From positions 58,834-122,833 of the forward strand of contig JAADIO010000055.1 in assembly GCA_013151235.1 (NCBI GenBank): 64,000 nt of DNA. Direction: 5' to 3'. The stretch's first letter is position 1, and each line of letters opens with the position of its first letter. The notes under the pieces were generated by a model, which saw only the letters and a program-made list of their open reading frames with translations, was not told the origin of the DNA and made no database searches. Below are positions 1 through 64,000 of the stretch, piece by piece. A program made the position numbers and the translations under genes. The DNA is from Deltaproteobacteria bacterium. GTDB lineage: Bacteria > CG2-30-53-67.

Positions 1-845
1 ATGCCGACGGCCTGCTCGTTAAGGCCGGCTCCGGCGCCGCCACCTTCGGAGTCCCGACCAGTCCCGGCGTCCCCGCTGATTATGCAAGGAACACTCTCAC
101 CGCCCCCTTCAACAATCTTGAGGCCGTGGAGAAGCTCATCGCCGAAGAGGGAGACGATATCGCCTGCATCATCGTTGAGCCGTTGCCGGGAAACATGGGC
201 GTCGTCCCCCCGAAGGCGGGTTTCCTGGAGGAACTCCGGAAGATCACGGCGGAAAAGGGGATCGTGCTGATCTTCGATGAAGTCATGTCCGGTTTCCGTG
301 TCGCCTACGGCGGCGCCCAGGAACGCTTCGGGATTACACCCGATATGACGACCCTTGGAAAGGTGATCGGCGGCGGACTTCCCGTCGGCGCCTACGGCGG
401 GAAGAAGGAGATCATGGAACAGGTCTCTCCTTCCGGCCCGGTCTACCAGGCCGGGACCCTCTCGGGGAATCCTCTCGCCATGACGGCCGGAATCGAGACC
501 CTGAAGATCCTCTCCGAACCGGGCGTCTACGACCAATTAGAGGAGAAATCGACGAAGCTCTGCAAGGGGATCCGGGAGGCCTTTGCGGAAGCCGGTGTTC
601 CCGCCTTCCACACCCAGGTGGGTGCCATGTTCTGTACCTTCTTCAACAACGGGGAAGTGACCGACTACACCTCGGCGGCCCGATCCGACACGGAACGGTT
701 CGGGAAGTACTTCCATAACATGCTGGAACAGGGGATCAACCTGGCGCCGTCCCAGTTCGAAGCGGCCTTCATGTCTCTGGCCCACTCCGATGAGGATATT
801 GCAAAGACAATCGACGCCTGCCGGAAGAGCTTACGGAAACTTTGA
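1..845 (+). CDS. hemL: Glutamate-1-semialdehyde 2,1-aminomutase, 3' part (5' end outside window)
   Basis: PLP-dependent aminotransferase that converts glutamate-1-semialdehyde to 5-aminolevulinate, the C5 route into haem, sirohaem and cobamides. The reading frame is open from base 3 and begins in the middle of the conserved core ([14 protein letters not shown]), so about 150 N-terminal residues of a family near 430 aa lie outside the window. Visible landmarks are the PLP-binding aspartate region [10 protein letters not shown] and the Schiff-base lysine in [18 protein letters not shown]. The C-terminus is complete. The stop codon (843-845) lies inside the left terminal repeat of the MITE-like element that starts at 842. 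The identification rests on near-consensus family motifs. Confidence 0.96.
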
Positions 846-1025
846 TGAAGTCGTAAAAAGTCACGAAGCCCTTCGACAGGCTCAGGACGAACGGTATAAG
901 TGGTTGATATTCCGTTCGTGTGGTTCGGCGAGCTTCCGAGCATGGTGAGCTTGCCGAACCACATGCTCGGTAGCTTGTCGAACCATAAACGGAATCCGGA
1001 AAATGACTTTTTACGAGACCATCAA
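842..1025. repeat. MITE-like inverted-repeat element, family 1, copy 1
   Basis: Non-coding element bounded by imperfect terminal inverted repeats. The left end carries GTCGTAAAAAGTC (850-862) and the right end GACTTTTTACGAG (1005-1017); the repeat extends outward through TTGATG / CATCAA. The interior holds short modules such as CTTCGACAGGCTCAGGACGA and AACGGAATCCGGAAAA. The same element occurs in reverse orientation at 47377-47556. No transposase ORF is inside. The left terminal repeat contains the hemL stop codon. From 1026 to the addA start at 1149 I see nothing recognisable. Confidence 0.75.
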
Positions 1026-1148
1026 CTTTAAGCTGCAACACAAGACGATTCCCTTTCCTTTCACTGCCCTTTGCCCTCTGTCGGGGGGACGGTTTTTCTT
1101 CAACACTGTGCGCTGCATACTGAAAATACGGCCCTCGTAACGAACGGT

Positions 1149-4100
1149 ATGAACGAAGAGAAAAAACCGGATCAATCCACCTTCACGCCGGACCAGAAGC
1201 GGGCGATTCACACCTTGGGACGGAATCTCTGTGTCTCCGCCGGAGCCGGGTCCGGAAAGACGACGGTCCTCGTAGAACGATTCCTCTATCTCCTCGAAGA
1301 AGGACAGTTCAAGATCAACGAAATTGCGGCGATCACCTTCACGGAAAAGGCCGCCGGCCAGATGAAGGAGAAGATCCGGAAGAAGCTACTGGATCGGATG
1401 GAGAGAGCAGCAACTCCGGAGGAACGCCGCCGCATGGAAACCCGTTACCGTGAGGCCGGCTCCGCATGGATTCACACAATTCACGGACTTTGCACCCGCA
1501 TCCTAAAGGAACAGGCGGTCGCTGCCGGGATCGACCCCGGCTATCTGACCCTCGACGAAACGGAAACCCTCCTTCTTCTCCACAAGACACTGAAATCCTT
1601 TATCGTAAACCGCCTGAATCAGGGGAAAGCGTCGATGGTGCGGCTTCTCTCCGCATACGGACTGGAGAAGACCCGGAAAATACTTACGGCCCTGGTTCAA
1701 AGGCGCGTCGATGCCGCCCCCTGGATCAATATCTATCTTAAACAATCCGATGAGGAGATCCTGCGCCCACTCTTCGAGACACGCAAAGATTTGGAGACGG
1801 AATTGAAATCGCACATCGCCCGTCTCCGGGATTACGGGGCGGACGACCCGGCAGACCGGATGGAGCAAAACCGCGTGACGGCCCTTGCCCTCCCGGATAC
1901 CGGTCCGCTCAACCCGGAAACACTGACCACCCTTCTGAAGATAGATCTTCGGGTAGGAAGCAAGAAGAAGTGGCTTTCCGGGGATCTTCCGGCCGTTAAA
2001 GCCCTGCTGAAAGAGATCAAAGACCGTGCGAAAGATCTTCTTCCCTTATACAGCGAGGAAGCAATACGGCGGGAGCCGGAACACTTCTCCGTGCCCTCTG
2101 CCGGGAACTGGATCCCTTGTTAGAGGAGTACTTGCGGGACAAGGCACAACTGGGGGTTCTCGACTTCGAGGATCTTCAGATCAAGACCCGGAACCTCCTC
2201 CGGGATCATTCCGGAATCAGGGAACACTATCGGAAGAATTTCGCCACCCTCCTCGTAGATGAACATCAGGATACCGACCCCCTGCAGATGGAGATCATCG
2301 AACTCCTTGCCGGCGGGGAGGAAGGACGGATCTTCGTGGTCGGCGATGACAAGCAGTCAATTTATGGTTTCCGCGGCGCCGACGTGACCGTCTTCCGGGA
2401 CTACCGGGCAAAGACGGCAAAGAACGGCGGGGGATGCCTGATCTCCCTGAAGACCAATTTCCGAAGCCAGGAAGAGATCCTTCGTTTCATCAATCATCTT
2501 TTTGGGAGGATCTTCCCTTCCGGCAATGAAACGATCCCCTTTGAAGGTCTCGATCCCTTCCGGAAGAGTCTGCCCAATGAACACTTCATCGAATCCTGTC
2601 TGATTGCCGCAGCCAAGGAGGAGAAAAAAACCGCCGAGGAGATCCGTCAGGAAGAAGCCGCAGCCCTGGCGCTGAGAATCCGGAGCATGGTCGACAAGGG
2701 AGAGAAACGGATCCTCTCCGACGATGGAGAACCACGGGCTGTACAGTTCGGCGATATCGCCCTCCTCTTCCGGGCCATGACCGATGTCAGGATCTATGAA
2801 GATGCACTACTTCAATACGGCATTCCCTTCACCGTGGTCAGCGGCGGCGGCTTTTTCAAAAAACAGGAGGTCCTCGACATCCTCAACTTTCTTCGCCTCC
2901 TCCTGAATCCGGAAAATGATGAGGCGCTGGCGGCTCTGCTACGAAGTCCTGCGGCCGGTGTCCGGGATGATACCCTCTACTTCATGACCCGGGGGCGGAC
3001 CCTTTCATCGGGACTGACCGTTGCGGAAGCCCTTGACGGTATCGACGATTCGGAAAAGGCGATCCTGATCCGGACCCGGAAACTTCTCGAAGATTTTCGG
3101 CACATCAAAAACCGGGTTGAGATTCCCGAGCTGATCGGCGGTTTTCTTGATCGGACAGGCTACGGGGCCGCTCTGTTGGCCGACCCCGTTTATGGTCGAC
3201 AACGCCATGCCAACCTGCAAAAACTAATGGACATGGGACGAGATTTTTCCGCCGGTCCTTTCTTCGGCCCGGCCGATTTCATCGATTACATCGACGAACT
3301 GATGGATCGAGAGACCCGGGAGGGGGAATCCCCTGTGGAGGAGGAAGGGGAAGATACCGTCAAGATTCTTTCGATCCATAAAGCCAAAGGGCTCGAATTC
3401 CCCGTCGTTATTCTTCCCGATCTCGGCAGAAATGCCGGGGGACGCGGATCAGGTTTCGTTGCAGTTGACAGGCACCTCGGGATCGGGATCAAGATCCCCG
3501 ATGGGACCGGCGGATGGTGCAGCGGGTTTCTCCGGAAACGGATCGAGGAGACCCGGGAAAAGGAAGAAATCGAAGAGGGGAAAAGACTCTTCTATGTCGC
3601 CGCCACAAGAGCGCGTGATTTCCTTGTTCTCTCCGGGCAGGTCAAGAGGTCGAAAAACCCGGGCCGGGAAGCCGCCCTTCCGATGGAGTGGCTCTGTGAG
3701 GCTCTCGGGATCACCGAGGAAAACTGCCGGGAGGAGATCTCTTACGGAGGCCGGCAAATCCGGCCCATCACCCCACCCCGGAAACCGGCCTCGGAAGCAG
3801 CGGAAACAGTCCGCTGGATCGACCGCTTTCCGGAACTGCTCTCCGGAGAGATTCCTGATCTCTCCGGACAGATTGTCGATGAGGAGTTGGCGAAACAGGT
3901 CTTCAAGAAACCCCGGTGCCGTCCCTCCCGCCGATTCACCGTCTCCCAACTGCTGCTGATCCGGAAGTGCCCCCGAATGTACGAACTGGCGACCCGTTTC
4001 GGAATCTCGGAACCTGAAGTAAAAATTCCGCCCCATGGGACCGGCGGAGAAGGAGGGCGGGAACGGGGCAGCCTGGTTCATCGCATTCTGCAACAATGGG

Positions 4101-4654
4101 ACCTCCGTCGGGAAAACCTCTCCGGGACCCTTGACCTTGAACTGGCCCGCTCCGGGTACCCGGAAACCGATCAGCAGGCAATCCGATCGGAGATCACCCC
4201 CTGGCTGGAGGTTTTTGCCCAATCCGGGACGGCCGAGGAGATCCGCCGGTCCGGGCAGGCCTATGCCGAAATCCCCTTTTACCTTAATCTGCAGGGGTAC
4301 CGGATTGAGGGGGTGATCGATAAACTCTATCGCGGCCCTTCCGGACGGCTGATGATCCTCGATTATAAAACCGACGGAATTTCAGCGGAGGAAATCGAGA
4401 CCCGGGCGGCGGAATATCGTTTGCAGCTTTCCGCCTATGCCCTGGCCGTATACCGCCTCTTCGGGGAAGAGGTCGAAACGGCCCTCGCCTTTCTCCAGCC
4501 GGGAATCATCCGCCCAATCGACCATGACCCCGGCCGGACGGAGATTGAAATCATCGAGACGATCCGGGCCATCGACGGGGTAAAGAGCCCTCTCGTGGAG
4601 CGGACCCGGTGTCTTAGCTGCGGATACAGGGAGTCCTTCTGTATGACGGGATGA
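1149..4654 (+). pseudogene. addA: AddA/RecB-like UvrD-family helicase-nuclease, interrupted by a frameshift
   Basis: Double-strand-break-processing helicase-nuclease of the AddA type, about 1,168 codons, split over two frames. The first part (from ATG 1149) carries Walker A AGAGSGKTT and runs to about 2080. The second part continues in the -1 frame through LVDEHQDTDPLQ (motif II), VVGDDKQSIYGFRGAD (III), LKTNFRSQEEIL (IV), ILSIHKAKGLEF (V), LFYVAATRARD (VI) and a C-terminal PD-(D/E)XK nuclease with MILDYKTD. Frame comparison puts the shift near 2075-2085, as if one base were missing; otherwise the gene looks full length and well conserved. The C-terminus has RKCPRMYEL and then RCLSCGYRESFC, a cysteine set like the 4Fe-4S staple of AddB/Cas4-type nucleases. 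No addB is visible. A sequencing error is as likely as true inactivation. Confidence 0.88.
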
Positions 4655-4697
4655 ACCCCGAAGGAGAGACCTTCAGGTAGCTGATAAAAATCGTGAA

Positions 4698-5111
4698 ATG
4701 AGCGCAAAGAGAATGGAATTCGTATCCGCGAAGCAAAGATGGCCGTCCCTGAAGATTCGACTCGCCCGCTCATCCTTTCGAAGCCGGTTCCGGCTGGACC
4801 CGAAGGAGTTCGCGTACCTTGCCGACAAAGGGGATGAGATCATCCGCCGCCATGGTGAGGATTTCATACGGAACCGGCTCGCCCCGGCTTCCCCGAAAAA
4901 TGACGGTCGGCAGACACCGATGAGAGGTCATCCCGTTTTCACGGCTCAGCATGCCACGGCCACCTGCTGCAGGAGCTGCCTGGCGAAGTGGCATGGAATC
5001 CCGAAGGGGGCCCCGCTGACCGATGCGGAGATCAACTATATCGTGGAGATCATCATGGCCTGGATCGGAGAACAGACAACGGATGGACAAGGAACGCTTA
5101 TTCCGCAGTGA
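4698..5111 (+). CDS. DUF4186 family protein
   Basis: Small protein of 137 aa matching my memory of the DUF4186 family: FRSRFRLDPKEFAYLADKG, DFIRNRLAPASPKNDGRQTP, MRGHPVFTAQHATATCCRSC and LAKWHGIPKGAPLTDAEINY. The histidines and the CCRSC cluster suggest metal binding, but the family has no established function. No clear ribosome binding site precedes ATG 4698; ATG 4713 is an alternative. It follows the addA stop by 43 bases, so it may share its transcript. The last 14 bases overlap the 3' end of the convergent rlpA gene. Confidence 0.85.
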   Translation: MSAKRMEFVSAKQRWPSLKIRLARSSFRSRFRLDPKEFAYLADKGDEIIRRHGEDFIRNRLAPASPKNDGRQTPMRGHPVFTAQHATATCCRSCLAKWHGIPKGAPLTDAEINYIVEIIMAWIGEQTTDGQGTLIPQ

Positions 5112-5817
5112 CAAAGGTGGAAAAACGGATCGCCTCAAGTTTCCGTGCAAGATGACGGGCATCTGCTTCACGGAGAAACCGGCCGATCCGTACCCGGTAA
5201 TAGATTTTTCGGCCGTTGTCCCACCGGCGAAGATGGACATCCTTGAAACGTGAGGCAAGGGTCCGCTTCAGGGCCTGGGCATTTTCTTTGTGCAGGAAGG
5301 AACCGACCTGTACCGTAAAACGAAGGGGCGTGGGGACGGCTTTCCCCCCTCTCTTGTAATAGCGGTTGTCTCCGAGAGAGAGAATCTCCACCTTCACGGG
5401 AACCACACCCTCGTCCACCATGCCGAGGGCCTTGGCCGCCCCGTAGGAAAGATCAATGATCCGGCCCCGCACATAGGGCCCCCGGTCATTGATCCGTACC
5501 GTTACGGTCCGTCCGTTGTTCCGGTTGGTGACGCGGACCCGCGTCCCCAATGGGAGGGTCTTGTGGGCGGCCGAGATACCATACATATTGTAGACCTCAC
5601 CGTTGGCGGTCCGCCGTCCGTGGAAGTCCTTTCCGTACCAGGAGGCGTTGCCGTACTCCACCCGGCGGCCCCCTTCAAGATGGATGCCGCCTCGATGGAC
5701 GGCACACGCCCCGGAAAACCAGAACAGCAGGAAAACGAAAAGCAAACGCAGACGATACACCGGTCCGGGGCACCCGCCGGAAAGAGGGGGATCAGAGGCC
5801 GATGATGTATTTTTCAT
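5098..5817 (-). CDS. rlpA: RlpA-like septal lytic transglycosylase lipoprotein with SPOR domain
   Basis: Outer-membrane lipoprotein that cleaves glycan strands lacking stem peptides at division sites. I chose ATG 5817 because GGGAGGGAG lies just upstream and the N-terminus then gives a signal peptide with lipobox FSGAC (lipidated Cys about residue 38). The double-psi beta-barrel spans about 55-145 (YGNASWYGKDFHGRRTANGE), with the likely catalytic pair H85 in SAAHKTLPLG and D111 in INDRGPY. A SPOR peptidoglycan-binding domain spans about 166-239 (FTVQVGSFLHKENAQALK). The start overlaps the 3' end of pgi by 26 bases, so the two are probably co-transcribed. The 239-aa length is normal for a compact RlpA. 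Confidence 0.95.
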   Translation of the reverse strand: MKNTSSASDPPLSGGCPGPVYRLRLLFVFLLFWFSGACAVHRGGIHLEGGRRVEYGNASWYGKDFHGRRTANGEVYNMYGISAAHKTLPLGTRVRVTNRNNGRTVTVRINDRGPYVRGRIIDLSYGAAKALGMVDEGVVPVKVEILSLGDNRYYKRGGKAVPTPLRFTVQVGSFLHKENAQALKRTLASRFKDVHLRRWDNGRKIYYRVRIGRFLREADARHLARKLEAIRFSTFVTAE

Positions 5818-7231
5818 CTCCCTCCCCCAACTCGGCCATCTCTTCCTTCTGCTCTTCATAACCGGAGCGCCCCATGAGGGCATAGGTTGCGACTTTTCCG
5901 TCCTCCACACCGGGCTGGTTGAGGGGATTGATCCGGTAGAGGCCGCCGGAGAAGACCGTCTGAATCTCATACATCATGAAGAGCTGGCCCAGAGTGAAGG
6001 GATTCAACTCTTTCAGCGTCAGGGTCAGGTTGGGACGTTTATGGCGGGTCAGGGCATAGCCCGTGGCCTGCTGTTCCGCATGGATCAACTCGTTGAGGGT
6101 ATGGCCCCCCAAATAAGAGATCCCCTCCATTTCGGGATAGCTGTCCGGGATCTCCATTTTCTCCCGGAATTTTTCCAGGCCGAGAAAGGTGATCACCTTG
6201 TCGTTCGGTCCTTCCACATAGAGCTGAATCTGGGAATGCTGGTCCGTCGTCCCTAAAGATTTGACCGGTGTCTGCCCGGCAAAGACCTCCCGGCCGTCAA
6301 GGGCCTCCCGTTTCCCCAGACTTTCGGACCAGAGTTGACGATACCAGTCGGCAAAACCGTAGAGGGCATTGGAATAGGGCATCATCACGGAGATCCGCTT
6401 GCCCCGTTTGGCATTCAGGATATAGTGAATGGCCGCATTCAGGTAGGCCGGATTCTCCCGGAGTTTCACCTTGCGGCACCATCGCTCCATGAAGGCCGCA
6501 CCGGCGAGAAGTTCCCGGATGTTGATCCCCGATACCGCAGCGGAGAGGAGACCCACGGGGGTCAGGACGGTGAAGCGTCCCCCCACACCGTCAGGAATCA
6601 CCAGGCACGAATAACCTTCCCGGTCGGCAACCCGCTTCAGGTTTCCCCTGGAGGCGTCCGTCGTCACAATGATCCGATCCTGATGGTTCTCCCGCCCGAC
6701 GGCATCAATGAGGGCCTTCTGGCAGATCAGGAAATTGGCCATCGTCTCCGCCGTTCCGCCGGACTTTGTGATTACGTTGAAACAGGTCTTTTTCAGGTCC
6801 AGAATATCGAGCAGACCCCGCAGATTGTCCGGATCGACATTGTCCAGGACATAGATGCGCGGCGCCCGTTTACGCCCCGTCTTGGTCAACTCGTTGTAAC
6901 GGGGATGGTTGAGCGCCTGGTGCAAAGAGGTATTCCCCAGTGCGGAGCCCCCGATCCCCAGGACCACGAAACTCTCACACCGTCTACGGACCCCCTTGGC
7001 AATTTCCAGAATACCCTTTACATCCTGATCCGGTAAATCCATGAACGGAAGTTTACCACTCGATTTTTTTTCCTTGATCTGCTGGTGAATCTCTTTGGCC
7101 TCCGACTGAAGGGACTCGATCTCTCCATCAAAGACCCCGTGTTCCTCACCCATGAACGAAGCCATGACATGATTATAGTCGAGACGGACCGCCATCTCCT
7201 GTTTCCAGACCTTATTCTTATAGGAAATCAT
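5792..7231 (-). CDS. pgi: Glucose-6-phosphate isomerase
   Basis: Interconverts glucose-6-phosphate and fructose-6-phosphate in glycolysis and gluconeogenesis. The product is about 479 aa from ATG 7231 (MISYKNKVWK), chosen because GGGAGG sits seven bases upstream; the frame is open further upstream without a better site. Family motifs visible: FVVLGIGGSALGNTSL near residue 90, ITKSGGTAET (phosphate binding), GVGGRFTVLTPVGLL (PGI signature), GTTDQHSQIQLYVEGP with the conserved histidine, and GGHTLNELIHAEQQAT. The length fits the shorter bacterial PGI group. It is probably the first gene of a pgi-rlpA unit. Confidence 0.96.
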   Translation of the reverse strand: MISYKNKVWKQEMAVRLDYNHVMASFMGEEHGVFDGEIESLQSEAKEIHQQIKEKKSSGKLPFMDLPDQDVKGILEIAKGVRRRCESFVVLGIGGSALGNTSLHQALNHPRYNELTKTGRKRAPRIYVLDNVDPDNLRGLLDILDLKKTCFNVITKSGGTAETMANFLICQKALIDAVGRENHQDRIIVTTDASRGNLKRVADREGYSCLVIPDGVGGRFTVLTPVGLLSAAVSGINIRELLAGAAFMERWCRKVKLRENPAYLNAAIHYILNAKRGKRISVMMPYSNALYGFADWYRQLWSESLGKREALDGREVFAGQTPVKSLGTTDQHSQIQLYVEGPNDKVITFLGLEKFREKMEIPDSYPEMEGISYLGGHTLNELIHAEQQATGYALTRHKRPNLTLTLKELNPFTLGQLFMMYEIQTVFSGGLYRINPLNQPGVEDGKVATYALMGRSGYEEQKEEMAELGEGDEKYIIGL

Positions 7232-7392
7232 TCTGCCTCCCTTCAGGAGTTCTCTCGCCCCGGTTATTACGTACCCCACCACTTTGATGCCGGCAGTACG
7301 GATTCCGATAGGATGAAAATGAGGTTATGTTGATATTGTGTGATATTATTGGAAAATGTACCACAGAAAAGAAGATGAATCAAGAAAGTAGC

Positions 7393-7429
7393 GCAAAAAT
7401 ATTACTTCCTGCAGAAATCCTCTGCGGGG
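7393..7429 (-). terminator. Possible intrinsic terminator after the DUF89 gene
   Basis: On the minus strand a short stem (GCAGA / TCTGC at 7411-7425, flanked by CC / GG) is followed about ten bases later by ATTTTTG. It lies directly after the DUF89 stop codon (7433). The stem is short and the U-tract is not adjacent, so this is a weak call. Confidence 0.35.
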
Positions 7430-7432
7430 AAA

Positions 7433-8266
7433 TCAAAACGTCAGGACATGGCCGCCCACCCCGACCCCCAGGCTCTCCGCCACGGGAAGGCATTTGGCCT
7501 TGAGGAGGAACACAACTCCCGTCCGGATCCCGTAGAGGGTCTCGTAATGTCCCATCCCTTTGGCAATCACCAGGTCGGCACGATCCCAGACCTTTCGGAA
7601 CTCGGCCGGTGCCTCTTTCAGTGGAAGACCGATCGACGCCACGGTATGGGGGACGATGGGCACCAGACCGGAGAAACCGAGACCTTCAAGATCGACAACG
7701 GTCGCATCGTTTAATATCGGCTCCGCCTTGGGGGAGACGATCACCTCCTTGCCCATTTTGAGAAGCTGTTCCACCAGGAGCAGGTCAAAAACAACCTCGC
7801 CGCAATTATCGGTCAGGTAAAGGATCGTACGGACCTGCTCCACCTCCTGCCGAAAACGGTCAAAGTGATCGACGGCAAGCCCTTGCCGCAGTTCATCATC
7901 AAGAGTCTCCAGGGCATTCCGGGAACCGTCGACCCCGAAATCAATGGCATTACCGGCAATGGCCGCGCATACCGCGGAACGGAGCGTCAGCCCCTTTTCC
8001 CGGAGGGGGATTGCAACCTCAGAGGCAATCCGGTTGCTCTTCTCCTTCAAAGCGGCGTAGGGATCCGTCCCTGTTTTTCCCCGGATCGTCCGGTGAATCA
8101 ACGTTCCCAGTTCCGCCGGGATTTTCCCGGGGAAATCCCGTTGCAGCAGACCGAGGATCTCCTCCATCAGGGCAAGGCGTACCGCCGGATCCTCCACGGC
8201 CAGTTCCACGGCATGGGTCGCCTGATCGATGAGACAGCGCACACAAAGGTAAGTCGGAGAAATCAT
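7433..8266 (-). CDS. DUF89/ARMT1-like domain protein (predicted metal-dependent phosphatase)
   Basis: About 277 aa matching the DUF89 (damage-control phosphatase) superfamily, CxxC subgroup. Motifs: CVRCLIDQA at the N-terminus, AGNAIDFGVDG, YLTDNCGEVVFDLLLVEQL, VSPKAEPILNDAT, IAKGMGHYE and the C-terminal KCLPVAESLGVGVGG. The Asp/Asn positions in these motifs match the metal-binding site known from family structures. The substrate is unknown; characterised members dephosphorylate damaged sugar or pantetheine phosphates. I prefer ATG 8266; a TTG at 8278 in frame is the alternative. It appears monocistronic. Confidence 0.88.
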   Translation of the reverse strand: MISPTYLCVRCLIDQATHAVELAVEDPAVRLALMEEILGLLQRDFPGKIPAELGTLIHRTIRGKTGTDPYAALKEKSNRIASEVAIPLREKGLTLRSAVCAAIAGNAIDFGVDGSRNALETLDDELRQGLAVDHFDRFRQEVEQVRTILYLTDNCGEVVFDLLLVEQLLKMGKEVIVSPKAEPILNDATVVDLEGLGFSGLVPIVPHTVASIGLPLKEAPAEFRKVWDRADLVIAKGMGHYETLYGIRTGVVFLLKAKCLPVAESLGVGVGGHVLTF

Positions 8267-8517
8267 GATACGAAACAAACCTCATACCCCGGGATTCCGG
8301 AACCGTCAGGAGTAACACGGACTTCAGCCCCCAGTTTCAAAATTGAGTCATCATATCATAGCCTGTAATCCTGAAACAAGAGACAAACAGCCGACAATTC
8401 TTTGTCTGTTTTTTATCTTTACAACAGAGATGGTATAGATAATAATAACCGGATATGCATTTTCAGCGGTCACAATTTTAAGAGGTCCCGGCGTCAGGTA
8501 TTCATGAGGAGAAAATC

Positions 8518-9069
8518 ATGTTAGATCCCAAAACGGTTACTTTATATACAGGCGGTCACAAAGGCACCGAAGAATATTTTGGAATATCCGCCGAAAAGTG
8601 GGGAATGAAAGAGGTGACCTTCAACTTTGAAGGACATGAAATCAACCGTCGGCGGGGATTGAAAATCCTGTCCGAGGAGGAACTCCTGCGTGGCGCCGTC
8701 GGCCCGGACATTATCCAGAAACGTATGGAACGTACATTCGCGACCACCCCCATCATGCAGAAAATATTTCAGATCCAGTTTCATATTATCAACAACGGTT
8801 ATCAGGTTTTCGCTGTCGGCTGGTTATTGTCAAACGGAACGGTCAAAGGCGGCACCGGCTGGGGAGTGGAACTGGCAAAGTTATTCAACCGCCCGGTGCA
8901 TCTCTTTGAGCAGGAGAGGAAGGAGTGGGTCTCCTGGGTCCACAATGAGTGGATCACGGAGGAACCCGTCATCGCACATAAAACACTGGCCATGACGGGG
9001 ACACGATATTTGAGCGAAGATGGCAAAGCTGCCATAGATCAGCTCTTCGAACGGTCGTTCAATGGTTAA
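8518..9069 (+). CDS. Conserved protein resembling SLOG/YpsA-like Rossmann nucleotide-binding proteins
   Basis: 183 aa with a good ribosome binding site (GAGGAGAAAATC before ATG 8518). The N-terminus TLYTGGHKGTEEYFG and the internal VFAVGWLLSNGTVKGGTGWG look like the two glycine-rich loops of SLOG/LOG-type nucleoside-binding Rossmann folds. The C-terminal region AMTGTRYLSEDGKAAID and LFERSF also looks conserved. It has no partner gene: the flanking genes are divergent (DUF89) and convergent (DUF1641). SLOG proteins sense or process nucleotide-derived ligands in several contexts, so a ligand-sensing role is possible, but no function can be assigned. The CDS is secure; the family assignment is from motif memory. 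Confidence 0.6.
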   Translation: MLDPKTVTLYTGGHKGTEEYFGISAEKWGMKEVTFNFEGHEINRRRGLKILSEEELLRGAVGPDIIQKRMERTFATTPIMQKIFQIQFHIINNGYQVFAVGWLLSNGTVKGGTGWGVELAKLFNRPVHLFEQERKEWVSWVHNEWITEEPVIAHKTLAMTGTRYLSEDGKAAIDQLFERSFNG

Positions 9070-9232
9070 TCGCTGTCGGAAGGACCCCGGCGGACCGGTT
9101 CCTGGCATTCACGACAGCCGTTCCACGGGTCGGGAGTAAGTCCGGATGGCGGAAAACCTCAGTCTCCCCTTCCCCTCGATCCGCACATCGACCGCAACGC
9201 CCTCCCGGAGGAGGGGAAGGCCGGAAGGGGGT

Positions 9233-10018
9233 CTACAGCTTGGGTCCGTTCTCGGAATAGAGGCTTTGATGGAAGTGCCGGGCAAAGCTCATGACAAAGA
9301 GGAGACTCTGCCGAACCTCGGGATCCCGGGCCGCTTTCCAGAGGGCCGGCAGCCCGGCCTTCTTCGGCTGATCTTTCATCTCCGCCATCGCTTCCTGTGC
9401 ACTTTCCACCGCCGCACCGATCAGGTCTTGAATCTGGGGGTTCATAAGACGGCTCACCAGATTCTCAAACATGCTCAACATCCGCTCGACGATGCTGTCG
9501 GTAAAGGCATGCGTCGTCGAACCGAGAAACGTCGCCATCTGAGTCAGGACTTCCAGACTACCACTGTTAATCAACTCCTCAATCGCCGGCATCGCCCGCA
9601 TTAGGTCCGCTTTTGCCAGTTCATCCAACAGGGCCATCATCGTTTCCATGTTTGCAGCCATCCGTGCAATGACGCTGTCTCCCATGGAGTTTTTGGCCGC
9701 ACTGATGAAGAGGGCCACCTCCTTGAGATCATTCAGAGAGCCACTTTGGTACAACTCCGTCAGGGTCCGGACTGATTGCTGCACGGCCTGAAAGACTTCG
9801 GGCTTCGCCACCTGATCGGCCAGAGCCGTCAGGGGCTCCATGATCGCGGCCATCCGCTCGATCATGGGGTCGGTTTGTGAATCCTTGTAGGCCTGAATCG
9901 CCCCGGCGACCTCCGACAGAGTCTCCGCATGGTTCCGGAGACCATCGATGGAATTCGAACCGGCCTGCATCATCGTCGGTAGATCCGGTTCCCGTAGCTC
10001 TTTATTCTGCATGGACAT
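9233..10018 (-). CDS. DUF1641 domain protein, last gene of sulfur/quinone oxidoreductase operon
   Basis: 261 aa, mostly amphipathic helix. It contains internally repeated blocks of the form SGSLNDLKEVALFISAAKNS and SGSLEVLTQMATFLGSTTHA, each followed by a stretch of the type VIARMAANMETMMALLDELA, so it is built from about three related helical repeats. The C-terminus (KKAGLPALWKAARDPEVRQS and LLFVMSFARHF) matches the DUF1641 segment found next to SQR-like flavoproteins in many prokaryotes. The start at 10018 is supported by GGGAGG. It lies 14 bases after the flavoprotein stop. A scaffold or membrane-tether role for the oxidoreductase is inference. Confidence 0.85.
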   Translation of the reverse strand: MSMQNKELREPDLPTMMQAGSNSIDGLRNHAETLSEVAGAIQAYKDSQTDPMIERMAAIMEPLTALADQVAKPEVFQAVQQSVRTLTELYQSGSLNDLKEVALFISAAKNSMGDSVIARMAANMETMMALLDELAKADLMRAMPAIEELINSGSLEVLTQMATFLGSTTHAFTDSIVERMLSMFENLVSRLMNPQIQDLIGAAVESAQEAMAEMKDQPKKAGLPALWKAARDPEVRQSLLFVMSFARHFHQSLYSENGPKL

Positions 10019-10032
10019 ATCGTGCCTCCCTC

Positions 10033-11172
10033 TCAGAGTATGCCCCGAGCGCTTAACCAGTAAAGGCGGTTGTAGGCCAGTTTGAACCAGTGAATCATCT
10101 GAGACGGCTCCCCGGGATTGGGCGGCGTGTTGTAGTTGAACCAGACATAGGTCCCCTCCTCGAGACTGGTTTCCACGAAGCAGAAAACCTTTCCGTCATA
10201 TCGGCGCCCCGGGCATCCCTCTTTAATCATGCAGATCAGTGATTCCGCAACGGTGTCGGCCTCGAAGTGGGCGGTCGATCCTGCCTTACTGATGGGAATA
10301 TTGGTGGTGTCCCCCACCACAAAGACATTCTCCTTCCCTGCCATGGTCAGGCTGTGCTTATCCGTCGGGATCCAGCCGTCGGCGCCGAGGCCGGATTCTT
10401 CAATAAGGGGCATACCCTTGTGCGGGGGCACAGCAATGAGAAGGTCATAGTCCAGCGTGGATCCTTCCTCGCTGTGAATCTGCTTCTTCAGCGGATCGAC
10501 CTCCTTCATGTTGAAGAAGGTTTCATACCGGATTCCCCGACGTTCGAAGGCCTTGACCGCCCACTGGGCAACCGGCTCCAGGACATGGACCCGGGCAATG
10601 GGATAGGTATAGAAGAGTTCGTACTTCTCTTTCAGACCGTTTTGGGAGAAAAGGTCGTCGAGCATGAAAGTGACTTCCAGGGGCGCCACGGGACACTTAT
10701 GGGGAACACCGACGGAAACGACAATCCGCCCCCCCTCAAACTCCTTCAACGCCTTCCGGAGTTTTTTGGCTCCGGCAAGATCATAGAACCAGTGCGCGCC
10801 CTCCTTGAGGCCGGGGACTTCCTCGGGGACAATTCTGGAACCGGTGGCAATGACCAGGTAGTCGTAAGGGAAGGACCTTCCGCTCTGCGCCGTGACCGTC
10901 TGACTCTCGGTGTCGATCTTCACGGCAGGGTCGACGTAGAGGTTGATCAGCGGGTCGAGGAGCCCGCGTTGATCCCGGATAATCTCATCGTCCTGCATCC
11001 GGCCAAAGGCGACGTAGAGAAAACCCGGCTGATAGACATGTTTCTCCGAAGCGCTGAGCATGTTGACGGTGACCTCTCCGCTGCGCAACTCGGTCCGCAA
11101 ACCCCGGGCCAGCAGGTTGGCGACAATCGTCCCGCCTGTCCCCCCTCCGATAATAACGATACGCTTTCCCAT
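10033..11172 (-). CDS. Sulfide:quinone oxidoreductase-like FAD-dependent oxidoreductase
   Basis: 379 aa flavoprotein of the SQR/FCC superfamily. ATG 11172 follows GAGGAGG with six bases spacing. It has the N-terminal dinucleotide-binding loop VIIGGGTGGTIVANLLARG, the ATG motif YLVIATGSRIVPEEVPGL and the second FAD motif VFVVGDTTNIPISKAGSTAH followed by FEAD. One cysteine matches an SQR active-site position (C160 in VPHKCPVAPLE), but the second redox cysteine usual before or within the C-terminal FAD motif is absent. Cys residues near the C-terminus (LICMIKEGC and KVFCF) are not at the usual place. It could therefore act on a protein-bound persulfide or another thiol rather than free sulfide. 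It is in one operon with dsrE, tusA and DUF1641. Confidence 0.88.
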   Translation of the reverse strand: MGKRIVIIGGGTGGTIVANLLARGLRTELRSGEVTVNMLSASEKHVYQPGFLYVAFGRMQDDEIIRDQRGLLDPLINLYVDPAVKIDTESQTVTAQSGRSFPYDYLVIATGSRIVPEEVPGLKEGAHWFYDLAGAKKLRKALKEFEGGRIVVSVGVPHKCPVAPLEVTFMLDDLFSQNGLKEKYELFYTYPIARVHVLEPVAQWAVKAFERRGIRYETFFNMKEVDPLKKQIHSEEGSTLDYDLLIAVPPHKGMPLIEESGLGADGWIPTDKHSLTMAGKENVFVVGDTTNIPISKAGSTAHFEADTVAESLICMIKEGCPGRRYDGKVFCFVETSLEEGTYVWFNYNTPPNPGEPSQMIHWFKLAYNRLYWLSARGIL

Positions 11173-11311
11173 GCGATGCCTCCTCTCTGACGGCGTTTCC
11201 GACCCACCGTCCATTCAGGCCACACGCTTCATTCAGATCCGGCTCCTTCTGCGATTCTCTCCCCGGGCCGGCCCCGGAATCCGCAAGATGGAGCCCCCTT
11301 TATGAGATCAT

Positions 11312-11548
11312 CTATTTAACTTTCTTCACCACGATGCTCCAGAATCCATCCTTTTCTTCGGCGCCGAGATACTCCTGCCCCACTTTGTGGATCCACTCCG
11401 GAATGTCTTTGGCGGACCCTTGGTCGGACGAGAGGACTTCGATCACCGTACCGACCGGTTCGCTCTTCATCATGCGGATCAGTTCCATCAGCGGTCCAGG
11501 ACAGTAGGAATCCCGTGCATCCACACTCTTGTCAATGGTCAGATTCAT
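11312..11548 (-). CDS. tusA: TusA/SirA-like sulfur carrier protein
   Basis: 78 aa with the family signature DARDSYCPGPLMELIRMM; C16 is the persulfide-carrying cysteine. TusA proteins shuttle sulfane sulfur between sulfurtransferases and their targets. It sits 26 bases downstream of a DsrE-like gene and upstream of an SQR-like flavoprotein, an arrangement that points to persulfide relay in energy metabolism rather than tRNA thiolation. Between its stop and the flavoprotein start (11173-11311) nothing coding was seen. Confidence 0.93.
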   Translation of the reverse strand: MNLTIDKSVDARDSYCPGPLMELIRMMKSEPVGTVIEVLSSDQGSAKDIPEWIHKVGQEYLGAEEKDGFWSIVVKKVK

Positions 11549-11574
11549 TTCGCGGCCTCCTTTCGACTACAGGT

Positions 11575-11979
11575 CTAAAGATTGATAATATTATACCCTT
11601 CTGCGTCCACGAGAAACTTCGTCATCCCTGCGACTTCGTCGAAGACGTCCTCCTCAAGGTCCGCCTCCGTCATACCGAGTACCTCCATCGCCATGGGACA
11701 GGCATAGATCTTTGCCGCACCGAACTCCCGTGCCTGCCGGAAGAGATCGAGATAGGGGGGAACCTTCTTCGCTTGCAGGACCTTTGAAAAATCCGCCCCG
11801 GAGAAACGTTCTTCGTCACCAATCCCCTTCCGGAACTTCCGAATCGCCCCCATAGAGACGAAGAGCAGGACCTCAATCCCGGACACGGCCGCCACCGAGG
11901 CAATCATGCCGGCAAGCTGAACCTTTACATAGTCCTCGGATGAGAGGATGATTGCGATCTTTCTTCCCTCTGCCGTCAT
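11575..11979 (-). CDS. DsrE/DsrF-like (peroxiredoxin-like) sulfurtransferase subunit
   Basis: 134 aa DsrE-family protein. N-terminal strand KIAIILSSEDYVKVQLAGMI, middle VEVLLF-like strand (IEVLLFVSMGAI), and a conserved cysteine C94 in AKIYACPMAMEVLGM, the position that carries persulfide in this family. ATG 11979 is preceded by AAGGAGGGCTT. It is the first gene behind a strong sigma-54-type promoter (12039-12056) and is followed by tusA. Together they form a DsrE-TusA persulfide relay. It is not the DsrE of a full dsrEFH set, since no dsrF or dsrH is present. Confidence 0.88.
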   Translation of the reverse strand: MTAEGRKIAIILSSEDYVKVQLAGMIASVAAVSGIEVLLFVSMGAIRKFRKGIGDEERFSGADFSKVLQAKKVPPYLDLFRQAREFGAAKIYACPMAMEVLGMTEADLEEDVFDEVAGMTKFLVDAEGYNIINL

Positions 11980-12038
11980 AAGCCCTCCTTACGCAACCCC
12001 TGGAATCTTTCCATCCTTTGCCTTCCTCCCTGTTAAAA

Positions 12039-12056
12039 AGCAAAGGAGATGCCAAA
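12039..12056 (-). promoter_or_regulatory. Sigma-54 (RpoN) promoter of the dsrE-tusA-SQR-DUF1641 operon
   Basis: On the minus strand the sequence reads TTGGCATCTCCTTTGCTT. This gives GG and GC elements separated by exactly 10 bases, the hallmark of -24/-12 promoters, and matches TGGCAC-N5-TTGC closely. The predicted start near 12028 leaves a leader of about 49 bases before the dsrE ATG at 11979. The gene immediately upstream encodes an NtrC-family activator, and rpoN is in this window. Confidence 0.8.
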
Positions 12057-12077
12057 TATTCACAAATATGAATATTT
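12054..12077. promoter_or_regulatory. AT-rich inverted repeat abutting the sigma-54 promoter
   Basis: AAATATTC and GAATATTT, perfect 8-base arms, are separated by ACAAATAT. The repeat is centred about 37 bases upstream of the predicted dsrE transcription start, just outside the -24 element. This is too close for a normal enhancer-binding-protein site, so a repressor site or a second regulator is possible. Confidence 0.45.
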
Positions 12078-12116
12078 TCGATAACCCGATGATTTGACGT
12101 CTTTTTTTTGATTAGT

Positions 12117-12132
12117 TTGAAAGGAATTTCAA
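12117..12132. promoter_or_regulatory. Candidate upstream activator (enhancer) site for the NtrC-type regulator
   Basis: The palindrome TTGAAAGGAATTTCAA has 6-base arms and a 4-base spacer, centred about 97 bases upstream of the predicted sigma-54 transcription start. That is the usual distance for an NtrC-family dimer site. A weaker related repeat, GAATT-N7-AATTC, lies at 12164-12180. Assignment to the adjacent regulator is inference. Confidence 0.45.
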
Positions 12133-12233
12133 CAAGCGGGACGCCCTCGATTTGCAGAAATGAGAATTGAGGCGAAATTCCGGTCGCAAAATTGAGAAGG
12201 GAAGAGATGAAGACAAAATTCTTTTGTGGGGGA

Positions 12234-13580
12234 TTATTCTTTCTGTTCCAGTTTCCTGTAGAGCGTCGCCAGACTGATCCCAAGTCGTTCCGCCGCTTTC
12301 TGCTTGTCGCAGCCGGACCGTTCAAGAACCCCTTCAATATGCATCCTTTCGTAAACCCGGAGTGCGCTTTTTAGATTTTCTCTGGAGAGGGTCTCGGAGC
12401 GGCGATCCCCCTCCAGGAGATTCGGCGGCAGGTCTTCCGGTTGCAGCGTGGGAGGCGTCCCGAGAATCATGCTTCGTTCCATGACATTTTCCAGTTCCCG
12501 GATATTGCCTTTCCACCGGTACCCGGACAGAACCCGCAGAACCTCCGGGGAGACATCCCGGAACCGGCGGTTCATTTCAAGATTGTACTTCCGAATAAAA
12601 TGATTGACCAACAGAGGGAGATCATCGATCCGCTCCCGCAATGGAGGGACCTTGATCTCTACAATATTGAGCCGATAGTAAAGATCCTCCCGGAAGGTCC
12701 CGGCATTCATCCGCTCCTGAAGATCCTGATGGGTCGCTGCGATGAGACGGATATCAACCTTGACTCGTTCCGTCCCTCCCACAGGCAGGATCTCCTTTTC
12801 TTCAATAGCCCGAAGGAGCTTGGTCTGGAGCCCAACGGAAAGGTCCCCTATCTCATCGAGAAACAGGGTCCCCTCGTTAGCGACCTCAAAGAGCCCCTTC
12901 CTGTCTTCCTGCGCATCGGTGAAGGCCCCCTTGCGATAGCCGAAAAGCATGGAATCAAGGAGGGTCGCAGGAATGGCACAACAATTGACGGGAATGAACC
13001 GTTTCGCCCGCCGGTCACTCCTGTTGTGAATAGCCCGGGCCACTAATTCCTTGCCGGTCCCGCTCTCCCCCGTAATCAGGACAGTCCCCTTGGAAGAGGC
13101 CACCCTTTTGATCAATTCCAGCATCTCCCGAACCGGTTGAGACTGCCCGATAATATCGGAGAAATCGTATCGGCCTGCGACCTCTTCCCGAAGGAGCCGG
13201 TTATCCTCGGTCAGGTCGGTGAGTTGAAACAGCTTTTTGATCCGGAAGACGACGTCATCCAGGAGAAAAGGTTTGATGATGTAATCCACCGCACCCTGCC
13301 GCAGGGCCTCCACCGCCGTATCGACGGAAGCATAGGCCGTCATCATGACCACCGGCGTGCCGGGCCGGGAGGTCTTAATCCGTCGGAGCAGATCAATCCC
13401 GTTTATGCCGGGCATCCGAATGTCGCAGATGACGGCATCGAAAGCAATGCGATCGAAGAGTGTCGAGGCCTCATCTCCGTCGGCCGCCGTCACCGGGCTG
13501 TATCCTTCCTCGGCAAGAACCGACGACAGGGATTCCCGGATGGTTGTCTCATCATCAACGATAAGAATTTTCTTTGACAT
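12234..13580 (-). CDS. NtrC-family sigma-54-dependent response regulator
   Basis: 448 aa with three domains. The receiver spans about 1-120 (ILIVDDETTIRESL; phospho-acceptor D in CDIRMPGING; K in YIIKPF). The AAA+ sigma-54 interaction domain spans about 140-370 (Walker A ITGESGTGKELVARAIH, GAFTDA loop in GYRKGAFTDAQEDRKG, Walker B GTLFLDEIGDL, arginine finger region). A Fis-type helix-turn-helix lies at the C-terminus (KQKAAERLGISLATLYRKLE). The canonical GAFTGA loop reads GAFTDA here, a tolerated variant. It follows the two-CW kinase by six bases, so the two are a pair. Just downstream, on the same strand, lies a sigma-54 promoter for sulfur-transfer genes, its most likely target. Confidence 0.95.
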   Translation of the reverse strand: MSKKILIVDDETTIRESLSSVLAEEGYSPVTAADGDEASTLFDRIAFDAVICDIRMPGINGIDLLRRIKTSRPGTPVVMMTAYASVDTAVEALRQGAVDYIIKPFLLDDVVFRIKKLFQLTDLTEDNRLLREEVAGRYDFSDIIGQSQPVREMLELIKRVASSKGTVLITGESGTGKELVARAIHNRSDRRAKRFIPVNCCAIPATLLDSMLFGYRKGAFTDAQEDRKGLFEVANEGTLFLDEIGDLSVGLQTKLLRAIEEKEILPVGGTERVKVDIRLIAATHQDLQERMNAGTFREDLYYRLNIVEIKVPPLRERIDDLPLLVNHFIRKYNLEMNRRFRDVSPEVLRVLSGYRWKGNIRELENVMERSMILGTPPTLQPEDLPPNLLEGDRRSETLSRENLKSALRVYERMHIEGVLERSGCDKQKAAERLGISLATLYRKLEQKE

Positions 13581-13586
13581 CTTCCC

Positions 13587-14756
13587 TCACTCCTGTCGAC
13601 TGCAACTCAATTCCAGGGGAAGGAAAACCCGGAAGGTACTCCCTTTCCCCGGACAACTTTCAACTTCAATTCTACCACCGAGACTTTCCATAACACCGTA
13701 GCTGATAAAGAGTCCCAGCCCCGTGCCGCGTCCCACGTCCTTGGTGGTGAAAAAGGGCTCAAAGATCTTCGGCACAATCTCGGGAGGGATCCCCGTTCCC
13801 GTATCTGAAATTTCGATGACGACCCATTCCCCGGCCCGGCAAGTCTCTAACGTCAGGGTTCCCTCTCCCTCCATAGCATCGGCGGCATTGATCATCAGGT
13901 TCATCAAGACCTGCAACAGGGAATCACGCACCAGTTCCAGCGGGGGGAGCTTAGGATCAAAGTCGGTGACGATCCGAAGCCCGGCGGCCGTCTGGTTGTA
14001 CTTTAGAAAAGCCAGCGCATTCTCCAGGACCTCCCGCAGATTCACCCGCTCCGTCCCTTTCCGGGCGGGCCGGGAAAAATCGACCAACTCCCGTACGATC
14101 CCTGAAATCCGGTTGATATGGGTCAGGATCGATGCCAGCCTTTCTTCGTTCCCGGGATCATCGATCCTGCGCCGGATCAATTGAACCAGCGTGGAGATCG
14201 AGGCAAGTGGATTCCCCACCTCATGCGCAATCCCCGAAGCCAGAAGCCCCAAGGCGGCCATCTTCTCCTGGTGAACAAGTTGAGCCTGGGATTCCCGGAG
14301 CTGAAGCGTCGCTTCCCGTACCCGTCTCTCAAGTCTCCGTTCGGCTTCCAGAATCTGTTCCATTTTCCGGTCCAGACTGAACATCATATCATTGAAGAGT
14401 TCCCCCATCTTGTCGGTGGGATTCTTCGTCGCCGCCTGAAAAACTTCACATTGCCGACAATCCTCTAATGGGTGAACCCGATTATGAGAGGGGGACTTCC
14501 CACAGTAGGTCCCGGCAATCTGCCAGCAACGGAGATTGGCGGACTGATAGGCAGGACAATCCTGTCGGAAGCACCGGGTCATCTCCCAACACCGAAGGAG
14601 ACGGGGATTTTCGAAGCGGGTCTTAAAATCCCGGCTCTGTTCCGCCTCAAAAAAGAGGCGGCCCAATTCCGTGGTCAGCCGTTCGAACTCCGTCTTGCAA
14701 TCCTTCAGTTCCTTCAGCTCCGCCCGCAGATTACGGACGTTCTCTTCTCCTGCCAT
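13587..14756 (-). CDS. Cytosolic histidine kinase with cysteine-rich two-CW sensor region
   Basis: 389 aa from ATG 14756, without clear membrane segments from this start. After an N-terminal coiled coil comes a cysteine-rich region with two CW motifs: [19 protein letters not shown], then [12 protein letters not shown] and [12 protein letters not shown], about residues 50-115. This resembles the two-CW domain predicted to bind metal or sense redox state. A second coiled coil leads to the HisKA box [15 protein letters not shown], the N box LMINAADAM, and G boxes DTGTGIP and GTGLGL. Its start overlaps the upstream FAD dehydrogenase gene by 26 bases, and the response regulator follows after six bases. 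Redox or sulfur sensing is inference from the cysteines and neighbours. Confidence 0.9.
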
Positions 14757-16353
14757 GGCATTCCAACCCCTCCATCCCCAGTAAAGACAATACACAATAT
14801 ACCCCATCCAGGGCGGAGCTGACAATTCCCCCGGCATAGCCGGCCCCCTCCCCTAAAGGATAGAGACCTCTCACCGTCACTGAGGCGTAATCCTTTCCCC
14901 GGACAAGCCGTACCGGAGAAGAGGTCCGGGTCTCCACACCGATCAGGATTCCGTCCTCGGAGATAAAACCGGGAATTTTCTTCCCCCAGACCCGCAGCGC
15001 CCCCTTGAGCCCCGTCGTCACAAAATCGGGCAACACTGCGTGGAGGTCACAGGAGTAGACCCCCGGCCGGTAGGTCGTTTCCGGAAGACTGGACGAAACA
15101 GTCCGCCTCAGAAAATCAGTAACCCGCTGTGCCGGTGCGGAGTAATTCTCTCCCCCCGCTCGAAAGGCCGCCTCCTCCCACTTTCTCAGAAAGGCAAGAC
15201 CTGCGAGAGGCCCCCGGCCCGAAAAGTCCTCCCTGCGAACCGATACCACCAGACCGCTGTCGGCATAGCCGCTTGCCCGGCCAAAACGGCTCATGCCGTT
15301 GGTGACGATCCGACCCGGCTGAGAATTAGCTGCAATCACCTGCCCGCCGGGACACATGCAGAAGGTATAGACCCCGCGATCCTGTTTACGATCCCGGTAG
15401 GTTAAACGATAACGGGAGGGACCGAGCCTCGGATGACCCGCCCACCGGCCATATTGAACCCGGTCGAGCCTCCCCTGGGGATGTTCAATCCGGACTCCGA
15501 CGGCCAAGGGCTTTTGTTCCATCGCGACGCCGGCCCGCTCCAGAACGGCATAGGTGTCTTCCGCCCCATGGCCTGTTGCCAAAACGAGCCGGTCCGTTTC
15601 AATTTTTTCCCCGTTCTCCAACCCAAGACCACACAACCGGCCATTCTTCACAAGAATTCCGGTCATCCGGCTTCCAAAACGGACTTCGCCCCCGAGAGAC
15701 TCAATCTCTTTTCGCAGGGCAACAATCACGCCCCGAAGCCGGTCGGTCCCAATATGAGGATAGGCCTCGTAGAGAATTTCCGAAGGTGCCCCGGCTTTTA
15801 CAAATTCGGAGAGAAGCCAGGGAATCATCGCCGACCGTTTTCCCGTGGTCAGTTTTCCGTCGGAGAAGGTCCCGGCCCCTCCCTCTCCGAAACAGACGTT
15901 GCTCTCGGACCGGAACACCCCCTTCGACCAGAAGGTGGAGACATCCCGGACCCGTTCCTGCATGGGACGTCCCCGTTCAAGAACGATCGGCTCCGCCCCC
16001 GCCCGGGCCAGGAGAAGGGCGGCGAAGATCCCGGCGGGACCAAAGCCGACGACGACCGGCCTTTTATAAAAACTTTTCTTGTGAAGTACGAAAGGCGGCC
16101 CCGGAGGCATCACGATTTCGGCCGAAATACCTTCTTTTTCTCTGATGATCTTGAGGAGTTCTTCTTCCCCATCCGCGGAAATTTCAACCGTATAGAGAAT
16201 GCGAACATCGTGACGTGCATCAATGGAACGTTTCAGAATGTGGAGGGAACGGATCCGGCCGGAGGGAATGTGGAGAAGGTCGGCCAGCACATCTTTCAAA
16301 TCCCTGCGATCTTCGTCAGGAGTGAGCCGAATTTCTCGAATTGAAAAAGGCAT
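14731..16353 (-). CDS. FAD-dependent dehydrogenase (COG2509-like NAD(FAD)-utilising protein)
   Basis: 540 aa flavoprotein of the large uncharacterised FAD-dependent dehydrogenase family. An N-terminal alpha/beta domain (about 1-90, IREIRLTPDEDRRDLKDVLA) precedes the FAD fold: VVVGFGPAGIFAALLLARAG, then RSESNVCFGEGGAGTFSDGK, LVLATGHGAEDTYAVLERAG, FCMCPGGQVIAANSQPGR and the C-terminal GLYPLGEGAGYAGGIVSSA. The enzymatic substrate is unknown. It begins just downstream of the ahcY terminator and overlaps the start of the two-CW kinase, so it is likely the first gene of a dehydrogenase-kinase-regulator operon and could be functionally tied to the signal they sense. Confidence 0.9.
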   Translation of the reverse strand: MPFSIREIRLTPDEDRRDLKDVLADLLHIPSGRIRSLHILKRSIDARHDVRILYTVEISADGEEELLKIIREKEGISAEIVMPPGPPFVLHKKSFYKRPVVVGFGPAGIFAALLLARAGAEPIVLERGRPMQERVRDVSTFWSKGVFRSESNVCFGEGGAGTFSDGKLTTGKRSAMIPWLLSEFVKAGAPSEILYEAYPHIGTDRLRGVIVALRKEIESLGGEVRFGSRMTGILVKNGRLCGLGLENGEKIETDRLVLATGHGAEDTYAVLERAGVAMEQKPLAVGVRIEHPQGRLDRVQYGRWAGHPRLGPSRYRLTYRDRKQDRGVYTFCMCPGGQVIAANSQPGRIVTNGMSRFGRASGYADSGLVVSVRREDFSGRGPLAGLAFLRKWEEAAFRAGGENYSAPAQRVTDFLRRTVSSSLPETTYRPGVYSCDLHAVLPDFVTTGLKGALRVWGKKIPGFISEDGILIGVETRTSSPVRLVRGKDYASVTVRGLYPLGEGAGYAGGIVSSALDGVYCVLSLLGMEGLECHGRRRERP

Positions 16354-16363
16354 GATGATTCAT

Positions 16364-16403
16364 AAAAAGGGGAGCCCCCGGCTTTTTGGGGGTCCCCCTT
16401 TTT
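16364..16403 (-). terminator. Intrinsic terminator downstream of ahcY
   Basis: The sequence AAAAAGGGG-A-GCCCCC...GGGGGTCCCCCTTTTT forms a long GC-rich stem flanked by A and T runs, so it could work in both directions. It begins three bases after the ahcY stop codon on the minus strand and separates ahcY from the FAD dehydrogenase gene. Confidence 0.85.
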
Positions 16404-16405
16404 AT

Positions 16406-17984
<1,579 letters not shown>

Positions 17985-19178
17985 TCAGAGTCCCGCTGCC
18001 GACTTGAGCTCTTCTGCCATGTCGGTCTTTTCCCAGGTGAATCCCGGTCCCTTCTTCCAGTGGATCCCCTCCGGGCTTCGCCCGAAATGGCCGTAGGCGG
18101 CGGTCGCCCGATAGATCGGACGCTTCAAATCAAGTTTTTTAATGATCGCCGCCGGCCGCATGTCGAAAATCTCCCGGATAATCTCGATGATCCGTTGATA
18201 AGGAATCTTCTCCGTTCCGAAGGAGTCCACGTGGACCGAGACCGGCTGGGCCACACCGATGGCATAGGCAAGCTGTACCTCGCACTTGTCGGCGATCCCC
18301 GCAGCCACGACGTTCTTGGCGATATACCGGGCCATGTAGGCACCGGAGCGATCGACTTTGGTCGGGTCCTTGCCGGAGAAACAGCCGCCGCCGTGGCTTC
18401 CCACGCCGCCATAGGTGTCGACGATGATCTTCCGCCCGGTAAGGCCGCAATCCCCCATGGGGCCGCCCACGACGAAGCGTCCCGTGGGATTGATATGATA
18501 GATCACCTTCTCTTCGTCCAGGAGGTTCGCCGGGATGACCGGCTTGACGACCTGCTCAATCAGGTCCTCACGGATCTGCCTGAGGGTTACGTCGGGACTG
18601 TGCTGGGTAGAAAGGACAATCGTATGAACCCGTTTCGGGGTACCGTTCTCGTACTCAATGGTTACCTGCGACTTACCGTCGGGCCGGAGGTAATCCAGAA
18701 CGTCCTCCTTCCGGACATCGGAGAGCCGCTGCGTCAGTTTGTGGGCCAAGCTGATCGGAAGCGGCATCAACTCCTTCGTCTCGTTCGTGGCATACCCGAA
18801 CATGAGACCCTGGTCCCCGGCCCCCTGTTCCTCATGCAGCCCAATCCCCTCGCTCACCCCCTGGGAAATGTCGGGCGACTGCTCGTCGATGGAGGTGATG
18901 ACGGCGCAGGTCTCATAATCAAAGCCGTATTTGGCGCGGGTATAGCCCAACCCCTTGATCGTCTTGCGCACGACTCTTGGAATGTCGACGTAACAGTCCG
19001 TCGTGATCTCGCCGGAGACCATGGCCAGTCCCGTCGTCACCAACGTCTCGCAGGCAACACGGCCGTTCGGATCCCGATTCAGAATCTCATCGAGAATGGA
19101 ATCGGAGATCTGGTCAGCTACCTTGTCGGGGTGACCCTCCGTTACCGACTCCGAGGTGAATAGATATTTTTCCGGCAT
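17985..19178 (-). CDS. metK: S-adenosylmethionine synthase
   Basis: Makes S-adenosylmethionine from methionine and ATP. 397 aa with all family signatures: [20 protein letters not shown] at the N-terminus, [30 protein letters not shown], the signature [20 protein letters not shown] and [19 protein letters not shown] (P-loop-like, [15 protein letters not shown]). It follows apt by 31 bases on the same strand, so apt-metK is likely an operon. No SAM riboswitch fits in that gap. Confidence 0.98.
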
Positions 19179-19209
19179 GGATCCTTCCTTTCTCCAGGGT
19201 TTGAAACGA

Positions 19210-19725
19210 TTAGAACTTCAGTAACGAATATACAGGATAACCATTGAGCTTCTCCCGCCCCTTCAGGAATTCCAGTTCTACCAGAAAGGCACATTCCACG
19301 ATATTTCCATCCAGCTGCTTTACCAGATCAATGGAGGCCCTGACCGTCCCCCCCGTCGCGATCAGGTCATCGGCGATGAGGACATTCTGACCCGGAGAAA
19401 TCGCATCTTCATGAATCTCCAACTGGTCCGTGCCGTACTCCAACTCGTAGATCGTCTTGTGCGTCTTGTAGGGAAGCTTTCCCGGTTTCCGGACCAGGAT
19501 CACCCCGGCACCGAGACGGTAGGCCAACGCCGCCCCGATCACAAATCCTCGGGACTCGATCCCGACGACAAGATCAATATCCCGATCCATATAGCGGTTT
19601 GCAAGGGTATCGATGGCGCGGGCGAAAGCCCGTTTATCGGACAACAGGGTCGTGATGTCCTTAAAGATGATCCCCTTCTTGGGAAAGTCGGGGACATCCC
19701 GGATCAGTTTTTTGAGTCGTTCCAT
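19210..19725 (-). CDS. apt: Adenine phosphoribosyltransferase
   Basis: Salvages adenine to AMP. 171 aa, normal length. Motifs: [20 protein letters not shown] at the N-terminus, [27 protein letters not shown], and the PRPP-binding loop [20 protein letters not shown]. Adenine arises from methylthioadenosine and adenosylhomocysteine metabolism, so placement before metK and ahcY is metabolically coherent. Confidence 0.97.
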
Positions 19726-19753
19726 GAAAAGCTCCTATCTTTTAAAAAGTCCT

Positions 19754-19853
19754 ATTCGTAAAGTGGCCTGTCTGCGTGCGGAGACACGCACAGGCAAGCA
19801 TTTGAGGGCGGCAGGGCAGCCCCCCCGGTGCGTCACAGTATTTACGAACAAGA
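19754..19853. repeat. MITE-like element, family 2, short copy
   Basis: About 100 bases between apt and the sigma factor gene. The right end CACAGTATTTACGAAC (19834-19849) pairs imperfectly with the left end TTCGTAAAGTGG (19755-19766). Read on the minus strand, TTCGTAAATACTGTGACGCA matches TTCGCAAATACCGTGACGCA at 33290-33309, and GCCCTCAAATGC matches the other end of the longer copy. It looks like an internally deleted version of the element at 33288-33437. Confidence 0.6.
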
Positions 19854-19860
19854 CGACCCC

Positions 19861-20790
19861 TTACAGAATCTCGTCTAAAATCAGAGATTCCCTGGTGATA
19901 ATATAGCGGAGTTTCTTGAGGGCTGAAGACTCAATCTGCCGTATCCGCTCCCTCGTTACGCCGAACTCCTCGCCGATCTTCTCAAGGGTCATCGGATCCC
20001 CATCCTCGAGTCCGAAGCGGAGGATCACCACGTTTTTCTCGTTCTCCGTTAATTTTTCCAGCCAGACGGAGATCATCTCGTGCCGCTTGATCCCTTCCAC
20101 AATATCATCGGGCGAAAGAATGGAGGTATCTTCAATGACATCCTTGAGAGAATTCTCCTGCTTTTCGCCGATCGGCATATCGAGAGACTGTGTCGAGCGG
20201 ACAACCTGCATTACCTCTTTGATCTTTTCAACGGTCGTATCCATCACCTCCGCCATCTCATCCACGGTAGGCTCCCGGCCCTTGACCTGGATCTGCTCCC
20301 GCAGAACCCGGACCAACCGGTTGATCTTCTCGTCCACATGAATGGGCAAGCGAATCGTCCGAGTCTGGTTCACGATGGAACGTTCGATCGCCTGGCGAAT
20401 CCACCAGGAAGCATAGGTACTGAATTTGAATCCTTTTTTGTACTGAAACCGTTCCACCGCCTTGATCAACCCGATATTCCCCTCTTCGATCAGATCCAGG
20501 AAGGGAAGTCCCCGGTTCATGTACCGTTTGGCAATGCTGACAACGAGTCGAAGGTTGGATTCAATCATCTTCTCCCGTGCCGATGCGTCATTTTTCTCCA
20601 CGCGCTTGGCCAGGGCGACTTCTTCTTCCGGGGTCAGAAGAGGGATGGCACTGATTTCACGAAGGTAGATCTTGATCGTGTCCAGAGAAGCGGAAATCGC
20701 CTTCTGCTTCTTCGGCGATTTCTTGCCGGCCTTCGCCTTCATAACATCCGGAGACGCCTCAGCGTCTTCTCCTTTTGCATTCTGCACCAA
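19861..20790 (-). CDS. rpoS: RNA polymerase sigma factor, RpoS type
   Basis: 309 aa group 2 sigma-70 factor. Region 1.2 [19 protein letters not shown], region 2 [20 protein letters not shown] through [20 protein letters not shown], region 3 [16 protein letters not shown], and region 4 [20 protein letters not shown] with helix-turn-helix [12 protein letters not shown]. It lacks the long region 1.1 of a housekeeping RpoD. The neighbourhood surE-pcm-(dedA)-rpoS mirrors the surE-pcm-nlpD-rpoS order of enterobacteria and supports the rpoS name. The start is not ATG: TTG 20790 (or GTG 20787) follows GGAGGTCTGCA, which may keep expression low. Confidence 0.85.
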
Positions 20791-20875
20791 TGCAGACCTC
20801 CATTACGCCGGAATATATGATCACCAAGACCGCCATGGCGGGGAAACCGAGTCAATTTTACTCCATCGTAAAGAG

Positions 20876-20952
<77 letters not shown>

Positions 20953-20966
20953 ATCCGGAAGTCTGC

Positions 20967-21572
20967 TCAGGCCTCATCCTTTTGCGATACGGCCCGGGAA
21001 GACATCTTCTTTACAACGTAGAAACCTCCTATGAGGAGGATGACAAACAGAATCGAGAGGAGATTAAAATATTTCTCGATAAATCCGGTGATATAATCCC
21101 CGAAAAGAACGATCATGCCGGCAACCAGGAAGAACCTGGCCCCGCGGCTTATGAATGATACTAAAACGAATTTCAGAAAGTCAATATAAAAAACCCCTGC
21201 CGAGAGGGTGAAGATCTTGTAGGGGATGGGGGTAAACCCGGCAATTCCAATGGCCCAGGCCTCATATTTTTCGAAATAGTCATGTACCATACGGATTTTC
21301 CCCGCCGAAACAAATCGGTTCAGAAGGGGACGGCCGCCCTTCTGCCCGAGGAAATAGCCGAAGACCCCGCCGGCCGCCGACCCCACCGTACAGAGAAGAG
21401 CGTAATAGAGGGCCTGACTGGGGGCGTTGAGCGACATGGCGATCAGGAGAATATCCGGGGGAAGGGGAAAGAAAGAGGACTCGGCAAAGGCAAGAAAAAA
21501 GAGCGCCACCAGAGCATTATCGGTTTGTGCCCAGGAAACAATCCAGGTTTGCAATTCATGAATCCAGGGCAT
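20967..21572 (-). CDS. DedA/YqaA-family inner-membrane protein
   Basis: 201 aa integral membrane protein with a SNARE-associated (DedA/VTT-type) core. Visible are ALFFLAFAESSFFPLPPDIL, the glycine motif VGSAAGGVFGYFLGQKGG, and the conserved IGIAGFTPIPYKIFTLSAGV. DedA relatives translocate lipids and support envelope homeostasis; the substrate here is unknown. Two ATGs overlap the pcm 3' end (21575 and 21572); I prefer 21572 because AAAGAGG then has workable spacing. It occupies the position where enterobacteria have nlpD between pcm and rpoS. Confidence 0.85.
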   Translation of the reverse strand: MPWIHELQTWIVSWAQTDNALVALFFLAFAESSFFPLPPDILLIAMSLNAPSQALYYALLCTVGSAAGGVFGYFLGQKGGRPLLNRFVSAGKIRMVHDYFEKYEAWAIGIAGFTPIPYKIFTLSAGVFYIDFLKFVLVSFISRGARFFLVAGMIVLFGDYITGFIEKYFNLLSILFVILLIGGFYVVKKMSSRAVSQKDEA

Positions 21573-22251
21573 CATTCCTCTTTCCCCGGCGGGAAGGGCT
21601 TTTCTCCCAACCGTATCTTCCGACGAGTTTAACAAACCGGCAGGGATCGAGTTCGATCCGATCCATCCCGGAAGAACGTTTGATCACTTTGATCAGACGC
21701 TGGGAGCCGTCGACCTCCAGGGGGATGATCATCTTCCCTCCCACACGGAGCTGCCGAACCAGATGTTCCGGAATCCGGGGAGACCCGGCGGAGACCACAA
21801 CAACATCAAAGGGAGCCTGATCCGGCCAGCCGTAGGTCCCATCCCCGATCCGAATCGCCACATTGGAAAGCCCAAGGCGGTCAAGGCGCGGCCAGACCTG
21901 ATTCCCCAAAGGACGGATCCGTTCCATGGCAAAGATCCGTTCCGCAAGATGCGCCAGGATGGCCGTCTGATACCCGGAGCCGGAGCCGATCTCCAGAACC
22001 TTTTCGTTCCCCTGCAATTCCAGCGCCTGTGCGACATAGGCAACCGTGGAAGGCTGGGAGATCGTTTGCCCGTACCCGATGGGAAGTGCAACATCCTCAT
22101 AGGCCCGAAGCGCCAGCGCCTCATCGACGAACCGGTGACGAGGCACACGGCGGAAAGCGGAGAGAACCCGGACGTCTTCGATCCCCGCTGCGGGAAGGAT
22201 CTCGTCCACCAGCCGTTTCAGGGCAATCCCGGGATTCCTGTATTGGACCAT
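21556..22251 (-). CDS. pcm: Protein-L-isoaspartate O-methyltransferase
   Basis: Repairs isoaspartyl residues in aged proteins using S-adenosylmethionine. 231 aa. Motifs: RVPRHRFVDEALALRAYEDV, LPIGYGQTISQPSTVAYVAQ, SAM-binding VLEIGSGSGYQTAILAHLA, and FDVVVVSAGSPRIPEHLVRQ. The usual catalytic YGQTIS loop is intact. In surE-pcm order, 27 bases after surE. The basic C-terminal tail (KSPSRRGKRNDALDS) extends past the family core and overlaps the next gene. Confidence 0.96.
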   Translation of the reverse strand: MVQYRNPGIALKRLVDEILPAAGIEDVRVLSAFRRVPRHRFVDEALALRAYEDVALPIGYGQTISQPSTVAYVAQALELQGNEKVLEIGSGSGYQTAILAHLAERIFAMERIRPLGNQVWPRLDRLGLSNVAIRIGDGTYGWPDQAPFDVVVVSAGSPRIPEHLVRQLRVGGKMIIPLEVDGSQRLIKVIKRSSGMDRIELDPCRFVKLVGRYGWEKSPSRRGKRNDALDS

Positions 22252-22278
22252 GACGACCTTTCCGACGGCAACAATCGC

Positions 22279-23028
22279 TCAATCGCCCTCAAAGAGGATG
22301 CTTTCCATCTTCTCGAAGACCTCATAATGGGTCAGATCAAGATGCAGGGGAGTCACGGAGATGCCGTTTTCAGCAATGGCCTCATAATCGGAATGCCCCT
22401 TCCCCCCGGAAATAATCTCCTCCCCACCGATCCAGTAGTAGGCACGCCCTCTCGGGTCCTTCTTTTCCACCACCGGGTCCTTGAAGGTCCGCCGCCCCAT
22501 GGAGGTAATCCGGATTCCCGAGAGCTGCTCCGCCGGCAGACTGGGAACATTCATGTTCAAGAAGGTATCGGCAGGCAGTCCGTGATCTGCGATCTTCCGG
22601 GCCAGCCGCAAAGCGGCCTTCGCTGCCTCCCCGTACCGGAAATGCCCCTCACCGACGACGGAGACTGCCATCGAGGGAATCCCGAGCAAGGCCCCTTCCA
22701 TCGCCGCCGCAACCGTGCCGGAATAGGTGATGTTATCGCCCAGATTGGCTCCCCGGTTGATCCCGGAAATCAGGAGGTCCGGTTTTCCCGGCAGGATCGT
22801 ATTCACCGCCAAGGTCACACAATCGGTCGGTGTTCCGTTCACGCTGTAAACATCTTCCCCCAGTTCATGGACCCGCAGTGGTTTGTGGAGGGTCAGGGCA
22901 TGGCCCACGGCGCTTCGTTCCCGGTCCGGCGCCACCACAACGACGCGCCCCAACACGTGCAGCGTTTCTGCCAACGCCCTCAACCCCGGAGCGGAAACCC
23001 CGTCATCATTGGAAAGCAGAATCAGCAA
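22279..23028 (-). CDS. surE: 5'/3'-nucleotidase SurE
   Basis: Stationary-phase survival phosphatase acting on nucleoside monophosphates and short polyphosphate. 249 aa with LILLSNDDGVSAPGLRALAE (metal-binding NDDG), VVAPDRERSAVGHALTL, VNGTPTDCV, SGINRGANLGDNITYSGTVA and AAMEGALLGIPSMAVS, all diagnostic. It heads the surE-pcm-dedA-rpoS block, and a tRNA terminator (23065-23084) lies just upstream. Confidence 0.97.
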   Translation of the reverse strand: MLILLSNDDGVSAPGLRALAETLHVLGRVVVVAPDRERSAVGHALTLHKPLRVHELGEDVYSVNGTPTDCVTLAVNTILPGKPDLLISGINRGANLGDNITYSGTVAAAMEGALLGIPSMAVSVVGEGHFRYGEAAKAALRLARKIADHGLPADTFLNMNVPSLPAEQLSGIRITSMGRRTFKDPVVEKKDPRGRAYYWIGGEEIISGGKGHSDYEAIAENGISVTPLHLDLTHYEVFEKMESILFEGD

Positions 23029-23064
23029 GAAAACCTCGATCGGACCGAGTCGCCGATCAAAATG

Positions 23065-23084
23065 AAAAAAGCCCCGGAAGGGCT
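23065..23084 (-). terminator. Intrinsic terminator after tRNA-Pro(GGG)
   Basis: On the minus strand AGCCC-TTCCG-GGGCT is followed directly by TTTTTT, a compact rho-independent terminator. It lies 75 bases downstream of the tRNA 3' end and 37 bases before the surE start. Confidence 0.8.
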
Positions 23085-23157
23085 CTCGTTCATTCAGCCG
23101 GCAATGAATTCACGGACGTGATACGGAAAATCAACAAATTCCATTCGTTCGGGAAAA

Positions 23158-23235
<78 letters not shown>

Positions 23236-23388
23236 CTTGCACGTACAGAAAAATTCAGTCGCAACCTTTGATCCAACAAGAAGAAATCTTACTGAGTCCG
23301 TCGTTTGATGTCAAGGCTTTTCTCCCGCCACAACGATCGGCATGCAGCAAACAAAAGCTTTTTCGGGGGAGGGGGGGAGTTATCGATC

Positions 23389-23840
23389 ATAGACAAACAA
23401 TACAAATCGGTTGACAGCACATATATAAAGTTAAATCGCAAAGCCCTCCATTTCCTGCTGAACATCCGCTTCAACCCCTTAGAAAAGAGCCTCTTCAAAG
23501 GAATCCGTAAACTGCCTCCGGGAACGATCCTCCGTTTCCAGCGGTCTTCCCTGCGGCAGCAACGATATTGGAGTCTTCCCGACTCCGTCGATTCCTCGAT
23601 CCACCGCCCGGAAGACTGCATCGAAGAAACCAAAATGGGGCTTCACTTTCGACCCCTATTACCAATTCCAGAAAGACCTGCGAAAAACGGAAATAAGAGA
23701 ATTAACCCCGGAACGGATTCGGGAGCAGGGGATCTTCAACCATTCATCGAACAAATCCTGACACATCCCCCGCACCGCTGGATGCGCTGGCACTATTTTC
23801 TCCTCTGACTGATTCTGGGAATCAAACCGAACGACTCATT
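23389..23840 (+). pseudogene. Asparagine synthetase (AsnB-like) remnant with large internal deletion
   Basis: Only two ends of an AsnB-type amidotransferase remain. The first part reads LNRKALHFLLNIRFNPLEKS then LFKGIRKLPPGTIL and RYWSLP, the linker after the glutaminase domain. It is followed abruptly, in another frame, by WGFTFDPYYQFQKDLRKTE and LTPERIREQGIFNH, and after another shift by the C-terminal FIEQILTHPPHRWMRWHYFL with a stop where a tryptophan codon is expected. The glutaminase domain and the ATP-binding synthetase core are missing. AsnB paralogues with this C-terminus are common in exopolysaccharide clusters. Confidence 0.7.
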
Positions 23841-24389
23841 CCATACTGCACCGGCCCTCCTCTCGGCAAAAAACCAGCATTCGCCCGTACCGGGTCTGTA
23901 CCCGGGGATCAACCCTCTTGCGGCAATGCGGCGAAGATGTTTACGAAGACTGTTCGCCTGAGAATAAATATCCCGAACAAGGATGAGAAAACGTGCATCG
24001 GGAAAGATCCCACGGAGATAACCGATTTTGTTCATCAGGTGGGTCGATTTGTTCAGGATTAAAGAAGAACTCGCCCCACTTCAGGACGGTTTCATTCCCG
24101 TAGCGGATCTTCCGGTAGCCGCGATAGACAAACTGCATAGGATAATCCGTCTACAATAAAACAGATCAAACGCCCGCCGTACCCGGTCACAAACCTCTAC
24201 GGCATCGGAGGCACTTCCCGACGGACAGCAGGCTACCGTCCCGCAGGGCACACAGCCGACCTCGGTCCAGAAGCGGTTCATCTCGGAGCCGACCACCTGG
24301 ATCCGCCGGTTCGCCGAAAAGAGGTTGCGGAAGAAGATCGTCCCCGAGCGCATTACTCCGAGAAGAAAAAGATTGGCCGGTGACCTCAT
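23793..24389 (-). pseudogene. Sulfotransferase-family protein, frameshifted and 3'-truncated
   Basis: The N-terminus FLLGVMRSGTIFFRNLFSAN is a PAPS-binding sulfotransferase loop. The protein then continues in other frames: YRKIRYGNETVLKWGEFFFN, and NKSTHLMNKIGYLRGIFPDA with RFLILVRDIYSQANSLRKHL, the 3'-phosphate-binding region. At least two frameshifts (near 24140 and 24060) separate the parts, and the C-terminus is cut where the asnB remnant meets it. Its ATG overlaps the stop of the flippase gene (ATGA), so it was once translationally coupled to it. Confidence 0.7.
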
Positions 24390-25885
24390 GCTTCCTCCTT
24401 ACCTCCGGATCCGACGGACCCATGCAACGCGTGAGAGGAAGAAAGCCGGACGAAATACTCCCTTATTCCCAAGAAGACATATCCGGCAAGGCCATAGAGA
24501 GCAAGTGCCACGGGATAGACAAGCCATGAAGGGAACCGGCCTGAAAGGAACGATGAGATAACCGCAAGCAACAGCGCGAAAAAAGGCAACAGACACAAAC
24601 GAACCGCACGGATACGGATCTCCTCCGCCTTACGCATGGCAAATACCCAGAGGAGGAAAACGGCAACGCCCGTCACCGAGGTCCCTGCGGCAATCCCTGA
24701 AAGGCCGAAGGGCGAGACCAGGGCAAGGCTGGCCGTGATATTGATTAGAAGACGGATGGGTGAAAGCTTCATCACGATATCGGGCCGCCCCATGCTAACA
24801 AAAACCGACCCGACCGCCCCCACCCCTCCGCGCAGAACCAAACCGACCGCCAGGATCCCGAACGGGACGAAGGCCTGCTGGAAAAGGGGCTTTCCCGGAT
24901 AAAGAACGGCAATAAGGGGATGAAATCCCCACCAGAGGACCAGGGCTGTTCCGGCAAGAAGAAAGAGCGTGATCCCGATGGTGTTCCGTATGAAGTTCGT
25001 CAAGGCATCTCTGCGATCCGCAAGGTAAAGCTCGGTAATCACCGGCCCGGTCACCTTGATCAGGGCGGTCGGGAGAAGAGTCAGTCCCTGCGTAAAGAGA
25101 AAGGCCACGCTCAAGATGCCGACCGGACCGGTCCCGAGAAAATAGCCCCCCAGGAGAAAGGCGATTCGTCCATCCAGTTCCAGGAAAAACCGGCTGAGCA
25201 GAATCCGCCGCCCATAGGACATCAGATGCTTGAACGGTTTACGGAGTCCGCTGAGAGTGAACTTGGCATAAATCTTTCCGGCCCAGGCAAGGAGCACAAA
25301 GAGAAGCCCCTCGGAGACGACCAGGGCCGCAGCGGCGGCGACCAGCGTACGACGGACCATAACAAGAAGAAGGGTCACCCCCACGATCAGGATCACGCGC
25401 CAGCTCTCCCCGATGGCAAAGTTGCGTATCCGGCGCAACCCGCGTATACGGGCCAGGATCATCTTGTTGACGGCAAAGAGGGGGATCCCGGCCACTGAGA
25501 TCCCGATCAGGACGGAAAGTCGCGGAGTCCTGAGAATGCCGGCCAGGGAATCCCGGAACACAAGGAGAAGTAGGCAGACAGCGAGGCTTCCTGCAAGCGA
25601 CAGAATTAGAGCGGACGACAAATAGCGTCGCTCCAGCTCCGGGAGGAACCTGTGTTCCGTGGCAAACTTGGTCACTGCCCCCGGCAGGCCGAGACTCGCT
25701 AATGTCCCGGCCGCGAGGTAGACCGTCATAAAGAGTGTATAGACGCCCAGTCCACCGCTTCCGAAAAGGTTCCCGATAAGAACATTCAGCCCGACCCCGG
25801 CGAGAGCGATCACCGTCGTGCTGCCAAGGACCCAGAAGGCCTCCCCCGCGATCCCCCGGAGCGGATCCTGCACCCTCCTTTTCAT
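24386..25885 (-). CDS. Oligosaccharide flippase / polysaccharide biosynthesis membrane protein (MATE-like, Wzx type)
   Basis: 499 aa with about 12-14 hydrophobic segments and the MATE/MVF-fold layout: AFWVLGSTTVIALAGVGLNV near the N-terminus, GSGGLGVYTLFMTVYLAAGT, then repeated long hydrophobic helices and a short basic linker in the middle. Such proteins flip lipid-linked glycans across the inner membrane. The reading frame is intact although every neighbour in this cluster is broken. Its start overlaps the end of the degraded deacetylase gene, and its stop overlaps the sulfotransferase remnant, so the genes formed one operon. The substrate is unknown. Confidence 0.85.
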   Translation of the reverse strand: MKRRVQDPLRGIAGEAFWVLGSTTVIALAGVGLNVLIGNLFGSGGLGVYTLFMTVYLAAGTLASLGLPGAVTKFATEHRFLPELERRYLSSALILSLAGSLAVCLLLLVFRDSLAGILRTPRLSVLIGISVAGIPLFAVNKMILARIRGLRRIRNFAIGESWRVILIVGVTLLLVMVRRTLVAAAAALVVSEGLLFVLLAWAGKIYAKFTLSGLRKPFKHLMSYGRRILLSRFFLELDGRIAFLLGGYFLGTGPVGILSVAFLFTQGLTLLPTALIKVTGPVITELYLADRRDALTNFIRNTIGITLFLLAGTALVLWWGFHPLIAVLYPGKPLFQQAFVPFGILAVGLVLRGGVGAVGSVFVSMGRPDIVMKLSPIRLLINITASLALVSPFGLSGIAAGTSVTGVAVFLLWVFAMRKAEEIRIRAVRLCLLPFFALLLAVISSFLSGRFPSWLVYPVALALYGLAGYVFLGIREYFVRLSSSHALHGSVGSGGKEEA

Positions 25886-26630
25886 TCCACTCCTTTCCTT
25901 CCCGATTCACCCTCATATGGGAAACTGCTGGCGTCCTCTGAAGGAAAAGAACTCTCCCGCCACAAGGTCACGCTCTCTTCAAAGGTCGAGGCAATTCGGA
26001 CCTTCCGGGAGATCCGCCGGAGGAATTTTTCCCAGCCGATCAGGGCTTGGTCGGTAGAAAAGTTCATGATATGAGCCATATAGTTGTGCGGCTGTACCAC
26101 CGGACGTCTGTGCAGCAAATAACAAAGAAACCGGGACCGGGACAGGACCGCAAGGCACATACGGAACCATACACTCCTCCCTGGAGATTCGTAACTTGCC
26201 GGAATCAGGAGACCAAGCCGGGGGAGAATCACCAACTGGTCGGAGTCTTGCGGATAGACCCTCCAGGGACGAAAGATCTCACGGAACCCTCCGGACGCAG
26301 GCAAGCCGGTTTCACTTAAAGGACGCTTCAACCAGAGTATGGAGGTCAGGAAACAGCACCTTCTCTCCGCGTAGAGCCGATCCGTGACGCCCGGTTTCCA
26401 TCCGTGCCCCGGTGCGACGAAGATTTTCGGGAACCGCCACCCCAGCCTGCGATAGATCCGTCCACTCCACTCGATCTGCCGCTCCTGTTCGGCCACAGGC
26501 CGAACGGAAGCCGTCCGATAATCGTGGAATTCGACATACCGTCGCCCCATTGATGGCTGTAGCCGTGATCCGCAACCAGAATGTGGCGGGTATTCCTTTC
26601 GAGAAAATCAATCAATCTGCGGGAATCGGC
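25882..26630 (-). pseudogene. Polysaccharide-deacetylase-like protein, 5'-truncated and frameshifted
   Basis: The readable parts are IDFLERNTRHILVADHGYSH at the upstream edge, then after a shift RRYVEFHDYRTASVRPVAEQ, RFPKIFVAPGHGWKPGVTDR and near the C-terminus QPHNYMAHIMNFSTDQALIG with WEKFLRRI. The order H-G-Y-S-H, E-F and A-P-G-x-x-W fits the NodB/DUF2334 carbohydrate-esterase fold. The N-terminal catalytic aspartate segment is missing: upstream sequence belongs to a truncated glycosyltransferase, as if a deletion joined the two. An ATG at 26550 could still start a 222-aa product, but it would lack the active site. Confidence 0.6.
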
Positions 26631-27501
26631 ATATTACAAATAACGTAACGGCCAAGCGCCAGGGACTCGAAAACCATTCGGGGCATGCCGTCATGATAAT
26701 TAATGCGCAACAGCCCCTTGACCTTTCTCAGGACAAGACGGATATCTTCGACATAACCTAAAAAACGGAGATTGGGAGGAAGCCCTTTCGGATCCGCACC
26801 ACGTCCGACAACATCGATCCTGAGATCCGGAGAATCTTCGGCCAACCGGCAGAGGGTCTTCCAACCATAAAAGTCCCGGGTATCGGAGCTGGCATGAAAA
26901 CCGATATACGCAAGCAGGCTCCACTCCTCCGGAAGAGGGACCTCTTCAACCGGAATATGATTCAGTACCGGTAGGTATTCGGCTTCAACACCTGCGGATT
27001 TAAGTTCATCAACCAGATGGTGGGCACACGCCGTATGGCGGGCCACAAAGGCGGAGACATAAGATATGAATGTTCGAGAAAAATGTATGGCCACCCGTGC
27101 AAACAAAACCAAAAATCCCCGAACACCGCTTATTGCTCCCGCTACGGCGGGAATGTCACGCTCCGCACCGATATCCCGAAGAGGAGGACGGTACCTGACG
27201 GTCACCTTCAGAACGTCTCCTCCGGTCCACTGGAGAAGGACCGGCTTACCCAGACAACAAGCAATCGGCGAAAAAGAAGGATACGAGTATTTGAGGGTGA
27301 ATGACAATAGACGAGATCCGCCTGCTTCATCCGGCGAATGACTTGCAAGATATGCTTCGGTCGGAAAGGACGGTCATAGGAATCAATTTCCATGGCCGTC
27401 AGGCGTCTCAGCAAGGAAAAGGCAGGGTGGACCTTGCAGGACGCCAAGACAACCACCCGCAAGGAAACATCCTTTTCAGTCATCGCAGCCTGATGCGTCA
27501 T
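26612..27501 (-). pseudogene. GT4-like glycosyltransferase, frameshifted and 3'-truncated
   Basis: The N-terminal half LRVVVLASCKVHPAFSLLRR to ADLVYCHSPSNTRILLF (27501 to about 27275) continues in a second frame with SPIACCLGKPVLLQWTGGDV and the donor-binding half LLAYIGFHASSDTRDFYGWK, LRFLGYVEDIRLVLRKVKGL and GMPRMVFESLALGRYVICN. The shift falls in a CTTCTTTTTCG tract, a typical homopolymer indel. The C-terminus stops at a fusion with the deacetylase remnant. An upstream sigma-70 promoter (27656-27685) survives. Confidence 0.7.
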
Positions 27502-27655
27502 CGTTCAGAACACCTTGCGCGGGAATCAGACCTGGAATGGAAATCATGCACAAAAGACGGTTGCGAACAATCCCCATCCTCGGTCCGACACAGAAAAATT
27601 CATCCGCTCCGATCTCCTCCAAAACAACATCCTCCACTCTCTTTTGCGTGGGTAC

Positions 27656-27685
27656 AGTCTACCTGTATCTCGGAAGCCATGTCAA
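27656..27685 (-). promoter_or_regulatory. Sigma-70-type promoter of the degraded glycan cluster
   Basis: On the minus strand TTGACA, 18 bases, TAGACT. It points toward the glycosyltransferase remnant starting at 27501. The rest of the 27502-27808 gap holds no convincing gene; a plus-strand frame at 27537-27761 has a hydrophobic tail but no homology that I recognise. Confidence 0.55.
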
Positions 27686-27808
27686 CTTTTTCCATTTATT
27701 ACTTGGGATTCCGACCGTTTGCTCCGTGATTCTCCTTGATTCAGCATGGCTGATCTGTTAGGGTAAATCCGTTTGGAGGCTTAAATTCACTGAAAGGAAC
27801 TGTTTGTC

Positions 27809-28537
27809 ATGATCCATCTTCTGATCTCCGTCGCCGCAGGGGCGGTGATTTTCTGCCTGCTCTATTTCTTTCATGTTCTTGCCTGGGGATGGGCGCTGCC
27901 GATCGCCCTGGTCGTTATGATGGGAGTCAATTATCTCCTGGGACGCCGGCTCAGTAAAGCCATTGCCGAACTCATGGAGGGGGTCGGACGGGACCTGAAA
28001 ACCGGGAAGATGGACCGGGCGATCCGAACCCTGGAAGGGGGATTGAAATACGGTCGTTACCAGTTCTTTGTCACCTCTCAGCTGAAAGCCCAGATCGGTG
28101 TTATTCATTACATCAAGAAAGACTTCAACACCGCCTTTCCCTTTCTGAAGAAGGCCTTTGCCCGGCACTGGATCGCCCAGGGAATGCTCGCCGCGATCTA
28201 TATGCGGCGGAAAGACAAGGAACGAATGATCAAAACCTTCCAGCGGGCCGTACGATACAATCCCAAGGAGGGGCTTCTCTGGAATCTCTATGCCTTCTGC
28301 CTGCTTCGCACGGGAGACCGGGCCGAGGCGATCCAGGTCTTGATCAAGGGGTCGAAGAAGCACCCCAGCGATGAACAGATTCGGAAGAACCTGATTCATC
28401 TGCAAAACAATAAAAAGATGAAAATGAAAAGCTATGGCGAGATGTGGATCCAGTTTCACCTGGAGAAGATGCCCGGCAACCTGGGCCGGCGCCCCTCCTA
28501 CCCCGTCTCCCGGAGACGGCGCATGGCTCGCCGTTGA
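27809..28537 (+). CDS. Membrane-anchored TPR protein of unknown function
   Basis: 242 aa. Two hydrophobic helices at about 2-22 and 27-45 anchor the N-terminus, followed by a helical domain with TPR-like pairs: AIRTLEGGLKYGRYQFFVTS, AFPFLKKAFARHWIAQGMLA, TFQRAVRYNPKEGLLWNLYA, and AIQVLIKGSKKHPSDEQIRK. The C-terminus is strongly basic (RRPSYPVSRRRRMARR). GAAAGGAA precedes the ATG. It is monocistronic and convergent with ptsI (16-base gap). Function unknown; a scaffold at the inner membrane is all the sequence suggests. Confidence 0.8.
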   Translation: MIHLLISVAAGAVIFCLLYFFHVLAWGWALPIALVVMMGVNYLLGRRLSKAIAELMEGVGRDLKTGKMDRAIRTLEGGLKYGRYQFFVTSQLKAQIGVIHYIKKDFNTAFPFLKKAFARHWIAQGMLAAIYMRRKDKERMIKTFQRAVRYNPKEGLLWNLYAFCLLRTGDRAEAIQVLIKGSKKHPSDEQIRKNLIHLQNNKKMKMKSYGEMWIQFHLEKMPGNLGRRPSYPVSRRRRMARR

Positions 28538-28553
28538 TTCCCGGTTCCCCGCA

Positions 28554-30314
28554 CTACTCCTCGGCCTCCTCTTCCCATTCCGGCTCATCCGGGAACATCG
28601 ACTGCATTCGTTCTTTTGTCCACTCCTCAATCTCCCGGGCGGTCGCGAGGTTGAGAATCTCTCTGGCCAGTTTTCGGGAATCCTTCAGGGTCACCTGCCG
28701 GAGGATACGCTTGACCCGTGGAACGGCAACCGGGTTCATACTGAAGGTCTGAAGCCCCAGTCCTAAAAGAGCCGCTGCATAGAGAGGATCTCCGGCCACC
28801 TCGCCGCACATCGCCGCCGGAATATTTGCCTCCCGGGCAACCGTCATGACATGCTTGATCATTCGGATAATCGCCGGATGCAAAGGTTCATAAAGGTAGG
28901 CGACGTGCTCGTTGACTCGGTCAATGGCCAGGGAATACTGGATCAGATCATTGGTCCCGATGCTGACGAAATCAACCTCGTTGACGATCAGATCGATGGC
29001 AATCGCTGCGGATGGAACCTCGATCATCACGCCCAGGGGAATTTCCTCTTGAAAGAGTACCCCCTCTCTCCGAAGATCCTCCAATACCCCGTAGTAGATC
29101 TCCTTGGCCATCCGCAGTTCCCGGAGACCTGAAATCATAGGGAACATGATCTTCAGATTCCCGTAAATTCCGGCCCGTGCCAGTGCACGAAGCTGTGTCC
29201 TGAAGATGTCCGGGTGTTCCAGGCAAAAACGGATTGCACGTAATCCCATGGCAGGATTGCTCTCTCCGGGGTAAGGAATGTGCCGCGCCAGTTTGTCCCC
29301 GCCCAGGTCCAGGGTTCGAATGATCACCGTCTCCGGATAGATGATCTCCAGGGCACTCTTGTAGGCCTGGAACTGGTCTTCCTCGCCCGGAAGTTCCGTG
29401 CGGTTGAGATAGAGAAATTCCGTCCGGAAAAGTCCCACGCCGTCGGCACCGTGTTCCAAAACTCCGCAAACATCTTCGGGGGTCTCAATATTCGCCGCCA
29501 GGCGGATTTTATGCCCATCCAGGGTCTCCGCCGGCAACGGGGACAGCTTCTGCAGTTCCTTTTCAAAATAGATATAGCGACGCTGCTTTTCCAGATACCG
29601 ATTAAAGGTTTTGCTGTCCGGATTGACGATCACGGTCCCGCTGTTGCCGTTTAAGATCAGGGGATCACCGGTTTGAACCCGGGCCGTAAAATGGACCATG
29701 CCGACCACGGCCGGAATTTCCAGCGAGCGGGCCATAATCACCGTGTGACTCGTTTTACCTCCCAGATCGGTTACAAACCCTTTGACATGCTTCCGGTCCA
29801 TTTGCATGGTATCCGCCGGCGTCAGATCATGGGCCACCACAATCACATCTTCGTTCAGGCCGGCAAGACTGTGCTGCTCACGGCCGGAGAGATTACGCAG
29901 GATTCGTTCCCCCACATGGATCATGTCGGATTTCCGTTCCTTCAGATAATCGTCTTCAATCCCGTTAAAAACCGTCAGGAACTGATCCAGAACTTTTTTC
30001 AAGGCGCCATCCGCGGCGATCTCCTCCCGACGGATCACATCTCGGACCCCGTCGATCAGGAGAGTGTCCTGAAGCATCAGGATATGACTTTCAAGAATAT
30101 AGGCATGAGAAGCGCCGACACGGTTGCTGAACTGTTTTTTTACGGACTGAAGCTGTTCCACCGAGATTGAAAGGGCCTGATCAAACCGCCGGATCTCTTC
30201 GTCCACTCGGTCCGGTGGAATCGACTGGACTTCCGCCTTGACCATTTCCCGGTTCAGCACATAGGCCTTCCCAATCACGATCCCGGGCGAGACCCCCATC
30301 CCTTTGAATTTCAT
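28554..30314 (-). CDS. ptsI: Phosphoenolpyruvate-protein phosphotransferase (Enzyme I)
   Basis: First enzyme of the phosphotransferase system; takes phosphate from PEP and passes it to HPr. 586 aa. Phosphorylated histidine H190 in LGGKTSHTVIMARSLEIPAV; PEP-binding domain with LFRTEFLYLNR, MLDLGGDK-like RTLDLGGDKLARHIPYPGES, MFPMISGLRELR and the catalytic-cysteine region IPAAMCGEVAGDP. It starts one base after the ptsH stop, so both are translated from one message. It is the last gene of the long lpt-rpoN-pts block. The acidic tail (PEWEEEAEE) is a lineage extension. Confidence 0.97.
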   Translation of the reverse strand: MKFKGMGVSPGIVIGKAYVLNREMVKAEVQSIPPDRVDEEIRRFDQALSISVEQLQSVKKQFSNRVGASHAYILESHILMLQDTLLIDGVRDVIRREEIAADGALKKVLDQFLTVFNGIEDDYLKERKSDMIHVGERILRNLSGREQHSLAGLNEDVIVVAHDLTPADTMQMDRKHVKGFVTDLGGKTSHTVIMARSLEIPAVVGMVHFTARVQTGDPLILNGNSGTVIVNPDSKTFNRYLEKQRRYIYFEKELQKLSPLPAETLDGHKIRLAANIETPEDVCGVLEHGADGVGLFRTEFLYLNRTELPGEEDQFQAYKSALEIIYPETVIIRTLDLGGDKLARHIPYPGESNPAMGLRAIRFCLEHPDIFRTQLRALARAGIYGNLKIMFPMISGLRELRMAKEIYYGVLEDLRREGVLFQEEIPLGVMIEVPSAAIAIDLIVNEVDFVSIGTNDLIQYSLAIDRVNEHVAYLYEPLHPAIIRMIKHVMTVAREANIPAAMCGEVAGDPLYAAALLGLGLQTFSMNPVAVPRVKRILRQVTLKDSRKLAREILNLATAREIEEWTKERMQSMFPDEPEWEEEAEE

Positions 30315-30596
30315 CTATTCTTCTCCAAACTTCTCATTGACCAGCCGGACCAGGTTCTCCAGCGCTTCCGCCTCATCCGGACCGGAGACCCGAACCGTCA
30401 ACTCCGTCCCCTGGGCGGCAGCCAGCATCATGATGCCCATAATGCTTTTCCCGTTCACTTCGGTGCTCCCCCGAATCACAACAATTTCCGACTCAAAGCC
30501 GTTGGCCGTTTGTACGAACATGGCAGCGGAACGGGCGTGCATCCCCAACTTGTTCTGAATCGTTACATTGGCCGCCTTCAAACTTTCACTCCCCAC
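30315..30596 (-). CDS. ptsH: Phosphocarrier protein HPr
   Basis: 93 aa. H20 in NKLGMHARSAAMFV is the site phosphorylated by Enzyme I; S51 in EVNGKSIMGIMMLAA is the regulatory serine that HprK phosphorylates. Both are present, consistent with hprK in the same gene block. Compact HPr fold with C-terminal EALENLVRLVNEKFGE. Confidence 0.97.
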   Translation of the reverse strand: MGSESLKAANVTIQNKLGMHARSAAMFVQTANGFESEIVVIRGSTEVNGKSIMGIMMLAAAQGTELTVRVSGPDEAEALENLVRLVNEKFGEE

Positions 30597-30645
30597 GCCT
30601 TTCTATCACCATACACGGCACAACCGGGGATCCCTTGCGGATATG

Positions 30646-31407
30646 CTAAAAGGTGATCCATCCCATGTGTGTCAAAAAAAGGGACAACAAAAAGAGAAAA
30701 ACGACCCGCACCGAAAGGGGGACCCCCCTTCGCTCCCCAAGCCAGGCACCGGCGATCACAACGAGCAAAAAACCACACAATCCAAAATAGGCAAAAGACC
30801 GCATGGGCAAGGCCTGTATCCCCCAGAGAGGAAGAAAGGCCCCCACGGCAAATAATGTCAGGGCATTCATCCAGTAGATCTTCTTCTGAAGTTCCAGGCG
30901 CTTCAGATATTGCAATAAATTCAGACCGGAACCATAACCATTGACGATGCCCGACACCCGCAACCAGAGCGTCACGCTGTTGTAGAACAACAGAAAAAAA
31001 AGAGGCGCCATGGTTTCCGAAAACATCGCCGTCAGAACTGCCGACAATCCGGCGAGCGGACGCAGCGTCCCCCAGACGAAGGAATCCCCCAAAGCACCGA
31101 GGGCACCGGTCAGATCCTCCCGGAAAAGATCTATCTGCTCCACAGAGACATGCCCCTCCGCCCGTTCCATTTCAAGGCGGAGCGTTCCTCCCGCAATCAT
31201 CCCGGCAAAATAAGGATTGGTGTTAAAATATCGCAGATAACGCCGGGAGACTTCTCCATCGTCTACCCCTCTCGGCAGAAAAGGCACCAGCATATAGGCA
31301 AACCCGATCCCCTGAAAATTTTCATAGTTCCAGGCCGCCTGCAGAAAGAAACTCCGTACCACCAGCTGGGTCCCTTGCACGAAAGAAAGCGATCTCTTCT
31401 TCACCAC
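30646..31407 (-). CDS. PTS mannose-family EIID component
   Basis: 253 aa membrane subunit of a mannose-family transporter. VVRSFFLQAAWNYENFQGIG at the N-terminus and RYFNTNPYFAGMIAGGTLRL are EIID signatures; the C-terminal third has several hydrophobic helices. It overlaps the EIIC 3' end by seven bases. It is about 20-30 residues shorter than classical ManZ, a feature I associate with the PTS of sulfate reducers and Geobacter relatives. Confidence 0.92.
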   Translation of the reverse strand: MVKKRSLSFVQGTQLVVRSFFLQAAWNYENFQGIGFAYMLVPFLPRGVDDGEVSRRYLRYFNTNPYFAGMIAGGTLRLEMERAEGHVSVEQIDLFREDLTGALGALGDSFVWGTLRPLAGLSAVLTAMFSETMAPLFFLLFYNSVTLWLRVSGIVNGYGSGLNLLQYLKRLELQKKIYWMNALTLFAVGAFLPLWGIQALPMRSFAYFGLCGFLLVVIAGAWLGERRGVPLSVRVVFLFLLSLFLTHMGWITF

Positions 31408-32183
31408 CGTTTCTCCATCATAGACTTCCTTCGCCCTTTCAGAAAGGTAATTCCCAACGCCGCCGCCATCAGAACCGCCGGTACAAATCCCGGGACCTCA
31501 CCCAGAATCCAGAAAAGGAGAAAAGCCATAAGCCCACCTGCGGTACAAAACATCCATCCCCGGGACAAGTCTTTCCGGACGACCAGAGACCCGATCCCGA
31601 TCGCGGGGAGAAGAAAAAAGAACAACCGCAACCCTCCCGGCAGGGTTTCCGGCAAAGCCGTATAGGCCTTCCACAGCAGGGAAGAGAAAAAACCGGTGAC
31701 CAACAGGGTCAGCAGGAAATAATAAAGAAAAAAAAGGCCGATCCCCGCCCACGTTGAGCGTCGTACACCCTGCCCCAGCGATGGAGCCGCCTTTGCCATG
31801 TGGATCAAGCGTGCATTCTTTCTCCGAAGCCACCGGTCCAGAAAACCGATGGGGTATAAGAGAAGCCCCACCCACAAAAAGACCCACGCCGGCCACGCCA
31901 TATCGATACCGGGGCCGGCGCCCCACACAGACAGCGAGATCCCGGTCGTCAGAATGGCCGACAGGGTCGCATTCTTCGGAACGTGCCCCCCCACGGGAAG
32001 ACCACGGAACCAGAAGAGTTCCAGGACCACACCGATCTGCATACCGTCATGAAAATCCCCCAGAAGCCACCCGACCAAGGGTGCAGCCACAATCGGCTGG
32101 GAAATCATGAACTGCCCGAAGGCCAGGCGATCCAGCCCGATCACCCCGCCTGCCAATGAAACCCGCAAAAGATCCCCGAACAA
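31401..32183 (-). CDS. PTS mannose-family EIIC component
   Basis: 260 aa polytopic protein, the sugar-translocating partner of EIID. It shows AGGVIGLDRLAFGQFMISQP, IVAAPLVGWLLGDFHDGMQI and GVVLELFWFRGLPVGGHVP, all EIIC features, with further helices to the C-terminus. The start is TTG at 32183, behind GGAGG with five-base spacing; no ATG fits. It lies 52 bases after EIIB. Confidence 0.9.
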   Translation of the reverse strand: MFGDLLRVSLAGGVIGLDRLAFGQFMISQPIVAAPLVGWLLGDFHDGMQIGVVLELFWFRGLPVGGHVPKNATLSAILTTGISLSVWGAGPGIDMAWPAWVFLWVGLLLYPIGFLDRWLRRKNARLIHMAKAAPSLGQGVRRSTWAGIGLFFLYYFLLTLLVTGFFSSLLWKAYTALPETLPGGLRLFFFLLPAIGIGSLVVRKDLSRGWMFCTAGGLMAFLLFWILGEVPGFVPAVLMAAALGITFLKGRRKSMMEKRW

Positions 32184-32235
32184 GAGTTCCTCCGCCTTCC
32201 CACCGATAATCCGAATCGTAGAAACTCTCCGAATT

Positions 32236-32709
32236 TCAGAGCAGGCTTTTCAGATTAACCGACTGTTCCGCAGGAACCGTCCGCACTTCCACCCGGATCC
32301 CCGAATCGAGAATCGCCTGCAGTTCCATCAGATCGTCCTGGGAGGCATTGATGCCCTGTCCCAGAAACTGCGTTTTCCCCATCGAATGGAGACCACCCAA
32401 ATTGACTTCCTTCAATGGAAGACCGCAGGAGATCGCCTTCCTCACATCCCGGGGATGACGGAAAAGGAGGATCCCCCGATATGATGAAAATTCTCCGGCA
32501 AGGCACCGATCAACCGCCTCCCGCACCGGCAGAACCTCCGTACGCACACCGTAGGGGACCACCATCTCCATGAGACTGCACTGAAAGGCGTTTTCTGCCG
32601 CAGCATCGTCGGCAACCACCACCAGATCCGGATGAACGTAATGAAACCAGCCTTCGACCACCTGCCCATGAATCAGACGATCATCGATTCGACAAAGTAC
32701 GATACCCAT
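32236..32709 (-). CDS. PTS mannose/fructose-family EIIB component
   Basis: 157 aa cytosolic phosphocarrier domain. H14 in LCRIDDRLIHGQVVEGW is the phosphorylated residue. PDLVVVADDAAAENAFQCSL and GLPLKEVNLGGLHS match the family. It stands alone rather than fused to EIIA as in E. coli ManX, with EIIA as the gene upstream. Confidence 0.95.
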   Translation of the reverse strand: MGIVLCRIDDRLIHGQVVEGWFHYVHPDLVVVADDAAAENAFQCSLMEMVVPYGVRTEVLPVREAVDRCLAGEFSSYRGILLFRHPRDVRKAISCGLPLKEVNLGGLHSMGKTQFLGQGINASQDDLMELQAILDSGIRVEVRTVPAEQSVNLKSLL

Positions 32710-32762
32710 TATTTTCTTCCCGGGAGCCGGGACATTTCCGGCTCAGTCCATGAGCAGCTGCA

Positions 32763-33185
32763 TCAGGACCTCAGTCCCTGCTGCTCCTTCAGAAGTTCAC
32801 TGGCCACAATGATCCCCCGTTTGCCGGCCTCTTCGAGGAGACCGCACAATTCCAGCAGGGGCCCATCCTTTCGCATCGTCACCCCTTTGATCAGCATCGG
32901 GAGATTCACGCCCGTCATCACCTCCACGGGAATCTCCGGGCTGTCCAGAAAGGAAAGGCCGATATTGGAAGGGGTGCCACCGAACATATCGGTCATCAGA
33001 ATCACGCCACTGCCCTGATTCACTTCCCCTATGGCTGAGGCAATCTCTTCCCGCGCGACCTCCACCGATTTATTAAAATCCACGGAGACGGTTTTCACAC
33101 CCGTCTGTTTGCCCAGCATCCCCTCCATGCATTTGTATAACTCCGTACCGAGGTTTCCATGAGTCACGATGACCAGACCGACCAT
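32763..33185 (-). CDS. PTS mannose-family EIIA component
   Basis: 141 aa from ATG 33185 (MVGLVIVTHGNLGTELYKCM); the longer open frame upstream has no family similarity. H9 is the phosphorylation site. GVILMTDMFGGTPSNIGLSF and GVNLPMLIKGV are the other landmarks. The gap upstream to rapZ contains the long copy of repeat family 2 (33288-33437), inserted within what is otherwise a continuous block. Confidence 0.94.
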   Translation of the reverse strand: MVGLVIVTHGNLGTELYKCMEGMLGKQTGVKTVSVDFNKSVEVAREEIASAIGEVNQGSGVILMTDMFGGTPSNIGLSFLDSPEIPVEVMTGVNLPMLIKGVTMRKDGPLLELCGLLEEAGKRGIIVASELLKEQQGLRS

Positions 33186-33287
33186 CTCTCTTTTCTCCTT
33201 TCGACTGAAAACACACAAGACTGCATTCCGGAATTCACAATCCGGTTCACACATACCATAACACGAAGAATCAGGCCCTTGGTGGTC

Positions 33288-33437
33288 CTGTTCGCAAATA
33301 CCGTGACGCACCGAGAGGGTTGCAGGGTAGTCTCGTCAAGACGCGCGACTGAGGCGTACCCCTGTGGTACGGTGCAGGGAGCACAGCGAAGACAAGGCCG
33401 CCCTGCGGCACTCAAATGCCACCGTATTCACAAATAG
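33288..33437. repeat. MITE-like element, family 2, long copy
   Basis: About 150 bases between rapZ and the EIIA gene. The ends TTCGCAAATACCGTG (33290-33304) and CACCGTATTCACAAA (33419-33433) form imperfect terminal inverted repeats. The interior has local hairpins such as GTACC-CCTGT-GGTAC and GGCCGCCCTGCGGC-like segments. No ORF. A shortened relative lies at 19754-19853 in the opposite orientation. Confidence 0.65.
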
Positions 33438-33445
33438 GGGGCCAC

Positions 33446-34315
33446 TTAGCCGCGTTCAATATCCCTGTACCATACGGCAACCCGACAGGAACCTGCTTCC
33501 AGATGGGACCGGACGGCATCCGTAATCACCACCGAACGGTGCCGCCCGCCGGTACAGCCGATTCCCAGGGTCAGGTAGGATTTCCCTTCCCGCACATACT
33601 GCGGAATCAGGTAATCGAGAAAATCATAGAGCCGCTTCAGATATTCCCGGGTCCGGCTCTGCTCCAGGACATAACGGACCACGTCGGGGTCCCGGCCGGT
33701 TCGGCTGCGCAGATGTTCTTCAAAGTAGGGGTTCGGCAAAAACCGGACATCGAGCACCATATCCGCGTCGTGTGCAATCCCGTATTTAAAACCGAAGGCG
33801 ACCAGCGTAATCGACAGATTGTCATGATACAACGAGGTCTCAAAATGTTCCCGCAGGAGGTTGCGCAGATCATGAATCGAATAGTCCGACGTATCGATTA
33901 CGATATCGGCACTTTCCTTGACGTCGGCCAGCATCTCCCGTTCCAGAACCAGCCCCTCCCGGACCGAAGATTCCGCCAGGGGATGTTTCCTCCGTGTTTC
34001 ATTGAACCGCCGGATCAACACCTCCCGGGAGGCCTCTAAAAAAAGGATACGATAGTTCACGCCCCGCTTCCGGATGGCCTCCAACACCTCACGGTACCGC
34101 TTAAGAAAACGTTTCTCCCGGATATCAACGACCAGAGCAACCTTGTCGATCTCGCTGCCCCGTTGTCCACACAATTCCAGAAATTTCGGAATCAGATCCA
34201 GGGGCAGATTGTCGACACAGAAAAACCCCATATCTTCGAACTGTCCGATGGTCGTACTCTTTCCGGACCCCGAAATACCACTGATAATCACCAGGCTAAG
34301 CGTCTGTTTCTTCAT
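33446..34315 (-). CDS. rapZ: RNase adapter protein RapZ (YvcJ family nucleotide-binding protein)
   Basis: 289 aa. Walker A ISGISGSGKSTTIGQFEDMG, then FFCVDNLPLDLIPKFLELC, ILFLEASREVLIRRFNETRR, HPL, and the C-terminal RNA-binding domain with FGFKYGIAHDADMVLDVRFL, NPYF and TLGIGCTGGRHRSV. In E. coli RapZ senses glucosamine-6-phosphate and guides RNase E to a small RNA; its target here is unknown. It overlaps hprK by 20 bases and sits in the conserved rpoN-hpf-ptsN-(hprK)-rapZ context. Confidence 0.97.
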   Translation of the reverse strand: MKKQTLSLVIISGISGSGKSTTIGQFEDMGFFCVDNLPLDLIPKFLELCGQRGSEIDKVALVVDIREKRFLKRYREVLEAIRKRGVNYRILFLEASREVLIRRFNETRRKHPLAESSVREGLVLEREMLADVKESADIVIDTSDYSIHDLRNLLREHFETSLYHDNLSITLVAFGFKYGIAHDADMVLDVRFLPNPYFEEHLRSRTGRDPDVVRYVLEQSRTREYLKRLYDFLDYLIPQYVREGKSYLTLGIGCTGGRHRSVVITDAVRSHLEAGSCRVAVWYRDIERG

Positions 34316-35270
34316 GCTGACGGGAAATCCTCTTCATCAGCCGTTCTTCAAAACGGCGGGCGGAGAAATGACCGGCCGATTTCAGAAGATGGTTCCGGGC
34401 CGCCACTTCTATGATCAACGCCATGTTTCGTCCGGGCCGGACCGGCATCTGCAAAAAAGGTTTCGGGACATCCATAATCCTGTAGGCCCGCTCATCGAGC
34501 CCCAGTCGTTCGACATTGTCTCCGGGGGCCCACTCCATCAGTTCCACCACCAACTCGATTTCCTTTTCATGCTGTATGGACGAAACCCCATAGAGGTCCT
34601 TGATGTTAATCACCCCGAGGCCCCGGATTTCCATGTGCCGCCGGGTCATCTCCGGGCTTTTCCCCATCAGGGTTTCCGGTCCGTTCTTCCAGATGGTTAC
34701 GGCATCATCCGCAACCAGGCGATGTCCCCGGTCGATCAGGTCAAGGGCACACTCACTCTTGCCGATCCCGCTCTTGCCGAGGATCAAAATACCGACACCG
34801 TAAACATCGACCAGGACCCCCGGTCTTGTCAGGTGCCGCGCCAGGGCCTTCTCCAGGTACGAAGTCACCTGTTGAATACAATGCGAGCTGAAATGGGGGG
34901 TCAGGAGCAGAGGAATATTTCGGTCCTCGCAGACCGCAACCAGTTCTTCCGGAATTTCCAATCCCTTGGTCACGATACAACAGGGGAGCGGGGATTGACT
35001 GAACTTGAGCAGGTTCTCTTTGCGGTCGGCGGGTGAAAGCCTGAAGAGGTAGGAGATCTCCGTCTCCCCGATAATCTGGATCTTGGCGGTATCGATATGC
35101 GCCGTATAGCCCGTCAGGGCCATACTCGACTTCTGGATACGGGGCTTCCGGATCGGGTTTCGCTTCCCTTCTCTGCCGGCGATCCACTCCAGATCCAGCT
35201 TGGATCGGTTGGCCTCAAAGAGATCCTCCACCGAAATCTCACATTTGAATCCTTCATGATCGGAACGCAT
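34296..35270 (-). CDS. hprK: HPr kinase/phosphorylase
   Basis: 324 aa. The N-terminal domain (about 1-130) precedes the kinase core with P-loop LILGKSGIGKSECALDLIDR, the capping VADDAVTIWK, MEIRGLGVINIKDLYGVSSI and the signature PVRPGRNMALIIEVAARNH. It phosphorylates HPr on Ser51 and reverses the reaction. Its presence with ptsN and rapZ suggests HPr works here as a regulator of metabolism as well as a sugar-uptake carrier. Confidence 0.97.
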   Translation of the reverse strand: MRSDHEGFKCEISVEDLFEANRSKLDLEWIAGREGKRNPIRKPRIQKSSMALTGYTAHIDTAKIQIIGETEISYLFRLSPADRKENLLKFSQSPLPCCIVTKGLEIPEELVAVCEDRNIPLLLTPHFSSHCIQQVTSYLEKALARHLTRPGVLVDVYGVGILILGKSGIGKSECALDLIDRGHRLVADDAVTIWKNGPETLMGKSPEMTRRHMEIRGLGVINIKDLYGVSSIQHEKEIELVVELMEWAPGDNVERLGLDERAYRIMDVPKPFLQMPVRPGRNMALIIEVAARNHLLKSAGHFSARRFEERLMKRISRQHEETDA

Positions 35271-35383
35271 GGAACCCCCCTGCCTTTCAGGCTACAGTCG
35301 AGCCAGGGCCGTTGACGACTCTCCGGGGATCGTTTCTGAAAAGAACGGACGGAACAAAAAATGACGGAGGCGGAAAAAGGATT

Positions 35384-35851
35384 TTAGGATCCGTATTTCT
35401 CATCTTCCTCGCAGATCAATTGATAAAGTTCCTTGGCGGAGCCGGCCTCCAGAAGGCGATCCCGAAACTCCCTGTTTTTCAAGACACGGGAAATTCGCGC
35501 CAAGGCCTTCAAGTGGTCTCCCGGTGAATCTTCCGGGGCAATAAGGACGAAAAAAATATGAACCGGTTTCCCGTCCATGGCATCAAAGTCTACCCCCTTG
35601 TGAGAGATGCCGCAAGCCAGAACCAGACGGTCCATGTTTTTCAATTTGCCGTGGGGAATGGCAATCCCTTCGCCGATTCCGGTACTCCCCAGAGCTTCCC
35701 GTGCCAGGATCACCTCTAAAAAACCGTTTTGATCCCGGATTTTTTCCCGGGAATCAAGCAAGGCGGCAAATTCGTTTAAAACCTCTCGTTTATTTTCTCC
35801 CTGAAGATCGGGCAGGACCAGTTCCAGATCCAGAATATCCGTCAGTCTCAT
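35384..35851 (-). CDS. ptsN: PTS EIIA-Ntr regulatory protein
   Basis: 155 aa from ATG 35851 (MRLTDILDLE), chosen over the longer frame because AGAGG lies six bases upstream. H67 in GEGIAIPHGKLKNMDRLVLA is the phosphorylation site. HIFFVLIAPEDSPGDHLKAL and the C-terminal LICEEDEKYGS complete the fold. It lies downstream of hpf in the standard rpoN-hpf-ptsN order. Confidence 0.96.
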   Translation of the reverse strand: MRLTDILDLELVLPDLQGENKREVLNEFAALLDSREKIRDQNGFLEVILAREALGSTGIGEGIAIPHGKLKNMDRLVLACGISHKGVDFDAMDGKPVHIFFVLIAPEDSPGDHLKALARISRVLKNREFRDRLLEAGSAKELYQLICEEDEKYGS

Positions 35852-35931
35852 ACTTGACCTCTTATTATTTTCTCTATTACCTGCGCCACCCCGATCCACT
35901 GCTGCCGGGTTCTCCGGATGTTCCCGCTCCC

Positions 35932-36495
35932 TTACTCGTACACCGGTTCAATCAACCCGAGATTCCCATCCTTCCTGCGATAGAGCACATTAACCTCTTC
36001 CGACGTTGAGTCCGTATAAACAATAAAATCCTTATCCAGCAGATCCATCTGCAGCGCCGCTTCATCCACGGACATCGGTTTCACGGCATATTTCCGTGAC
36101 CGAATGATCCGGGGTTTGGAAGGATTAAAACCTTGTTCCAGCTCTTCCCCTTCCGCTCCTGCGGCCGGATCCTGAATCAAGGCCTCATCCGGCAGCCCGC
36201 TCTTCCCTTTTCCGTCCCAATGCTTTGATTTGAAGCGTTTAAACTGTTTCCCAACGCTCTCGATCGAACGATCCACCGACTGGTACATATCTTTGGTTTC
36301 TTCCTTGGACTGCAGCAGATGACCTCCCACATTACAGGAAACCTCCGCAATGTGTCGATATTTTTCCACACAGAGAGTTACCTGGACTTCCGCTTCTTTG
36401 TGAAAATGACGTTGCAGTTTTTTTAATTCCTTCTCAATATGCGATCGCAGGCCGTCGGTCAACTCCATATGTCTTGCAGTAATGTTCAATTGCAT
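35932..36495 (-). CDS. hpf: Ribosome hibernation promoting factor, long form
   Basis: 187 aa. The N-terminal HPF domain (MQLNITARHMELTDGLRSHI, about 1-100) binds the 30S decoding region. After an acidic linker comes the C-terminal dimerisation domain (IIRSRKYAVKPMSVDEAALQ, VYTDSTSEEVNVLYRRKDG), about 125-187, which joins ribosomes into 100S dimers. The long form is the type found outside the gamma-proteobacteria. It lies downstream of rpoN after a 157-base gap with no clear terminator. Confidence 0.97.
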   Translation of the reverse strand: MQLNITARHMELTDGLRSHIEKELKKLQRHFHKEAEVQVTLCVEKYRHIAEVSCNVGGHLLQSKEETKDMYQSVDRSIESVGKQFKRFKSKHWDGKGKSGLPDEALIQDPAAGAEGEELEQGFNPSKPRIIRSRKYAVKPMSVDEAALQMDLLDKDFIVYTDSTSEEVNVLYRRKDGNLGLIEPVYE

Positions 36496-36652
36496 AGTCT
36501 TTCCCCTTTCTCGTCATCCCCTCGGTGTCCGGGAAACAGAGTCGAGACGAATGTTCGGTCCACCCAATTGATTTGAGTCGAATCGGATCGATTCAGAAAA
36601 GACCCCTTTCGAATCGTGGGTCATCGTTGCAGTGATACAAAAAACAGCCAAA

Positions 36653-38077
36653 TTACCGGATCATTCTTCTTCTTTCCGTTGTGGAAAGAATATTCTGCTC
36701 GATACGATATTTCGTGACCGTTCTCCGGGCAATATCTATCCCCTGCTTTTGAAGAATCTCAACAATCTTCTGGTCACTGAGCGGTTTCTTCCGATCTTCC
36801 TCCATGATAATCTTGCGAATCTGTTCCTGAACACTGATCGACGAAACCGTCCCATCCTCCGTACGAAGGCCGCTGCAAAAGAAATATTTCAGCTCGAAGA
36901 TCCCGTGGGGCGTATGGACATATTTGTTGGTCGTCACCCGGCTGATCGTGGACTCATGCATATTGATGTCCTCCGCTACATCCCGCAGCACCATCGGCTT
37001 CAAACGCGAAGGTCCCTTCTCAAAAAAATCCCGCTGAAATTTCAGGATGCTTTCCATGGTCCGGTAGATGGTCTTCTGCCGCTGTTCAATACTCCGAATC
37101 AACCAGAGGGCGGACTTGAACTTCCCCTCTACATATTCCGCCGTGGACCGATTCATCTGGTTCTTATTTTTCAACATCCGACGATAAAAGGAAGAGACTC
37201 TGAGGCGCGGCAAGCCATCATCGTTCAGGAGAATGAGAAAATCATTTTCATCGCGGACCACATAAATGTCCGGGATAATATAGACCGGGTCCTCCCCGCC
37301 GAACGAGCGGCCCGGTTTGGGTTCAAGGTTCTCAATGACCCGGGATGCCGTGTCGACATCCTCCAGCGTTACCTCCAGTTTTCGGGCAATGGCGGCATAA
37401 TCCTTTTTCTGCAACCATGGAAGATAATCCTTGATCATGGCTTCCACCAGCGGCAGATCGGCATCCAGTTGCCGGACCTGAAGAAGTAGACACTCCTGTA
37501 GATCTCTGGCACCTACACCGACGGGATCCAGACTCTGGACAAGGTCCAGCGCCCGTGCAATGGTCTCCGCTTCCGCCCCCGTCATCGTCTCCAACTCCGT
37601 CTCGCTCACGCGCAGATAGCCGTCCCCATCCAGATTACCGATGATGTTTTCCGCGATCATCTTCTCTTCATCGCTTATGTGGGAGAGGTTCAATTGCCAA
37701 AGAAGGTGCTCACTCAAACTGGGTTTACGGGAAAGGGTATTCTCGTAGGAAGGGGTCTCACCATTGTCGGAATAGGGCTCATAGGCCTCGTAACCGGACC
37801 CCATGGAATCCTTCAGGTAGTGCTGCCAGTCAAAATCTTCCTCTTTTCGCTCCGGTTTACCGTCCTCTTCCGATTCTTTGTTGAGCGTGGCCCCTTTTTC
37901 CTCTTCCGTTAATTCCTGTGCTTCTTCTTCCAGGACCGGGTTTTCCACCAGTTCCTGATGGATACTCTGGATCAATTCCAATTTCGAGAGCTGGAGGAGC
38001 TTGATCGCCTGCTGAAGTTGGGGGGTCATCACCAGCTTCTGAGTCAGTTTCAGGTTGAGTCTCGTGTCTAATTGCAT
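36653..38077 (-). CDS. rpoN: RNA polymerase sigma-54 factor
   Basis: 474 aa from ATG 38077 (MQLDTRLNLKLTQKLVMTPQ). Region I is the Q/L-rich activator-contact segment MTPQLQQAIKLLQLSKLELI; region II is strongly acidic; the core-binding domain and FLRPMVLRDVAEDINMHEST-type helix-turn-helix (MVLRDVAEDINMHESTISRV) follow, and the C-terminal RpoN box reads IARRTVTKYR. This factor would serve the -24/-12 promoter at 12039 and the NtrC-family regulators in this window. It lies between lptB and hpf. Confidence 0.98.
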   Translation of the reverse strand: MQLDTRLNLKLTQKLVMTPQLQQAIKLLQLSKLELIQSIHQELVENPVLEEEAQELTEEEKGATLNKESEEDGKPERKEEDFDWQHYLKDSMGSGYEAYEPYSDNGETPSYENTLSRKPSLSEHLLWQLNLSHISDEEKMIAENIIGNLDGDGYLRVSETELETMTGAEAETIARALDLVQSLDPVGVGARDLQECLLLQVRQLDADLPLVEAMIKDYLPWLQKKDYAAIARKLEVTLEDVDTASRVIENLEPKPGRSFGGEDPVYIIPDIYVVRDENDFLILLNDDGLPRLRVSSFYRRMLKNKNQMNRSTAEYVEGKFKSALWLIRSIEQRQKTIYRTMESILKFQRDFFEKGPSRLKPMVLRDVAEDINMHESTISRVTTNKYVHTPHGIFELKYFFCSGLRTEDGTVSSISVQEQIRKIIMEEDRKKPLSDQKIVEILQKQGIDIARRTVTKYRIEQNILSTTERRRMIR

Positions 38078-38136
38078 AGGGGTCTGAGTTCCTCTCTTAT
38101 GATCCAGCGTAAGACAGTCATGTCGAGACTGACCGG

Positions 38137-38889
38137 TCAAGCAATTTCAAAGTTTTTTCCAAGGTACTGATTCCGTACCACCGGATCTTTCGTTACTTTT
38201 TCGGGAGGGCCACTTACCTGAATTTCACCTTTGATCATTATATACAACCTGTCGGCAATTTTCAACATTTCTCTCGCATTATGGTCCGTAATCAGAAGGC
38301 CAATCCCTTTTTCTTTCAATCGTTTAATCATCTCTTCGATCTCTCCCACAGCAATGGGGTCAATCCCGGCAAAGGGCTCGTCGAGGAGGATGAAGGAGGG
38401 AGAAATCACCAGGGCCCGGGCAATCTCCACCCTTCTCCGCTCCCCGCCCGACAAGGTAAACCCCTTCTGTTTCCGAAGGTGGGCAATCCCGAAATCACGC
38501 AGCAAAGATTCCAGACGGTCCTTTTTCTCACCGGTCGAAAGATGCATGTTCTCCAGGATCGCCTTCAGATTCTGCTCTACCGTCAACTTCTGAAAGATCG
38601 ACGCCTCCTGCGGAAGGTAACTGATCCCTTTTCGGGCACGCTGCACCATCGGATACCGGGTAATCTCTTCCTCCCCCAGAAAGACTCGTCCCCGGTCCGA
38701 ACGAATCAGCCCCACCATCATGTAGAAGGTGGTCGTTTTCCCGGCCCCGTTCGGCCCGAGAAGGCCGACGATCTCACCGGGAGCGATCGTAAGATTTACA
38801 TCCCGGACGGCCTCGCTTCCATGATAACGCTTGAGCAACCCTTCGGCAAGCAGCACCGGACCGGCAGGGTTCCCGACGGCATGCATCAT
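38137..38889 (-). CDS. lptB: LPS export ABC transporter ATP-binding protein
   Basis: 250 aa ATPase that powers LPS extraction by LptFG. Walker A LLGPNGAGKTTTFYMMVGLI, signature LSGGERRRVEIARALVI, Walker B FILLDEPFAGIDPIAVGEIE, and the H-loop ITDHNAREMLKIADRLYIMI. Its start overlaps the lptA 3' end by four bases, in the usual lptC-lptA-lptB-rpoN order. Confidence 0.98.
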   Translation of the reverse strand: MMHAVGNPAGPVLLAEGLLKRYHGSEAVRDVNLTIAPGEIVGLLGPNGAGKTTTFYMMVGLIRSDRGRVFLGEEEITRYPMVQRARKGISYLPQEASIFQKLTVEQNLKAILENMHLSTGEKKDRLESLLRDFGIAHLRKQKGFTLSGGERRRVEIARALVISPSFILLDEPFAGIDPIAVGEIEEMIKRLKEKGIGLLITDHNAREMLKIADRLYIMIKGEIQVSGPPEKVTKDPVVRNQYLGKNFEIA

Positions 38890-39419
38890 TTCCCGGCCCC
38901 TTCTTCCCCGGTCTTTTTTCCTTTCCCCGGATAAAAGAGAAATTTCGGCCGTTCCACCGTATTGCCCTCCACCTCCGTCCGGTCTTCATTCAGGTAGATC
39001 CTGATCACCGGCCCGATCAGGGTATTGTCACCATCGTAGACCTTGGCGTTCCCCGTCAATACCAGGATCTCCCCTTCTTCCAGATACTCCGCCCGATCCG
39101 CCACGGAAGAGCGCGTCCCGCTGATCACTTTCACATGTCCCGTCGCCACCACCCGTTTCAGATCCTTCCCTTTGTTCTCCGGATAAGTTTCCACCTTGTC
39201 TGCATAAAGAATCATCTCTCCCCGTACGACCTTGACATGGTCCAGAAAGGTAATAATTCCCGACTCGAAGTTGCCTTCCATTCTCTCCGAGGTAATGATA
39301 ATGGGAAGGTCCTTTCCGGGGGGTTGCCCCGCAGCGATCACGGGAAGGAGAAGGGAGAGGCACAAAACCACCGCACACTTCAACCGCCCTGCTCTGAACC
39401 GAATTCTTCTTCCATTCAT
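38886..39419 (-). CDS. lptA: LPS transport periplasmic protein LptA (OstA-like)
   Basis: 177 aa from ATG 39419, which overlaps the lptC stop as ATGA and follows AAGGAG. An N-terminal signal peptide (AVVLCLSLLLPVIAAGQ) precedes the beta-jellyroll OstA domain (IIITSERMEGNFESGIITFL, VVRGEMILYADKVETYPEN). It bridges LPS between LptC and the outer-membrane LptD. The basic C-terminal tail follows the jellyroll. Confidence 0.92.
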   Translation of the reverse strand: MNGRRIRFRAGRLKCAVVLCLSLLLPVIAAGQPPGKDLPIIITSERMEGNFESGIITFLDHVKVVRGEMILYADKVETYPENKGKDLKRVVATGHVKVISGTRSSVADRAEYLEEGEILVLTGNAKVYDGDNTLIGPVIRIYLNEDRTEVEGNTVERPKFLFYPGKGKKTGEEGAGK

Positions 39420-40015
39420 CCTTGCCACTCCTTGCCGGAACCGGGTCCGGGCAGGATCACCATCCGGACATGTCCCTCCACTTCCAGCTTTTTTCGATCC
39501 GGCCAGTATCGTATCCGGTCGCCCCGAACCTGATCACAAGCCGTCTTCAGCCGAACCGGTTGATCCGAAGAGAGGAGACCTTTCCCCGCCTCCCAGACCA
39601 GTTGCTTGGCATAAAGAGTATACCCGGAATCGCTTTGCACCGTAACATCACCGCGTAAAACAACACGCTGTTTTTTCTCCCAATAGTCCCCTTTGCGTCC
39701 CGCCATGCGCAGCACATCTCCCTTCTCCAGCAACACCTCGATTTTCACCTGGTCCATATGGACCCGGGAATCCTTCAGGAACCGCTCCGCCCGGTCCGCC
39801 CGAATCTCCCACTTCCGCTCCCCTTGTTCCCGCTCGGTAAAATGAAATTTTCGAAAGGAGACCTCCGCCCGCTTTTCAACCCGTTGCCGGAATCCTTCTA
39901 CACCCTTTTCCCGGCCTTTCCCGGGAATCATCCGGAAAAACAGGATGAGAAGAAAGAGGATCGCTACCAGAAGAAAAAGAGAGTATTTTGTCTTTTTCAC
40001 TGCAATAACAGGCAT
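39416..40015 (-). CDS. lptC: LPS export system protein LptC
   Basis: 199 aa bitopic protein. One N-terminal membrane helix (YSLFLLVAILFLLILFFRMI) is followed by an OstA-like periplasmic domain (REQGERKWEIRADRAERFLK, GDYWEKKQRVVLRGDVTVQS, GYTLYAKQLVWEAGKG). Sequence conservation in LptC is low, so the name rests on topology, the LptC-type repeat and position before lptA-lptB. Confidence 0.92.
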   Translation of the reverse strand: MPVIAVKKTKYSLFLLVAILFLLILFFRMIPGKGREKGVEGFRQRVEKRAEVSFRKFHFTEREQGERKWEIRADRAERFLKDSRVHMDQVKIEVLLEKGDVLRMAGRKGDYWEKKQRVVLRGDVTVQSDSGYTLYAKQLVWEAGKGLLSSDQPVRLKTACDQVRGDRIRYWPDRKKLEVEGHVRMVILPGPGSGKEWQG

Positions 40016-40072
40016 TTATGACCTCAAGATGGCCTGAGTATAACACAGATCAGGGGTGCTCACAACCGAATC

Positions 40073-40729
40073 TCACGGCAATTTCCCAACCCCGGGACCC
40101 GCGATCAGAAGGATCCTGATTTTTCGCAATATCGCCCGGGCCTCCGAACCGGAGAGCTTTTCTTCCGGGTTAAAATTCCCCGCTCCATCGAGATCCATGA
40201 TCCCCATGGCAAGGAGCCTTCGCACGACCGGATAGAGAAGATGTCCCTTCGGCAGATCCAGCGGCCCTCTGCCGCTCTCCGGCAGCGGGCTTGCTTCCAC
40301 CCCGCCCTGTTCAAGGAGCGCATCAAAAATTCCGGCCGCATCCCCCCGCGTCACGGGGAGATCCGGCTGGAAGCGATGACCGGCCTGAGCGGACATCCAC
40401 CCCAAACGGACCACCTGGATGATCTCCTTTCTCGCCCAGTGGTTCGACACATCAACAACGATTTTCTCTCCTGACCGTTCGGGAAGACTGCCGGCAGGAA
40501 TCTCCATCAACATCAGGACGGCCAGTCCCGCCCGGGTAAGGGTCCGCACCTTCTTCAAGGGCGTCAGTTCCGGAGGAAGCGAGACCGGCCGGAGGATCCC
40601 CTCCATGGGCAGCGATCCTTTCATCGGCCCTGTCCCGGGAAGACATCCACAAAACATGAGGAGGAAACAAATCCGGAGGAAAAAAGAAATGTAAAAAGAA
40701 CGCTGTCCTTGATGCTCCATGTCGTGCAA
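40073..40729 (-). CDS. SLH-domain lipoprotein
   Basis: 218 aa. The N-terminus has a signal peptide with lipobox LMFCGC, so the mature protein is a lipoprotein. Two SLH-like blocks are visible: VVDVSNHWARKEIIQVVRLG with FQPDLPVTRGDAAGIFDALL, and PVVRRLLAMGIMDLDGAGNF with NPEEKLSGSEARAILRKI. SLH modules bind cell-wall polymers or outer-membrane-linked carbohydrate; the role in a Gram-negative envelope is not established. A 57-base gap separates it from lptC, so co-transcription with the LPS export genes is possible. Confidence 0.75.
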   Translation of the reverse strand: MHDMEHQGQRSFYISFFLRICFLLMFCGCLPGTGPMKGSLPMEGILRPVSLPPELTPLKKVRTLTRAGLAVLMLMEIPAGSLPERSGEKIVVDVSNHWARKEIIQVVRLGWMSAQAGHRFQPDLPVTRGDAAGIFDALLEQGGVEASPLPESGRGPLDLPKGHLLYPVVRRLLAMGIMDLDGAGNFNPEEKLSGSEARAILRKIRILLIAGPGVGKLP

Positions 40730-40746
40730 CCCCGCCGTGCCGTCGG

Positions 40747-42345
40747 TCAGTCAATCGATTCTGTTTTCCTGACCGAAGGAAACTGGGATCGATCGGTATG
40801 AGGAAGAAAGAGGGCGGCACTAAGCAGACTCATGAACTCCCCTTCCACATTTAACTCCACATAGGTAATCCTCCGGCAGATTTCGTCCAGTTCCTCCCGC
40901 CGGGCGTTGGACAGAAGGGTCAGGCAGGCCCCGGTCACGGAACTGTTTTTCAATGGTCGATAGCGTTCGAGGGGGATGTCGGGCAGCATCCCGATATTCC
41001 GGGCGGACTCCGGATCGATATACCCCCCGAAGGTCCCCGCCACATGGAAATGCTCGAGATCCCCGAAGGAGACCCCGGCATATCGGGTGATCACCGTCAA
41101 CGCCGTATACATGGCCCCCTTGGTCCGGAGCAGGTTGTTGATATCGAGTTCCGTCAGAAGGATCTCCTCCCCACACCCCGTCGCTTCCGCCGGGACAACC
41201 CGGTAGGCCTTCACTCCATCCTTTTCCACGACAAATGGCCCCTCCGACGCAAACTTTCCCCGTTCGTCGATAACACCTGTCCGAAAAAGCTCGGCCATCA
41301 GGTCGATCAGCCCCGATCCGCAGATCCCCACGGGCGGGACGTCTCCAATCACCGTACAGCGGGACTCTCCGCTCTCCCCATCGATTCGGACGGACTCAAT
41401 GGCCCCGTCGGCGGCACGCATCCCGCACCGGACCACTCCCCCCTCCAGGGCCGGCCCGGCGGCACCGGCGGCCACCATCAGCCACTCCCGGTTTCCCAGG
41501 ACGATCTCGGCGTTCGTTCCCACATCAACGAGGATCGATACCGATTCCGCCCGGTGCATCCCCGAGACCAGGATCCCGGCGATCACATCCCCGCCGACGT
41601 AGCTCCCCACGTTCGGAAGAGAGTAAAGAAGAGCCTTTGAATTTCCGGTCAGTCCGACCGTGCGTGCGGGATAGATATCGGGCCGGTTCACCACGGGAAG
41701 ATAGGGCTCGCGGCAGATTCGGAGCGGGGAGAGACCGAGCAGGAGGTGAATCATGGTGGTATTGCCGGCAACGGCGTAGGCGTAGATGTGCCGGGAATCG
41801 ATGCCGTGCCGGTCACAGAGGGCGCCGATCTCCCGGTTCATGGCATCGATAACCACCTGCTGAAGCTCCCGCAGTCCTTCCGGCCGCCGGCAGTGGTGGA
41901 TCCGGCTTAAGATATCCTCCCCGAAACGGACCTGTGGATTTTCCTCCGCCCATTCCTCCAGCACGCGTCCTCCGGTCAGATCGATCAGGGAATAGACAAT
42001 ATTGGTCGACCCGAGGTCAACGGCCACACCGAAGTTCTCCCGGCTCCGGTCACCGGGCTCCACATCGAGGAGTTCCCAGTCGGTGCGGCAACGTCCCACG
42101 GTCAGGGTCAGGGCGTACCCCTGCGTATGGAGCAGATCGGAAATCTTTTCCGCCAGGGGAAGAGAGACAACGGGGCGGGAAAATTCGCCGGTCCGTTCCA
42201 ATGTGTCCAGCACCCGGTCGACATCACCCCGGTTGTCGCCGAGGACCGGGGTAGGAATCTTCAGCGGGACCTTCCGAACCAGGGGATCGAGATCCTCCGA
42301 TGGAAGGAGGGGGCTTGCATCATGCAGGTTGCGCTCTTTCATCAT
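40747..42345 (-). CDS. RACo-like ASKHA-fold protein (DUF4445; corrinoid activation type) without the ferredoxin domain
   Basis: 532 aa. The C-terminal ASKHA ATPase region shows FGVAVDLGSTNIVYSLIDLT, AYAVAGNTTMIHLLLGLSPL, SYVGGDVIAGILVSGMHR, ILVDVGTNAEIVLGNREWL and AGTFGGYIDPESARNIGMLP, all typical of RACo and related reductive activators of corrinoid proteins. Classical RACo starts with a 2Fe-2S ferredoxin domain (about 100 aa with four cysteines); this protein begins at the following linker and lacks those cysteines. It may need a separate ferredoxin partner. No corrinoid protein or methyltransferase gene is nearby. It is 32 bases downstream of the MoeA fusion gene. Confidence 0.85.
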   Translation of the reverse strand: MMKERNLHDASPLLPSEDLDPLVRKVPLKIPTPVLGDNRGDVDRVLDTLERTGEFSRPVVSLPLAEKISDLLHTQGYALTLTVGRCRTDWELLDVEPGDRSRENFGVAVDLGSTNIVYSLIDLTGGRVLEEWAEENPQVRFGEDILSRIHHCRRPEGLRELQQVVIDAMNREIGALCDRHGIDSRHIYAYAVAGNTTMIHLLLGLSPLRICREPYLPVVNRPDIYPARTVGLTGNSKALLYSLPNVGSYVGGDVIAGILVSGMHRAESVSILVDVGTNAEIVLGNREWLMVAAGAAGPALEGGVVRCGMRAADGAIESVRIDGESGESRCTVIGDVPPVGICGSGLIDLMAELFRTGVIDERGKFASEGPFVVEKDGVKAYRVVPAEATGCGEEILLTELDINNLLRTKGAMYTALTVITRYAGVSFGDLEHFHVAGTFGGYIDPESARNIGMLPDIPLERYRPLKNSSVTGACLTLLSNARREELDEICRRITYVELNVEGEFMSLLSAALFLPHTDRSQFPSVRKTESID

Positions 42346-42377
42346 GGACTCTCGGTAACATTCAGAGGAAGGGCCTC

Positions 42378-44306
42378 TCAGGAACTTTCATAGACCACCC
42401 TTCCCATCTCTTCCACATCGTACCCCCCCAGGTCATGGATCGTCTTCCGGAAGACAGGATCGTTCCGGAGAATGTCAAGGAGGGCAACAATCGGTTCCAG
42501 CTTCAGCAAGTCTTCCGGAATCACAAAATCATAACGTTCCCGAGCCTGGGGGATGAAGTCAAGGTCGAGGGCCCGGGCCGCCGCCAGGATACAGACCCCG
42601 GCATCGGCCGTCCCGCCGGCCACGGCGGAGGCCACTCCCATATGGGTATACTCCTCCCGGTCGTATCCCCTGATGCTCAAGGGATCGATCCCCAGCCGTT
42701 TCAGATGAGAATCCGTCAGCAGACGCGTCCCCGATCCCTTCTGGCGATTGACAAAAACAACCTCCCCGCGGGTCAGGTCCGGGAATCCCCGAATCCCCTT
42801 TGGATTGCCCTTCGGCACACAGAGCCCCTGCCGGCGGAAGACCAGATTCACCAGGATCACCGGGGTCCCGGAAAGAAACCTTTTTACGAAGGGGACGTTG
42901 TACTCGCCGCTCTTTTCATCGAGGAGATGGGTGCCGGCAAGATGAGCCTCCCCCCGTTTGACCGCCATCAGCCCCCCCATGCTGCCCACATGTGCCGAGG
43001 AGAAGGTCATTTCCGGATGGGCCTTCTTCAGCAGATTCGCCAGGATATCAAGAGAGTTGTCGTGGCTCCCGATGCAGACGAGGGTCCGGTCGATCTCCGA
43101 AGGGGAGCGGAACAACCGGACGTCAACGGCCTCCCCGGCGGCGATTCCCTCACTCCCGCCCGGAATCCGGATCACCCCATCGGCCCGCACGAGGGACATG
43201 AGCATCCCGGCCCCCCGTTCCACGGGGGTGACAATTCTCTTTTCTCTGACCCGGCCGACCTTGACCCGGACAAACTCCTCCGGCCCGAGGGTGGAGGAGA
43301 CCTGCCGGGCAAGGACGGCTGTCAGGGTTTCCGGCGGGGAAGGGGCGAGCCCCTGCCACCGGAGGATCAGCGGTTTCAGGAAAAGGTCCATCGTCAGAAC
43401 GGCAGAGACGGGATAACCGGGAATCCCGACCACGGGTTTGCCGTTCACCCGGGCAAGAATCACCGGTTTGCCGGGCTTGATATTCACCCCCTGTACAAAG
43501 ACCTCCCCGATTTCACGGAGGACATGGACCGTATAATCCTCCCGCCCGGCAGAGGAGCCGGCATTCACAACGACCAGGTCCGCTTTCTCCAGAGAACGGA
43601 GAAGGGCCGTCCGGATCGCCTTCGGATCATCCCGGACGATCTCCTGCCGCAAAGGAATCCCCCCCCATTCGCGAAGCATCCCGCAGAGAATGCGGGAATT
43701 GAATTCGGTGATTTCTCCCTCCCGGGGGGTTGCCCCGGGCTGGATCAGTTCATTCCCCGTGGGAAGTACGGCAACCACGGGACGGCGGCGTACCCGAACC
43801 TCCCCGACTCCACCGGCCAGCATAGCCCCCAAGTCGGCGGGGCGGATGGGATGGTTTTCCGGCAGGATCAGTTCCGTAGCGACAATGTCTTCGCCGGTTC
43901 TCCGGACGTGCTGATAGGGCGTGGCCGGAGCGAGAATCTCGATCTCCCCTTCCCCGCAGCGATCGACCTCCTCGATCATGATCACTGCGTCCATCCTTTC
44001 CGGAAGGGGATCCCCCGTATCGACAAAAACGGCCTGCCGCCCCACCTGCAAGCGGACGGGACGCGTCTCGGAGGCACCCTGGGTATCGGCAAAACGGACG
44101 GCCACACCGTCCATGGCGGCACTATGATAGGTCGGAGAAGACCGAAAGGCCGTCACCGCCTCCGCCGTGATCCTTCCCAGGGAACGATCCACAGGAAGGG
44201 TTTCACCCTGCAAAGGAACGTTGATACCGGCCGCATCGAGTCCTTCCTGCCACAGCCGGAGGGCATCCTTTAAAGAGGTACTGTCCGGATAGACCTGCCG
44301 TTTCAC
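42378..44306 (-). CDS. MoeA fused to a periplasmic-binding-like molybdate/tungstate-binding domain
   Basis: 642 aa. Residues 1 to about 405 are a MoeA molybdotransferase: SSPTYHSAAMDGVAVRFADT, VIMIEEVD, VAVLPTGNELIQPGATPREG, VVNAGSSAGREDYTVHVLRE, VNIKPGKPVILARVNGKPVV, GIPGYPVSAVLTMDLFLKP. Residues about 430-642 form a PBP-like domain (TLVCIGSHDNSLDILANLLK, VGSMGGLMAVKRGEAHLAGT, FVNRQKGSGTRLLTDSHL), the LysR-substrate/molybdate-binding type of COG1910. The fusion probably couples oxyanion recognition to insertion into molybdopterin. It lies downstream of a second moeA. Confidence 0.93.
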   Translation of the reverse strand: MKRQVYPDSTSLKDALRLWQEGLDAAGINVPLQGETLPVDRSLGRITAEAVTAFRSSPTYHSAAMDGVAVRFADTQGASETRPVRLQVGRQAVFVDTGDPLPERMDAVIMIEEVDRCGEGEIEILAPATPYQHVRRTGEDIVATELILPENHPIRPADLGAMLAGGVGEVRVRRRPVVAVLPTGNELIQPGATPREGEITEFNSRILCGMLREWGGIPLRQEIVRDDPKAIRTALLRSLEKADLVVVNAGSSAGREDYTVHVLREIGEVFVQGVNIKPGKPVILARVNGKPVVGIPGYPVSAVLTMDLFLKPLILRWQGLAPSPPETLTAVLARQVSSTLGPEEFVRVKVGRVREKRIVTPVERGAGMLMSLVRADGVIRIPGGSEGIAAGEAVDVRLFRSPSEIDRTLVCIGSHDNSLDILANLLKKAHPEMTFSSAHVGSMGGLMAVKRGEAHLAGTHLLDEKSGEYNVPFVKRFLSGTPVILVNLVFRRQGLCVPKGNPKGIRGFPDLTRGEVVFVNRQKGSGTRLLTDSHLKRLGIDPLSIRGYDREEYTHMGVASAVAGGTADAGVCILAAARALDLDFIPQARERYDFVIPEDLLKLEPIVALLDILRNDPVFRKTIHDLGGYDVEEMGRVVYESS

Positions 44307-44350
44307 TTCAATGACACTCCTCGCATGTTCAGGGTCCAGGTTGCTTCTCT

Positions 44351-45628
44351 TTACGAAGGGAAAAGCCGGACGATCACCGACTCCCCTTTTTCCAGACCCG
44401 CTTTTTCTTCCGGGATCACCACGGTTCCCGCTGCCGCAACAAGAGTGGAGATCAGACCCGACTTCCCCAGGATCGGGCGGGCCGTGACTTCCTCTCCCTC
44501 CCTCTTCAGAGCAACACGCAGGTAGTCCTCCCGCCCCGGCCGGGAGGAAACACTCCGGGTCAGCGTCGCGATAACCGTCCTCCCCGACCGGTCGGTCCAG
44601 TCGGGAGGTTGCTCTCCGGAAAGACTCTGCAGGATCGGTTTCACAAAAAGGTCATAGCCGATCACCACGGCAGCCGGATGTCCCGGCAGCCCGAAAACAG
44701 GGCGGCCTTTTACAAGTGCGCAGAGGGTCGGTTTCCCGGGCTTCACCGCCACACCGTGAAAGAGGAGCCCCTCACCGAGGGAGGTGAGGACCTTTTCCGT
44801 CAGGTCCCGGGTCCCGACGGAACTCCCGCCGGAGAGAATCACCAGATCACTCCCGGCAACGGCACGATGAACGGCCTCCTCCAGACGATCTTCATCATCA
44901 GGGATAACCCCGTACCGGATCGGCCTGGCCCCGGCCTGTTGAAGAAGCGCTGCAAGATGAAAGGAATTGATGTCCCGTACCTGACCCGGATGCGGGGTCT
45001 GATCGGGCGGAACAATCTCGTTGCCCGTCGGAATCACGGAAACCGCCGGCCTTCGATAGACAAAGATCTTCGTGACCCCCAGGCCGCAGAGGAGCCCGAT
45101 ATCCTGGGGGCGAATGCGCCGGCCGGACCGAAGAATCTCCTGCCCTTGCCGAACGTCGTCCCCGGTCCGGATCACATTTTCACCCGGTGCCACCGATCGA
45201 ACCACTTCGACCATCCCGGCATCTACGGATACGGTCTGTTCCAGCATCACCACGGCATCGGCACCTGCCGGCAACATTCCGCCGGTGGCAATCCGCACGG
45301 CATCCATTTCCCCCACCGAGATCTCCGGGACCGTTCCCATCGGAATTTCACCGATCACGTTCAGATAGGCGGCCATCGACTCCGAGGCGCCGAAGGTGTC
45401 CCGGGCACGCACGGCATACCCGTCCATCGTCGAGCGGGCAAAGGAAGGAAGATCCTCGGGAGAGGACACCGGTCGTCCGAGAATCCGGCCGAGTGCGGCC
45501 GGAGTCTCGATCTCTTCCATCGGTGGCACAGGAAAGCAAAAGGTCTCCCGAAGCCGCTGCTGGGCCTCTTGCCGGGAGAGGACCGCAGAACGACCGAGCA
45601 TGTCTTTGGGGATTTCTGAAGGTTTCAT
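44351..45628 (-). CDS. moeA: Molybdopterin molybdenumtransferase MoeA
   Basis: 425 aa stand-alone MoeA. Motifs: FARSTMDGYAVRARDTFGAS, IATGGMLPAGADAVVMLEQT, VSVIPTGNEIVPPDQTPHPG, LVILSGGSSVGTRDLTEKVL, GVAVKPGKPTLCALVKGRPV and FGLPGHPAAVVIGYDLFVKP. It inserts molybdate or tungstate into adenylylated molybdopterin. Having two MoeA proteins side by side, one with an oxyanion-binding domain, suggests separate handling of Mo and W (inference). A 44-base gap follows to the fusion gene. Confidence 0.96.
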   Translation of the reverse strand: MKPSEIPKDMLGRSAVLSRQEAQQRLRETFCFPVPPMEEIETPAALGRILGRPVSSPEDLPSFARSTMDGYAVRARDTFGASESMAAYLNVIGEIPMGTVPEISVGEMDAVRIATGGMLPAGADAVVMLEQTVSVDAGMVEVVRSVAPGENVIRTGDDVRQGQEILRSGRRIRPQDIGLLCGLGVTKIFVYRRPAVSVIPTGNEIVPPDQTPHPGQVRDINSFHLAALLQQAGARPIRYGVIPDDEDRLEEAVHRAVAGSDLVILSGGSSVGTRDLTEKVLTSLGEGLLFHGVAVKPGKPTLCALVKGRPVFGLPGHPAAVVIGYDLFVKPILQSLSGEQPPDWTDRSGRTVIATLTRSVSSRPGREDYLRVALKREGEEVTARPILGKSGLISTLVAAAGTVVIPEEKAGLEKGESVIVRLFPS

Positions 45629-45694
45629 AGGAAAGATTTATATCATATCCGGAACGTCCCTGACAAACTGAACTTCTGAATGGGCTCCGGACAC

Positions 45695-45726
45695 AAAAAA
45701 ACCGCTGCCCGAAAACCAGGCAGCGG
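45695..45726 (-). terminator. Intrinsic terminator after the tetrahaem cytochrome gene
   Basis: On the minus strand CCGCTGCC and GGCAGCGG form a perfect 8-base stem (45702-45709 with 45719-45726), followed by seven T. It lies 25 bases after the cytochrome stop codon and isolates that gene from moeA. Confidence 0.9.
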
Positions 45727-45750
45727 CGGCATAACAAGTTTGACTTCGAT

Positions 45751-46263
45751 TCAGTGCGCTTTTCTCAACTTGTAATGCTGGTGAGTCCCTTTGGCCTTGA
45801 ACGTAGCAAAATCAAAGGTCTTATAGAACGGACTCTTTTTGTTGTGGCACTTCTTACAGGTCGTCGCATCAGGCAGGATAAACCCCTTGGCCTGAAGGTC
45901 GGCCAGTTTGAAGTCCCGGTTGGTCATCATGACCTTCATGTAGCCGGAACCCGGACCGTGACACGCCTCACACTGAACGCCGGGCATATCCGCCTTGCCG
46001 TTCGTCGTGTGACACCCCAGGCAGGTTGCGTCGGTGGTATAGTCCTTGGCACCATCAAGACCTGCTGCCTTCTTTTCCTCGGCTTTGACCCCCGGTTTCA
46101 GAAGTTCAAAGGCCTGGGCCATCTTGGTTGTTTTCCAGCTCTTGTACTCTTTCCTGTGGCACATCTTGCAACGTTTCACTCCCACATAATTCGCAGCAAA
46201 GAGGCTGTTGACTCCCACAAAGGAGAAGACGACCACCATCATGATCAACGTCATTTTTTTCAT
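45751..46263 (-). CDS. Periplasmic tetrahaem cytochrome c (cytochrome c554-like)
   Basis: 170 aa with an N-terminal signal peptide (LIMMVVVFSFVGVNSLFAAN). Four c-type haem motifs: CKMCH, CLGCH, CEACH and CKKCH, with further histidines (HRKEYKSW and THQHYKLRKAH) as likely sixth ligands. The spacing and the RKEYKSWKTTKMAQAF segment resemble cytochrome c554/c' family proteins. It probably carries electrons in the periplasm; the partner is unknown. It is monocistronic with its own promoter (46332-46361) and terminator (45695-45726). Confidence 0.92.
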   Translation of the reverse strand: MKKMTLIMMVVVFSFVGVNSLFAANYVGVKRCKMCHRKEYKSWKTTKMAQAFELLKPGVKAEEKKAAGLDGAKDYTTDATCLGCHTTNGKADMPGVQCEACHGPGSGYMKVMMTNRDFKLADLQAKGFILPDATTCKKCHNKKSPFYKTFDFATFKAKGTHQHYKLRKAH

Positions 46264-46331
46264 CGCTGTTTCACCTCCTTTCGCATGGAATTTTATAGCA
46301 CCTGAAACCCTGCTTAAGAAATTCGCAAAGC

Positions 46332-46361
46332 TTTATATCACCAAAGACGAGTGAGAGTCAA
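46332..46361 (-). promoter_or_regulatory. Sigma-70-type promoter of the tetrahaem cytochrome gene
   Basis: On the minus strand TTGACT, 18 bases, TATAAA, a near-consensus pair. The predicted start near 46325 gives a leader of about 60 bases before the ATG at 46263. Confidence 0.65.
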
Positions 46362-46437
46362 ATATATTCATGTAAATTCTCTTTAATATCATTCCGGGTT
46401 TTTTACTCCGGTCGATGTGTTTCCCTCCCGGGAGGAC

Positions 46438-46466
46438 TTGCATCATCGGACCGGACATACTATGAT
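46438..46466 (+). promoter_or_regulatory. Sigma-70-type promoter of the GT2 glycosyltransferase gene
   Basis: TTGCAT, 17 bases, TATGAT on the plus strand, about 27 bases before the ATG at 46493. It is divergent from the cytochrome promoter in the same 229-base gap. Confidence 0.5.
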
Positions 46467-46492
46467 AGACCGGAAAGAGGGGAAGCAGGACT

Positions 46493-47332
46493 ATGTATCG
46501 TGAAAAACCGTCCGTCAGTGTTATTATTCCCACATACAACCGCTATTCACTCCTTTGTGAGGCAATATCGTCCGTTATCTCCCAGAATGATCAGGATTTT
46601 GAACTGATCATTATAGATGACGGTTCGACCGATGGAACCGGCGACGTGGGGAAAAAATTTCAGGGGAAGCTGCAATACCATTATCAGAAAAGAAGGGGCG
46701 TCAGTGCCGCCCGGAATCAGGGGATCCGTCATGCACGGGGGAAGTGGATTTGCTTCCTCGATTCCGACGACCTCTGGCATCCCCGGAAACTGGAAATCCA
46801 GCGTTCAATCATGGAGAAGGATCCGTCGATGCAGATCTCTTACACGGAAGAGATCTGGTACCGCCGCGGTCTCCGCGTCAACCCCGGGAAGAAACACGCC
46901 AAGCAGACCGGCTGGATTTTCGAACACTGTCTTCCGCTCTGCATCATCAGCCCTTCCTCCGTCATGATCCGGAAGACTCTCTTCCGGGAAATCCCTCCCT
47001 TCGACGAAAGTTTTCCAGTCTGCGAAGATTACGACCTCTGGCTCCGGATCTCTCAGCGGTATCCCGTCCATCTAATCCGGGAACCCCTGATCACCAAGCG
47101 GAACGGCCATCCCGGACAGCTTTCAGCAAGCGGCTGGGGCTTTGATCGATACCGGGTCAGAAGTATCGCCCGTCTCCTCCGGTCGGGGCGGCTTTCCACA
47201 TCCCAGAAGAAGGCCGCCCGGATCATCCTCCGGAAGAAATGCACCATTCTTTCTCAAGGATTTCATAAAAGGGGAAAGACGGCGGAAGGAAAATATTATG
47301 AACAGCTCTGCAAGACCGCAGAAGATGCGTGA
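46493..47332 (+). CDS. Glycosyltransferase family 2 protein
   Basis: 279 aa. GT-A fold with SVIIPTYNRYSLLCEAISSV, LIIIDDGSTDGTGDVGKKFQ, GVSAARNQGIRHARGKWICF, the DxD-type metal motif LDSDDLWHPRK, and FPVCEDYDLWLRISQRYP in the acceptor region. It has no membrane segment. It stands alone, outside the degraded glycan cluster at 23-27 kb; LPS core or O-glycan decoration is plausible but unproven. RBS GGGGAAGC precedes the ATG. Confidence 0.92.
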   Translation: MYREKPSVSVIIPTYNRYSLLCEAISSVISQNDQDFELIIIDDGSTDGTGDVGKKFQGKLQYHYQKRRGVSAARNQGIRHARGKWICFLDSDDLWHPRKLEIQRSIMEKDPSMQISYTEEIWYRRGLRVNPGKKHAKQTGWIFEHCLPLCIISPSSVMIRKTLFREIPPFDESFPVCEDYDLWLRISQRYPVHLIREPLITKRNGHPGQLSASGWGFDRYRVRSIARLLRSGRLSTSQKKAARIILRKKCTILSQGFHKRGKTAEGKYYEQLCKTAEDA

Positions 47333-47376
47333 AATGACACATTTCCTGTTGCCATCCTTAATGTGCCGTGCTATGT

Positions 47377-47556
47377 TTGACGAAGTCGTAAAAAGTCGTT
47401 TTCCGGATTCCGTTCATGGTTCGACAGGCTCACCACGAACGGTCCATTAAACTTTCCGAACCACACGAACGGAATTCAATCACTTACGCCGTTCGCCCTG
47501 AGCGGGCCTGTCCTGAGCCGGTCGAAGGGCCTCGTGACTTTTTACGACACCATCAT
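47377..47556. repeat. MITE-like inverted-repeat element, family 1, copy 2
   Basis: Reverse-orientation relative of the element at 842-1025. The terminal repeats GTCGTAAAAAGTC (47385-47397) and GACTTTTTACGAC (47536-47548) are perfect 13-base complements. Shared interior blocks include TTTTCCGGATTCCGTT, GGTTCGACAGGCTCA and ACCACACGAACGGAAT. Copy 2 has a small insertion in the CCTGAGC module near 47500. It fills most of the 316-base gap before the haem-sensor kinase gene; 47557-47648 shows nothing else I recognise. Confidence 0.75.
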
Positions 47557-47648
47557 GTTTCACTTATTATTTTTCATGGACATTCAGCGAGGTTGTCATT
47601 TTCAAAACGATCGATTCCTTTGCTTTCACCAACGACAAAACCACAACC

Positions 47649-49151
47649 ATGGGTATGTTCAACAAACTGAACCGGAGCCTGAAAGTACGCTTCGTCGTCT
47701 TTCTTGTACTGATTCTCACCCTTGCTATCGGTGCCTCTTCCTATCTGCACCTTCAGATTCAGTACAATCAGTTGATGGATATTGACCGTGAGAAACTGCG
47801 GGACATTGCCGGTGCCGTGGAGCGCAGCATCAAGACTTCCATGGAGGAAGGCAAGAGCCAGAATGTCAAGCAGATTATCGGCGACGTGGGAACCCTGCCG
47901 GACATCCTGAAGATTCGGATCTTCTCCAAACGGGGGGTGATCCTGATCTCCAGTATTGAGGGAGAAAAAGGGACCCTGATCGACGAACATGATCTGCAAC
48001 TTTTGCATAACCGGAAGTTTTCGACCGTCTACGACGCGGAAAACCTCCAACAGCCGGTCTTTTCCATCATCAAACCGATTTACAATCAACCCCGCTGCTT
48101 TCGTTGTCATGGCTCCAGTACGAACCAGATCAACGGAGTCCTCGAGGTTGAGGTCTCCATGAAAAAAGTTCGTTACCGCCTGCAGGCCATCCGAAACTTC
48201 ATGATTACCTCCACCCTCATCACCCTGCTCGTGCTGGTCCTGACGATTCTTTTTCTCCTTTCGCACCTCGTAAACCGGCCGATTCAACGGCTGATCACCA
48301 CCATGCGGAAGGCACAACAGGGAGACCTGACGGTTCGCGTGGGTCAGGAAGCCACGCTTGAATTTCGCGAACTGGGGTGGAATTTCAACTCCATGATCTC
48401 CCGTCTGGAAAAAGCGCTGGCCGACCTGAAGCACCTCCACGAAGAACAGATGGAACGGGTCGACCGCTTTGCGACCATCGGCGAACTGGCGGCCGGCATC
48501 GCCCATGAGATCAAAAACCCCATCGCCGGGATCGGGGGAGCCATCCAGATCCTGATGGAAGATTTCCCTCTCCAGGACCCTCGCCGGGAGATCTTTGAAG
48601 AGATCCTGAAACAGATCGACCGGATCGACCGGGACGTTAAGGATCTTCTGAGTTATGCCCGGACGGCCAAGCCGACCTTGTCCGAACAGGATATCAATCA
48701 TGTCATTCATCAGGCCGTCTTTCTGATCCGTGATCGGGCGGCCCAGCAACAGGTCGAAGTTGTTATGGAGCTGGATCAATCTCTCCCCAGGATCGAGGTC
48801 GACGGGAAACAGATTCAGCAGGTACTGGTCAACCTGGGATTGAACGGGATCCAGGCCATGCCCGAAGGGGGGCGTCTGCAATTCTCTTCGGCCATGATTG
48901 AACGGAGCGGGGGCAGCCGGTTCGTTGAGATCCGGGTTTCTGACACCGGTCAGGGAATCCCCTCCCGGACCATGGCCAAGATTTTCACACCCTTTTTCAC
49001 CACCCGTCATACCGGCACCGGCTTGGGGCTCCCGATCAGCCAGAAGATCATTCACCAGCATCAGGGAAAGATCGAGGTACGGAGCAACCCGGACGAGGGG
49101 ACCTGTTTTATCATCCAGCTCCCCCTGTTGAGAACGGACACGAAGGAGTAA
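47649..49151 (+). CDS. Membrane histidine kinase with periplasmic c-type haem motif
   Basis: 500 aa. TM1 at about 14-33 and TM2 at about 184-206 enclose a periplasmic sensor domain with C150-F-R-C153-H154 (NQPRCFRCHG), a covalent haem c site. HAMP domain at about 207-257, H286 in AAGIAHEIKNPIAGIGGA, N box VNLGLNGIQAMP, G boxes DTGQGIP and GTGLGLPIS. Sensors of this type respond to redox potential or diatomic gases. The start at 47649 lacks a strong ribosome binding site; ATG 47655 is equally possible. It leads a four-gene operon with PilZ, a sigma-54 regulator and DUF512. The family 1 repeat lies just upstream. Confidence 0.92.
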   Translation: MGMFNKLNRSLKVRFVVFLVLILTLAIGASSYLHLQIQYNQLMDIDREKLRDIAGAVERSIKTSMEEGKSQNVKQIIGDVGTLPDILKIRIFSKRGVILISSIEGEKGTLIDEHDLQLLHNRKFSTVYDAENLQQPVFSIIKPIYNQPRCFRCHGSSTNQINGVLEVEVSMKKVRYRLQAIRNFMITSTLITLLVLVLTILFLLSHLVNRPIQRLITTMRKAQQGDLTVRVGQEATLEFRELGWNFNSMISRLEKALADLKHLHEEQMERVDRFATIGELAAGIAHEIKNPIAGIGGAIQILMEDFPLQDPRREIFEEILKQIDRIDRDVKDLLSYARTAKPTLSEQDINHVIHQAVFLIRDRAAQQQVEVVMELDQSLPRIEVDGKQIQQVLVNLGLNGIQAMPEGGRLQFSSAMIERSGGSRFVEIRVSDTGQGIPSRTMAKIFTPFFTTRHTGTGLGLPISQKIIHQHQGKIEVRSNPDEGTCFIIQLPLLRTDTKE

Positions 49152-49165
49152 CCCGGAAGAACGCG

Positions 49166-49531
49166 ATGCGAATCGAGAAACGAACCTCCTTACGTCTTCC
49201 TCTCTCCATCCATGTCGCCTACTGGGTCCATCAGCAGGAACGACAAGAGGTTTACCAGGTCGAATCGGTCAATATCGGAGCAGGGGGAATCTTCATCCGG
49301 ACGGAGCTGCCCCTCGGGATCGGAACTGAAGTCCATTTGGAGTTCACCCTTCCCGGCAGCCGGGAGCCAATCCGGATACAGGGGAAAGTCGTATGGTCCG
49401 GTGGAATCTCCACAAAGGGCGCTGACAAAATTCAGGGAAAAGGCATCGAGTTTACTGCCTGTGATGACCGGATTCGGAAACAACTGCTGGATTACATTGA
49501 GGCAAACAAAACAGATATAGAGACGGAATAG
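49166..49531 (+). CDS. PilZ domain protein
   Basis: 121 aa single-domain PilZ protein. The RxxxR motif (RIEKRTSLRLPLS) near the N-terminus and the second motif SVNIGAGGIFIRTELPLGIG (variant of D/NxSxxG) are the cyclic-di-GMP contacts. The second motif has A in place of the usual S, so binding may be altered. It lies between a histidine kinase (14 bases) and its regulator (12 bases), which places c-di-GMP input, or a c-di-GMP-free PilZ, within a two-component pathway. Confidence 0.85.
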   Translation: MRIEKRTSLRLPLSIHVAYWVHQQERQEVYQVESVNIGAGGIFIRTELPLGIGTEVHLEFTLPGSREPIRIQGKVVWSGGISTKGADKIQGKGIEFTACDDRIRKQLLDYIEANKTDIETE

Positions 49532-49543
49532 GAGTTTGTTTAA

Positions 49544-50914
49544 ATGTCAAAAGCGACCATCCTTGTTGTCGATGACGAAAAATTAATCTGCTGGTCCCTG
49601 AAAGAGAAACTCGAAAAAGAGAACTACGAAGTCCTGACGGCCGGCTCCGGAGAAGAGGCGATGGAAATTATCAACCAGGCCCAACCCGACCTGATCCTGC
49701 AGGACAACAAACTCCCCGGCATCAGCGGCATAGAACTTCTGGAAGAAATCAAGAAGATCCGGGAAGAGTCCCTGGTCATCATGATGACCGCCTACGGCGA
49801 CGTCAACACCTCAGTGAAGGCGATGAAGTTAGGGGCCTACGATTTCGTGGAAAAGCCCTTTGACATCGACATGATCAAACTGACCATCGCCAAAGCCCTG
49901 GAAACAGTCAATCTGAAACAGGAGGTGCAGGTTTACAAAAACCGTGAGAAAGCACAGTACGGAATCGACAATGTCATTGGAAAAACACCGGCCATGCAGA
50001 AGGTCTTTGAGATGGTTGGGAAACTCTCCAAGAGTGATGCCACCACCGTTCTGCTCCAGGGAGAGAGCGGAACCGGCAAGGACGTCATTGCCAAGGCCAT
50101 CCATTATCAAAGCCGCCGGGTGGAAAAACCCTACATGGAGATCAACTGCACCTCTCTGCCGGACACACTGATTGAGAGTGAACTCTTCGGCCATGAGAAA
50201 GGGGCCTTCACCGACGCCAAGGCAATGAAAAAGGGACTCTTCGAACTGACCGACGGGGGAACCATCCTTCTCGATGAAATCGGCGACATGCCGATGCCGA
50301 CGCAGGCCAAGCTGCTTCGCGTGATCGAAAACAAGTCCTTCAAACGGGTCGGCGGTGTAAAAAATATTGTCGTTGATGTTCGAATCATCGCCGCGACGAA
50401 TAAAGACCTGCATGAGGCGTCCCGCGACGGGACCTTCCGGGCGGATCTCTTCTACCGCCTCAAGGTCTTTCCGATCTATCTGCCTCCTCTGCGGGAACGG
50501 AAAGACGATATTCCTCTGCTGGCCCGTCATTTCATCCAGTTCTTCAACCGGGAGTTCAAACGAAAGGTCAAGGGGATTTCCCGGAAAACGGAAGAGCTGA
50601 TGATGCGTTATGACTGGCCGGGGAATGTACGTGAATTAAAAAATGTGATCGAACGGGCGATCATCCTTGAAAGTTCCGAAATGATCCTCTCGGAACATCT
50701 CCCCATGGAGATCACAATGCCTTCACAATCCTCCACACCTAAGGGACTCCCGGTCAAGCTGCCCGCAGAAGGGATTTCCATGTCGGAAGTTGAAATGGAG
50801 CTGATCCGACAAGCCCTTGAAACGGCACAGGGAAACCAGGTTCATGCTGCGCGTCTGCTCAAGATGAGTCGGGATACACTACGATACCGCATGAAAAAAT
50901 ATAATCTCCTCTGA
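49544..50914 (+). CDS. NtrC-family sigma-54-dependent response regulator
   Basis: 456 aa. Receiver about 1-120 (ILVVDDEKLICWSLKEKLEK; D in ILQDNKLPGISG; K in FVEKPF). AAA+ domain about 145-380 with LLQGESGTGKDVIAKAIHYQ, GAFTDA in HEKGAFTDAKAMKKG, ILLDEIGDMPMP. Fis-type helix-turn-helix near 430-456 (NQVHAARLLKMSRDTLRYRM). The phosphorylation site is D-N-K-L-P rather than the more common D-I-x-M-P. It pairs with the haem-sensor kinase two genes upstream and, like the 12234 regulator, carries GAFTDA. Confidence 0.95.
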   Translation: MSKATILVVDDEKLICWSLKEKLEKENYEVLTAGSGEEAMEIINQAQPDLILQDNKLPGISGIELLEEIKKIREESLVIMMTAYGDVNTSVKAMKLGAYDFVEKPFDIDMIKLTIAKALETVNLKQEVQVYKNREKAQYGIDNVIGKTPAMQKVFEMVGKLSKSDATTVLLQGESGTGKDVIAKAIHYQSRRVEKPYMEINCTSLPDTLIESELFGHEKGAFTDAKAMKKGLFELTDGGTILLDEIGDMPMPTQAKLLRVIENKSFKRVGGVKNIVVDVRIIAATNKDLHEASRDGTFRADLFYRLKVFPIYLPPLRERKDDIPLLARHFIQFFNREFKRKVKGISRKTEELMMRYDWPGNVRELKNVIERAIILESSEMILSEHLPMEITMPSQSSTPKGLPVKLPAEGISMSEVEMELIRQALETAQGNQVHAARLLKMSRDTLRYRMKKYNLL

Positions 50915-50916
50915 AG

Positions 50917-52233
50917 ATGAACAAGCAACCGCCGCACACACATCCCGGATTGTGCATCCTGAATATCCGGTCGGGAACACCCGCACAAGCGCTGAGCCTG
51001 CTCCGCGGGGATCGGCTGGTCCGGATCAACGGTTACGAAATCCACGATCCGCTCGACGTCCGTTTTTACGGAAGCGAAGACGTGCTGACCCTGGAATTCG
51101 AACGGAACGGGAAGCGTTACAGTCTCTCCGTGGAGAAGGAGATCGACGAAGACCTCGGGCTGGAATTCGAGGCGCCGCCGACCCTGACCTGCAAAAACCA
51201 CTGTCTCTTCTGTTTTGTCCACCAGATGCCTCGCGGCCTGCGGCATGCTCTCTATCTCAAAGATGACGACTACCGCCTCTCCTTTCTCCACGGGAACTAT
51301 ATCACCCTGACCAATTGCGACGAGGCGGATTACGAACGGATTTTCCGGCAGCGGCTTTCTCCGCTCTACATCTCCGTACATGCCACGAACGATACCGTCC
51401 GAAGGAAGATTCTCGGCAATCCCAATGCCCCGCCCATCCTGCCGGCACTGAAGCGCCTGACCGAAGAGGGCATCCGAATCCACGTGCAGGTCGTCCTCTG
51501 CCGGGGAATCAACGACGGGAAGGTCCTGGAACGTACCGTCTCCGACCTCGCGGCCTTTTATCCGGAGATACAATCCGTCGCAGTCGTACCGGTCGGACTG
51601 ACCCGGTTTCGGAAAAACCTCCCGCAGCTTTCTCCACTAACCGCCTCCGATGCGGTGAATCTGTTGTACCTTCTCCACCCTATGCAGGAAAGGTTCCGAA
51701 AAACTTTCGGAGAAAGCTGGATCTTCCCTGCCGACGAATTCTACCTGATGGCCGGCCTCCCCTTCCCTCCGCTGGATACCTATGATGATCTTCCACAATT
51801 TGAAAACGGTATCGGCATGGTCCCCTTGCTGCAACAAGAGGTCAACGAAACAATCCGGGACCTTCCTTCCGGCCGGGTCAAAAACGAAATCACGATCGGG
51901 ACCGGCCATCTGGCTTACCCCGTTCTACAGGAACTCCTTGTTGGTGTGTCAAAAAATACCGGAACAACCATCAATCTTCTGGCGATTACAAACCATTTTT
52001 TCGGCCCGGCCGTCACCGTCTCCGGTCTGCTCACCGGCTCCGATCTTCTCAAGGGCTTCGCGGACCGGAACCATGGAAAGACGATTTATCTCCCCTCCAA
52101 CATGCTGGACTCCGGCGGTACACTCTTTCTGGACGGTTTGACCGTAAAAGATGTACAAAAGAAGCTGGATTGCCGACTCCGATTCATCACACCGTCTGCA
52201 GAAGGGCTCCTCTCCCCTTTCCGGAAAAGATGA
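50917..52233 (+). CDS. DUF512 family radical SAM-like protein with PDZ domain
   Basis: 438 aa. N-terminal PDZ-like domain (RSGTPAQALSLLRGDRLVRI, about 10-80), then a radical SAM-type cysteine set CKNHCLFCFVHQMPRGLRH (CxxxCxxC), then a TIM-barrel-like region (YITLTNCDEADYERIFRQRL, PLYISVHATNDTVRRKIL, VQVVLCRGINDG), and the C-terminal DUF512 domain (NHFFGPAVTVSGLLTGSDLL, LPSNMLDSGGTLFLDGLTV). Function unknown. It starts two bases after the regulator stop, so it is translated with the signalling genes. Confidence 0.92.
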   Translation: MNKQPPHTHPGLCILNIRSGTPAQALSLLRGDRLVRINGYEIHDPLDVRFYGSEDVLTLEFERNGKRYSLSVEKEIDEDLGLEFEAPPTLTCKNHCLFCFVHQMPRGLRHALYLKDDDYRLSFLHGNYITLTNCDEADYERIFRQRLSPLYISVHATNDTVRRKILGNPNAPPILPALKRLTEEGIRIHVQVVLCRGINDGKVLERTVSDLAAFYPEIQSVAVVPVGLTRFRKNLPQLSPLTASDAVNLLYLLHPMQERFRKTFGESWIFPADEFYLMAGLPFPPLDTYDDLPQFENGIGMVPLLQQEVNETIRDLPSGRVKNEITIGTGHLAYPVLQELLVGVSKNTGTTINLLAITNHFFGPAVTVSGLLTGSDLLKGFADRNHGKTIYLPSNMLDSGGTLFLDGLTVKDVQKKLDCRLRFITPSAEGLLSPFRKR

Positions 52234-52280
52234 AAAACCGACTTTTTAAAGGAAGACCCACCGTTTCCTTTTAAATCACC

Positions 52281-52310
52281 TTGACAATTTTGGGCACCCT
52301 AACATAGAAT
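52281..52310 (+). promoter_or_regulatory. Sigma-70-type promoter of the pil operon
   Basis: TTGACA, 18 bases, TAGAAT. The predicted start near 52317 leaves about 60 bases before the pilB ATG at 52378. An imperfect inverted repeat TTTAAAGGAA / TTCCTTTTAAA just upstream (52245-52274) could end the previous message. Confidence 0.65.
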
Positions 52311-52377
52311 TTTAGTATAGGTGGAAGCACATTATCCGCCCCTTGCAAACGCACTTTCCCTGAGGAGATCATTCCGG

Positions 52378-54075
52378 ATGGCTGGAAGACTCGGCGCTCT
52401 CCTGATGAACGCGCACCTGATCAGCGAAGACCAGTTACAGCAGGCATTGGCAAAGCAAAAAAAAGAAGGCGGGAGGCTGGGCAGTAATCTCGTCCAGATG
52501 GGATTTGTCCAGGAAGACAACCTGATCAGCTTCCTGAGTCAGCAGTATGGCATCCCTTCCGTGGATGTCACGAACTTCGAAATCGATCCCGAAGTCGTCA
52601 AGCTCATTCCATCCGAGGTCGCACAAAAATATATGATCATGCCCATCAACCGGACCGGCTCGACCTTGACCATCGCGATGGTCGACCCCTCAAACGTTTT
52701 TGCCATCGATGACGTAAAGTTCATGACCGGCTACAATGTCGAACCGGTTGTGGCATCGGAAGGTTCGATCAAACAGGCCATCGATCAATACTACGATTCG
52801 GCCGACATGCTGCAGACGGTTATGCAAGACATTCAGGATGAGATCAACATCGATATCATCGAAGATGTCGAAGAAGACCTTGATCTGGGCGAAATCAAAC
52901 AGGCCGTGGAAGATGCCCCCGTTGTCAAACTGGTGAATTTAATTCTTTCGGAAGCCATAAAGAAGGGTGCCAGCGATATCCATATCGAACCCTATGAAAA
53001 GGAGTTCCGGGTCCGCTACCGGATCGACGGGGTCCTCTATGAAACCATGGCACCTCCGAAACGGCTGAAGGACGCCCTCACCTCCCGATTGAAGATCATG
53101 GCCGAACTCGATATTGCCGAACGGCGTCTTCCCCAGGACGGACGAATCAAGTTGAAAATGAAAAACAAGGAGGTCGATCTGCGTGTTTCAACCCTGCCGA
53201 CCCTCTTCGGGGAGAAGGTCGTGATGCGGATCCTGGACAAGAGCAATCTTATGCTCGACATGACCAAACTCGGTTTTGATCCCGAGGCCCTGAAGAAACT
53301 GCAGGAAGCGATCTTTTCGCCCTACGGCATGGTCCTCGTCACGGGCCCGACCGGAAGCGGAAAATCGACCACCCTCTATTCCGCCATGGGGCAGATCAAC
53401 AATCCCGAGATCAACATCATGACGGCGGAGGATCCCGTGGAGTACAACCTCTTCGGCATCAACCAGGTGCAGATGAAAGAGGAAATCGGACTGAACTTTG
53501 CCGCGGCACTCCGCTCTTTTCTGCGCCAGGACCCGGACGTCGTCATGGTCGGGGAGATCCGGGATTACGAAACGGCCGAGATCGGCGTCAAGGCCGCCCT
53601 CACAGGGCACCTGGTCCTGAGTACCCTGCATACCAACGACGCACCCAGTACGATCAACCGGCTGCTGAACATGGGAATCGAACCCTTCCTGGTGGCCTCT
53701 TCGGTCATCCTGATCATGGCCCAGCGCCTGGCCCGCCGGATCTGCCCCGAATGCAAGCAACAGGTGGAGATCCCTGAAAAAACCCTTATTGACATCGGGC
53801 TGTCACCGAAACAGGCTGCCGGTATCACCTGTTACCAGGGAACGGGATGCAGCAAATGCAACGATACCGGCTACAAAGGCCGGGTCGGGCTCTATGAAGT
53901 CATGCCGGTCGATGAACAGATCCGGGAGTTGATCCTTGAAGGCGCCTCAGCGACGGAGATCAAACATCTCGCCATCAGCAACGGCATGGAATCTCTCCGG
54001 ATGGCCGCGCTGAAAAAGCTGATGGACGGTCAGACCACGCTGGACGAAGTCCTCCGGGTAACCTTCGGAGACTAA
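52378..54075 (+). CDS. pilB: Type IV pilus assembly ATPase PilB
   Basis: 565 aa from ATG 52378 (MAGRLGALLMNAHLISEDQL), preferred over a GTG at 52321 that would add 19 unrelated residues. The N-terminal MshE-type domains (about 1-150) precede the motor: ASDIHIEPYEKEFRVRYRID, Walker A LVTGPTGSGKSTTLYSAMGQ, AEDPVEYNLFGINQVQ, Walker B QDPDVVMVGEIRDYETAEIG and a zinc-type tetracysteine CPECKQQ...CSKCNDTGYKGR. It powers pilus extension. First gene of pilB-pilT-pilC-pilS-pilR. Confidence 0.97.
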   Translation: MAGRLGALLMNAHLISEDQLQQALAKQKKEGGRLGSNLVQMGFVQEDNLISFLSQQYGIPSVDVTNFEIDPEVVKLIPSEVAQKYMIMPINRTGSTLTIAMVDPSNVFAIDDVKFMTGYNVEPVVASEGSIKQAIDQYYDSADMLQTVMQDIQDEINIDIIEDVEEDLDLGEIKQAVEDAPVVKLVNLILSEAIKKGASDIHIEPYEKEFRVRYRIDGVLYETMAPPKRLKDALTSRLKIMAELDIAERRLPQDGRIKLKMKNKEVDLRVSTLPTLFGEKVVMRILDKSNLMLDMTKLGFDPEALKKLQEAIFSPYGMVLVTGPTGSGKSTTLYSAMGQINNPEINIMTAEDPVEYNLFGINQVQMKEEIGLNFAAALRSFLRQDPDVVMVGEIRDYETAEIGVKAALTGHLVLSTLHTNDAPSTINRLLNMGIEPFLVASSVILIMAQRLARRICPECKQQVEIPEKTLIDIGLSPKQAAGITCYQGTGCSKCNDTGYKGRVGLYEVMPVDEQIRELILEGASATEIKHLAISNGMESLRMAALKKLMDGQTTLDEVLRVTFGD

Positions 54076-54131
54076 CAAACAACCGGATCGAGAGAGCATC
54101 GATCGATCCACCCCTTTCCAAGGAGACCGGA

Positions 54132-55256
54132 ATGCCACTGAGCTTACACCAGTTACTCAAAACCATGATCGAAAAAGGTGCCTCGGATCTTCACATCACA
54201 ACCGGTTCGCCTCCACAAATTCGCATCGACGGAAAACTGGCGCCGATGAACCTCCCCGATTTGGCTCCCGCAGAAACCAAACAGCTCTGCTACAGCGTCT
54301 TAACGGACGCACAGAAGCACCGATTTGAGGACCAGAATGAATTGGATGTCTCCTTCGGCGTGAAAGGACTGAGCCGGTTCCGTGCGAACTTTTTCGTACA
54401 ACGGGGGGCTATGGCCGCCGCCTTTCGAACGATCCCATATAAAATTCTCAGCTTCCAGGAGCTGGGCCTTCCTCCGATCGTCGAAAAACTCTGTGAGAAA
54501 CCGCGCGGATTGATTCTGGTTACGGGACCGACGGGAAGCGGCAAATCCACCACCTTGGCATCCATGATCGACAAGATCAACCGTGAACGCCATGAACATA
54601 TCATCACCATTGAAGATCCGATCGAGTTTCTTCACCACCACAAGAATTGCGTGGTCAACCAACGTGAAGTCAACTCCGACACCAAATCCTTTAAAGACGC
54701 TTTGAAATATGTCCTTCGACAGGATCCGGATGTCGTGCTCATCGGCGAGATGAGGGACCTGGAAACCATCGAGGCCGCTCTGACCGTTTCAGAGACCGGT
54801 CATCTGGCCTTCGCCACACTCCATACGAATTCCTGTGTCCAGACCATCAACCGGATTATCGACGTCTTTCCTTCCCATCAGCAGTCCCAAGTACGGGCTC
54901 AACTCTCTTTTGTTCTGGAAGGGGTGCTGTCCCAACAGTTAATCGCCAAGGCCGGAGGAGAAGGACGTGTTCTCGCCCTGGAGGTCATGATCCCCAATGC
55001 GGCGATCCGAAACCTGATCCGGGAAGACAAGGTACACCAGATCTACTCCACGATGCAGACCGGGCAGGGACAGTTCGGCATGCAGACAATGAACCAGTCA
55101 CTCCTGGATCTCTATCAACGGCGGATCATCTCTTATGACGATGCCATCGGTCGGTCCACGGTCCCGGAGGAGCTACAGGCTATGCTGCAACATGGAACCA
55201 CCACAACCGATTCACGAGAACATGCCGGGGCCCGCCCCGCAAAGGTCCGCTACTGA
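54132..55256 (+). CDS. pilT: Type IV pilus retraction ATPase PilT
   Basis: 374 aa. ASDLHITTGSPPQIRIDGKL at the N-terminus, Walker A LVTGPTGSGKSTTLASMIDK, ITIEDPIEFLHHHKNCVVNQ, Walker B DPDVVLIGEMRDLETIEAAL, and the PilT-specific NAAIRNLIREDKVHQIYSTM, the retraction motif. A longer C-terminal tail (about 340-374) follows. In the pil operon after pilB with a 56-base gap. Confidence 0.97.
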   Translation: MPLSLHQLLKTMIEKGASDLHITTGSPPQIRIDGKLAPMNLPDLAPAETKQLCYSVLTDAQKHRFEDQNELDVSFGVKGLSRFRANFFVQRGAMAAAFRTIPYKILSFQELGLPPIVEKLCEKPRGLILVTGPTGSGKSTTLASMIDKINRERHEHIITIEDPIEFLHHHKNCVVNQREVNSDTKSFKDALKYVLRQDPDVVLIGEMRDLETIEAALTVSETGHLAFATLHTNSCVQTINRIIDVFPSHQQSQVRAQLSFVLEGVLSQQLIAKAGGEGRVLALEVMIPNAAIRNLIREDKVHQIYSTMQTGQGQFGMQTMNQSLLDLYQRRIISYDDAIGRSTVPEELQAMLQHGTTTTDSREHAGARPAKVRY

Positions 55257-55307
55257 CCCGGTTCAGGCCCGGAGCCTTTATCATCCAGAAACTCAGGAGA
55301 ATGAATC

Positions 55308-56519
55308 ATGGAAGTTTTCAAGTACGCAGGAAAAACGAGTTCCGGCGGGATCAAGAAAGGGGTCATCGAAGCGGCTTCCCGCGACGCTGCGGTCGCTATC
55401 CTTCGCCAACAGGGTGTCCGTACGACCTCCATAAAACCCAAACCGAAAGACATTGAAATCAAGATCCCCGGCCTGGGGGGCGGCGTCAAAGAAGCCGAAA
55501 TTGTTATCTTTACCCGTCAGTTCGCCACCATGATCGACGCCGGGCTTCCGCTGGTACAATGCCTCGACATCCTCTCGGCACAGACGGAAAACAAGAACTT
55601 CGCCAAGGTCATTTCCGCAGTCAAGCAGGATGTGGAAGACGGATCCACCTATGCCGACGCCCTTCGCAAACACCCAAACATTTTCAGTGACCTCTATGTC
55701 AACATGGTGGAAGCCGGCGAGGTCGGCGGTATTTTAGACACCATCTTGAACCGCTTGGCCGGATACATTGAAAAGGCGATGAAATTGAAGAAAAAAGTGA
55801 AGGGCGCCATGGTCTATCCGGCAACGGTGGTCAGCGTTGCCGTCATTGTGGTGGTCATCATCATGGTCTACGTCATCCCGGTCTTTCAAAAAATGTTCTC
55901 CGGCTTCGGGGGGGTTCTGCCCGCTCCGACCCGGCTCGTGATTGCCATGAGTGAATTCCTGAAAGCAAACATCTTCTATATAATCATGGGGCTGTTTGCC
56001 TTCGTCGTTACCTTTTCCCAAACCTACAAGCGAAATTCAAAATTCAAAAAAGGGGTCCACATCGTCCTGCTGAAATTCCCCCTGATCGGTCCTCTGATCC
56101 GGAAGGTCGCCGTCGCCAAATTCACACGAACTCTGGGGACCCTGATCAGCAGTGGTGTACCGATCCTCGACGGGATGGACATCGTTGCACGGACGGCCAA
56201 CAACAAGGTGATCGAAGAAGCCGTTATGAAGACCCGTACCAGCATCCAGGAAGGGCGGACCATTTCCGAACCGCTTGCAGAGACCAAGGTCTTCCCACCG
56301 ATGGTCGTACAGATGATCGGCGTGGGAGAACAGACGGGGGCCCTCGACTCCATGCTGAGCAAGATTGCCGACTTCTACGATGAGGAAGTGGATAATGCCG
56401 TCTCCGCCCTGACCTCCATGCTGGAACCGATCATGATGGTTTTCCTGGGGGGAACCGTCGGCTTTCTTGTCGTCTCCATGTATCTGCCGGTCTTCCGGAT
56501 GGCAGACATGATTCATTAA
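55308..56519 (+). CDS. pilC: Type IV pilus inner-membrane platform protein PilC
   Basis: 403 aa with two GspF/T2SF domains: the first about 70-195 (IVIFTRQFATMIDAGLPLVQ, VNMVEAGEVGGILDTILNRL), the second about 270-395 (KFTRTLGTLISSGVPILDGM, MIGVGEQTGALDSMLSKIAD). Hydrophobic segments near 170-190, 220-240 and 375-395. It couples the cytosolic PilB/PilT motors to the pilin. Same operon as pilT. Confidence 0.97.
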   Translation: MEVFKYAGKTSSGGIKKGVIEAASRDAAVAILRQQGVRTTSIKPKPKDIEIKIPGLGGGVKEAEIVIFTRQFATMIDAGLPLVQCLDILSAQTENKNFAKVISAVKQDVEDGSTYADALRKHPNIFSDLYVNMVEAGEVGGILDTILNRLAGYIEKAMKLKKKVKGAMVYPATVVSVAVIVVVIIMVYVIPVFQKMFSGFGGVLPAPTRLVIAMSEFLKANIFYIIMGLFAFVVTFSQTYKRNSKFKKGVHIVLLKFPLIGPLIRKVAVAKFTRTLGTLISSGVPILDGMDIVARTANNKVIEEAVMKTRTSIQEGRTISEPLAETKVFPPMVVQMIGVGEQTGALDSMLSKIADFYDEEVDNAVSALTSMLEPIMMVFLGGTVGFLVVSMYLPVFRMADMIH

Positions 56520-56609
56520 TTCTCCCCCAGGCAGGATAACGATTCCCGCCATGGGGGGAAGAACTTCCTTCCCCTCGCGGCATAACCGCCGGAACACAAT
56601 GATATTCCC

Positions 56610-58322
56610 ATGTCTGCACGATTAACACCTCAGCAGGAAGACCTTTTCAGCCGCCTGAAATGGCTGATGTTCATGCGGATTGCGCTGGTCACCTTTCTGT
56701 TCGGAGTCACCCTCCTCGTCAGTCTGCGAAGCCCCCATAACGGAGTGATCTCCTCTTTTACCTCGCTCTATTTCCTGATCGGATATGCGTACCTCCTGAC
56801 CGGTTTGTCCGCCTTTTTCTTCAAACAGATTCGTCATCCGGTACGCTTCGCCTACCTCCAGATTGCAGGAGATATCGTTTTTATCACGGGTGTGCTCCAC
56901 ATCACCGGCGGTATTGAAAGTCCCTTTGTCTTTCTCTATTTCCTCTCCATCATCAGCGGGAGTCTGTTGCACTACAGGAAGGGAGGCATCACGGCGGCAT
57001 TGCTCAGCGCCCTTTCCTACCTGGCTCTCCTTTATATAAACACCCTGGGCGCCGCCTTCTTTCATATCACCCGCACAACATTCGACCCGCTCCGGATCTA
57101 CTATCGGACCTTCCTGAACCTTTTTTCATTCTTTGTTGTTGCGTTTCTCAGTAATCAGCTTGCCCATCGGCTGAAAAAAGCCGGCGAAGAAATTCAGGAA
57201 AAAAAGATCGATATTGAAGACCTGCAGGCATTCAACGAGAATATCATCCAGAGTGTTACCAGCGGTCTGATCACGACCGATCTGTCCGGTTGTGTCACTT
57301 CGGTCAACCGTTCCGCAGAGAAAATCCTGGGCCTTCCGAAATCCGCTCTGTTGCACATGAATCTGGAAGAACTTTTCTCATTCGAAAAGATCACCCATTA
57401 TCTGCATCGTAACCCCTTACAAGGAGCGCAGGAAGACTTCCGCCGGTTCGAAGTCACCTATACGAATCATGACAAAAAGGAGATGATCCTCGGGATGACA
57501 CTGTCACTCCTTCGCAACAACCGAAAGGAATTGCAGGGTTACCTCTGCACCTTCCAGGACCTTACCCGGATCAAGGCCCTGGAAAAAAAGATGAAACGAA
57601 ACGAACAACTGGCCATGATCGGTGAACTTTCCGCAGGCATCGCGCATGAAATCCGGAATCCCCTGGCCTCCATCAGCGGATCGATTCAGATGCTGAAGGA
57701 CGAACTGGACCTCGACGATGCCAACCGGCGGCTGATGGAGATCATCCTGAAAGAAACAGACCGGCTGAATAACCTGATCGGGAATTTCCTGATGTACGCC
57801 CGCCCGAAACCGATCGAGCGGTCAAACGTCCTGCTGAAGGATCTCGTGGACGAAACAGTGACCCTGCTGCAATACAACCGGAGGATCCGGAAAAACCTCT
57901 CGATCGACGTCAACCTGCCGGATAAGCTGGAACTGGATGTTGATTCTACAGCCATGCGCCAGGTCTTATGGAACCTGGCCGTCAATGCCATTGACGCCAT
58001 GCCGGAGGGCGGAACGCTCACAATCTCCGGGCGGAAGATTGCAGGCGACCGCCCGCTGGCAAAAAGAAAAAAAGGAACCCCCATAATCCGGATCACCTTC
58101 TCAGACACCGGCTGCGGCATCGACCCCGAAATCCGAGACCGCATCTTTTTCCCCTTCCACACGACGAAAGAAGGTGGTACCGGTTTGGGACTGGCCATTG
58201 TCCACCAGATCATGCAACAACATGACGGCTGGATCGATGTTGTCAGCCTCCCCGGCGAAGAAACAAGCTTTCACCTCTATCTGCCGGAGAACGTGCCGAC
58301 AACCGTTTTGCAGGAGGTTTAG
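56610..58322 (+). CDS. pilS: Membrane histidine kinase PilS
   Basis: 570 aa. Six hydrophobic segments in the first 200 residues, the PilS transmembrane sensor layout (FLFGVTLLVSL, SLYFLIGYAYLLTGLSAFFF, FIFGV-like FLYFLSIISGSLLHY). A PAS domain follows (NIIQSVTSGLITTDLSGCVT, NRSAEKILGLPKSALL), then SAGIAHEIRNPLASISGSIQ with the phospho-histidine, N box NLAVNAIDAMPEGG, and G boxes DTGCGIDP and GTGLGLAIVH. It acts with pilR, which begins at the next base, to tune pilin transcription through RpoN. Confidence 0.94.
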   Translation: MSARLTPQQEDLFSRLKWLMFMRIALVTFLFGVTLLVSLRSPHNGVISSFTSLYFLIGYAYLLTGLSAFFFKQIRHPVRFAYLQIAGDIVFITGVLHITGGIESPFVFLYFLSIISGSLLHYRKGGITAALLSALSYLALLYINTLGAAFFHITRTTFDPLRIYYRTFLNLFSFFVVAFLSNQLAHRLKKAGEEIQEKKIDIEDLQAFNENIIQSVTSGLITTDLSGCVTSVNRSAEKILGLPKSALLHMNLEELFSFEKITHYLHRNPLQGAQEDFRRFEVTYTNHDKKEMILGMTLSLLRNNRKELQGYLCTFQDLTRIKALEKKMKRNEQLAMIGELSAGIAHEIRNPLASISGSIQMLKDELDLDDANRRLMEIILKETDRLNNLIGNFLMYARPKPIERSNVLLKDLVDETVTLLQYNRRIRKNLSIDVNLPDKLELDVDSTAMRQVLWNLAVNAIDAMPEGGTLTISGRKIAGDRPLAKRKKGTPIIRITFSDTGCGIDPEIRDRIFFPFHTTKEGGTGLGLAIVHQIMQQHDGWIDVVSLPGEETSFHLYLPENVPTTVLQEV

Positions 58323-59720
58323 ATGCATTCGATTCTCATTGTTGATGATGAACAAAGCATGCGGGAATTCCTCTCCATTCTGCTGAAAAAGGAGGGCTAT
58401 GCCGTTCATACGGCCTCCAACGCACGGGAGGCCCTACAGCAGATTGAAGAACGGATCTTCAGCCTGATCATTTCGGATATCAAAATGCCGGGGATGGACG
58501 GTCTGCAACTTCTGCAGAAGGTCCGAAAGATCTCACCCGACACCCTCGTCCTGATGATCACGGCCTTCGGATCCACCGATACGGCCATCGAAGCCATGAA
58601 GAAAGGCGCACTCGATTATATCATTAAACCCTTCAAGGTTGACAAAATCAAAATGATCATCCGGAATGCCCTGAAGAAGATCGACCTGGAACAGGAAAAC
58701 GCCCTTCTCCGCCGGGAACTCTTTGCCCGTAACGGCCTGGACCGTATCATCGGTAGAAGTCCTCTGATGAAATCGGTTTTTGAAATTATCCGGAAAACCG
58801 CCGACAGCAAGAGCAATGTCCTGATCACCGGAGAGAGCGGAACGGGAAAAGACCTGGTGGCCCAGGCCATCCACCGCCTGAGCCGTCGGAAGGACAACCC
58901 CTTCGTTGCCATCAACTGTGGAGCGCTTCCGGAAAATCTGCTGGAAAGCGAACTCTTCGGCTACCAGCAAGGGGCCTTTACGGGAGCGATGGAAAACAAA
59001 AAGGGTCTTTTCGAAGTCGCCGACGGGGGAAGCATCTTTCTCGATGAAATCGGAGAGTTGGAGCCGGCGATGCAGGTCAAACTTCTCAGGGTACTACAGA
59101 ATCAGGAATTCCGACGCATCGGAGGGACCGACGACATCCAGGTCGATGTGCGTATCATTGCCGCTTCCAATCAGGATTTCAACAAGATCGTGGAAGAAAA
59201 ACGCTTTCGCGAGGATCTCTATTATCGGCTGAATGTCATTCCGATCGAGATCCCGTCACTACGGGAACGAAAGGAGGACATCCCTCTCCTGGTCAACCAT
59301 TTTCTAAAGAAAGTCGCTCCCGATCGAACGCTCACCATCACCGAAGAGTGTATGGAACGGTTATGCCGATACGAATGGAAGGGAAATGTCCGGGAACTGG
59401 AAAACACCATCGAACGATCGGTGGTGCTTTCACAGAAAGACCGGATCACCACGGAACACCTTCCCCGTCACATCATGGAAGGACGGATTCTCGGACAATC
59501 TCCAAAGGTTGACCTGCCGGACAGCGGCATCGACTTTGACCGGATTATCCGTGACCTGGAACGGGATCTCTTGACACAAGCCCTGACAAAGGCCGGAGGG
59601 ATTAAAAAGGAGGCCGCCCGCATTCTGAACATGAGTTTCCGCTCCTTCAGGTACAAATTAAGCAAATACGAAATCGGTCAGCAGGAGGACCCCCGAAAAG
59701 AGGAAGAGGTCCCCGGATAG
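58323..59720 (+). CDS. pilR: Sigma-54-dependent response regulator PilR
   Basis: 465 aa NtrC-type regulator. Receiver with D in SDIKMPGMDG and K in YIIKPFKVDK; AAA+ domain with ITGESGTGKDLVAQAIHRLS, canonical GAFTGA in YQQGAFTGAMENKKG, and SIFLDEIGELEP; C-terminal helix-turn-helix KKEAARILNMSFRSFRYKL. It differs from the other two regulators here by the canonical GAFTGA loop. Start 58323 directly abuts pilS. The expected target, a pilA promoter, is not in this window. Confidence 0.95.
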   Translation: MHSILIVDDEQSMREFLSILLKKEGYAVHTASNAREALQQIEERIFSLIISDIKMPGMDGLQLLQKVRKISPDTLVLMITAFGSTDTAIEAMKKGALDYIIKPFKVDKIKMIIRNALKKIDLEQENALLRRELFARNGLDRIIGRSPLMKSVFEIIRKTADSKSNVLITGESGTGKDLVAQAIHRLSRRKDNPFVAINCGALPENLLESELFGYQQGAFTGAMENKKGLFEVADGGSIFLDEIGELEPAMQVKLLRVLQNQEFRRIGGTDDIQVDVRIIAASNQDFNKIVEEKRFREDLYYRLNVIPIEIPSLRERKEDIPLLVNHFLKKVAPDRTLTITEECMERLCRYEWKGNVRELENTIERSVVLSQKDRITTEHLPRHIMEGRILGQSPKVDLPDSGIDFDRIIRDLERDLLTQALTKAGGIKKEAARILNMSFRSFRYKLSKYEIGQQEDPRKEEEVPG

Positions 59721-59864
59721 GGCGCTTCCCTTCTCCCTCCGTCGAGACATTGGAGTGCCTGTACCGCACTTGTCTTTTCATTCCGCATGTGGTAACTTGC
59801 ATTTCATCGCTGGGGTTTCTACTCCCCATTCCAGAGAAAAAACCTCATTCAAAGGGAGTGAATT

Positions 59865-60206
59865 ATGCTCATCATCAAGATGATCCTGGGCTTGCTGGTT
59901 TTTCTGATTCTCCTCTTTTTCTCCAATATCAACATGGAAAATGTCCGTCTTTTCTACACGCAGCAAAACTTTATCGAAGTCCCCCTTTTTCTCCTTCTCC
60001 TGATCTCCCTCTTGATTGGAATGGTCGTAGCCCTGCTCATCAGCGTCTATGAAAAGCTGAAGCTCAAAGGACAGATCAGAGCCCTCAAAAAAACGCAGAA
60101 ATCCATGGAGGGGGAACTGGCTTCTCTACGCAAGATCCCGATCATGGAGAAAGAGAAGCCCCCGGTCCCGGTTCCCCCGGCACCGCACGCAGCGAAAGAA
60201 CTATAG
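59865..60206 (+). CDS. lapA: LapA-domain inner-membrane protein
   Basis: 113 aa. Two hydrophobic helices (about 2-22 and 42-62: FLILLFFSNINMENVRLFY and FLLLLISLLIGMVVALLISV) flank the LapA (DUF1049) turn. A coiled coil and a proline-rich tail (KPPVPVPPAPHAAKEL) follow. LapA and LapB regulate LPS synthesis through LpxC stability in enterobacteria. AAAGGGAG precedes the ATG, and lapB begins one base after its stop. Confidence 0.9.
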   Translation: MLIIKMILGLLVFLILLFFSNINMENVRLFYTQQNFIEVPLFLLLLISLLIGMVVALLISVYEKLKLKGQIRALKKTQKSMEGELASLRKIPIMEKEKPPVPVPPAPHAAKEL

Positions 60207-61367
60207 ATGACCCCAACGCCCACGGATACACTCATGCTTTGCGGTCTCGCCCTGGCAGGAGGGATCATTGTCGGCCGTCTGATTCCCGGAAAAAAGCGAA
60301 CACCAAAATCGGATACCCCGGGCAGGACCAGTTTTTACAAAAGTCTGAACTATATCCTCTCCAACGAACATGACAAGGCCATCGAGGAGTTCACCCGCAT
60401 GGTGGAAGTCGACTCTGAAACGGTCGAGGTCTATCTTGGGCTGGGGAGCCTCTTCCGTTCCAAGGGAGAGTTGGGGCGAGCCATCCGGATTCACCAGAGT
60501 ATTATCGTCCGGCCTTCACTGGATAAAAAAATCAAGATCCAGGCCTATTTTGACCTGGCCCTCGATTATCAGAAAGCCGGTCTTTTTGACAGCGCGATCG
60601 AAACCTTTCAGACCGTAATTCAGTCGGACCCGCGCCACCTTCCCGCCTACCGTCATCTGGAAAGAATTTACGAAGAAGAAAAAAGCTGGGAAAAAGCCTT
60701 CGACATTGAAAAACAGATACAGAAACTGACCAAAGCAAAGGATACAATGGTGCTGGCTCACCTGCAAACGGAAAAAGGAAAATCGTGTCAACAACAGGGA
60801 GCGCTCGATGATGCCGTCCGAAACTATAAAAAAGCTATTCAGATCGATCCGAAGTGCGTCGATGCCTACCTCCACCTGGGGGATTATTACCATGAACAGA
60901 AAAAGTTCACCAAGGCAATTGAAATCTGGGAAGGGGTCGCGGAACGGACGCCGGAGTATGCCTTTCTCACCTACAAGCGGCTGGAAAGTTCTTATTACGA
61001 GTTGGGACGTTATGAAGAGATGGAACGGATCTACCAGGAGAATATCGCTCGCAACCCGGGAGATCTCCAGACCCGGCTTGTCCTGGGAGACCATTATCTT
61101 CGAAAAGGGAATCTACAGGATGCGATCGCCGAATTCCAGGAAATCATCAAGGCTCAACCGGGCTGCATCGAAGCTCACCAGAAACTCGGGGAAGCCTTTC
61201 TGAAAGCGGAAAACAGTGCCGAAGTTGAAAAAGAGCTGGGAATCCTGGCCCATCTTTTCTCAACAAAATATCTATTTTATCATTGTAAAGAGTGCGGTTT
61301 TGAATCGAAGAATATTTTATGGCAATGTCCACAATGCAAGACGTGGGATACCTTTGTACATGGATAG
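60207..61367 (+). CDS. lapB: LapB/YciM-type TPR protein with rubredoxin-like C-terminal metal site
   Basis: 386 aa. N-terminal membrane anchor (LMLCGLALAGGIIVGRLIPG), about eight to nine TPRs (for example NYKKAIQIDPKCVDAYLHLG and AIAEFQEIIKAQPGCIEAHQ), and a C-terminal CKECGFESKNILWQCPQCK with two CxxC pairs, the rubredoxin-type site essential in E. coli LapB. It links LPS assembly to LpxC degradation. Whether the same FtsH/LpxC circuit exists here is unknown. A strong hairpin follows (61385-61418). Confidence 0.95.
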   Translation: MTPTPTDTLMLCGLALAGGIIVGRLIPGKKRTPKSDTPGRTSFYKSLNYILSNEHDKAIEEFTRMVEVDSETVEVYLGLGSLFRSKGELGRAIRIHQSIIVRPSLDKKIKIQAYFDLALDYQKAGLFDSAIETFQTVIQSDPRHLPAYRHLERIYEEEKSWEKAFDIEKQIQKLTKAKDTMVLAHLQTEKGKSCQQQGALDDAVRNYKKAIQIDPKCVDAYLHLGDYYHEQKKFTKAIEIWEGVAERTPEYAFLTYKRLESSYYELGRYEEMERIYQENIARNPGDLQTRLVLGDHYLRKGNLQDAIAEFQEIIKAQPGCIEAHQKLGEAFLKAENSAEVEKELGILAHLFSTKYLFYHCKECGFESKNILWQCPQCKTWDTFVHG

Positions 61368-61384
61368 AAACCTGTTTCAACTAT

Positions 61385-61418
61385 CACTGAATGCGGCCCG
61401 GCCGGGCCGCATTCAGTG
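61385..61418. terminator. Long perfect palindrome between convergent lapB and sat
   Basis: CACTGAATGCGGCCCGG and its exact complement form a 34-base perfect palindrome with 17-base arms and no spacer. It lies 17 bases after the lapB stop and 19 bases from the sat stop, between convergent genes. TCTTTTTATT follows 12 bases later on the plus strand. A bidirectional terminator is most likely. Confidence 0.7.
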
Positions 61419-61437
61419 AAACAAACAGATTGTCTTT

Positions 61438-62661
61438 TTATTCGCCGGTGGCAGCCTTGTGCAGTTTAATCTCCACCTTCTCCGTCAAGGAGGCATAATA
61501 GGCACGAAGGATCTTCAGGACTTCAGGACGGCTGAAGTGATCCGGAACATCATCCCCTTCCGAAAGCATCTTGCGAAGCTTTGTCCCGGAGAGCAACATC
61601 CGGTCTTCCTTGCCGTGACAGCAAGTCCGCATGGAAGCCATCCCGTCACACTTGGTGCAGTAAAAAGTCCAGTCGATTTTAAGCGGCTGAGTCTCCAATG
61701 CCCCCTTGGGAATTTCGTCAAAGATATGATGTGCATCAAAGGCACCGTAGTAATCGCCCACTCCGGCATGATCACGGCCGACAATCAGATGGCTGCAACC
61801 ATAGTTCTGACGGAAGAGTGCATGAAGCAGGGCCTCTCTCGGTCCGGCATAGCGCATATCGAGGGGATACCCCGCCTGGATGACGGTGTCGTCCACAAAA
61901 TACTTGTCAATCAGGGTCCCGATCGCCTCGCTCCGGACATCGGCCGGAATATCTCCCGGTTTCAGTTTTCCTAAAAGCTGATGAATCAGGACACCATCAC
62001 AGATCTCGATGGCAATCTTGGCAAGATACTCGTGTGACCGGTGCATCGGATTCCGGGTCTGGAAGGCGGCAACGGTACTCCATCCTTTTTCGTCGAAGAT
62101 CTTGCGGGTTTCCGCCGGCGTCATGTAGACCCCTTTGTACTTCGTCGGGAAATCTCCTTCGCTGAAGACCTTGACCGGTCCGGCGAGATTGACATCGCCC
62201 TGGTCCATCACCTTCGCCACACCGGGGTGCTCCATCTCCGTCGTTTTAAAGACATGCTGACACTCGAATTCCTTATCGGTTCGGGTCATGGCATACTTCT
62301 CATTGACCACCATGGTCCCCATCAACTCGCCGCTCTCGTCATCGACAAGAGCAACTTCCTCCCCCTCTTGGAGGGTATCGGCTTGTTCTTTACTGGTGGA
62401 GAGAGTAATCGGAATCGGCCAGAAGAGTCCGTCTGCCATGGCGAAATTTTCACAGACCCCTTTCCAGTCCGCCTTCCCCATAAAACCATTCAGCGGCGTA
62501 AACCCGCCGATACCGAGCATGATCAGATCGCCCGTTTCCCGTGAACTGATCCGGATCTGGGTCAGCGATTTTGCATTTTCCTTTGCCTTGGCAAGCTCAT
62601 CCCCCTGAAGCAGCAGGGGTTTCAGTCCTTGACCACCGTGTGGCTGTACTAACTTCGACAT
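61438..62661 (-). CDS. sat: Sulfate adenylyltransferase (ATP sulfurylase)
   Basis: Activates sulfate to adenosine 5'-phosphosulfate, the first step of dissimilatory sulfate reduction. 407 aa from ATG 62661 ([20 protein letters not shown]), behind AAGGAGG. Active-site motifs: [20 protein letters not shown] (QxRNxxHxxH), [20 protein letters not shown], and the zinc-type cysteines [20 protein letters not shown] found in the archaeal/bacterial dissimilatory form. It lies 191 bases after qmoC, on the same strand. Confidence 0.97.
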
Positions 62662-62689
62662 ACCTTTCCTCCTTATCATAAATGTTTAC

Positions 62690-62850
62690 GGCGTCGCGAT
62701 AAGCCCGTCTACTGCGTTTACCTGATTTCGGTTCGTTGCGGCAAACAAACAGATATGCCGCACGCTTCAAAACCTGCGCGCCTTGTATGCGGGTCTTAGG
62801 ACTATGCCGTGAAAGATCGATCTTTCCGCCGGCCCATAAGGCGTATGATT
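62690..62850. other. Structured non-coding gap between qmoC and sat
   Basis: The gap between qmoC and sat has no ORF. It contains a perfect 16-base palindrome GAAAGATCGATCTTTC (62811-62826) and GC-rich repeats such as GTTGCGGC / GCCGCACG (near 62735-62763). A TATGAT-like -10 element lies near 62676 on the minus strand without a clear -35. It could be a decayed dispersed repeat or a leader of sat. Confidence 0.35.
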
Positions 62851-62852
62851 GA

Positions 62853-63998
62853 CTACTGCCGATGACTCATCTTGGCATAAACCAGCGCCGTCGTCCGGTA
62901 AAAAAGATGGGCGAATTTCGAATAGGGCGCATAGGCAAAGAGATAAAAAACAAGCATCAGATGAACAAAATAGGTCAGCTTTGCCACGAAATTCGGATCA
63001 TGATTGTCGACCCCCATATACCGGAAGATCTGCGCAAGCAAACCGGTGATCCCCACGAGGAGTACAACGGTCAGAAACCCCCAGTCAAAATAGGTTCCCA
63101 AGCCGGACTTCTCGTCCTTGGCCTTCCGGTTGAGATAGAGCAAACCGGCACCCACAATGAGCGCAACCGCACTGATATTCCCGATAAATTTCATCGCCAT
63201 GAAGAGCATTTTCCCGAAGAGCGTTTCTTCTCCGGTAAAATACATGATGATAAAACCGAGGGTCGTGGTCACAGCCAGACCGATGAAGGCATAAAGTGTC
63301 AACTGGTGTGCCGTGGCCCGCTCCCGATTGATATCGCACTCCTTGAACTTGGAATGCGCCAGAACTTCCACAATGACATCCTTCAATCCGCTGATCAAGC
63401 TGCCCGAAGGCTGCTCCGGGGAATGTGCCTTCATATCGGCCCACATATTCGTAATCCCTTTGAATGCAGACCAGAGTGCAAAGAGTGCCGCAGAACTAAA
63501 GATGATATCGACCAGCCAGGTGTTGATAAAGGTTCCGAATGCGCCCTTGTGCATCAGATGGGGGGGGAGGGCCTTGTTCAGCCCCGGCGTCGCCAGGGCG
63601 GCAAGAAAGAGAATCACGGCCGGAATAGCCAGGATCTTCAGAAGCTGACTTTTGTCGTTGACCGCCCGTGCGAAAAACTTCACCGGCGCATAATGCTGGA
63701 TCGCCTGTTTCCGCACCGCCCCCAGGACCTCTCCGGGTTTGGCCCCGCGGGGGCAATAAGTCGTGCAGTCTCCGCAGTGATGACAGAGCCAGATATCCGG
63801 ATCGGAGACAAGTTTGTCCTTTAGTCCCCATCCGGCCCAGATCATCTCTTTACGGGGAAAAGGTCTGTCGTCCGGAGACTGCGGGCAGATCACCGAGCAG
63901 GTCGCACACTGGTAGCACTGTTTCAGTGTATCTCCGCCGGATTCTTTCAATTCCCGAATAAAATTCAGGTCCGGTTTTACCATCACTGTATCGGCCAT
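62853..63998 (-). CDS. qmoC: Quinone-interacting membrane-bound oxidoreductase subunit QmoC
   Basis: 381 aa, complete. The N-terminal cytosolic part has two 4Fe-4S clusters (CYQCATCSVICPQ and CHHCGDCTTYCPRGAKPGEV). The membrane part, about 115-375, has six hydrophobic helices with histidines for b-type haems (ATAHQLTLYAFIGLAVTTTL, LTYFVHLMLVFYLFAYAPYS). QmoABC passes electrons from menaquinol to APS reductase. The start lies two bases from the window edge; aprBA-qmoAB are expected beyond it. Confidence 0.97.
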   Translation of the reverse strand: MADTVMVKPDLNFIRELKESGGDTLKQCYQCATCSVICPQSPDDRPFPRKEMIWAGWGLKDKLVSDPDIWLCHHCGDCTTYCPRGAKPGEVLGAVRKQAIQHYAPVKFFARAVNDKSQLLKILAIPAVILFLAALATPGLNKALPPHLMHKGAFGTFINTWLVDIIFSSAALFALWSAFKGITNMWADMKAHSPEQPSGSLISGLKDVIVEVLAHSKFKECDINRERATAHQLTLYAFIGLAVTTTLGFIIMYFTGEETLFGKMLFMAMKFIGNISAVALIVGAGLLYLNRKAKDEKSGLGTYFDWGFLTVVLLVGITGLLAQIFRYMGVDNHDPNFVAKLTYFVHLMLVFYLFAYAPYSKFAHLFYRTTALVYAKMSHRQ

Positions 63999-64000
63999 TC

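Follow-up and report, generated by a model that had tools for sequence, protein, structure and literature searches.

The locus analysed here raises the question of whether a histidine kinase and an NtrC-type response regulator encoded directly ahead of a four-gene sulfur operon control that operon and, if so, through which promoter and in response to what. Within the window, that is, the whole stretch of 64,000 nucleotides that was analysed, the sequence-only reading had placed seven same-strand genes, from an FAD dehydrogenase through the kinase and the regulator to DsrE, TusA, an SQR-like flavoprotein and DUF1641, and all seven are indeed present on the minus strand with the expected domains (Table 1). 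The kinase gene overlaps the 3' end of the FAD gene and the regulator gene starts 6 bases after the kinase gene. The four cargo genes span positions 11979 to 9233, with intergenic gaps of 26, 139 and 14 bases, so that the operon reaches beyond the left border of 11575 given in that reading. The adjacent pair is the likely regulator of the operon.

Table 1. Coordinates of the genes, protein segments and promoter elements discussed in the text.
Feature	Positions	Strand	Basis or remark
FAD-dependent protein (FAD-depend_C)	14731-16353	-	Pfam
Histidine kinase, HisKA + HATPase_c	13587-14756	-	Pfam
Two-CW segment of the kinase, residues 56-106, seven invariant cysteines	14439-14591	-	NF045718 (borderline); invariance
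NtrC-type response regulator: receiver, sigma-54 AAA+, Fis-type HTH	12234-13580	-	Pfam
Upstream TTCTCAAT element, second candidate half-site of the regulator	12183-12198	-	local alignment with TTCTCAAT in G001
Candidate regulator site TTCTCATTTCTGCAAA, 111 bp upstream of -24	12151-12166	-	10/12 to TT[CA]TCA-N4-TGA[GT]AA
TTGAAA-N4-TTTCAA palindrome	12117-12132	-	real, not conserved
AAATCATCGGGTTAT block, conserved in G001	12081-12095	-	local alignment
Palindrome AATATTC-N8-GAATATT, core ATTC-N8-GAAT, abutting -24	12055-12076	-	
Sigma-54 -24/-12 promoter TTGGCATCTCCTTTGCT	12039-12055	-	exact GG-N10-GC, near consensus
DsrE-family protein, single cysteine C94	11575-11979	-	Pfam
TusA-family sulfur carrier, CPGP motif, C16	11312-11548	-	Pfam
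SQR-like flavoprotein, invariant C160 + C331	10033-11172	-	
DUF1641 protein, last gene of the operon	9233-10018	-	Pfam
RpoN DNA-binding domain (sigma-54), elsewhere in the window	36665-37138	-	PF04552, 1.3e-60

The sigma-54 promoter ahead of dsrE is almost certainly real. As had been proposed, it shows the exact GG-N10-GC spacing in a near-consensus context and, in a scan with a weight matrix that we built from the known consensus, it is the only site in the 64 kb that scores at least 13. The genome encodes RpoN, and the pattern YTGGCAYN5TTGCW has 23 exact matches in it, compared to 3 for the reversed pattern; some of the 23 precede genes that, as named from sequence, are GlnB/K-, AmtB-, flagellar- and pilin-like, the usual targets of sigma-54. 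The regulator loop reads GAFTDA in place of GAFTGA, a variant that is listed among those that keep function and that is also carried by DVU2106 (PMC4641369). It is quite probable that this regulator acts on the promoter in the window.

The sensor part of the kinase had been credited with about eight cysteines in two CW motifs. Across three species (that of the window, a second species of the same genus, G001, and the related G002), eight cysteines are invariant (20, 56, 62, 67, 77, 85, 100 and 103), seven of them inside the two-CW segment and the eighth, C20, outside it; both CW motifs and the flanking cysteines are present. The orthologous kinases are 77% identical in G001 and 60% identical in G002, and the regulator orthologue in G001 is 81% identical. 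The two-CW domain is the sole predicted match of the sensor part to known sensor families, at a borderline score (NF045718, 32.7 bits for the kinase alone and 34.7 or 35.6 bits in a genome search, against a curated cut-off of 35). In other bacteria, related two-CW segments stand before GGDEF, HD and histidine kinase output domains, which fits a role as an input module. The proteins covered by NF045718 resemble the kinase in both CW motifs and in cysteine spacing but, unlike it, are for the most part small proteins that stand alone, or signalling fusions of other kinds. A literature search on 'two-CW domain' found no paper.

That the sensed signal is reactive sulfur is a tentative proposal, to which we give somewhat less than even odds. 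The cysteines are clustered and spaced and a transmembrane part is lacking, which points to a metal site in the cytosol, and the kinase might thus be a metal or iron-sulfur redox sensor of anaerobiosis, with the redox state, not a sulfur compound, switching the sulfur genes. Because the cargo is sulfur-specific in both species in which a sulfur operon follows the kinase, we consider this alternative rather unlikely.

The cargo itself belongs to a recurrent type. Among the 84,980 species genomes that were scanned, there were 80 loci with DsrE, TusA, SQR and DUF1641 (one being G002 itself), mostly in Alphaproteobacteria but also in Magnetococcales, Gammaproteobacteria, Nitrospirae, SZUA-79-type metagenome-assembled genomes and others. 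The statement that DsrE-TusA-SQR clusters are known is thus borne out by some 80 genomes with invariant cysteines: C94 of DsrE is kept in 68 of 68 relatives and C16 of TusA in 78 of 78, and C160 and C331 of the SQR-like protein are invariant among its relatives and align with the SQR cysteines. The best PDB profile match of this protein, which has the FAD fold and the redox cysteine pair of an SQR, is human SQR (3e-40), and a score of 339 bits against the Type III seleno-SQR model (cut-off 525) indicates a related protein outside that subtype. The expected role of the four proteins is to hand on sulfane sulfur bound to single cysteines. The operons of Alphaproteobacteria and others have the same genes, gene order and invariant cysteines as the window but, in contrast to it, lack both a match to the -24/-12 element and, in the flanks examined, a two-CW kinase. 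Among the 78 loci with readable upstream sequence, good -24/-12 elements were found in the family of the window genome and in SZUA-79-type genomes, a weaker one in a single further locus (L133), and no match upstream of the alphaproteobacterial operons. No two-CW domain was found in G018, which belongs to these SZUA-79-type genomes, and therefore sigma-54 control of the DsrE operon does not require a two-CW kinase.

The sequence-only reading had made conservation of the kinase-regulator pair with the DsrE operon its own test, and this conservation fails. The operon adjoins a two-CW kinase in the window genome only. No such kinase was found in the examined flanks of about 80 related operons; kinases that do lie near the operon in two of them (L066 and L090) were rejected as candidates, having no two-CW motif. 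A second copy of the operon on another contig of the same genome (L049), with an SQR that is 88% identical, keeps the -24/-12 element without a kinase, and in G002 and G004, which belong to a different genus of this family, operon and kinase lie apart and the -24/-12 element is likewise kept. The block of MetK, SAHH, FAD gene, kinase and regulator keeps its synteny in both G001 and G002; in G004 it does so as far as the kinase, within which the contig ends. The FAD dehydrogenase, which had been counted as a member of the system, was found in all nine genomes searched, five of which lack the kinase, and is therefore a neighbour and not part of it. The kinase-regulator pair is present in G000, G001, G002 and G004 and absent from G003 and G005, which also lack close relatives of both the DsrE operon and the second sulfur operon described below; because G002 and G004 are close relatives, this co-occurrence amounts to about one evolutionary event.

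Two of these observations, namely that the pair in G002 keeps its place without a sulfur operon or a sigma-54 site beside it, and that the DsrE operons of G002, G004 and the second copy are unlinked to the pair, favour a reading in which pair and operon are accidental neighbours. The pair would then belong to the MetK-SAHH-FAD block and control other genes, and the DsrE operon would have arrived by duplication and answer to another sigma-54 activator. Against this speaks the arrangement in G001, where the sulfur operon behind the orthologous kinase, regulator and promoter is another one, a PhsA-type operon for thiosulfate or polysulfide reduction; it encodes a cytochrome-like protein, a Sulf_transp protein, a TorD-like chaperone, a PhsA-like molybdoenzyme (3.3e-190 and 634 bits against the PhsA model, cut-off 694), an FeS protein, NrfD and cytochrome b. 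The same PhsA operon is found elsewhere in the genome of G002, also with a -24/-12 element. Accordingly, the earlier claim of a sigma-54 sulfur operon under the adjacent pair stands insofar as orthologous pair and promoter lead into a sulfur operon in a second species, although the coupling is not conserved as written. These data suggest a fixed sulfur switch with interchangeable cargo.

The -24/-12 element is present at four of four DsrE operons of the family (window, second copy, G002 and G004) and at both readable PhsA operons (G001 and G002). The window and G001 promoters share a local alignment of 178 bp with a score of 54, compared to a shuffle maximum of 15.5, whereas the alignment of the window promoter with the promoter of the second DsrE copy scores 15, below its shuffle maximum of 18, and shows no resemblance; we infer from the latter that the DsrE cargo was placed under a resident promoter. 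The conserved AAATCATCGGGTTAT block is, with one mismatch to the consensus, a possible IHF site.

Two palindromic elements upstream were candidates for regulator binding. The TTGAAA-N4-TTTCAA palindrome, previously singled out, does exist and is the sole exact copy in the genome, but its conservation check failed: over the whole set of other promoters it scores at chance level (total 51, shuffle mean 50, p = 0.42), and we reject it as the enhancer. The second element is TTCTCA-N4-TGAGAA, scored with TTATCA and TGATAA halves allowed. It is perfect at the PhsA promoters of G001 and G002, matches at 11 of 12 positions at the DsrE operons of G002 and G004, and is degraded in the window (p = 0.04), where the first half-site of TTCTCATTTCTGCAAA aligns with the perfect site of G001. 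The 2.9 Mb genome of G001 contains two exact matches, each lying upstream of a sigma-54 promoter that serves a related cytochrome operon, and the second of these was not used in motif discovery but was found after the motif had been fixed; the only exact match in G002 is the PhsA promoter. No sigma-54 site lies near the single exact match in the window genome or near the three in G005, which has no kinase-regulator pair. By itself the motif is weak, as an unbiased enumeration of inverted repeats gave it a score barely above shuffles (60 compared to 56-59 in eight shuffles for six promoters; 49 compared to null maxima of 47-50 for five). At the promoter of the second DsrE copy the motif occurs only at chance level, which again favours accidental neighbours; however, the window promoter shares elements with unlinked sulfur operons, and we regard that reading as unlikely.

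A third palindrome, AATATTC-N8-GAATATT, stronger than the TTGAAA palindrome, had been missed. Its core, ATTC-N8-GAAT, begins 18-19 bases before -24 in exactly three of 57 sigma-54-type sites in four genomes, namely at the window operon and at the PhsA operons of G001 and G002, all sulfur operons; none of the remaining sites comes within one mismatch. The arms are kept and the spacers differ (ATATTTGT, GCAAGTTG and TTAACAAT), although common descent links these promoters to differing degrees and they thus are not independent. The palindrome was rejected as the mark of a genome-wide regulon: a second exact copy in the genome precedes a receiver-domain gene that has no sigma-54 site close by, and another copy, which has one mismatch and is shared with G001, sits within coding sequence. 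The core is the deduced SqrR recognition site quoted in PMC9774250, and the window promoter shares it with the operators of the SqrR/BigR/YgaV ArsR repressors; in contrast to those systems, the site here abuts a sigma-54 promoter and no such repressor gene was found among the PF01022 hits. The binder could be the NtrC-type regulator itself. A two-input promoter, activated by the two-CW pair and carrying an SqrR-type site at -24, within a regulator-promoter island that serves as a docking place for swapped sulfur operons, is a doubtful extension. That a persulfide-sensing SqrR/BigR-type repressor is the main control, with the kinase pair merely setting the background, is improbable, for all that the exact published core (PMC9774250) holds a fixed position relative to -24 in three sulfur promoters, given that no SqrR/BigR-like cysteine pattern was seen among the PF01022 hits of four genomes, that the conserved trxA-linked ArsR lacks an exact copy of the site in its vicinity, and that sigma-54 promoters require an activator regardless.

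Taken together, these results favour, with a probability of roughly 0.55, a model in which the two-CW kinase and NtrC-type regulator act on the downstream sigma-54 promoter through TTCTCA-type sites, with swapped sulfur cargo and an extra binder at -24. Under this model, the N-terminal two-CW cysteine cluster would sense a sulfur species that reacts with thiols, or else the redox or metal state, and the kinase, presumably cytosolic, would phosphorylate the regulator. The regulator would bind the TTCTCA-type sites that recur about 85-135 bp upstream of -24 and would drive sigma-54 transcription of whichever sulfur operon comes next in the observed gene order. In the window, electrons from sulfide or persulfide are expected to reach quinone by way of this cargo, whereas the cargo of the sister species would be the thiosulfate or polysulfide reductase operon of the PhsA/NrfD type. 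Another protein probably binds ATTC-N8-GAAT at -24 and may gate the promoter.

Sigma-54 sulfur switches as such are already known. FisR of Cupriavidus and Acinetobacter responds to sulfide and, as is proposed for the window regulator, activates SQR-containing sulfide-oxidation operons with sigma-54 (PMC7315123), but it is a one-component protein, whereas the window regulator has a receiver domain, and its cargo includes PDO and TauE, whereas the window operon combines SQR with DsrE, TusA and DUF1641 and has no PDO gene. TspS-TspR of Acidithiobacillus (PMC6335251) is a sigma-54-dependent pair that lies directly upstream of a sulfur operon, as in the window, and activates it (sox-II) via an upstream palindrome; its cargo is Sox, the palindrome TGTCCCAAATGGGACA is absent from positions 11980-12236 of the window, and its description, in the passages cited, makes no mention of a two-CW kinase. 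The present system stands apart by its two-CW kinase, its DsrE-TusA-SQR-DUF1641 cargo, the exchange of cargo behind a single promoter and the palindrome next to -24. If the model is correct, a first function would be suggested for the two-CW domain, a module that occurs in bacterial signalling proteins and is so far uncharacterised, and the locus would show how uncultivated bacteria employ an island of regulator plus promoter for more than one sulfur pathway.

The regulon probably reaches further in the sister species G001, where an additional sigma-54-type promoter (TTGGCATACATCTTGCG, contig C199) is preceded, 236 bp upstream, by a perfect TTCTCA-type site and is followed by genes for a Rieske-like protein and another KNCHE cytochrome, the second of its kind. 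This cytochrome/Rieske-like locus is likely an additional regulon member in that species.

Sigma-54 control of the DsrE-TusA-SQR-DUF1641 operon also occurs in a second lineage, the SZUA-79-type MAGs, in which −24/−12 sites lie 80–155 bp upstream of the operon (L119–L131 and L141). One Deltaproteobacterium (L133) has a weak −24/−12 match in the same place. The window genome itself harbors a second copy of the operon, which has a −24/−12 element, yet its promoter is not related to the one in front of the window copy. In G004, from another genus of the family, the operon contains two TusA genes, the products of which are 73% and 66% identical to the window TusA.

The palindrome AATATTC-N8-GAATATT has a second exact copy in the window genome, which lies approximately 170 bp ahead of a receiver-domain gene and lacks a neighbouring sigma-54 site. 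After the window operon, a convergent gene encodes a 183-aa protein with no matches in Pfam or NCBIfam and a weak match to a DprA-like PHROG family. In G005, which lacks the kinase, the FAD gene is directly followed by a cytochrome b gene resembling the terminal one of the G001 PhsA operon.

Thioredoxin and ArsR genes form a conserved pair, and this ArsR, which has two conserved cysteines (C31 and C69 in window genome numbering), may be a thiol redox regulator. Other bacteria carry two-CW segments joined to HD, GGDEF and histidine-kinase domains; the segment is a putative general cytosolic input module.

Coordinates of the additional loci
Feature	Locus	Positions
Two-CW fusion	L194	1150-2331
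Two-CW fusion	L195	826-1791
Two-CW fusion	L197	1330-3147
Two-CW fusion	L198	115-2604
Thioredoxin-ArsR pair	L317	3453-4121
Thioredoxin-ArsR pair	L319	4047-4683
Thioredoxin-ArsR pair	L320	3840-4485
Second DsrE operon copy	L049 (G000:C72)	5142-7998
Two TusA genes	L050 (G004)	8842-9454
Second palindrome copy	L150 (G000:C69)	1501-1522
FAD gene-cytochrome b	L312 (G005)	823-3120
183-aa protein gene	window	8518-9069
Cytochrome/Rieske-like locus	L288 / L256 (G001:C199)	190-1533
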